This document shows positions 1 through 26,774 of a stretch of DNA of 26,774 bases, piece after piece. The translations under genes were made by a program, and so were the position numbers. This stretch comes from a virus, in IMG/VR virus record IMGVR_UViG_3300025446_000032, positions 1 through 26,774 of that record; one strand, given 5' to 3'. A model generated the notes under the pieces. The model had not been told where the DNA came from. It did no database searches and was given only the letters and a program-made list of their open reading frames with translations. Every line of letters starts with the position of its first letter. Position 1 is the first letter of the stretch.

Positions 1-97
1 GCTTTTTCGGTGGAGGCCCGCCCGCTGCGGCATCTCCGCCCGCAGGCAGGGCGTCGTAGAAATTCGGAGGGGCGGCGGTGGGGGCTGGCATCGGCAT
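1..97 (-). CDS. N-terminus of Pro/Ala/Gly-rich phage protein (partial)
   Basis: This reading frame starts with ATG at 97, four bases after the stop of the upstream leftward gene, and runs off the left edge. A GGAAAG Shine-Dalgarno-like stretch lies about 10 bases before the ATG. The visible 32 residues begin MPMPAPTAAPPNFYDALPAG and continue with Gly/Ala/Pro and a Pro-Pro-Lys-Lys stretch, which looks like a flexible N-terminal extension. In this position, after portal in a packaging operon, a scaffold, protease or head protein would be expected, but the visible part has no diagnostic motif. Confidence 0.55.
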   Translation of the reverse strand, partial: MPMPAPTAAPPNFYDALPAGGDAAAGGPPPKK

Positions 98-100
98 GGG

Positions 101-286
101 TTACTTGCTCTTTCCTATCCCGACCGCGGGGTGCCCGGTTTTCTGGTTGACGCTGTAGCCGCGCGACGGAATCGGTTCGCCGTCGTGGATCGTATGGCCG
201 AAGAGCGCAATCTTGCCGCCGGTCATTTTGGGGGCCGTAACGGTTGGGCCAAAAGTCTCTTCGCTGACGCGATCATTCTTTGCCAT
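101..286 (-). CDS. Small conserved-looking phage protein, 61 aa
   Basis: The ATG at 286 is preceded by a clear AGGAG with a 7-base gap, which fixes the start; an upstream in-frame extension has no such site. The 61-residue product begins MAKNDRVSEETF and ends in a Gly/Lys tail. It is hydrophilic with several Gly-Lys pairs, and no membrane segment or cysteine is seen. It sits between the 23-residue basic peptide gene and the partial Pro-rich gene, all leftward, so it belongs to the late block. I do not recognise the family. The strong ribosome site and tight spacing are the main support. Confidence 0.65.
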   Translation of the reverse strand: MAKNDRVSEETFGPTVTAPKMTGGKIALFGHTIHDGEPIPSRGYSVNQKTGHPAVGIGKSK

Positions 287-364
287 GGAATTGCTCCTGG
301 GTGTTGGGGGCCGGCGCACCGGCCCCGGTTTCATCGTGGTGGTTGGTGCTTGACTGCACGAGAA

Positions 365-436
365 CTACTTCTCGCGCTTGGAGCCGCGGTGGGACTTCCG
401 CGACTTGTGTACGCGCTTGTGACCTTTGCGAGCCAT
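365..436 (-). CDS. 23-residue, extremely basic peptide
   Basis: An AAGGAGGA ribosome binding site, nearly the full anti-16S complement, lies just upstream of the ATG at 436, and the frame closes after 23 codons with TAG. The peptide is almost entirely Lys, Arg, His, Ser and Gly (begins MARKGHKRVHKSRK, ends REK), with no acidic residue except the penultimate Glu. It lies between portal and the 61-residue gene in the late block. Such a peptide could bind packaged DNA or RNA, but that is inference. It is too short for normal gene callers; the near-perfect ribosome site is the main evidence. Confidence 0.55.
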   Translation of the reverse strand: MARKGHKRVHKSRKSHRGSKREK

Positions 437-583
437 AGCGTCCTCCTTCTTTGGAGCGGTTTTTTTACGTGGCCTTCACCACGGTCAAGCAAGATGTTTC
501 CATCAAGCCTCGAAGACAATATCAATCACGTTGTCGGCGTTTTGCTCGCCTTGCGGCTAGTTTTTTTGAGGAAAATTAAAGAT

Positions 584-613
584 TTGCAACTTTGCGCAAC
601 TTTGCGCTACTAT
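584..613 (+). promoter_or_regulatory. Promoter of the HTH gene with tandem 10-bp repeat
   Basis: TTGCAA (584-589) and TACTAT (608-613) are separated by 18 bases. The spacer overlaps two tandem copies of GCAACTTTGC (586-595, 596-605), one helical turn each, which could be an operator. Transcription would start about seven bases after the -10, which is the A of the ATG at 620, so the mRNA would be leaderless. The same GCAA-N4-GCG element before the -10 is found at three other promoters here. Confidence 0.55.
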
Positions 614-619
614 TCGTGC

Positions 620-793
620 ATGGGAAACTTTTACCTCTCGCCCACAGAAGTTGCATCTCGTCTCGGTCTTGGAGTTGAAGCGGTTCGCCGCTTATTGAGG
701 TCGGGGAAATTGCCTGGGGTTCATATCAGCCGAAAATGCTGGCGCATCTCCGATGACGACCTGAATGATTTTTTGAAAAAACGGAAAAGGTAG
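620..793 (+). CDS. Excisionase/MerR-like helix-turn-helix protein, 57 aa
   Basis: The 57-residue product fits a single winged helix-turn-helix of the excisionase (HTH_17) type. LSPTEVASRLGLGVEAVRRL is the HTH, LRSGKLPGVHISRKCWRIS is the wing with its usual Gly-Lys-Leu-Pro pattern, followed by a short basic tail (KKRKR). The family binds short repeated DNA sites, acting as recombination directionality factors or transcription regulators. The gene runs against the surrounding late operon, carries its own promoter, lacks a Shine-Dalgarno site and ends two bases before the convergent portal stop. That is the layout of a late-operon insertion (moron). No integrase is visible, so a regulatory role is more likely than excision. 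Confidence 0.75.
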   Translation: MGNFYLSPTEVASRLGLGVEAVRRLLRSGKLPGVHISRKCWRISDDDLNDFLKKRKR

Positions 794-795
794 AG

Positions 796-2586
796 CTACT
801 TCTTTCCATGCGGATGCTGCAGCGCTCCAGCCGCGCCGGCCATCGCAATCTTCTCCGCGGCCTCTTCCTTGAGTTCGGCCTCAATCTTGTCCACATCCGC
901 TTTTGGCACTCCCAGTTTGCGGTAGAGGCCTTTGCGCGATAGATCGCCAAGTTTGCGCATGACGAACGCCACCTGCACTTCGTCCTGCTTCTCGATGGCC
1001 AACAAGCTGCCTTTGCGAATCGAGAAAATTGCCTGGCGCACAAACTCTTCCGGTTCCATTCCCTTTTCCAGCCATTGCCCGTAGAGCGGCTCGAAGTCCG
1101 CGTCCGTCAAGCCCTTGACGCCAAACTTCTTAATGCGACTCTTGGAGGTTTCAAACTGCATTTTGTTGGCTGTAACCATCGTGCCGACATCGGTAAGAAA
1201 ACTGTGCAGGCCGCGGCCCATGAACCGAATGGGGATGGACCTGGAGTTCATAATCAACTCCAGCGAGTCGCCACCCGGAACCTGCTTTTTCTGCGCCGCC
1301 TGATTGATGGCCGCCGCGCCCGAGGTCATGTCCTGTTCTTTTTCCACATCCTGCTTCATTGTGAGAACGTAGGACGGCAGCTCGGGCGGCTTCGGAAACT
1401 CAGGAGATTTTGGCGCATTGTTGTTGTACATGATCTTGCCGCCGGGTGCGCCGGGATCCATCGAATCCCACACGCTCTGCGCAAACGCCGCCTTCGGCGC
1501 CACCATGCGCGGCTCGATCGCCGCCCGGATCATATCCATGATTCCGCCGTTGATCCGGTTCACAATGTCGCTCATCATGGCGATCGGCTCAAGCGGACTG
1601 CAGCCGTTCGGCGACCAAGGAACTCGAATCAGCCGGAGTTTGGCGAAGGGGTACATCGCGTGCCAGTAGGGATTCGGTCCATCTTGCAGGAGTTTACCGC
1701 CGGCCACAACAATGAACCTGCCGCGGGGATACCAGAGGCAACCGGGTTCGACCATGTACGACCAGTTGTAACGGGCATTGCCAACCAGCTTCGTCTCGCT
1801 GGTTTCATTCTTCGACCCGTCGCGGAACCAAAACTGCTTGAGCATGGCTTTGGGATAGCGTGACCGCTTTCCGTCCACCTGCTTTTTGCCAAGCAGTTTT
1901 TTGAGCGCGGGGTTCAAACGGACCCAGGTGGCCTCCGACATCTTGCCGGGTCTGGACATATTCCCAGTCGGTTCGTTTCCCTCCAGGTCGGGAACAACGT
2001 CGTCGGCCAGGTCTCCATAGGTGCGCTTCAAGGTTTCTATGGTCACAGGCCAGCGCGCGGCGACGAGCTCGTCGTCCTGAATCCGGCTGCCCGCGCCAAT
2101 CGTCATCACGTTGAGCGGCCCGAGCGGCATAAACTCGCAATCGCCCATGCCATTGTTGAGCGCGGAGTTCCACTGGATCTTGGCGTAGCCCGTGTGAAGC
2201 AGAGCCCACATCACCGATTGAGTCAGTTCCGCCTCGAAGTCCGTCATCCGCGCCCACATCCCGATCATCTCGTTGAGCAGTTCCGAGAGTTTGGCGAACT
2301 CCTCATCCTCGTTGTGAAACTTGACCTGGAAGTCGGGTTCGATGTCGGTGAGCAGGCCGGCCATCTCGACGAACTGCCGGAAAAGGCGGTTGACCGTGGG
2401 GCGGGAGCGGCCAAACCGGGACTTCGCGTTCCACTGCTGGCCAGAGATGTAGTCGATGAGCCGGGAAGTCAGACGGATCTCGCGGGAGTCCGCAAGTTCG
2501 CGCTCGCACTCTTCATAAACGGCATCCGCCCAGGCGAGGACTTCCCTCTCCAGCGCCTTTTCCGGTCTCTCTTTGAAGTCGCCCAT
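796..2586 (-). CDS. Phage portal protein
   Basis: The product of about 596 residues fits a podovirus/P22-type portal, the dodecameric ring through which DNA enters the head. It opens with an acidic helical region and an R-x-R-P-T-V-N-R-L motif typical of these portals, then a mixed alpha/beta wing. The middle has SPNGCSPLEPIAMMSDIVNR, close to the characteristic segment before the stem helix, then the stem and a clip-like region. A long C-terminal helical crown follows, with Lys/Glu-rich sequence ending GKK. It lies downstream of both terminase genes. The ATG at 2586 is preferred; an in-frame TTG at 2610 adds eight residues, and neither has a strong ribosome site. The family call is from memory of motifs. 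Confidence 0.85.
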   Translation of the reverse strand: MGDFKERPEKALEREVLAWADAVYEECERELADSREIRLTSRLIDYISGQQWNAKSRFGRSRPTVNRLFRQFVEMAGLLTDIEPDFQVKFHNEDEEFAKLSELLNEMIGMWARMTDFEAELTQSVMWALLHTGYAKIQWNSALNNGMGDCEFMPLGPLNVMTIGAGSRIQDDELVAARWPVTIETLKRTYGDLADDVVPDLEGNEPTGNMSRPGKMSEATWVRLNPALKKLLGKKQVDGKRSRYPKAMLKQFWFRDGSKNETSETKLVGNARYNWSYMVEPGCLWYPRGRFIVVAGGKLLQDGPNPYWHAMYPFAKLRLIRVPWSPNGCSPLEPIAMMSDIVNRINGGIMDMIRAAIEPRMVAPKAAFAQSVWDSMDPGAPGGKIMYNNNAPKSPEFPKPPELPSYVLTMKQDVEKEQDMTSGAAAINQAAQKKQVPGGDSLELIMNSRSIPIRFMGRGLHSFLTDVGTMVTANKMQFETSKSRIKKFGVKGLTDADFEPLYGQWLEKGMEPEEFVRQAIFSIRKGSLLAIEKQDEVQVAFVMRKLGDLSRKGLYRKLGVPKADVDKIEAELKEEAAEKIAMAGAAGALQHPHGKK

Positions 2587-2651
2587 CGCGGAAAGTTTAC
2601 CTGATGCCAAAGGTTTCGGCGAGAACTTGCGGGGATATTTTCCTGAGCCGC

Positions 2652-3140
2652 CTACTCAACCTGTGACATTGCCCCGCGTATGATGTCTCTGTACTCGTTG
2701 TTTTTCTCGATCAGTGACTCATTCTGCCCGGTCAGCTCGTTGACCAACTTGGCCGTAGTCACCATTTCGGCGCCGTTCTTGATGCCCAACTTTCGCAGCT
2801 CGGCCGCCTGTGCGCCGTCGATCAACACCGGCTCGCCGGCCATGCAGCACCGAATGAGCGAGGCAATCGTCGGATGGAAGCGCTCGCCCAACACCTCTCT
2901 CGACCTCATCAGCACTTCCTGGTTGACCCAGATCTCAGCCTTCACGTCGCCGGCCCCCGGCGTGAATCGGACTTCGGTCTTCATCATGTCGGGCTTCATC
3001 GCCCAGAACTGAGCGTGGCTGAGGCGGTGGCCCATGAGGCAAAAGCAGTTCACATTGTCCCGCATTGCCTGCACGGATGGACTTCCATTATTGCGGCACA
3101 TGGGGCAATACGCCCCGGTCACGTTGTTGCCAGTTAGCAT
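2652..3140 (-). CDS. Zinc-ribbon phage protein, 162 aa
   Basis: The ATG at 3140 has GGAGG with a 7-base gap and overlaps the stop of the previous gene by seven bases, so it is the start; a longer frame upstream is discarded. Near the N-terminus C-P-M-C and, about 20 residues later, C-F-C-L-M-G-H could make a zinc finger. The middle is a soluble alpha/beta region with a Cys-Cys pair, and the C-terminal third is helical and hydrophilic, probably a coiled coil (LVNELTGQNESLIEKNNEYR). It lies between large terminase and portal, so it may assist packaging or head assembly, but no function is known to me. Confidence 0.7.
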   Translation of the reverse strand: MLTGNNVTGAYCPMCRNNGSPSVQAMRDNVNCFCLMGHRLSHAQFWAMKPDMMKTEVRFTPGAGDVKAEIWVNQEVLMRSREVLGERFHPTIASLIRCCMAGEPVLIDGAQAAELRKLGIKNGAEMVTTAKLVNELTGQNESLIEKNNEYRDIIRGAMSQVE

Positions 3141-3436
3141 TGAGTAGCCTCCATTGCCATCAGTTTTTCCCATCGAGGTAGCCATACATCCCAACTTTCG
3201 CTGCAAGTAATTCCTTGCGCGTATTCAGGAGAATCTGAAGGAAATCCGTGAATTGGACAGCGCGGATTCCATGCGATAAACATTGAAGGGTGTGGAATGT
3301 CTGAGTTCTTCTTCCACCGCTCCACATATTCTGCGGTTTGAATTTTCTCAAAAGAAAGTTGCCGATGACACATACAACTCTCATCTGGTGCCGTCAAACA
3401 AGCCCACATCCACGCTGCATGTTGCCTTTCATCCAT
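3134..3436 (-). CDS. Unknown Cys/Trp-rich phage protein, 100 aa
   Basis: The start ATG at 3436 follows TAGGAG with a 6-base gap, and that site overlaps the terminase stop (TAG at 3446-3448). The last codons overlap the zinc-ribbon gene. The product has six Cys residues (including C-M-C-H and R-C-P-I-H) and eight Trp, suggesting a small metal-binding or compact fold. It sits between terminase and the zinc-ribbon gene in the same transcript. I do not recognise a family. Translational coupling on both sides and good ribosome sites support that it is real. Confidence 0.65.
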   Translation of the reverse strand: MDERQHAAWMWACLTAPDESCMCHRQLSFEKIQTAEYVERWKKNSDIPHPSMFIAWNPRCPIHGFPSDSPEYAQGITCSESWDVWLPRWEKLMAMEATQC

Positions 3437-3445
3437 TCTCGTCTC

Positions 3446-5605
3446 CTACCATTCGTCGCCGAAGTCTTCCAGTCCCCGCCCTGGCCCGGCGTTAGATAGA
3501 GCGGTCTTGTATGCCCATACCAAGTCTGGAGTGATCTCCGTCGTGGCAAGGCCGTGCTTCGAGTGTAAATCAAATTCAGCGCCCATTGTATCGAAGATTG
3601 GCGAAAAAAGCGTATTTGCGTTGCAGACAAGGATGGGCTTCACCTGCCAGCCCGCCTTGCCTTCGATCATCTTGTCAGCTTCCGCCTGGGTGTTATACTG
3701 CCCGCGCTGGCGCATGATGTTGTCGTAGACGCCGTAGATGTGGAGTTCGCCGCTCTGCCGGACGTGCTCGGTTGACGCGCTCGTCTTGAGGTGCTTAGAG
3801 GTCTCTCTCAAACAATACAGACAAATCATTGAGGCCATCACGGAATCGTCATGGTTTCCTTGGCCCTCTATTCGACCGCCTCTCTCTATCTCCGCAAAAT
3901 CATACATCTCATCCAAGAGACCGGCGCTACGAATCATCACACTTATAAGAGTCTTTCCTTGGATTATACGACGCTCTAACAACGCTTCATTCATTGTTCC
4001 AATAATCTCAGTTCGCGTTTTGTGGTTGGTAACGAAATGGAGCCAGTTGGTATTCTGGTTTACGATTTTATCGCGCCATTGTGGGCGATATAAGTTTGGA
4101 TAATCTAGATCGCGGATTTCGTTTCCGGTTGTTATTCCATCCGCCTCGTACTCAATCGCAACTTCGGCGCTATTATAAAACAATCCAATCGCGGCTATTA
4201 CGTGGGCAAACGCTTTTGGGGGGATCCATCCCCACCATTCAGCGACCTGAGTATCTGGTTCAACTCCATGTCCAACGCGAAACACTTCACAGACACTAAA
4301 ATCTCCCCCGTTTCCTAAAGCTACATCGGCAGCCACATAGTATGTGGCTCCGATTTCCGGCATCTCCCATACATGAAATCTTTTCCCCCCTACTCCTGAT
4401 TTTCTATCTGGCAACTTTTCGCCTTGCTCGACCGGCAATATGTCTACCGTGTTAACCCTTGGCGGCTCCATTGAAATAAGATTTATCTCACCTGCATAAC
4501 TTGGAATACATACGCTGTTTATATCCTGCCATTCCAGAGAGTCGCGGTCGAACGCGCAGAGACCCGATGATTGGAAGGCTTCATTCGGAGTCAAGGGATA
4601 CGATTCAAGAAACCCCTGCTTTTTCCTCGCCATCTTTAATCGCTTGCGGCGGAATATCCAGAAATTGTCTGGTATCTCAAAATTCTCTTCTTTTTTTATT
4701 TTATCTCGGAAAGCTATCTCGCTTTCATTTAGTTCATAGATTGGTGGCATATCCTTGGGAAGCGTATAGTATTTGCGAACCTTGTACACTGGAATCCACA
4801 CGGGACGAAGATCGCTATCGCCCTTCATCGCCGAACACCACTCTCCATAAAACAATCCTTCGCGGCCATATCCTGTGGACTCAAACACTTGGTAAGTATC
4901 CCGCGCATTCATTGACGGTTTCATGTCGGCCTCGTACACTTCGTCGTTAGGCCACCTTGAAACCTCCGAGCCGTGCAAGTTACGAATTGACCTGCCAATT
5001 GCAACTCCTGTCGTCTTAGTAGCTGCCGATACTCGAAGTCCAGACCCTAGACCTGGATCAACCATGCGCTCTTTCTCGTCGGCGCGCTGAAACTCAATTC
5101 CTCCATTTTTTGTTTTATACATCCACTCTGGCTTTAGCCACCACGGAAGGTTTGTGTAGGCGTTGAGACTCATTTGGTAAATATATTCAGAGGTGTCGTC
5201 GTCCTGCGCCACAATCATTGTGAATGAAAGCGGAGTAAACATGGTTCGGTGAAGCATGGACGCGGCAGTCCACACACTAATTCCTGTTTGCCTTGGTTTT
5301 AGAACGATAATCTTACAGCATCCCTTATTTTCCCATTCTTCTTGTACGGCCTCGTAAAGAATTTCTTGGTGATCCCAAAATGGAAACAGGGTTTTATATT
5401 GTCCATGCTCTGTTTTGATTACATGGTAGTTTTCCAAGTAATAGCGAGTATCTAAAGCTTTTCCAATCTCATTATCAATAAATTGTAATCCTCCGTTTGG
5501 AAGTTCTGCCCAGGCACGGTCTATATCTTGATTGCAGTTGATAAAATGGTCTTGTAAGACCTCAATTGAGTCATTGAGTGTGGGGTCTTTACGGGGTATT
5601 CGCAT
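3446..5605 (-). CDS. terL: Terminase large subunit (packaging ATPase/nuclease)
   Basis: The 719-residue product has the two-domain layout of large terminases. A Walker A-like KPRQTGIS is at residues 103-110, a Q-x-x motif region lies before it, and LHGSEVSRWP (about 210-219) is at the Walker B/catalytic region. A C-terminal RNase H-like nuclease follows, with AADVALGNGGDF (425-436), E-Y-E-A-D-G near 485-490 and GNHDDSVMA (583-591) supplying acidic metal ligands. It couples ATP hydrolysis to DNA translocation into the prohead and cuts concatemers. The start overlaps the upstream putative small terminase gene by 17 bases, with GAGG as ribosome site. By eye the gene is clearly AT-richer than its neighbours (several 60-base lines near 37-42% GC), suggesting a different recent history. 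Confidence 0.92.
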   Translation of the reverse strand: MRIPRKDPTLNDSIEVLQDHFINCNQDIDRAWAELPNGGLQFIDNEIGKALDTRYYLENYHVIKTEHGQYKTLFPFWDHQEILYEAVQEEWENKGCCKIIVLKPRQTGISVWTAASMLHRTMFTPLSFTMIVAQDDDTSEYIYQMSLNAYTNLPWWLKPEWMYKTKNGGIEFQRADEKERMVDPGLGSGLRVSAATKTTGVAIGRSIRNLHGSEVSRWPNDEVYEADMKPSMNARDTYQVFESTGYGREGLFYGEWCSAMKGDSDLRPVWIPVYKVRKYYTLPKDMPPIYELNESEIAFRDKIKKEENFEIPDNFWIFRRKRLKMARKKQGFLESYPLTPNEAFQSSGLCAFDRDSLEWQDINSVCIPSYAGEINLISMEPPRVNTVDILPVEQGEKLPDRKSGVGGKRFHVWEMPEIGATYYVAADVALGNGGDFSVCEVFRVGHGVEPDTQVAEWWGWIPPKAFAHVIAAIGLFYNSAEVAIEYEADGITTGNEIRDLDYPNLYRPQWRDKIVNQNTNWLHFVTNHKTRTEIIGTMNEALLERRIIQGKTLISVMIRSAGLLDEMYDFAEIERGGRIEGQGNHDDSVMASMICLYCLRETSKHLKTSASTEHVRQSGELHIYGVYDNIMRQRGQYNTQAEADKMIEGKAGWQVKPILVCNANTLFSPIFDTMGAEFDLHSKHGLATTEITPDLVWAYKTALSNAGPGRGLEDFGDEW

Positions 5606-6305
5606 TCCCTACCTCGCCTTCATCGTCATCTTCCTCTCCACCAAATTCCTTAAACTCGTTATAAATCTCATCTTCTGTCGTGATTACCTCATCCTCCTCA
5701 ATATCTTGGCCATTCGTCAAACCTGCCTGCTCGCGCTTCTTGCGGAGAATCGCCTCGAAGCTCATACCGGGACCGAGTCCGCTGCCGCCCATTACTCCGG
5801 CGTTGAATTGCTGATTCAACTGCAAGGCTGGCGTTTTGGGCTGGACTGTCTCCATCATGCCGCGGACTTGCTCGACGGTTTTCAGGCGCATCGCGGTGTC
5901 GGGATGCGTTTTCACTGTCCCAGTTTCCTTGTCCACAAAAATAACCTTCTCCGCTTTCATGCCGTCCTTGAAGACGGTACTCACACCGTCGAGTTGGTCC
6001 ATCAGCACCTGGACGGCTTTGACGTTGAGCACGGAGAGTTGGTTGCGGAAGGTCCATTCTTTGATGCGGTCGATCGACGCCTTGACGGTGAGAGGGTTGA
6101 CGCCCTCCTCGGCTGCTATTTGCGCCTCGGTCTTCTGGAGGCCTTCGACCTGGAACCAGCGGCGGAGATCCGCCTCGGTGGGACTCGCCAAGTTTCGATA
6201 ACGGTTCACCCGGCTCTTGCTGCGCACGGCCAGTGCTGAACCCGGCGGCGGTACGGGAGCTTTAGGCGGCCTGCCCACTCGCTTTTTGCTTGCCGCTACG
6301 GGCAT
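5589..6305 (-). CDS. Putative terminase small subunit / DNA-binding protein
   Basis: The 238-residue protein starts with a basic AT-hook-like stretch (KKRVGRPPKAP), followed by a helical region containing PTEADLRRWFQVEGLQKTEAQI and AAEEGVNPLTVKASIDRI, which reads as a helix-turn-helix. It ends in a strongly acidic tail (EEDEV...EFGGEEDDDEGE). DNA recognition plus an acidic C-terminus directly upstream of, and overlapping, the large terminase is the usual place and shape of the small subunit, which recognises pac/cos and stimulates the ATPase. The family assignment rests mainly on position and architecture. GAGG lies nine bases before the ATG at 6305. Confidence 0.65.
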   Translation of the reverse strand: MPVAASKKRVGRPPKAPVPPPGSALAVRSKSRVNRYRNLASPTEADLRRWFQVEGLQKTEAQIAAEEGVNPLTVKASIDRIKEWTFRNQLSVLNVKAVQVLMDQLDGVSTVFKDGMKAEKVIFVDKETGTVKTHPDTAMRLKTVEQVRGMMETVQPKTPALQLNQQFNAGVMGGSGLGPGMSFEAILRKKREQAGLTNGQDIEEDEVITTEDEIYNEFKEFGGEEDDDEGEVGNANTP

Positions 6306-6309
6306 GGAC

Positions 6310-6903
6310 TTAAACCTCGACTGGAGACTCTGTGAGGATTGCCTGCTCCTCGGCCTGGGCTTGCTGGTCGAGAATCGCGGTGGGGCTCAGTCCGAACCCG
6401 GAAGGCGGCGCTCCGAAGGTGGACTCCTCGGGCGCAAACTCGTTGGCGCCGTACTCGTGCATCGACCGGGATTCAGTTTCGAGAAAGAGTTGCTGGAGGA
6501 CACCAATCGCCTTCTCCAGCCGGAGGCAGGCTTGGATGCTGCGCGCGGCCGCACTCTGTAGAGCCTCAGCGTTGATTTTGTCGATTCCAGCCTGCATGGC
6601 GGCGCGGTGCGCTTCCAGAATGGCAGCCAGTTCGCGGCGGTGATCTTCAAGCAACCCGCGGACCTCGGTGCGAATCGCGGCAAACGCCGACTTCGCCGAC
6701 TCGATGGCGGCCTTGCTCTCCGCCTGGTGCGCGGCCAGTAGCCGGCTAGTCTCTGCATAGACTGAGGCTGATTCCGCCTTCGCCGCGGCTTGTTGCCGCT
6801 TCAGGCTCCACGCCAGCCAGATCAGGACGGCAACCCCGCCCAGCAGCAAAAAAAGGAACAGGGCGGCAAGGATGGAGAGGGAGACGATTCCTACGATGCT
6901 CAT
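6310..6903 (-). CDS. Membrane-anchored coiled-coil protein
   Basis: The product has an N-terminal hydrophobic segment (residues 4-35, rich in Leu, Ile, Val, Ala and Gly) that would form one transmembrane helix. A long Ala/Glu/Arg-rich region of about 110 residues follows and should form a coiled coil, then a Pro/Gly/acidic tail. This suggests an inner-membrane protein with a cytoplasmic rod, though no family is recognised. It is the first gene of the leftward late block and ends four bases before the small terminase start. The ATG at 6903 is chosen; an upstream TTG at 6939 would add a basic 12-residue leader, and neither has a strong ribosome site. Confidence 0.65.
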   Translation of the reverse strand: MSIVGIVSLSILAALFLFLLLGGVAVLIWLAWSLKRQQAAAKAESASVYAETSRLLAAHQAESKAAIESAKSAFAAIRTEVRGLLEDHRRELAAILEAHRAAMQAGIDKINAEALQSAAARSIQACLRLEKAIGVLQQLFLETESRSMHEYGANEFAPEESTFGAPPSGFGLSPTAILDQQAQAEEQAILTESPVEV

Positions 6904-6968
6904 GGTTGGCAGTTTACGCCTTCGTTTTTCCGCTTGCAAGATTTTTCTTATAAACCTCTTTTGTCACA

Positions 6969-6996
6969 TTGACTCGCCGTGACATTGTGATATATT
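6969..6996 (+). promoter_or_regulatory. Promoter for the rightward 7004-10683 block
   Basis: TTGACT (6969-6974) and TATATT (6991-6996) are separated by 16 bases. Transcription would begin at about 7003-7004, the ATG itself, and no Shine-Dalgarno site precedes the ATG, so a leaderless message is expected. TCACATT (6964-6970) and ATTGTGA (6984-6990) form an imperfect inverted repeat across the promoter and may be an operator for the divergent region. Confidence 0.55.
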
Positions 6997-7003
6997 ACCT
7001 CTC

Positions 7004-7474
7004 ATGGCCTTCGTAAAACTTGACACCGGAATCCTTGATTCAACCCTGTGGATCGAACGCGATCTGCGGGAAGTCTTTATCACAGCCCTGCTTATGGCGG
7101 AGCCAAAAGAGTTTGATGAACCAATTCGGCAAATCGAAGTCAGCCGCATGGAGTTCACGAATTTTACCGCGCCGCCCGGCTGGTATGGGTTTGTTCCGGC
7201 TGCCAGTTTTGGGATTATCAACCGGGCTGGAGTTGAAAGGGATGCCGGCATCGAAGCTCTTCGTCGCCTGGGAGAACCGGAGATTGAGAGCCGATCGAAG
7301 GACTTCGAGGGGCGCCGAATGATCCGTATGGATGGTGGGTATTTGATACTTAACTATATGAAATATCGAGACAAAGACCACACAGCGGCAGAACGGCAAC
7401 GACGACTTCGTGAGCGAAGAAAAGCTGAAAAAGAGGGCGGTGTCACTCGTGACGTACATAAAGTTACTGCGTGA
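7004..7474 (+). CDS. Putative phage replication/winged-helix protein, 156 aa
   Basis: The protein begins MAFVKLDTGILDSTLWIERD and contains PPGWYGFVPAAS followed by GVERDAGIEALRRLGEPE and MDGGYLILNYMKYRDKDHTAAERQRRLRERRKAEKE. This pattern matches a family I recall from many phages. Its compact N-terminal domain resembles replisome-organiser/winged-helix proteins and is followed by a basic helical tail. A role in replication initiation is plausible but inferred. The gene is first in the rightward block and starts at the predicted transcription start. Its 3-prime end looks eroded: after the TGA the same frame stays open for 18 more codons, including a Gln-Met repeat. Confidence 0.7.
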   Translation: MAFVKLDTGILDSTLWIERDLREVFITALLMAEPKEFDEPIRQIEVSRMEFTNFTAPPGWYGFVPAASFGIINRAGVERDAGIEALRRLGEPEIESRSKDFEGRRMIRMDGGYLILNYMKYRDKDHTAAERQRRLRERRKAEKEGGVTRDVHKVTA

Positions 7475-7495
7475 CGTAACGTAACATCACATAAG

Positions 7496-7513
7496 CAGAT
7501 GCAGATGCAGATG
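7496..7513 (+). repeat. Hexanucleotide microsatellite (CAGATG)x3
   Basis: Three perfect copies of CAGATG lie 21 bases after the stop of the preceding gene, in its reading frame, where they would encode Gln-Met three times. Two 9-bp copies of CGTGACGTA (7448-7456 and 7470-7478) lie just upstream. The stretch looks like the remains of a repetitive, slippage-prone C-terminus. Confidence 0.6.
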
Positions 7514-7618
7514 CACTTCTTAAAGGCATAGGCTTTTATTGAGTGTATTCTCTCTATGTACTTTTGGTGGCAAAATAGCGAAACGCAACGATTTTGAACG
7601 GTTACGAAAGGAACCTCA

Positions 7619-8305
7619 ATGCCAGCAAACCTTGAACTTCTAGCCGCCAGCCGCGTGATGGTCGACCAGGTGATCGCTCGCGGCCAAGTACCCGTCATGT
7701 TCTTGATGAACCGCGCGACCTCCCAGGCGCTTGCCGAGACATTGGCTGCCGCCTACAGGGAGCGCCAATCAACTTTCTGGCGGCTGTGGCTCAGAATCCG
7801 GCATGGGAAGGTTGCGCCGCGGCTGGAGTCGCTACACGGCATCCCTGTGGCACAGGCCGACTACCTGCCCGACGGCGGCTTATTCCTGCAGGTGGCTGAC
7901 CGAGCCCAAGTGGGACTGCCGGCGGCGCCGGGCGTGCCAACCAGTATGGGACCGCCTGCCGGTATGGAGCAGGCCGCCCAGGATGCTCGGCAGCAGCTCG
8001 CGGCTCGGGGTGAGGAGTTTTGGAAGAAGGATCGCATCCAGGCGCTGAACGATGCGATGGACGGCGTGGCGGGGCCGGGCGAGATCCGGCCAACACTGAA
8101 CGACCTGTCAAGCGGGGGCGGCGCGCGGCCGTCGGCGAGCGATGTGTTGATGAAGGCGATGGAGGACGTGGACGACCTGAACGGCATTGTTGTAGTGCGC
8201 GTGCATCGCAACGGCAACGTAGATCTCTGCCTTAACGTAGATCAGTTCGCCGCCCAAGGGGTTCTCCAGAAGGCGCAGCAGTATTTGTTTATGAAGGGGT
8301 ATTGA
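7619..8305 (+). CDS. Unknown phage protein, 228 aa
   Basis: The ATG at 7619 follows AAAGGAACC, the ribosome-site style used repeatedly in the rightward genes. The N-terminal third is helical with a Trp/Arg-rich segment (FWRLWLRIRHGK), the middle is Gly/Pro/Ala-rich and looks flexible. The C-terminal 60 residues form a compact alpha/beta unit (DVDDLNGIVVVRVHRNGNVD followed by helical sequence). A similar helix-strand-strand-helix pattern is seen in the 77-residue protein at 15850-16083. Its stop shares one base with the methyltransferase ATG (TGATG), so the two are co-translated. No function is recognised. Confidence 0.65.
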   Translation: MPANLELLAASRVMVDQVIARGQVPVMFLMNRATSQALAETLAAAYRERQSTFWRLWLRIRHGKVAPRLESLHGIPVAQADYLPDGGLFLQVADRAQVGLPAAPGVPTSMGPPAGMEQAAQDARQQLAARGEEFWKKDRIQALNDAMDGVAGPGEIRPTLNDLSSGGGARPSASDVLMKAMEDVDDLNGIVVVRVHRNGNVDLCLNVDQFAAQGVLQKAQQYLFMKGY

Positions 8306-10683
8306 TGACGCCCTACTACGAATCCAACGGAGTGACGATCTATCACGGCGATTGCCGGGAGATATTACCACTACTTGAGTTAGTCCACGCGATAATCTGC
8401 GATCCACCTTATGAACTAGGTTTTATGGGAAAAGCATGGGATAAGTCTGGTATTGCCTATGATGTGAAGATGTGGCAAGAGTGCTTGCGTGTACTCAAGC
8501 CCGGTGGCCACCTGCTTTCGTTTGGCGGGAGCCGTACCTATCACCGCATGGCCTGCGCGATCGAGGATGCAGGATTCGAGATCCGCGACCAAATCATGTG
8601 GCTGTACGGATGCCTGGATGAGCAAACAGAACTTGTGTCTGAGAGTGGAGTCAAGCCGTACCATAAAGCAAAAATAGGTGAGCGCGTATTGTGCTACAAT
8701 CCAGAGAACGGCGAGTATTCTTACCAGCCAATCATGGAGATTGTCGAGTATGACTATAGCGATACCGCCTATCGTCTTATCGGAGATTTTGGAGAGCAAG
8801 TCGTCTCCAGAAACCATCGCTGCATTGTTGAACGAGGCGGAAGCGAAGTATTCCAATTTGCCGAAACGATCAGGTCCGAGGCGCGTGTACCCGTTTTGGA
8901 AGGTTTGTCAGAATTGCGGCAAGCCCTTTCCAACCTTCAATCGGACTCAGGCGGCTCGGAACAAATCGTGCAGCCGAGAGTGCACCAATACACTGATTGG
9001 GAAAGGGAACAGCGGTTCGACTTCGCTAAAGAAGAGGAAGGGCAAGATAGTTCCCTGTGTGGTGTGTGGGAAAGAGAAATGGGTTCCCTTGGCGTGGTTG
9101 AAGAAAATCAAGCAAACAGTGTGCAACTACGAGTGCAATGGAGTTCTGAGAGGCACAGCGTGGAAACAACACGCATACAAGGGGAGGAAACACTGGAAAC
9201 CGGAATCGGAGGCTGCGTTGAAGATTCGCATGACGGGTCCGACCAATCCAGCATGGAAGGGGGGTCTGACTTATCGGAAGCGCAAGGGAGCGTATGCCGA
9301 CCAGCCAATAAAGTATGTTCGTTGCCCATCCGAGTTCCTGAGCATGGCGCGGAAGGATGGCTATGTGATGGAACATCGTCTCCTGGTCGCTCAGGTAATT
9401 GGCAGACCTCTCCAGAGAGCCGAAGCTGTTCATCACAGGAATCACAAAGCGAAGGAGAATCAACTAACCAACCTAATGCTGTTTGCGACGAACGCGGAAC
9501 ACAAGGCATACGAGCATGGCGCGGCCATAAAACCTCTTTGGTGCGGGTTGTGCCATTCCAATACACCGGAAAGATGTGGTGTCTGCGTGTATCGACAGGA
9601 GCCTTCGTCGCAGTCCGTGGCGGCGCAGCTTTCCCGACCGGCAATAGCGGATTTCCGAAGTCGCTGGACGTGAGCAAGGCGATTGACAAGGCGGCAGGCG
9701 CGACGCGGCCTGTCGTGGGCGTCAATACGAATGGCAGCGGTCCCAACCTCACCAAACTCGACAATCATGAGGCTGGCGATACTGGCATCGGCTACATGGA
9801 TGGGAGCGGCAAGGTATTCGATGTGACCGCGCCTGCCACTGTGGAAGCCAGGCAGTGGCAGGGTTGGGGCACGGCCCTGAAACCCGCTCACGAGCCTATC
9901 TGTGTAGCCCGCAAGCCCGTCGAGGGCACGGTCGCGGCCAACGTGCTCAAGAATGGCACTGGGGCTTTGAACATCGACGGATGCCGTATAGATGCGACCG
10001 ACGATCTTGTTGAAGATGATGGTCGCAGAGTAGATATGGCGCGTGAGTCAATTGCGGAAGGATACGATAGACCAAACGCAACAATGTTTCGTACAGGTAA
10101 ACCAGCGGTTCGTGGTGGTCCATCAAACCAACTTGGCCGCTGGCCTGCCAATGTCATCCACGACGGCAGCGATGAAGTTCTATCTTGCTTTCCTGAAAGC
10201 AAGGGTCAGCAAGGGGATGTTCGTGGTGATGAACCTTCAGGCGTAACCGACGAGATATATGGAAAATTCAATGGACGAGTTTCTTCTCCTGCAAGACTTG
10301 ACTCCAGCTCAGCCGCCCGTTTCTTTTACACCGCCAAGGCTGACAAAGAAGAGCGCGAGCGCAACTGCTGCGAACTTACCCCCCCCAAAAGGGATGGTTC
10401 TCGAAAGGATGGAAACCCTGGTGGTGACAATCCACGAAACCGAGGCGTTCACGAGCGCATTAACAATCACCCTACCGTCAAGCCTCTGGATTTGATGCGC
10501 TATCTCTGCAAGTTGCTTTGTCCGCCGAGCGGGGGAATCCTTCTGGACCCATTTATGGGAAGTGGAAGCACGCTGATCGCCGGGCGTGGATTCTATCAAC
10601 GTTGCATCGGTATCGAACTCGAAGAGAGGTACTGCGAGATTGCGGCGAAGAGACTGAGCCAACAGGTACTTGGTTTTGAATAG
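8305..10683 (+). CDS. Beta-class DNA methyltransferase interrupted by an intein
   Basis: The N-extein has DPPY at residues 33-36 (catalytic motif IV) followed by the usual LKPGGHLLSFGG region. The C-extein has AHEPICVARKP and, near the end, LLDPFMGSGSTLIAGRGF, the SAM-binding motif. Motif IV before motif I defines the beta class of N4-cytosine or N6-adenine methyltransferases. The extein break is WLYG/SGFPKSLDVSKAIDKA; joined, this restores a sequence common in phage methyltransferases. The intein takes residues 103-447, leaving a host protein of about 447 residues. It probably protects phage DNA from restriction or marks it for regulation. The ATG at 8305 has AAGGGG upstream and overlaps the previous stop. 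The gene ends four bases before a convergent stop. Confidence 0.9.
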   Translation: MTPYYESNGVTIYHGDCREILPLLELVHAIICDPPYELGFMGKAWDKSGIAYDVKMWQECLRVLKPGGHLLSFGGSRTYHRMACAIEDAGFEIRDQIMWLYGCLDEQTELVSESGVKPYHKAKIGERVLCYNPENGEYSYQPIMEIVEYDYSDTAYRLIGDFGEQVVSRNHRCIVERGGSEVFQFAETIRSEARVPVLEGLSELRQALSNLQSDSGGSEQIVQPRVHQYTDWEREQRFDFAKEEEGQDSSLCGVWEREMGSLGVVEENQANSVQLRVQWSSERHSVETTRIQGEETLETGIGGCVEDSHDGSDQSSMEGGSDLSEAQGSVCRPANKVCSLPIRVPEHGAEGWLCDGTSSPGRSGNWQTSPESRSCSSQESQSEGESTNQPNAVCDERGTQGIRAWRGHKTSLVRVVPFQYTGKMWCLRVSTGAFVAVRGGAAFPTGNSGFPKSLDVSKAIDKAAGATRPVVGVNTNGSGPNLTKLDNHEAGDTGIGYMDGSGKVFDVTAPATVEARQWQGWGTALKPAHEPICVARKPVEGTVAANVLKNGTGALNIDGCRIDATDDLVEDDGRRVDMARESIAEGYDRPNATMFRTGKPAVRGGPSNQLGRWPANVIHDGSDEVLSCFPESKGQQGDVRGDEPSGVTDEIYGKFNGRVSSPARLDSSSAARFFYTAKADKEERERNCCELTPPKRDGSRKDGNPGGDNPRNRGVHERINNHPTVKPLDLMRYLCKLLCPPSGGILLDPFMGSGSTLIAGRGFYQRCIGIELEERYCEIAAKRLSQQVLGFE
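8611..9645 (+). other. Intein (345 aa) in the methyltransferase
   Basis: The intein starts at Cys (TGC at 8611) with CLDEQTELVSESG, then KIGERVLCYNPENG, the expected block A; VVSRNHRCIVE about 70 residues on is the TxxH-like block B. The C-terminal part has GKMWCLRVSTGAFVAVRGG, like block F, and ends T-G-N before the +1 Ser of SGFPKS, giving the terminal Asn and nucleophile needed for splicing. The usual penultimate His is Gly, a known variant. Between roughly 8940 and 9545 this frame encodes Ser/Gln/Glu/Gly-rich sequence with no resemblance to an endonuclease; the endonuclease is in the +1 frame. Splicing activity is inferred from the motifs. Confidence 0.88.
8885..9673 (+). CDS. HNH homing endonuclease nested out of frame in the intein
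   Basis: The +1 frame relative to the intein encodes two zinc knuckles, VCQNCGKPF with SCSREC, and PCVVCGKEKW with CNYEC. GPTNPAWKGG follows, then a C-terminal HNH core EHRLLVAQVIGRP with AEAVHHRNHKAKENQLTNL. This is the build of phage HNH homing endonucleases, which cut an intein-less allele to drive intein transfer. The frame is open from 8678, but sequence before about 8880 is a shadow of the intein. The GTG at 8885 is a possible start with GAGG close by at short spacing; TTG at 8858 is an alternative. Homology ends near 9530 and the frame stops at 9673, inside the extein. The start is uncertain, but the coding nature of the core is strong. Confidence 0.75.
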   Translation: MYPFWKVCQNCGKPFPTFNRTQAARNKSCSRECTNTLIGKGNSGSTSLKKRKGKIVPCVVCGKEKWVPLAWLKKIKQTVCNYECNGVLRGTAWKQHAYKGRKHWKPESEAALKIRMTGPTNPAWKGGLTYRKRKGAYADQPIKYVRCPSEFLSMARKDGYVMEHRLLVAQVIGRPLQRAEAVHHRNHKAKENQLTNLMLFATNAEHKAYEHGAAIKPLWCGLCHSNTPERCGVCVYRQEPSSQSVAAQLSRPAIADFRSRWT

Positions 10684-10687
10684 TAGC

Positions 10688-10927
10688 CTACTCGTCAATA
10701 AGGTGCCAGCAATCCGAATGAACAAACCGCTTCCCGCGCGGTGCCAGATATTTGAGAACCAGATCGTTGCCCACACTTCGATCCCCTTTGAAGATTTGGG
10801 AAAGTAATTGCATTGATATTCCGATCTCGTTCGCAAACTGGACCTGGGTCATTCCACCTTGACGGTCCTTGAGCATCTGGCGTAACTCGCCGGCGGTGTA
10901 GGGGGCTGGTGTGGGCTTATTGCTCAT
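10688..10927 (-). CDS. Cro/CI-like XRE helix-turn-helix protein, 79 aa
   Basis: The core MTQVQFANEIGISMQLLSQI with FKGDRSVGNDLVLKYL is a standard lambda-repressor-type HTH. The protein is a DNA-binding regulator with no other domain; the C-terminal KRFVHSDCWHLIDE may aid dimerisation. The ATG at 10927 is chosen because AAGGA precedes it by eight bases; another ATG six bases upstream is possible. It is the last gene of the leftward operon, overlapping the upstream nuclease-like gene by 11 bases. It converges on the methyltransferase with four bases between stops. It could regulate the operon or be an antitoxin-like factor. Confidence 0.75.
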   Translation of the reverse strand: MSNKPTPAPYTAGELRQMLKDRQGGMTQVQFANEIGISMQLLSQIFKGDRSVGNDLVLKYLAPRGKRFVHSDCWHLIDE

Positions 10928-11777
10928 CGTCATCTTCCTTCTGCGGTATGCCGTCGAACGCCGCCTGCAGAACTTCGACCTGTTTTTGGAGAGTTTCCCT
11001 GATACGCTCAGCGTGTCCCACTCCATACCTCGCCTGGTCGAGAACGGTTTTTATGTTGGCTTTCCCGTCCATCAACATCCTCACCACCTTGCCGATCTTC
11101 TCTGGTTGAGTCCATCCATACGAAATTAATAGTCCAGACTCTTTCTCATAAGCGTCAACTTTCTCTTTTAATTCTTTGTAGTATTTCTCATATTCGTCCG
11201 TTCTTGTGCGAGACACCCCCTGTTTGTATCCCTCATCTCGCGCTGCGGTTAAAGCCGCAGCATCGGCTTTTGATTGGCGATTACTCACTGCATAAATGAG
11301 AGCGGTGAGCATGGTTATGCTCATAGGGAGTGGATCCAACCTAGGACACGGCACAACACACTTGAGCCGGTTCTTTTGCGCCACAAACATTCCCCATGAT
11401 TCTGGCAGTTCGCCGGGTTTAACAATGTCTTTATGGGGAACTACTAATCCCCAATGGTGGCAATAGCGAAGGATGGACTCCGCCTTCTCCGGCTGTTTCA
11501 ATTCCTTGAGCCAGTCGTTGCGTGAGACTTTCATCTCGAATCCCCAGATTGCCTTGCCCCGGCTCCGGTAAAGACTGATCGCCATAGCGTCCGCTGTTCG
11601 CACTCCGTCAAACCCGGTAGCATCCCTCACTTCTTCGAGGGTGATATACGCTGGTGCCGTGAAACTTGCCTGAAGGCGAAGGAATAGATCATGAGCCGCG
11701 AGCTTGGCTCCCTCTTCCAACTCTTCGTCTGCCACAACTTCCGGTCCGATCAATTCTTCGTATGCGGGATCGCTCAT
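10917..11777 (-). CDS. PD-(D/E)XK-like nuclease-fold protein, 286 aa
   Basis: The region VRTADAMAISLYRSRGKAIWGFEMKVSRNDWLKEL has Asp, then E-x-K on a strand (WGFEMK), as in restriction-like/MmcB-type PD-(D/E)XK folds. It is followed by an H-H-W-G-L-V-V-P strand. These proteins cleave or process DNA. The C-terminal half is different: a long helical, Lys/Glu-rich stretch likely to be a coiled coil (DEYEKYYKELKEKVDAYEKE) and an acidic end (KEDDDEQ). The ATG at 11777 forms an ATGA overlap with the previous gene. The fold is inferred from the motif and the exact substrate is unknown. Confidence 0.65.
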   Translation of the reverse strand: MSDPAYEELIGPEVVADEELEEGAKLAAHDLFLRLQASFTAPAYITLEEVRDATGFDGVRTADAMAISLYRSRGKAIWGFEMKVSRNDWLKELKQPEKAESILRYCHHWGLVVPHKDIVKPGELPESWGMFVAQKNRLKCVVPCPRLDPLPMSITMLTALIYAVSNRQSKADAAALTAARDEGYKQGVSRTRTDEYEKYYKELKEKVDAYEKESGLLISYGWTQPEKIGKVVRMLMDGKANIKTVLDQARYGVGHAERIRETLQKQVEVLQAAFDGIPQKEDDDEQ

Positions 11778-12190
11778 GCTTTCTTCCCCCACGCGCCAAC
11801 CTTATCTAACCCAAACGGCAACTCCCAGGTGGACGGCAAGACCCAGAGCACGCGCAGGTGCAACTTAGTCACCCACTCATCCTGCAGCGCCGGATATACC
11901 TCGACAGCGACAACTTCCGGACCAAATATCTCGTGGAGGGCTCGCTGAATTTCTTCCCACGTCAACTGCTCGATGTCACCGTGACGAATGAAAGTGACCT
12001 GCATGACGCCGCCGATCGCAGAATCAACCGCGAACATCTGGACTTCCATCCGGCTGTTGGCGTAGATAGCCATGCAGTTGATGAGCAGAGGATAGTCCTG
12101 TTGCATCTCAGGCGTGATAGTAACTTGCTCGAACGGCGTCCACTGCCGGCCAAACGCTTTGAGCAATGCGGTCTTGCGAACCTTCGTCAT
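11774..12190 (-). CDS. Unknown phage protein, 138 aa
   Basis: The ATG at 12190 has GGAGGTG with a 6-base gap and an ATGA overlap with the upstream endonuclease-like gene. The product begins MTKVRKTALLKAFGRQWTPF and is mixed alpha/beta: GGVMQVTFIRHGDIEQLTWE is followed by a region (EEIQRALHEIFGPEVVAVEV) with a helix then strand, and a final hydrophobic/Trp-containing part. I do not recognise the family. Position between two nuclease-like genes suggests a DNA-metabolism accessory protein, but this is only context. Confidence 0.6.
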   Translation of the reverse strand: MTKVRKTALLKAFGRQWTPFEQVTITPEMQQDYPLLINCMAIYANSRMEVQMFAVDSAIGGVMQVTFIRHGDIEQLTWEEIQRALHEIFGPEVVAVEVYPALQDEWVTKLHLRVLWVLPSTWELPFGLDKVGAWGKKA

Positions 12191-12516
12191 CTTAACACCT
12201 CCAGAACCATGTCGATCGCCTCGGCGCTCCTGACCATTGCGGTTGTGAAGCGCAGCAACTTGAAGCCGGCCAGCGATGCCGCATTGTACTTCCGGCAATC
12301 GTTCTCGAATCCTTCTCCGCGCGAGTGCCGGCTCTTACCGTACTTCGTCGCTCCCTCTATCTCGACCGCCAGGTTACGCTCTCTGAAGTAAAAATCGAAT
12401 CTCCACTTACGGCCAGGGATCAATTCCACTTCATGCTCAGGATTTAAGTTGTGAGCCTTACAGTGAAGAGCAAAGGTTTCTTCCCCCTCACTGAGTTCTT
12501 GCGGTATCTCACTCAT
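12187..12516 (-). CDS. Vsr/DUF559-like PD-(D/E)XK endonuclease, 109 aa
   Basis: GRKWRFDFYFRERNLAVEIEG is the nuclease strand pair with Asp and E-x-E in place of E-x-K. The downstream GFENDCRKYNAASLAGFKLL with RFTTAMV matches the conserved C-terminal part of small Vsr-like/DUF559 enzymes common in phages. They are thought to nick or cleave DNA, sometimes as junction or repair nucleases. The ATG at 12516 overlaps the upstream gene by eight bases and lies beside the first copy of a 25-bp direct repeat. Length is usual for the family. The family call is confident; the substrate is not known. Confidence 0.8.
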   Translation of the reverse strand: MSEIPQELSEGEETFALHCKAHNLNPEHEVELIPGRKWRFDFYFRERNLAVEIEGATKYGKSRHSRGEGFENDCRKYNAASLAGFKLLRFTTAMVRSAEAIDMVLEVLR

Positions 12517-12781
12517 GCCCCGGCCCGTCCTTCCGCTGTAGTTTGCTCACGATTGGCCAGTAGAGTTTAGGCTTTCGCTTGCGCTTTTCTTCAACCACGT
12601 AGCTTTCATGGTCCCTGCAACGCGGCGAATAAGAGTCGTTCGTAAAGAATGTTCCGGCAGGTAAAACGCGTACAACAATTCCTCTGTGATAATAACCAGC
12701 CCATCCAACCTTGGCTCGTTCTATCGTTAAGCCGTTGCTGGCCCACTCAACCTCATCTCCTACTATAAATTGTCCGCTCAT
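12509..12781 (-). CDS. Small phage protein carried as a repeat-bracketed cassette, 90 aa
   Basis: The ATG at 12781 (MSGQFIVGDEVEW) follows GGGGGAG at short spacing and forms an ATGA overlap with the ASCH-like gene. The start FIVGDEVEWASNG and later YYHRGIVVRVLPAG suggest a small beta-barrel of the SH3/Tudor-like kind; the C-terminus is basic (EEKRKRKPK). The function is unknown. It is bracketed by 25-bp exact direct repeats (12514-12538 and 12794-12818). Removing one repeat unit would delete the gene and leave the neighbours joined by a new ATGA overlap, so it looks like a recently gained cassette. Confidence 0.65.
   Translation of the reverse strand: MSGQFIVGDEVEWASNGLTIERAKVGWAGYYHRGIVVRVLPAGTFFTNDSYSPRCRDHESYVVEEKRKRKPKLYWPIVSKLQRKDGPGHE
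12514..12538. repeat. 25-bp direct repeat, copy 1
   Basis: An exact 25-bp sequence beginning CATGCCCCGG and ending CCTTCCGCTG, repeated at 12794-12818. This copy spans the junction between the 90-residue gene and the Vsr-like gene. Confidence 0.85.
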
Positions 12782-13533
12782 CGTCTCCCCCTCCATGCCC
12801 CGGCCCGTCCTTCCGCTGGCAGCACCTTGAACGTCAGCGCCCATACCCACGGATTGCTGGCCCATGAGTGCTTCTTCGCGTTGATCGAATCCCAAAGGTA
12901 GCGATACCGCTTCTTGTAGGTATCACATTCCGTACAATCAGTATCCGGACATGCACCCGCCATAGACTGATATTCATAAAGGCGTGTTCCGCCACATCGG
13001 GGGCAAATCTTCCAATCATATTCCTCGCGCTCAGACTCAAGGCTCTCGCATCCTTCCGCAGCCGCATCCTCTTCGCTGATGTCCTGCACGCGCTCTACGC
13101 GGACCTCGGTAAGCTCAAGCCATATCCGAGCTGCCCATTTCGGCATGAAGCGCGATGAACGGTAACGTCCCCACTCCCCAAAATCAAGCAGGTCGGCCTC
13201 TCCCCATTTGATTATGGTGCCGTCCGATCTGTACCGCAGTGGGCACCCTGGGGTTTTATATCCAGCATCGAGGCACATCTTTGCAATCTCGGTGCCGTTC
13301 TTGTCATCGAGGTTCTTGCCAGTCTGCCAGCCCTCTTTGATGTAGAGCCGGTCGCCGGGAACGCCATAGGAATTCCATGCAGAATTTCCCGGATCAACGA
13401 TGTACTTTGGCGTGAATCCATTGTTGAGTATCTCTAACGCGACTCCTTTCACAACTCGCCGCGTTTGAGTCTTGCGCCCTTCGCGGATCGCCCTTATGTT
13501 GTCCGGCGTAAACAGTATGCCCGTCTCTTTCAT
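12778..13533 (-). CDS. ASCH-like phage protein with zinc-ribbon insert, 251 aa
   Basis: The protein begins MKETGILFTPDNIRAIREGR followed by KTQTRRVVK, then PGDRLYIKEGWQ. Later come MPKWAARIWLELTEVRVERV with ISEEDAAAEG, and a C-terminal SWASNPWVWALTFKV. This is the pattern of a widespread phage protein with an ASCH/PUA-like beta-barrel that probably binds RNA or modified nucleotides. An inserted zinc ribbon, CPRCGGTRLY with C-P-D-T-D-C-T-E-C, interrupts the C-terminal part. The ATG at 13533 follows GGAG at close spacing. The upstream gene runs 140 bases into it, apparently because of a homopolymer slip. The function is not established. Confidence 0.75.
   Translation of the reverse strand: MKETGILFTPDNIRAIREGRKTQTRRVVKGVALEILNNGFTPKYIVDPGNSAWNSYGVPGDRLYIKEGWQTGKNLDDKNGTEIAKMCLDAGYKTPGCPLRYRSDGTIIKWGEADLLDFGEWGRYRSSRFMPKWAARIWLELTEVRVERVQDISEEDAAAEGCESLESEREEYDWKICPRCGGTRLYEYQSMAGACPDTDCTECDTYKKRYRYLWDSINAKKHSWASNPWVWALTFKVLPAEGRAGAWRGRR
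12794..12818. repeat. 25-bp direct repeat, copy 2
   Basis: Exact copy of the sequence at 12514-12538. It continues leftward into a second shared junction, 12779-12800, that closely matches 13531-13553 (CATCGTCT, a run of five or six C, then TCCATGCCC). Confidence 0.85.
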
Positions 13534-13960
13534 CGTCTCCCCCCTCCATGCCCGCCTCTCGCAGCGCAGATGCAAGCGCAGATACTATATTCGCGTCTGA
13601 AACAATCTCGCCGTCGATCTTGTACACCGAGAAATAGCCTCTTCCCGCCGTCACTGTAATGCGCTCCTCCGGCGTCTTCGGCGCGGACGGGTGAAGACGG
13701 AATATCAAATCGTCAAGGAACGCAGGTGGCATAGGAATCTGGCAGTAATCAAATTCGTCTGCAACCGCTTTGCGTATCTCCTGCGCCGTCCAGCTTTTTT
13801 GAGCGCGACGGGCGAGTACGTCGTCGATGTCCCTCTTTGCCGCGAACGCATCGTATTCAACTAGAGATGTGTTGTAGTAACGTTCCCATATTCCAGCAAT
13901 CTGATAAAATTGATCGAAACTCAGCGCCCCATTCGCTAGCGTGCTTCCCTTAGTTGCCAT
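13394..13960 (-). CDS. Unknown phage protein with apparent 3-prime frameshift extension
   Basis: The ATG at 13960 (MATKGSTLANGALSFDQFYQ) follows GGAGG with a 7-base gap. The first 140 or so residues look like a normal helical soluble protein with a Pro-rich turn (CQIPMPPAFLDDL) and a beta end (ITVTAGRGYFSVYKIDGE). The last 45 residues are read across the start of the ASCH-like gene and are Arg/Gln/Ser-rich shadow-like sequence. A run of six G (13538-13543 on the complement) lies at the junction. With seven G the frame would close as M-E-G-G-R-R-stop in an ATGA overlap, as at neighbouring junctions. So the natural end is probably near 13531. Confidence 0.6.
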   Translation of the reverse strand: MATKGSTLANGALSFDQFYQIAGIWERYYNTSLVEYDAFAAKRDIDDVLARRAQKSWTAQEIRKAVADEFDYCQIPMPPAFLDDLIFRLHPSAPKTPEERITVTAGRGYFSVYKIDGEIVSDANIVSALASALREAGMEGGDDERDGHTVYAGQHKGDPRRAQDSNAASCERSRVRDTQQWIHAKVHR

Positions 13961-14243
13961 TGTTGCCCCTCCAACTCTTCTCAAGGTTCGTGAACAGTTC
14001 CGAGTTAACACCGAACGCAGCCGCAAACTCTTCCGCCATCGGACCAAGCACGATGTTCTTGTCTAAAGGCCCACATACCATGTACTTCTCTACAGCGAGA
14101 CATTGTGTGGCCCAATCTGATTCGCTTTCGTATCGGCGCATACGGAACACAACATCCTTGAGTGAATATCCACGTTCGTTCATCTCTTCTCTGATGAAAA
14201 CGGATGGATGGAAAACCTCAGCGGGAATACGATCAGCGTCCAT
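13950..14243 (-). CDS. HigA-like XRE family protein, 97 aa
   Basis: Near the N-terminus PAEVFHPSVFIREEMNERGY matches the entry of HigA/VapI-type antitoxin HTH proteins. After an unusual Arg/Glu/Trp insert, NIVLGPMAEEFAAAFGVNSE with LFTNLEKSWR matches their last helices. This family binds DNA and often neutralises a toxin, but no RelE/HigB-like toxin gene is adjacent, so it may be a solitary regulator. The HTH middle is divergent (KDVVFRMRRYESESDW). The ATG at 14243 follows GAGG with a 7-8 base gap and overlaps the previous gene by 11 bases. Confidence 0.65.
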   Translation of the reverse strand: MDADRIPAEVFHPSVFIREEMNERGYSLKDVVFRMRRYESESDWATQCLAVEKYMVCGPLDKNIVLGPMAEEFAAAFGVNSELFTNLEKSWRGNNGN

Positions 14244-14661
14244 TGATAGCCTCTTGTTTCATACCCTCGGTTAGCTCGGCCAATGCGGATTGCAACCTGT
14301 TCCGCGTGCGTTGATCTCGGCACCAGATACGAACCCACTTGACCACCGTATCGTGGTCGGCAGGCTCTTGCTCCTCTGTCGGCAACTCAGTTCCGAGGTA
14401 AGCGCCTTCCCTGAGCCAATCCGCGAAGTCTGCATCATCGGTGTAAAACTCGTCTTTCGCGCCTTCAATCTCTATTCTCAGTTGCCGAATTTCCTCTAGG
14501 CGCTCGCGGGTGAATGCGGCGGCAGGACCATAACCGCTAAAACGACGCATATCATCTCCGCACACAATATAAACGCCGCCATACACAGAATCGCTGCCAG
14601 TGTCTACCCACGCGTCTCCTACCAGTTTCGCATCTCTTACCAGTTTCTCATAAGCGTCCAT
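14233..14661 (-). CDS. Unknown phage protein, 142 aa
   Basis: The ATG at 14661 (MDAYEKLVRDAKLVGDAW) follows GGGAG with a 7-base gap; an upstream in-frame extension with Arg-rich sequence is a shadow. The product is largely helical and acidic, with a beta hairpin early (SVYGGVYIVCGDD) and a C-terminal helical part (VVKWVRIWCRDQRTRNRLQS). No metal-binding cluster or known motif is seen. It overlaps its neighbours by 14 and 11 bases in the leftward operon. Confidence 0.6.
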   Translation of the reverse strand: MDAYEKLVRDAKLVGDAWVDTGSDSVYGGVYIVCGDDMRRFSGYGPAAAFTRERLEEIRQLRIEIEGAKDEFYTDDADFADWLREGAYLGTELPTEEQEPADHDTVVKWVRIWCRDQRTRNRLQSALAELTEGMKQEAINGR

Positions 14662-14956
14662 CCTTGGCTCCCTTCTGCGCGGCCTGGATGCGCCATGGAT
14701 ATAGCAACTGAATATCTGGCTGCCCATATCGCTCCCGACGCTCATTTGGTCTATATAAGATATTAGCTTTATCCATTTCTCGCAAAGCACGGCCAAACGC
14801 CATTGCTACTCCCGGCGGACCACCATTGCAACTCCGGCGATATGCTCTCGGATATTTGTCTGGAGGCCATACCTTTAGTATCAGATGTCCATAATAGGCA
14901 CGACAATCAGGAAATCTTTGCAATTCTTCAACAATGCGCTGTTGTAGTTTTGTCAT
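14648..14956 (-). CDS. Small putative DNA-binding phage protein, 102 aa
   Basis: The ATG at 14956 has GAGGAGG five bases upstream and an ATGA overlap. The product begins MTKLQQRIVEELQRFPDCRA and continues with YYGHLILKVWPPDKYPRAYR, FGRALREMDKANILYRPNER and a basic end. The alternation of helices with a final beta turn resembles a winged helix for DNA binding, although the match is loose. The function is unknown. It belongs to the leftward operon of short genes. Confidence 0.6.
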   Translation of the reverse strand: MTKLQQRIVEELQRFPDCRAYYGHLILKVWPPDKYPRAYRRSCNGGPPGVAMAFGRALREMDKANILYRPNERRERYGQPDIQLLYPWRIQAAQKGAKDGRL

Positions 14957-15189
14957 GCTTCCTCCTCTGCCAGAATCGCGCGGGCCGCCAGCAGCGCGTT
15001 GGCCTGTCTCTTTGTACGTGGCGGCGGGAAACGAAACGCAAGCTCTCGCAGCACGCCCTTGACCCGCTTCATCTCGCGGACGACTTCGGCGTATTCGCAA
15101 TACTTCCCATCATCAGTCACTTCGCAGAGGATGGAACTCATCATGTTTACGTCCAACTCTGCGGACCTGATATGCAATCGCTGAATCAT
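14953..15189 (-). CDS. Unknown small phage protein, 78 aa
   Basis: The ATG at 15189 (MIQRLHIRSAELDVNMMS) is preceded by GAGG with a 6-7 base gap; a TTG at 15201 would overlap the previous gene slightly. The product is helical with YCEYAEVVREMKRVKGVLRE and a basic Pro-rich turn (RFPPPRTKRQ) before a final Ala-rich helix. No motif is recognised. It is linked to the next gene by ATGA. Confidence 0.55.
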   Translation of the reverse strand: MIQRLHIRSAELDVNMMSSILCEVTDDGKYCEYAEVVREMKRVKGVLRELAFRFPPPRTKRQANALLAARAILAEEEA

Positions 15190-15197
15190 TCTGAGCC

Positions 15198-15398
15198 TCA
15201 ATTCTTTCCTCGCGGCATGGTGATTTCAATGGTCGCGTCGCCGCTGCTCCAAATATGAAGCTCACGCTTTCCAGAGTACGCCATCCGCAGAACAGCGCGT
15301 TCCAATTCATTCTCAGGAGTCAACTCGATGTTGACATACGGCGATCTGCCATAGCCCCGCATCTCCCGATTGCCGCTTGATTTAATTTCTGCCTTCAT
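15198..15398 (-). CDS. Unknown small phage protein, 66 aa
   Basis: This short protein is mostly beta: YVNIELTPENELERAVLRMA then KRELHIWSSGDATIEITMPR. That suggests a small barrel or sandwich, with no catalytic or metal motif. The ATG at 15398 follows GAGAG and overlaps the upstream stop as ATGA. I do not recognise it. Confidence 0.55.
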   Translation of the reverse strand: MKAEIKSSGNREMRGYGRSPYVNIELTPENELERAVLRMAYSGKRELHIWSSGDATIEITMPRGKN

Positions 15399-15853
15399 TT
15401 GCTCTCTCCCTCGGCCCGTGGCTCCGCCTCATTGTGAACGAAAAAATAACTATCGTCGTCCCGATACTCCTTCTTTGGATTGCACCAGCATTCAGGAACC
15501 AGGCAGTGATTTTTACCGTAAGTTGGAATCAAGTGATCGACTGATCCGTGTTCATCGCGCCACCTGACCAGAATCCAACCGTGCGCCGCGGCCTCTTCCG
15601 GCGTCGGAACATACTCGTCGTCAACCTGGTGCCCGTCAGAGAAACAAAGCGGCGCCTTCGCTTTGTAGCACTCATTGTCGGCGATGAAGAACTTGATGTA
15701 CTGGCCGTTCTCAAACATGAGCTGGATGAAGGAGTCGGCATCCGGATCGGCGAGTTCACCAACCTCGTTCTGTGTGATCTCCAGCAGACGCTGGCCGATG
15801 AAGAATCCGAGGATCTCGCGGATGTTGACTTCGACATCAGGTTTGTCGGTCAT
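15395..15853 (-). CDS. Unknown phage protein with C-terminal Cys/His motif, 152 aa
   Basis: The ATG at 15853 forms an ATGA overlap with the previous gene. The N-terminal half is alpha/beta (LLEITQNEVGELADPDADSF then IQLMFENGQYIKFFIADNEC) and resembles a small regulatory-domain fold. The C-terminal half has VRWRDEHGSVDHLIPTYGKN followed by H-C-L-V-P-E-C-W-C-N-P, a combination I recall from phage genes of unknown function and a possible metal site. The acidic C-terminus is EAEPRAEGESK. It is in the leftward operon. Confidence 0.6.
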   Translation of the reverse strand: MTDKPDVEVNIREILGFFIGQRLLEITQNEVGELADPDADSFIQLMFENGQYIKFFIADNECYKAKAPLCFSDGHQVDDEYVPTPEEAAAHGWILVRWRDEHGSVDHLIPTYGKNHCLVPECWCNPKKEYRDDDSYFFVHNEAEPRAEGESK

Positions 15854-16083
15854 TCGACTATCCTCTTGAGAAGTCCCATTGCGCCGGCGTGAAGCCAGAA
15901 CAGGAATCCGTTCACCATCCATGAACTCTGCTCCAACGTGAGACCGTTGTCGAGCGAGAACTGGCTCTCATCATCCTTCTCCGGCTTGAGGGTGTAGATG
16001 ATAAGAATCTTGTCGATCTCTTCCGCGCGCGCCGCAATAGTCGCGGCCAGGTCCACGATACTTTCGATGTGCTCGGAGTTCAT
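15850..16083 (-). CDS. Unknown small phage protein, 77 aa
   Basis: The ATG at 16083 overlaps the pseudo-receiver stop as ATGA and follows AAGGGG. It reads as helix (SIVDLAATIAARAEEI), two strands (KILIIYTLKPEKDDESQF), then an amphipathic helix (QSSWMVNGFLFWLHAGAMGL). The same order is seen in the C-terminal domain of the 228-residue protein at 7619-8305, suggesting a shared small fold. No function is known to me. Confidence 0.6.
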   Translation of the reverse strand: MNSEHIESIVDLAATIAARAEEIDKILIIYTLKPEKDDESQFSLDNGLTLEQSSWMVNGFLFWLHAGAMGLLKRIVE

Positions 16084-16472
16084 GCGACCCCTTTCCTGCG
16101 ATGCGAACCTGGCTTTGGTCCCCGCTTGCGCGCGCACATTACCTTGATGCGCTCCAGCAATTCGACCATCGACGGCCGGAAAAGGCAAACGTCAGGCGCC
16201 TGGGTCAATGGCAATCCGCCGGCTTTCTCTGAGAGTACGATCGACGGCGTGCGCGGACAGATTTGCTTGGCGCTGGCCAGCATATCGTCCAGGTTCTCTA
16301 CGGGGCACTGGCAGAGCAAAAGGTCAAAGCCCAGGTCGGGGAGAACTTTGATCGCGCTTTGCGCTGTCTCCTCGGCAATGACTCTGTATCTGTTAGTGGT
16401 AAGCGCATACTTTAATACACCAAGATTCTCGGTGTTATTGCCTACCAGCAGGATGAGTTTCTTCGGCCTCAC
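16080..16472 (-). CDS. Degenerate response-regulator receiver-like protein, 130 aa
   Basis: The start is GTG at 16472 in a GTGA overlap. The protein reads as a CheY-like alpha/beta domain: KKLILLVGNN, YALTTNRYRVIAEE, LGFDLLLCQCP, RTPSIVLSE, APDVCLFRP, then a helix and a basic RKRGPKPGSHRRKG tail. The acidic pair after strand 1 is replaced by Gly-Asn-Asn, there is no phosphoacceptor Asp in the D-L-L-L-C-Q-C-P strand, and the conserved Lys is Arg. It therefore cannot be a normal phosphorylated switch. Receiver-like proteins with such basic tails occur in Acidobacteriota mobile DNA as I recall. It may act as a decoy or structural regulator. Confidence 0.7.
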   Translation of the reverse strand: MRPKKLILLVGNNTENLGVLKYALTTNRYRVIAEETAQSAIKVLPDLGFDLLLCQCPVENLDDMLASAKQICPRTPSIVLSEKAGGLPLTQAPDVCLFRPSMVELLERIKVMCARKRGPKPGSHRRKGVA

Positions 16473-16639
16473 GCGGCCTTCTTGTGCAGCGGGTAGTCTT
16501 GCGGAAATCCGCACTGGGCGCAGCCATTGTGACAAGGCTTTCCCATCGTCACAAACTGATGAGCATCCGCGGGTTCGACAACCGGAGGCGGAAAGCGCCA
16601 GCCGCTGAAAGTGAATATCGGCTTCGTGTTGGTTTGCAT
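16469..16639 (-). CDS. Small Cys-containing phage protein, 56 aa
   Basis: AGGAGG lies five bases before the ATG at 16639, an ideal ribosome site, and a promoter is directly upstream. The product starts MQTNTKPIFTFSGWRFPPPV and carries C-H-N-G-C-A-Q-C with a trailing His, which could hold a metal, then a Lys-Lys-Ala-Ala end. It is the first gene behind the internal promoter of the leftward operon. No family is known to me. Confidence 0.65.
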   Translation of the reverse strand: MQTNTKPIFTFSGWRFPPPVVEPADAHQFVTMGKPCHNGCAQCGFPQDYPLHKKAA

Positions 16640-16656
16640 GGCAACCTCCTGAATGC

Positions 16657-16685
16657 ATACTACGCATATTTGCGGAAAATAGCAA
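16657..16685 (-). promoter_or_regulatory. Internal leftward promoter of the accessory operon
   Basis: On the complement, TTGCTA (16685-16680) and TAGTAT (16662-16657) are separated by 17 bases, just upstream of the AGGAGG of the 56-residue gene. The spacer holds CGCAAATATGCG (16674-16663), a GCAA-N4-GCG element with dyad symmetry, touching the -10. Confidence 0.6.
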
Positions 16686-16688
16686 GCG

Positions 16689-17054
16689 TTATTTTTCAAC
16701 ATACACGCGGCTGGTCCAGATGGCGTGGAGGTTACCGTTCTTCTCCGGCCGTATGCTTCGCGCGAATCGATCTGTCCTCGCCAGTATCCCCATCTGGGCT
16801 CCGCGTTTCATTGCCGGGCCGATCGCGGCCAGGTTATGCGTCTCGGGCGGATTGGGCAGCGTCTCTATCTCGGCGAGCACGTCGTCGCTGGTGATCTCCG
16901 CTTTTTTGCGCGCCGCGGCCAATACGCAGCCGTCGAACACGTGGCGCCAGCGCTGGTTCGCGTTTTCGTCCGCCTGCTTCATGCCGTCATAGATCCGCGC
17001 CTGGGCTGCCGGCGGAAGACGCTGGGTGAAATCCAGAGCGTATTGCTGCATCAT
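16689..17054 (-). CDS. Conserved phage protein, 121 aa
   Basis: The protein runs MMQQYALDFTQRLPPAAQAR, a helical middle, ARKKAEITSDDVLAEIETLP, then NPPETHNLAAIGPAMKRGAQ with MGILARTDRFARSIRPEKNG and NLHAIWTSRVY. I recall this last pattern from a common phage family of small winged-helix-like proteins whose role is unsettled. GGAGG lies five bases before the ATG at 17054, and the start overlaps the upstream gene as ATGA. It lies at the promoter-proximal side of the leftward accessory operon. Confidence 0.7.
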   Translation of the reverse strand: MMQQYALDFTQRLPPAAQARIYDGMKQADENANQRWRHVFDGCVLAAARKKAEITSDDVLAEIETLPNPPETHNLAAIGPAMKRGAQMGILARTDRFARSIRPEKNGNLHAIWTSRVYVEK

Positions 17055-17248
17055 TGAGCCCTCCGTGGCTCATACTCCACCGCCCGCTCACGCCAGTCTG
17101 CGCAATGCGCAATCCGAGCATGTTCCTCGTTGTCTTTCGCTACAAGTTTCTCCGCCGTCGCCTGTTTCAACTTAAAGCCGACCACCTGCAACGGCCGCCA
17201 AGTCCGCCCCGCGTCTTCGCTCCGCTCGATAATCCAGATGGAAGTCAT
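17051..17248 (-). CDS. Small phage protein, 65 aa
   Basis: It begins [20 protein letters not shown] with a short basic/helical middle (FKLKQATAEKLVAKDNEEHA) and ends in Arg/Glu-rich sequence. The start shares a base with the methyltransferase C-half stop (TAATG), so it is translated directly after it, and it is joined to the next gene by ATGA. It might act with the methyltransferase, but no evidence beyond position supports that. Confidence 0.6.
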   Translation of the reverse strand: MTSIWIIERSEDAGRTWRPLQVVGFKLKQATAEKLVAKDNEEHARIAHCADWRERAVEYEPRRAQ

Positions 17249-18669
17249 TAGATCACCTCAATCTCATTCAGCAGTGGCGCAGCCTCGCGGATGCGTTTCT
17301 CGGCCATTGCTGCATAGACCGGGTTCAACTCGATTCCAATGAACTCGCGGCCATACCGCAGCGCCACCACGCCGGTTGTACCACTGCCGCTGAAAGGGTC
17401 GAGCACCGTGCCCGCCGGTTCAATCGGGCAGTGACAGGACTTTTCGGCTGGCTTGATGTGCCCATATCCCAACAAGAGGTCCAGCAAATCCGATGGAAGG
17501 GGCCGTGCGCCGGAAAGGTCAGTGCGAATGTAATGGGCGAACGCCGGGCCGCAAAGTGCTGCAATCTTTTCCCGGTTAGGGTGAGTGCGCAGTTGCTCGG
17601 CATATTGCCGCTGCTCATACCGTGTGATCGGGCGCGTTCCTTCGTCGGAACGGCGAGGCCGTGACATGCCAGCGCGTCCGATTTCCAGCGTAGGGTCATC
17701 TATCGGCCCTGACCCGGTGGGAGTTTCAATGACCTCGCAACAGTTGCAACGCTTGCCGGCAGGCGGGCAGCCTGCCAGAATGCACGGCACGATCAACTCT
17801 TCAGGGAAGGTGGCGAAGTGGGCTTCCTTGTACGGCTGTGTGGCGACGGTCCAGACATCACGCTTGTTGCGGGTCTCCCAAGGCACATCGGCAATCTTCA
17901 TCAACCCCGCAGCAGTGCGATGCTCCTCGCTGTCGCTGCCCTCATATTCAGTCACCAATTTATGCGACTTGTTGCCTGCGGTTCGAGGCTTATTGGACGA
18001 CCGGCCAAGCTGATGCTCCGCCGTCTTCCCATTGTTGAACTTGTTGCCTTTGAAACTGCGTGGCTCGCCCCCATGCTGCTGATCTTCTGGCCGTCCGTCT
18101 AATTCCCATGCGCCCTTGCTGGTGTATGGACGCCGCGGATCGCAAGTTGCTGAAGGCTCTTTGATGGCATCGAAATCAAAGTAGTAACGTGGCGACTTGG
18201 TTAATAGAAACAGGTACTCGTGGCTCTTGGTGCAGCGATCGGTGACGCTCTCCGGCATCGGGTTCGGTTTGGCCCAGATAATGTCCTGGCGCAGATACCA
18301 GCCGTCGGCGCGCAGAGCAAAGGCCAGCATCCATGGGATGCCTACTAGGTCTTTAGGTTTAATTGTTTCATGCCGTCCATCTGAGGGGCGTTTGCTCATT
18401 TGAACAGTTCCACCAGATTGAACATAACCTCTTGCTTCAGCGGTTGCTCGTGCCTTACTGCTTCCGTTTTCTCCTTTTCCTCCCCAATAGGAATCTCCGA
18501 TATTAAGCCATAAAGTTCCGTCACTCCGCAGAACTCGTCGCACCTCACGAAAGACCGCAACCATGCGACAGACGTAGCACTCTCCACACTCCGCCGGCTC
18601 AAAAAACTGCTTCAAATCGGCAGGAATTTCATGCTTGCCAACAAGTACATCTCGGCCTAGAATCTTCAT
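17248..18669 (-). CDS. DNA methyltransferase, C-terminal part split off by an HNH gene
   Basis: The 473-residue ORF contains [40 protein letters not shown] and, near the end, [20 protein letters not shown] with [19 protein letters not shown], the SAM-binding motif of beta-class DNA methyltransferases. The catalytic TSPPYW motif is absent and lies in a separate ORF upstream (19207-19665). The two ORFs read in the same frame number, with an antisense HNH gene between them. A CGECYVC pair near the start may bind zinc. The ATG at 18669 has only AGGGG at long spacing, so translation may be weak. A trans-complementing split enzyme is possible, as is loss of function. Confidence 0.8.
18635..18663 (+). 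promoter_or_regulatory. Promoter for the antisense HNH gene
   Basis: TTGCCA (18635-18640) and TAGAAT (18658-18663) are separated by exactly 17 bases. The ATG at 18672 lies nine bases after the -10, so a leaderless or near-leaderless mRNA is expected, and no Shine-Dalgarno site is present. The promoter lies inside the 5-prime end of the methyltransferase C-half, on the opposite strand. Confidence 0.5.
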
Positions 18670-18671
18670 AG

Positions 18672-19319
18672 ATGAAAACCCCTAGAATATGTGAGCAGTG
18701 TGGTAATGAATACCAGAAACGCGGTCTTCGCTTTTGCAGCAACTCCTGCCGTGTGACATTCGTCAACCTGCACAACAATGTGGCTAAACGCCCAGAGGTA
18801 CGGTCCAAGATTGCGGCAGCGGCTCGCGCCAGCAGTCGGCAAGCTCAGTTGATGACCCCGGCTGCCCGCGAGAAGGCTGTCAAGGCGATTGGGGAAGCTC
18901 TGCGCAACAGGCCACTTACGCCTGAGCATAGGGCCGCTATCGGGAGAGGATCGAAACTCGCGGGATGTAGACCGCCCAGGAATCTGCACCTGGTTGGACC
19001 GACACACCCGAACTGGAAGGGCGGAACTTCCACGCTCCGAAACGCTGATTTCAAAAATCCAGCATACAAGGCTTTTCGAGCAGCAGTGCTGGAACAAGAC
19101 GATTGGACCTGCCAAAAGTGCGGTAAGCGTGGCGGTAGGCTCCATGTTCACCACATCAAATCGTGGGCTGAATTCCCCGACTTGCGTTACGACCCCGCGA
19201 ATGGCTCTACTCGTTGCCATGCTTGTCACCATGCGGAGCACCGGGGGCAGCCACGCCCAAAAGGCGCTGGACCACGTACACTCGCTGCTCGTCTGTTAAA
19301 TCCCGCCGTAGTCGCATAA
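18672..19319 (+). CDS. HNH endonuclease inserted antisense in a methyltransferase
   Basis: The 215-residue ORF has an N-terminal zinc knuckle (ICEQCGNEY with FCSNSC), a helical Arg/Ala-rich linker, [10 protein letters not shown], and a C-terminal HNH core. The core is [20 protein letters not shown] followed by [13 protein letters not shown]. It resembles phage homing endonucleases and shares the GPT-x-P-x-W-K-G-G linker with the intein-encoded one. It starts two bases from the divergent methyltransferase C-half ATG. The last 24 residues or so overlap the methyltransferase N-half antisense and look like a shadow tail, so the inserted DNA is about 590 bases. It probably cleaves intact methyltransferase alleles. 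Confidence 0.8.
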
Positions 19320-19665
19320 GCCCATGCGCCCCACAACTCGGCGTCTTTTCGAGACCGATCTGCCGGTCGACACGGACGGCACCGCATTTGCCGCAAACGT
19401 CCTTAAAGTTCGCCCCGGCCCCCGCAATCAACGTGCGATTCTGCGCGTAGCTATCGGTCTCGACCGGACGACCGTCGCCGTGCGGGATCTGGCGACGCTC
19501 GCCGTTCGCGCGATGGTCACATCCGACGGAGCCGCCCTCCCACTCAGCCGTCCCGTAATCGCGCAAGCCCCAGTAGGGTGGGCTGGTCACCACGCATTGG
19601 ACGGCCTCATCCGGCAGGCCGCGTAGCCGCTCCAGCGCATCGCCAATCAGGATTATTGCTTTCAT
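19207..19665 (-). CDS. DNA methyltransferase, N-terminal catalytic part (split)
   Basis: The ORF begins MKAIILIGDALERLRGLPDE with CVVTSPPYWGLRDYG, catalytic motif IV of a beta-class enzyme. It then has a probable zinc site, CGKCGAVRVDRQ with SCGAHG, and [18 protein letters not shown]. From about 19257 downward it runs into the antisense HNH gene and stops after a meaningless tail (PHGDKHGNE). The SAM motif is in the ORF at 17248-18669. Joined across the insert the two would make a normal enzyme. The ATG at 19665 follows AAGG with a 5-base gap and a good promoter lies upstream. Confidence 0.78.
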   Translation of the reverse strand: MKAIILIGDALERLRGLPDEAVQCVVTSPPYWGLRDYGTAEWEGGSVGCDHRANGERRQIPHGDGRPVETDSYAQNRTLIAGAGANFKDVCGKCGAVRVDRQIGLEKTPSCGAHGLMRLRRDLTDEQRVYVVQRLLGVAAPGAPHGDKHGNE

Positions 19666-19682
19666 CACTACCTTCCAAATTC

Positions 19683-19711
19683 ACACTACGCGCTTTTGCA
19701 GAAACATTCAA
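19683..19711 (-). promoter_or_regulatory. Main leftward promoter of the accessory operon
   Basis: On the complement, TTGAAT (19711-19706) and TAGTGT (19688-19683) are separated by 17 bases, ahead of the methyltransferase N-half. The spacer reads TTTCTGCAAAAGCGCG, matching the 16657-16685 promoter at 12 of 17 spacer positions. A separate CGCAAATATGC copy lies upstream at 19739-19749. Confidence 0.6.
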
Positions 19712-19730
19712 GAAAATAATAACGCTAATT

Positions 19731-20101
19731 TGTGGATACGCAAATATGCAGAAGCGCGGAGGGGAGCCGAGAAATTTGTATGGGAACGGTTGGTCGTGGG
19801 TCGTGGGCGTGCGGTCGAGGGCACCCCCTGGGCGCGCGTTGGGCGCGGGGCGGGTTGCACGGAGCGTCGAGCGGCGGCCGGGGCGGGCCTGGCTGGCCGC
19901 GCAAGGCGGGGGCGCGCGCTCCACAAACGGGGCCGACGGCAGAAAAAACACCTTCCCCGCTCTATTTTCGCTGTAATCTCTCTATCTACAAGGGAATCTA
20001 CTACATACGGCGCTCTCCGCTCTCTCATGTGTTGAGCCTATACACAAGGGGCGTGTTGTATCAATATATATGGTGGTAGTTTGGGAACATCGGCGAGATG
20101 A
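19731..20101. other. Non-coding GC-rich, G-run region (possible origin or regulatory zone)
   Basis: No convincing gene lies here; frames on both strands give Arg/Ala/Gly-rich sequence without ribosome sites. From about 19790 to 19935 the plus strand has many G runs (for example GGTCGTGGGTCGTGGGCG and GGGGCGGG), a strong strand bias. A DnaA-box-like TGTGGATAC (19731-19739, one mismatch) is at the left edge. The right part (19940-20100) turns pyrimidine- and AT-richer, with ATATATAT-like sequence near 20063. No terminator or tRNA was found. Confidence 0.5.
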
Positions 20102-20611
20102 TTACCGGCGCGGCGGGTTGCACTCCGGGCAGGAAAGCCAGTTGACCCAATCGTGCGGGCAGCGCGCACCAAACGTATGGGGCGTGCTGAGCGACTTCAC
20201 GACCTGAGCGAAGCGAGACGGTGCGCCGGCAGGGTTGGACGGCCGCACGACCGATTGATCAGAGCGAACACATGAGACCTGGACACCAACAGGGATCGGA
20301 ACCGGCGGAAGGCTAGAGGCTGGCTGCACCAGATCGGCAGGCGAGACGGCAGGGACCGGCGAAGCCTTGAGAGTACGCGTAGCTTTGCCGCGCCGTGGAA
20401 AACTGGACTGACTAGGGCGCGCCGAGGTGGGCGAGCTTACCTCTACCTGGCGCGGCTGCTCGACTTGAGGCGCGGGCTGGACCTGAGACCGATTCCATTT
20501 GATCGACTTGCAGCGCGCACATCGACGGACGGCGGAAGGATCGCCGACAGGTAACCACCGATGGCCGCAACCCGGAACCTCACAGACACATATCCTGGCC
20601 CACTCAATCAT
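20102..20611 (-). CDS. Zinc-ribbon protein with Pro/Ser linker, 169 aa
   Basis: The N-terminus reads MIEWARICVCEVPGCGHRWL followed by R-C-A-R-C-K-S, a four-Cys zinc ribbon of a type common in phage and bacterial small proteins. A long Pro/Ser/Val/Gln-rich stretch that should be disordered follows. The C-terminus has C-P-H-D-W-V-N-W-L-S-C-P-E-C, a second metal site. This looks like a DNA- or RNA-binding regulator with two fingers on a flexible linker. It is a single-gene leftward unit with its own promoter and an inverted-repeat operator at the -10, and the predicted mRNA begins at the ATG. An in-frame GTG 15 bases upstream is less likely. Confidence 0.7.
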   Translation of the reverse strand: MIEWARICVCEVPGCGHRWLPVGDPSAVRRCARCKSIKWNRSQVQPAPQVEQPRQVEVSSPTSARPSQSSFPRRGKATRTLKASPVPAVSPADLVQPASSLPPVPIPVGVQVSCVRSDQSVVRPSNPAGAPSRFAQVVKSLSTPHTFGARCPHDWVNWLSCPECNPPRR

Positions 20612-20614
20612 GAC

Positions 20615-20642
20615 CCAATAGTACACCGCTTTGCACTATTGG
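20615..20642. promoter_or_regulatory. Inverted-repeat operator over the zinc-ribbon gene promoter
   Basis: CCAATAGT (20615-20622) and ACTATTGG (20635-20642) are a perfect 8-bp inverted repeat with a 12-base spacer, 20 bases centre to centre, or two helical turns. One arm covers the -10 box and the other lies at the inner edge of the -35 box. Confidence 0.6.
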
Positions 20643-20647
20643 TACAA
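20618..20647 (-). promoter_or_regulatory. Leftward promoter of the zinc-ribbon gene
   Basis: On the complement, TTGTAC (20647-20642) and TACTAT (20623-20618) are 18 bases apart; six bases later comes the ATG at 20611, so the mRNA should be leaderless. GCAAAGCGGTG in the spacer abuts the -10, the fourth copy of the GCAA-N4-GYG element. Confidence 0.6.
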
Positions 20648-20814
20648 ACAGCAAAACAGCCATGCTAGAGCCTGTCCGAGTCTCCGCCGGACGCTCCTAG
20701 AGGCTGCCAGAGGCCGGATTCCGGCTAGATTTGGGCTTGCGCGAGCAGAGACCCTCAACTTCCCGCGCGCCATTTTCCCCACTTTTCCGCCGTCAGACCG
20801 ACAATGACCGATGG

Positions 20815-20837
20815 CAAGTAGACTTTCCATCTACTTG
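20815..20837. repeat. Perfect inverted repeat
   Basis: CAAGTAGA, a 7-base loop and TCTACTTG form an exact 8-bp dyad. No T-run follows on either strand, so an operator or origin element is more likely than a terminator. Confidence 0.65.
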
Positions 20838-20904
20838 TAACCTGACTACGGCAAACGGTACAGAAGATCGGCCAAAACAGGGTAAAAGCGCCTTCATTAT
20901 TTTC

Positions 20905-20913
20905 TGTGGATAA
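20905..20913 (-). promoter_or_regulatory. DnaA box
   Basis: TGTGGATAA, the exact complement of the consensus TTATCCACA, lies in AT-rich sequence between the two divergent transcription units. A second site with one mismatch is at 19731-19739. Confidence 0.45.
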
Positions 20914-20952
20914 CTCTGGAAGTGTGCGTCATTATTGGTTGAAAGATTTCTC

Positions 20953-20982
20953 TTGACATCATGCTTGCTATAAGAGTATAGG
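20953..20982 (+). promoter_or_regulatory. Promoter of the rightward small-gene operon
   Basis: A perfect TTGACA (20953-20958) is followed after 17-18 bases by GTATAG/TATAGG (20976-20982). It lies about 57 bases before the first gene. Its short leader contains a hairpin (21014-21028: GGCTCT-ACC-AGAGCC) directly before the GGGAG ribosome site, which could affect translation. Confidence 0.6.
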
Positions 20983-21038
20983 TTATTCAGTGACCTGTGG
21001 TATGGGTTATAGAGGCTCTACCAGAGCCGGGAGCTAAG

Positions 21039-21311
21039 ATGGAAGCCAATTCACTCAACATGTATGGACGGTGTGAACGGTGCGGTAGATTCCGCCCGTT
21101 CGTTCTTGCGTCTGGCTTCAATCCCGATGAATCCTTCAGAATGCTTTGTTCGGGCTGTGACCGGATAGAACGGCCACGGAATCAGCGTGCGCTGTTTGTT
21201 GGGGTTGCGCCTGTGTGGATTGGCGAGCCGGAGCCAGAAGAGGAACCGGAGCCGGTTTACGTGCCCAGAGAGTCGCCGCAGATGAGTTTGTTTATGGAGG
21301 TTTACCAATGA
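21039..21311 (+). CDS. Zinc-ribbon protein with C-terminal sliding-clamp-binding motif, 90 aa
   Basis: C12-x2-C15 and C37-x2-C40 make a small zinc ribbon. The middle is acidic and Pro-rich (EPEPEEEPEP), and the C-terminus is SPQMSLFMEVYQ. Residues 81-85, Q-M-S-L-F, fit the bacterial beta-clamp-binding pentapeptide consensus Q-L-[SD]-L-F. A small protein that docks on the host clamp would fit replication takeover, but binding is an inference. The ATG at 21039 follows GGGAG; it is first in the rightward operon and its stop overlaps the next ATG (ATGA). Confidence 0.7.
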   Translation: MEANSLNMYGRCERCGRFRPFVLASGFNPDESFRMLCSGCDRIERPRNQRALFVGVAPVWIGEPEPEEEPEPVYVPRESPQMSLFMEVYQ

Positions 21312-21595
21312 CAGGCCCAGAAGTTCACAATTTGACCACCGATGAAGTGTTTATCTACGACAGCAGGCTTACACCCGCTCAAGCTGTCCGAAACGCCTAC
21401 GCTGCAACGATCAGCGGCAATAGTTACGAGTGGGCCCAGCGTTTCCCGTTGTCGATGGTACACGAGGCGCGCTACGGTTCGCGCGTTGTTTACTCGCTGG
21501 GGGATTTCTCCTGCGTCACCATCGACCAGGAGTATTACAGCATCAATAATACAATCCGCACGGGACCGGATGGATGTTTCCCGTCCCTGAGCTAA
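21308..21595 (+). CDS. Unknown phage protein, 95 aa
   Basis: GGAGG lies seven bases before the ATG at 21308, which overlaps the previous stop as ATGA. The product begins MTGPEVHNLTTDEVFIYDSR and has TPAQAVRNAYAATISG, a helical patch, then beta sequence (RYGSRVVYSLGDFSCVTID). It resembles small phage proteins of unknown role; no motif points to a function. Confidence 0.65.
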   Translation: MTGPEVHNLTTDEVFIYDSRLTPAQAVRNAYAATISGNSYEWAQRFPLSMVHEARYGSRVVYSLGDFSCVTIDQEYYSINNTIRTGPDGCFPSLS

Positions 21596-21638
21596 ACGCA
21601 GTACAACACCGGCCACCAGCCGGAGAGGAGTAAAAGAA

Positions 21639-22076
21639 ATGTTCGCAATTCGCAAGGGCAATACAATCACAATCGCACCGCTGGAAGATGCTCTAGTAGG
21701 CTTGCAGTCCGGATGGGCGATACGTTTCGCCGATAAACCTCAATTCCTCTTCCGTATTTCGCGCGAGAACATTGACGGCTTGAAGATGACAATGGATCAG
21801 GCAATTGAGAACTGTGCGCGTATCGCCAGACGGGAAGGGCTCGATCTTCGCTCCAATGCCTGTGACGCGCAAGTCTTTGAGTTGGCTACCGATGGAGAGC
21901 ATAAGGCGTGCGAGTTGCTCGGAATCCCGTTTCCATCCGCTGATCGCCTTCTACCGGCTGTGAAGTTAGTGCAAGATCGCTTGGCCGCGCTAGAAGCTAC
22001 TACAGCTTGCGATTATTGCGACAGCATCCAAAACATGACCGGAACACGCAACTGCCCGATTCACGCGGCAGTTTAA
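21639..22076 (+). CDS. Unknown phage protein with C-terminal Cys/His cluster, 145 aa
   Basis: GAGGAG lies about eight bases before the ATG at 21639. The N-terminal half is beta-rich (MFAIRKGNTITIAPLEDALV), then helical (DQAIENCARIARREGLD). The C-terminus has C-D-Y-C-D-S-I and C-P-I-H-A, a likely metal site. The gene belongs to the rightward operon. No known family is recognised. Confidence 0.6.
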   Translation: MFAIRKGNTITIAPLEDALVGLQSGWAIRFADKPQFLFRISRENIDGLKMTMDQAIENCARIARREGLDLRSNACDAQVFELATDGEHKACELLGIPFPSADRLLPAVKLVQDRLAALEATTACDYCDSIQNMTGTRNCPIHAAV

Positions 22077-22185
22077 GGGGATTCATGACACTCTCTGCCA
22101 TCATCAACCGCTAAGCCACCGCGAGGCCAGCGCGTTACCTGGCCACTTCATACCGGCATTATCAGCAAGGAAAGGCAAGGAACCA

Positions 22186-22230
22186 ATGAAATTGAACTAC
22201 CAGACAGAGGAAAGGCAGGTTATCGCATGA
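22186..22230 (+). CDS. Candidate 14-residue peptide coupled to the next gene
   Basis: An ATG at 22186 is preceded by AAGGA with a 4-base gap and opens a 14-codon frame (MKLNYQTEERQVIA). Its TGA overlaps the next gene's ATG as ATGA. It may be a small peptide or a translational coupler for the 93-residue protein. Evidence is limited to the ribosome site and the overlap. Confidence 0.4.
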   Translation: MKLNYQTEERQVIA

Positions 22231-22508
22231 TCGCCCCTCACCCATTCACGCCCACGATCTTTCAAGGCGCGCCACTTCTACGCTGTGACCTGTGCGCGCG
22301 CTTCGCCGGAGATCCGCTGCACGTCCTGGCCCTGCCCGGTTGCGAGACCTCCGACACAGACCGCGAGACCGCGCGCCAGCTCCAACAGGCCGCAGACCTT
22401 ACCGCGGCCATGCGCCGGCCGCTTGACAATGTGAGCAAAAAGGCCGGTAATATGGAACGCAACGCGCCGCTCTTCCTTGGAACCGGCAATAATCCCATTT
22501 TGTTCTGA
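22227..22508 (+). CDS. Small Cys-containing phage protein, 93 aa
   Basis: It begins MIAPHPFTPTIFQGAPLLRC with D-L-C-A-R-F-A-G-D-P-L-H, a C-x2-C plus His arrangement known to me from small phage/bacterial zinc proteins. A helical middle and a Lys/Asn-rich end follow. The ATG at 22227 lies in an ATGA overlap with the preceding short frame. It precedes two short membrane proteins. Function is unknown. Confidence 0.6.
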   Translation: MIAPHPFTPTIFQGAPLLRCDLCARFAGDPLHVLALPGCETSDTDRETARQLQQAADLTAAMRRPLDNVSKKAGNMERNAPLFLGTGNNPILF

Positions 22509-22523
22509 AAGGAACCGCGAACC

Positions 22524-22709
22524 ATGAACCCTTACGGCTACATCGTGATCGGCCTCCTGATTGGCGCCGCATTCTTCTACGGCTTTTACCGGCTGGACCG
22601 CTACGAGAAAGATAACGCCTACTGGCGCGCAGTCGCCACCAAACAGGCCAGACGGGAAGAATTGAACGCCCAACTGGGCCAGGAATCCCCGATTGACTAC
22701 AAAGACTGA
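22524..22709 (+). CDS. Small membrane protein, 61 aa
   Basis: The N-terminal part (YIVIGLLIGAAFFYGFYRL) would form one membrane helix, followed by an Arg/Lys-rich cytoplasmic tail ending ESPIDYKD. The leader contains GAAAGGAACC, the ribosome-site style of this operon. Position among early genes suggests a host-membrane function; no family is recognised. Confidence 0.6.
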   Translation: MNPYGYIVIGLLIGAAFFYGFYRLDRYEKDNAYWRAVATKQARREELNAQLGQESPIDYKD

Positions 22710-22756
22710 CCAACCGGCGCCGCCCGCAACCGGAAGAAAGCAGACCCAGCGTGACA

Positions 22757-22936
22757 ATGAAAGATGCAGCATGGCAGCACCGGCCGGATGTGGCGGACGC
22801 GCAATTCGCCGACCGGCTCACGCACGTACTCAGCACGGCGCCGAACGTTTCCCGCCGCGCGCCCAAACTCTCCACCCTCGACCGGCTGGGCCTGGCTGTC
22901 ATCGTCCTGGCCGTGCTTGTTCTCCTCTACCTCTAA
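22757..22936 (+). CDS. Small tail-anchored membrane protein, 59 aa
   Basis: The product begins MKDAAWQHRPDVADAQFADR and ends with a C-terminal hydrophobic helix (LGLAVIVLAVLVLLYL), so it would be anchored by its C-terminus. GTG at 22751 is an alternative start two codons earlier; neither has a strong ribosome site. It follows another short membrane protein. Function is unknown. Confidence 0.55.
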   Translation: MKDAAWQHRPDVADAQFADRLTHVLSTAPNVSRRAPKLSTLDRLGLAVIVLAVLVLLYL

Positions 22937-22988
22937 CCGTTGCCGGAGCGTAACCGGAAGGCCGCACCAGCGGCAGGAGCTAACAGCC

Positions 22989-24248
22989 ATGAAAACACAA
23001 GAAATCACGAACGCCCAACGACTTACAGCACTGAAGGCGCTACCCTTGCCGGTCGGCGCTCAGTTCTCAATTAAGAACGTGGCGAACGCAAACCACAAGC
23101 CGCACCCCTATACCATCGGGATAGCTTTCCTTTCGAATGAACACATGAAGGCATCGAGCGGCGTTATCGATGGCTCTTTGTGCCGTCGCATCAAATGCGC
23201 TCACCCTGGCTGCTCAGTCTCCTACGATGACCACACCAGCGATATTGTTTGCTTTGTTCAGGTGGCGGCATCGGGCGAACTGAAAGACGTTCCGTTTCTT
23301 CAAGAGTTTTTAGTGTCCATCAAGGACAAGGCTGACGAATTGGGTGTCGTCGGCTTCGCATTCGTTCAGGCTCCGAAAGTCTACGAGCCGAAAGAAAGCG
23401 AGCGCATTACACTACGGAAGACGAAGCCAAGCGCGGAGCCGTCGAAGTTGACCAAACAACAGTACAAGAGCTACGGCCCGCGTCCGGTGGATGGATACGG
23501 CAAAGGCGCGGCAATATGGGCGCACGTTCGTTACGATGACGAATGCGGCAACGGTCACAACACTTTTGCAATTACCGGGACTGTGAGAGTCCCAGGGCAG
23601 AGAGGCGAGGCAGCAGGCGGGTGCCTTCACGATGATTTAGCTCTGGCCTTTCCTGAACTGGCCCCGCTCATCAAGTGGCATTTGTGCGACTCTGACCAGC
23701 CCATGCACTACACAGCAAACGCCATATATCACGCCAGCGACCGCGATTATAGCGGCAGGTTAGCAGGCGAGCCCTGCTCTTTCTCTCATGCCGTGCAGTT
23801 CGGAGATAACCCGATCAAGCACAAAATCAGTAAGAGCTTTTCGACGTTCCTTCAGGAGAACCGGCGCGGTGTCGGTGGCGACTTTGATTTTGAAGTGATC
23901 CGCCTAGACCACGACGGAGGAGAGAAGGAGCGCGACCTGTACGGCCCGAAGTTTACTTTTGGTGGGTACGCTCAGAAGTGGCACGAATGCCCATTCGACA
24001 CAGAGCCAGAGGCGCTAGATTTTCTAAAGGCTCTCCACACTTGCGCGCCGTCTTTCCTCCAGATTCCTACCGCGTGGAGCAAAGGCAAGGCGCGAGACCT
24101 GGACGCGGCCCGCAGTTGTGCAGTATGGCCGGAGGCGACCGACGAGGAACTAACAGCGCCAAGACTGAAAGAGCGGCTAGAAGCGCGGCTCCCCGCCTTG
24201 CTGGTGGAGTTCCGGGCAGCAGTCGAAAGTCTAGGCTTTATCTGGTAG
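22989..24248 (+). CDS. Conserved phage protein of unknown function, 419 aa
   Basis: The ATG at 22989 follows CAGGAG. The N-terminal third has a Cys/His set (CRRIKCAHPGCSVSYDDHTS) that may bind zinc. The middle has GGCLHDDLALAFPELAPLIK with WHLCDSDQPMHYTANAIYHA, a highly characteristic phage pattern I have seen as a hypothetical conserved protein. The end is helical and acidic (TAPRLKERLEARLPALLVEF). His, Asp and Cys clusters suggest a metal-dependent enzyme, but no catalytic assignment is possible. It is the largest protein of the rightward operon and precedes the structured-RNA region by 11 bases. Confidence 0.75.
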   Translation: MKTQEITNAQRLTALKALPLPVGAQFSIKNVANANHKPHPYTIGIAFLSNEHMKASSGVIDGSLCRRIKCAHPGCSVSYDDHTSDIVCFVQVAASGELKDVPFLQEFLVSIKDKADELGVVGFAFVQAPKVYEPKESERITLRKTKPSAEPSKLTKQQYKSYGPRPVDGYGKGAAIWAHVRYDDECGNGHNTFAITGTVRVPGQRGEAAGGCLHDDLALAFPELAPLIKWHLCDSDQPMHYTANAIYHASDRDYSGRLAGEPCSFSHAVQFGDNPIKHKISKSFSTFLQENRRGVGGDFDFEVIRLDHDGGEKERDLYGPKFTFGGYAQKWHECPFDTEPEALDFLKALHTCAPSFLQIPTAWSKGKARDLDAARSCAVWPEATDEELTAPRLKERLEARLPALLVEFRAAVESLGFIW

Positions 24249-24259
24249 AATCCCAGCCC

Positions 24260-24392
24260 GCGACGGTGGGCAGCGCAGGCGGTAGGAGACTTGGGAAAGG
24301 ACTAGCGGCCCCGAGCCTTCAAAGCGGAGGCAACCGAAGTAGCGCCCTACTTGGCCGAGAGGTTTCCTATCGCCTGCCCTGCCCATCTTCGC
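24260..24392 (+). ncRNA. Candidate structured RNA with a 31-position stem
   Basis: The arms 24260-24290 and 24362-24392 pair in register at 29 of 31 positions. The two mismatches are C24264/T24388 and C24274/C24378. Three of the 29 pairs are G.U on the plus strand (24266-24386, 24282-24370, 24288-24364) and would be C/A on the minus strand, so the RNA should be the plus-strand transcript. Inside the stem, 24315-24319/24327-24331 and 24334-24342/24347-24354 form two hairpins, giving a branched fold. It lies in the 226-base gap between two genes of the rightward operon. It does not look like a tRNA, and I recognise no riboswitch class. Confidence 0.5.
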
Positions 24393-24474
24393 CAGTCCAC
24401 GCATAGACCAAACCCAAGCCCGAGGCCGGCGGCGAGCAGTACCGGCCAAGTCCACCAGGACAGGAGCGCAAGAA

Positions 24475-24726
24475 ATGATCTTCCCGACGATCCACTTCAA
24501 CGGCACCAGCAAGCAACAGTTACTCGATGACTATTGCGACGTGAGCCATGCGCTCAATGCCGCAATAGAAAAGATGATCGAGAACGGACCGAACGCCAGA
24601 GACTATTACCCGGCAGGCGACCAGGCGTTCCCGCAGGCCATCAAGGAACACTACGACCGCATCGAGAAGATCCACGCAGTTAAAGCGGAGATCGACCAGA
24701 TCGCCGAACATATCGCCGACGCCTAG
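24475..24726 (+). CDS. Conserved small phage protein, 83 aa
   Basis: It begins MIFPTIHFNGTSKQQLLDDY, with a helical middle, NGPNARDYYPAGDQAF and a final charged helix ending in EIDQIAEHIADA. I recall the same N-G-T-S and N-x-R-D-Y-Y pattern in many phage hypothetical proteins. AGGAG lies eight bases before the ATG at 24475. It is probably cytosolic and helical; role unknown. Confidence 0.7.
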   Translation: MIFPTIHFNGTSKQQLLDDYCDVSHALNAAIEKMIENGPNARDYYPAGDQAFPQAIKEHYDRIEKIHAVKAEIDQIAEHIADA

Positions 24727-24769
24727 ATCATCCACGCACCAGCAAACTGAAAGGAAAGGAACCATCACC

Positions 24770-24925
24770 GTGAAGAAGACGATCCAACTCAAGTACAAGA
24801 AGTCAACCAAGGGCACCCACGTTTACGAGAACGAGGACTTCGCCCTGTCGATCTACCTTCCGCGCGCGCTCTTCGATAACCCAGCCGCGCCGCCTCAAAT
24901 ACTCACGTTCACCATTGAAGGGTGA
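24770..24925 (+). CDS. Conserved small phage protein, 51 aa
   Basis: The frame starts at GTG (24770) behind AAGGAAAGGAACC, a recurrent leader of this operon, and closes after 51 codons. The product reads MKKTIQLKYKKSTKGTHVYE, then ALSIYLPRALF and a beta end (QILTFTIEG). This small beta protein pattern, S-T-K-G-T-x-V-Y, is one I know from several phages without a defined role. Confidence 0.65.
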   Translation: MKKTIQLKYKKSTKGTHVYENEDFALSIYLPRALFDNPAAPPQILTFTIEG

Positions 24926-25035
24926 ACCCCAGCCCGGCCGCAAGGCCGGCAAGCTCTCAACAGTCCACCTCCAGGCGAACAGCCACGGCGAGAGCGGCAC
25001 AGCCAACGGACACGAAAGGAAAGGAACGGTATTCA

Positions 25036-25545
25036 ATGAAGTATCTTGTCAGATGGGAAATTGACTCCGACGCCGCAACGCCGCTCGAAGCCGCAAGAGA
25101 GGCACGCGCGGCACAACTTGAACCCGGAAGTATCGCGACCATCTTTGATGTGTTTCCTGTCCATCCGGCGGGATGCTTAGGAGATAGCACGCGCATCGAC
25201 CTCGAAGAACTGACCACCGAAGAAGAAGCTGAGGCCAATGCCGGAATCATCCCTCACGATCCGCAGGCCGAACAGCCAGAGGAAAAACAGCAGTACAGAA
25301 ACTATTACCTCTGCACTCACGAAGGAACCAAAGATAGCGGCAAGCCTGTAACTGAATGGCATGATGATTGGTCGGCCACCTGCAACGACCGCTGCCCACT
25401 CTGCAATCTGGAAGTCGAGCCGTACCACTCTGAGGATTTAACAACAAAGAAACCCTTCACTTGCCGTGGATGTGGCCGAGAAGAGAGCGAATGCAGCGCG
25501 AACCCTTGCGCCGGCGTGATTGCAGATCGTGAGGCGGCCATATGA
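25036..25545 (+). CDS. Conserved phage protein with double Cys cluster, 169 aa
   Basis: The N-terminus MKYLVRWEIDSDAATPLEAA with ARAAQLEPGSIATIFDVF is a small domain common in phage and plasmid proteins. A long acidic middle (EELTTEEEAEAN) follows, then C-P-L-C-N-L-E and FTCRGCGREESECSANPC, so one or two zinc sites at the C-terminus. The ATG at 25036 follows AAGGAAAGGAAC. It overlaps the next gene as ATGA. Function is unknown. Confidence 0.7.
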   Translation: MKYLVRWEIDSDAATPLEAAREARAAQLEPGSIATIFDVFPVHPAGCLGDSTRIDLEELTTEEEAEANAGIIPHDPQAEQPEEKQQYRNYYLCTHEGTKDSGKPVTEWHDDWSATCNDRCPLCNLEVEPYHSEDLTTKKPFTCRGCGREESECSANPCAGVIADREAAI

Positions 25546-25925
25546 CAGCCCGCCGCATTTTTGTTTTTGGCTCGAACCTCTCCGGTATCCACGGAGGCGG
25601 AGCCGCGCGCTATGCCTACGATAACCACGGCGCAGAGTGGGGAGTCGGCGAAGGTCTAACCGGCGACTGCTACGCCCTGCCAACCAAAGAGGCCAATGTG
25701 CGCGATACTCGAAGCGTTGCCGATATATCACAGAGTGTTGCGCTGTTCTTGGAGTTCGCCGCTGCTCATCCTGAGTTAACGCTTCATGTTACCCGCGTAG
25801 GTTGCGGCTTGGCTGGGTTCGTCGATGAACAAATAGCGCCCATGTTTTTTGGTGCGGGAAGCAATTGCGAGTTCGATCCCGCGTGGAGTAAGTTCAACCT
25901 GCAATCCTGGAAGGAGACGATGTGA
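25542..25925 (+). CDS. Macro-domain-like phage protein, 127 aa
   Basis: The start MTARRIFVFGSNLSGIHGGG followed by A-A, then EGLTGDCYALPTKE, and VTRVGCGLAGFVDEQIAPMF near the end, match a widespread small phage family whose fold resembles a macro (ADP-ribose-binding) domain. Such domains can bind or remove ADP-ribose and could counter NAD-based defences, but the activity is not established. The gene is joined to both neighbours by ATGA/GTGA overlaps in the rightward operon. Confidence 0.7.
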   Translation: MTARRIFVFGSNLSGIHGGGAARYAYDNHGAEWGVGEGLTGDCYALPTKEANVRDTRSVADISQSVALFLEFAAAHPELTLHVTRVGCGLAGFVDEQIAPMFFGAGSNCEFDPAWSKFNLQSWKETM

Positions 25926-26383
25926 GATCCCGCCGCCTGCCATTTCCTGCCGATCCGCACTGGATCGAGGCCCACACCGCCAGCATTCTGAAGTCGGTCA
26001 AGAATTGGAATTGGCGCTATTATGAGGCCCACACGCGCACCATCTTGCAACCCGGCGAGTCGTATTGCAAAGATGAATTCATGTTCACCCAGGACCACGC
26101 CGACGACCTGATTGTGGTCTCAGCCACCAGCGGCAACAGTTGGGAGCCGCCGCTGCCCGTCGAGATGGTCAAGGTAACGGCCGTCAAGGGCGGGCGCAAC
26201 AAGCACGGAGGATACACCGGGGAGCGGGAATTCCTTGTGCCGGCGGACGAGTACAAGGCCCGCGGGCCGCATGGCTTTATCGTGGACCCGGCGCGGCACC
26301 AGGAGATTATCAAGCCGGTTGCCGCGGCAATCATCGAGCAACCCCAGGGCGCGCGGATCTACTACCCCGTTGCCATTGCCTGA
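25922..26383 (+). CDS. Unknown phage protein, 153 aa
   Basis: The start is GTG (25922), with GGAG just upstream and a GTGA overlap. The product is basic at the start (MRSRRLPFPADPHWIEAHTA) and rich in aromatic residues (NWNWRYYEAHTRTIL). It then has a beta-rich segment with HADDLIVVSATSGNSWEPPL and a C-terminal part ending ARIYYPVAIA. I do not recognise it. Confidence 0.6.
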   Translation: MRSRRLPFPADPHWIEAHTASILKSVKNWNWRYYEAHTRTILQPGESYCKDEFMFTQDHADDLIVVSATSGNSWEPPLPVEMVKVTAVKGGRNKHGGYTGEREFLVPADEYKARGPHGFIVDPARHQEIIKPVAAAIIEQPQGARIYYPVAIA

Positions 26384-26415
26384 AACAATCACACAACACA
26401 CGAAACGAGGATATC

Positions 26416-26774
26416 ATGAGCAAAAGAGATGAATTGGTCGCAGAAATACGAGGAAAAATTAGTACAGCCAAGATGCCGTACTCGGTCTGGGCCAAGATGC
26501 CGGACTCGTTCTGGGCCAATATGCCGGACTCGGTCTGGGCCAAGATGCCGTACTCGGTCTGGGCCAAGATGCCGTACTCGGTCTGGGCCAAGATGCCGGA
26601 CTCGTTCTGGGCCAAGATGCCGGACTCGGTCTGGGCCAAGATGCCGTACTCGTTCTGGGCCAATATGCCGGACTCGGTCTGGGCCAAGATGCCGGACTCG
26701 TTCTGGGCCAAGATGCCGTACTCGTTCTGGGCCAAGATGCCGTACTCGGTCTGGGCCAAGATGCCGTACTCGGT
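26416..26774 (+). CDS. Octapeptide-repeat protein (partial at right edge)
   Basis: GAGG lies five bases before the ATG at 26416. A 17-residue charged leader, MSKRDELVAEIRGKIST, is followed by at least 12 full copies of A-[K/N]-M-P-[Y/D]-S-[V/F]-W and a partial thirteenth, and the frame leaves the window open. All variation within the repeats is amino-acid-changing in this frame. The repeat puts a Trp every eight residues, and no known fold is recognised. The gene lies 32 bases after the previous one in the rightward operon, which supports the plus strand over the other strand, where the repeat is also open. Confidence 0.65.
   Translation, partial: MSKRDELVAEIRGKISTAKMPYSVWAKMPDSFWANMPDSVWAKMPYSVWAKMPYSVWAKMPDSFWAKMPDSVWAKMPYSFWANMPDSVWAKMPDSFWAKMPYSFWAKMPYSVWAKMPYS
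26467..26774 (+). repeat. 24-bp tandem repeat array
   Basis: Twelve complete 24-bp units and 20 bases of a thirteenth lie head to tail from 26467. The array is identical except at three sites per unit (AAG/AAT, TAC/GAC, GTC/TTC), every change being G versus T on the plus strand. The array is a multiple of three long per unit and contains no stop in any frame. Confidence 0.95.

Follow-up and report, generated by a model that had tools for sequence, protein, structure and literature searches.

The hairpin described here is a conserved and probably functional structured element of phage DNA, a view supported by a long stem that is kept in the allele of a distant phage. As judged from comparison of phage sequences, it appears to be optional, to sit at the borders of gene cassettes and to travel between phages. 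We propose tentatively, and with somewhat less than even confidence, that it is an accessory non-coding intercistronic element that is exchanged with gene cassettes and acts in the mRNA of the gene upstream, in its processing or protection. The window, by which we mean the whole stretch of DNA analyzed, is a 26.8-kb virus record (26,774 nucleotides) whose minus strand encodes terminase and portal and whose right end holds a rightward run of small genes. An earlier note on this DNA had placed the hairpin downstream of a 419-residue gene, in a gap of the rightward operon, and this location holds: the gap (24249-24474, 226 nt) separates the 419-residue gene from an 83-residue gene. The features that matter for the argument are the following.

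22989-24248, plus strand: upstream 419-residue gene, no function assigned; swapped along with the hairpin for a 313-residue methyltransferase gene in L014 (a contig of phage G002, used as the comparison for the gene swap)
24257-24387, plus strand: element shared with a second phage; near-identical over its first ~55 nt and its last ~40 nt, variable inside
24260-24292, plus strand: 5' arm of the long stem, G-rich, unchanged between the two alleles
24293-24304, plus strand: conserved predicted single-stranded stretch GGGAAAGGACTA; the alleles differ at its last base
24306-24357, plus strand: inner multiloop with two hairpins, closing helix CGGCC/GGCCG (24306-24310 with 24353-24357)
24360-24392, plus strand: 3' arm of the same stem, changed at 9 positions in the other allele
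24391-24467, plus strand: 77-nt linker right after the stem, 98.7% (76/77) identical to L014:4612-4688, where no hairpin lies ahead of it
24475-24726, plus strand: downstream 83-residue gene, no function assigned; its counterpart in the second phage is 79% identical as DNA and lies 2.3 kb upstream of that phage's hairpin copy

The longest open reading frame upstream of the gap (22764-24248, 494 aa) overstates the 419-residue gene, whose start is probably the ATG at 22989; the first 75 codons of this frame overlap DNA shared by L014 ahead of its methyltransferase gene. Relatives of the 419-residue gene occur in Providencia, Achromobacter, Pseudomonas and Vibrio phages. A 27-nt stretch inside the gene (24050-24076), 74% complementary, was put down to chance. 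Elsewhere in the window there are two DNA methyltransferase genes (8302-10683, plus strand, and 17248-18669, minus strand; PF01555, phrog_67), and the occurrence of methylase matches on separated parts of both proteins suggests inserted domains. No tRNA or tmRNA was found.

The hairpin is a genuine long RNA-type stem, far beyond chance. Its arms pair at 31 of 33 positions, the two mismatches being C.U at 24264/24388 and C.C at 24274/24378. A recount over the first 31 positions gave 29 pairs, three of them G.U (24266, 24282 and 24288), exactly as the earlier note had reported. In an ungapped stem scan with G.U pairs allowed, the hairpin scored 25, compared to 15.5 for the runner-up stem in the real window and a maximum of 18.5 (mean 14.1, s.d. 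1.4) across 100 dinucleotide-shuffled versions of the whole window. Folded as RNA, the plus strand reaches -77.7 kcal/mol (z -4.36), which 0 of 200 shuffles equalled, and the minus strand of this allele folds more poorly (z -1.6). The two inner hairpins that had been noticed earlier are indeed predicted in the window sequence; their register is not conserved in the homologous allele.

A search with the downstream 83-residue protein led to L013, a contig bearing a second copy of the element at 84% identity. This second allele is located at L013:5378-5518, at L015:3469-3609 and in L016. Over 6.3 kb there is no difference between L013/L018 and L016, and L015, with gene differences, matches them at ~99-100% identity, so these contigs represent one phage type; the comparison comprises only two distinct, independent alleles, that of the window and that of three near-identical contigs of one other phage. 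Between the alleles, a single base differs in the first ~55 nt, the interior is rearranged, for a net difference in length of 9 nt, and the 3' arm carries several changes. Held to the common register, the second allele pairs at 27 of 33 positions (stem score 21), and the helix that closes the multiloop is retained. Of the changes within the core (24264-24292/24360-24388), four turn G-C into G.U or the reverse, one creates a pair and one destroys a pair. The 3'-arm substitutions favour pairing: opposite 24263-24292 they leave it intact at 5 of 7 sites, for which a simulation with the sites held fixed gave P of about 0.005-0.04, varying with the transition share. The covariation that the earlier note had looked to did not appear, as no pair (0) changed on both sides between the alleles, a comparison of little power given only two distinct sequences. 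That note had counted homologues without compensatory changes against a selected RNA, and the second allele is technically such a homologue; yet its one-sided changes mostly preserve pairing.

Rfam 15 yielded no family at either gathering or permissive thresholds, the best match being to a miRNA model on the minus strand (E 0.92). BLAST of the element against phage and plasmid records returned only chance matches of 23-55 nt. Pattern scans of IMG/VR with several conserved stretches recovered the three second-phage contigs as the only true homologues, and a further pattern scan, over bacterial and archaeal genomes, turned up six matches, all by chance. A covariance model built from the two alleles found no further copy among 37 phage records; it found none in a sample of some 1,180 genomes from three phyla either, a result of little weight. 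The sequence family of the hairpin is new, while its kind, an intercistronic hairpin, is ordinary.

That all three wobble pairs are G.U on the plus strand had been taken as a sign of selection on an RNA. This is a weak argument. In the G-rich 5' arm there are 14 G and 6 C, so that any C-to-T change in the C-rich arm opposite inevitably produces G.U; three of three plus-strand G.U pairs are unremarkable. The second allele, in addition, folds better on the minus strand (-77.6 kcal/mol, z -3.8) than on the plus strand (-70.1 kcal/mol, z -3.5), where it has a C.A mismatch, and the strand preference is therefore not conserved. A better case for the plus strand is made by position, since each copy is oriented like the operon and begins 5-9 nt past the stop codon of the upstream gene. 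This upstream gene is unrelated between the two carrier phages.

The terminases of the window phage and the second phage type are 33% identical. Relatives with terminases 72-77% identical have no copy of the hairpin, among them the 55-70 kb contigs G002, G004, G007 and G010, an absence that is not absolute, as these contigs may be incomplete. Distant carriers that share the hairpin while closer relatives lack it argue for horizontal movement, and the distribution seems to follow a pattern of horizontal exchange between phages. It fits the mobile element that the earlier note had listed among its options; no supporting evidence was found for the viral decoy RNA that stood on the same list. Besides the element, only the 83-residue gene was found to be shared as DNA between the window and L018. 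In other phages, relatives of both upstream genes occur with no comparable stem, which argues that the hairpin is optional. Directly behind one relative of the 419-residue gene there is a different hairpin (L009:5502-5620), nested, with a T run resembling that of a terminator and with no relationship in sequence.

The end of the hairpin coincides with the border of a gene swap, with shared DNA on either side. Similarity between the window and L014 extends as far as the ribosome-binding site of the 419-residue gene and resumes at 24391; in between, positions 22989-24390 of the window (the gene and the hairpin) stand against L014:3671-4611, which holds the methyltransferase gene (PF05175). L018 and L015, both of the second phage type, match through the element and part company ~50 nt beyond it, where the next gene starts. 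The 77-nt linker is near-identical in L014 although neighbouring shared genes are about 74-93% identical. The linker begins with the tail of a gene ending in ...PVHA-stop that is located elsewhere in L014; this fossil gene end, CAGTCCACGCATAGAC, recurs at other gene ends in L014, L038 and L074, and is present in G010 too with one mismatch. The frame that runs through the element shares its PVHA ending with an L014 protein, but this tail is in the linker and outside the stem.

It is possible, though on the whole unlikely, that the element acts at the level of DNA, its palindrome or sequence being kept as homology or as a break or recombinase site for cassette exchange, with the RNA fold incidental. 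Its place at cassette borders in both phages speaks for this, as do a near-invariant primary sequence with no compensatory pairs, the lack of a strand that folds consistently better across the two alleles, and an adjacent linker that is shared without the hairpin. Dispersed linkers, however, are unlike an element found once per record (the window itself being a fragment), the co-directional placement of both copies just past a stop codon points elsewhere, and a 30-bp stem is unexplained by recombination alone. The single copy per genome also counts against a miniature-transposon-like element, gene-free and with long imperfect terminal inverted repeats. Inverted-repeat ends and a patchy distribution would suit such an element, but the shared stretch is asymmetrical, reaching further on the 5' than on the 3' side, no target-site duplication is seen flanking it, and a transposase is absent among the window proteins tested, making this origin very improbable.

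It is hardly credible that the element is a short coding sequence, read in the plus-strand frame from GTG 24266, instead of an RNA. Of the six substitutions in flanks that can be aligned, five are at third positions, and the alleles differ in length by a net 9 nt, but the third-position excess is marginal (P of about 0.05 over three frames and 0.11 over six). A ribosome-binding site is absent, the C-terminal ends differ in every context, searches of Pfam and phage proteins gave no match, and the stem would be left unexplained.

We return to the reading that we tentatively favour, action in the message of the upstream gene. Between 24250 and 24480 there is no intrinsic terminator (a G+C-rich hairpin with a U run), the stem being followed by CAGTCCACG, and no promoter signal exceeds chance: one box was found (24223-24251) against 0.6 +/- 1.0 expected, at the end of the upstream gene and with no obvious counterpart in L013. 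With neither a terminator U run nor an above-chance promoter, the hairpin is probably inside a longer message. It would be transcribed within the mRNA of the rightward operon, where a duplex of ~30 bp beside the upstream stop codon could help to process or protect the upstream message, either through double-strand-specific cleavage of the RNase III type or as a barrier against 3'-5' decay. This proposal draws on the anatomy of the hairpin together with general knowledge of phage and bacterial mRNAs. RNase III processing would need a duplex of about 20 bp or more in an RNA that is transcribed; the duplex itself is predicted in both alleles. A swapped-in gene would in this manner bring its own 3' end, and the long conserved sequence might provide homology for further cassette exchange. 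Counting against a role in mRNA are the number of independent alleles, only two and with no double-sided compensatory change between them, the better minus-strand fold of the second and the upstream-gene homologues that have no comparable stem.

The primary sequence appears more conserved than a pure duplex requires, which hints at a sequence-specific partner or at recent transfer, and which would also allow a DNA-level role in recombination. In another reading, the element is a non-coding accessory gene for a trans-acting small RNA or a protein-binding RNA, whose active part would be the conserved loop GGGAAAGGACT. The loop and the 5' arm are near-invariant while the inner part varies, the loop contains GAAAGGA, complementary to the usual anti-Shine-Dalgarno sequence, and horizontal spread would suit such a gene; still, promoter and terminator signals are not above chance and there is no Rfam match, and we consider this rather unlikely. 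That the hairpin represents a new phage-borne family of structured non-coding RNA, targeting RNA or protein of host or phage in trans via this loop, is quite improbable.

Several known systems offer comparisons for an element of the upstream mRNA. RNase III processing hairpins sit between genes of the T7 early mRNA; the window hairpin is likewise a long intercistronic duplex in a polycistronic phage operon, but it is branched, with a longer stem and a conserved loop. REP-type 3'-end hairpins are found in bacterial operons. They share with our element an imperfect palindrome right past the stop codon and possible protection of the mRNA 3' end, whereas the window hairpin is single-copy, has another sequence and resides in a phage genome. 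The known analogue in organization is the T4-type PeSL (promoter-early stem-loops), which PMC4503421 (citing Arbiol 2010 and Comeau 2014) describes as non-coding intergenic stem-loops tied to cassette shuffling. Like PeSL as described there, the hairpin is an intergenic stem-loop at a module border, associated with cassette shuffling between phages. Unlike them, it has no recognizable early (sigma-70-like) promoter and occurs as one copy per record, whereas the promoter and many dispersed copies are defining for PeSL; its stem is also longer and branched, and the phages are unrelated.

The element is a clear example of a non-coding hairpin common to distant phages while most of the surrounding genes are not, and marking the border of a swapped cassette. 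If it acts in mRNA, phage cassettes may bring along 3'-end RNA elements of their own in groups other than T4.
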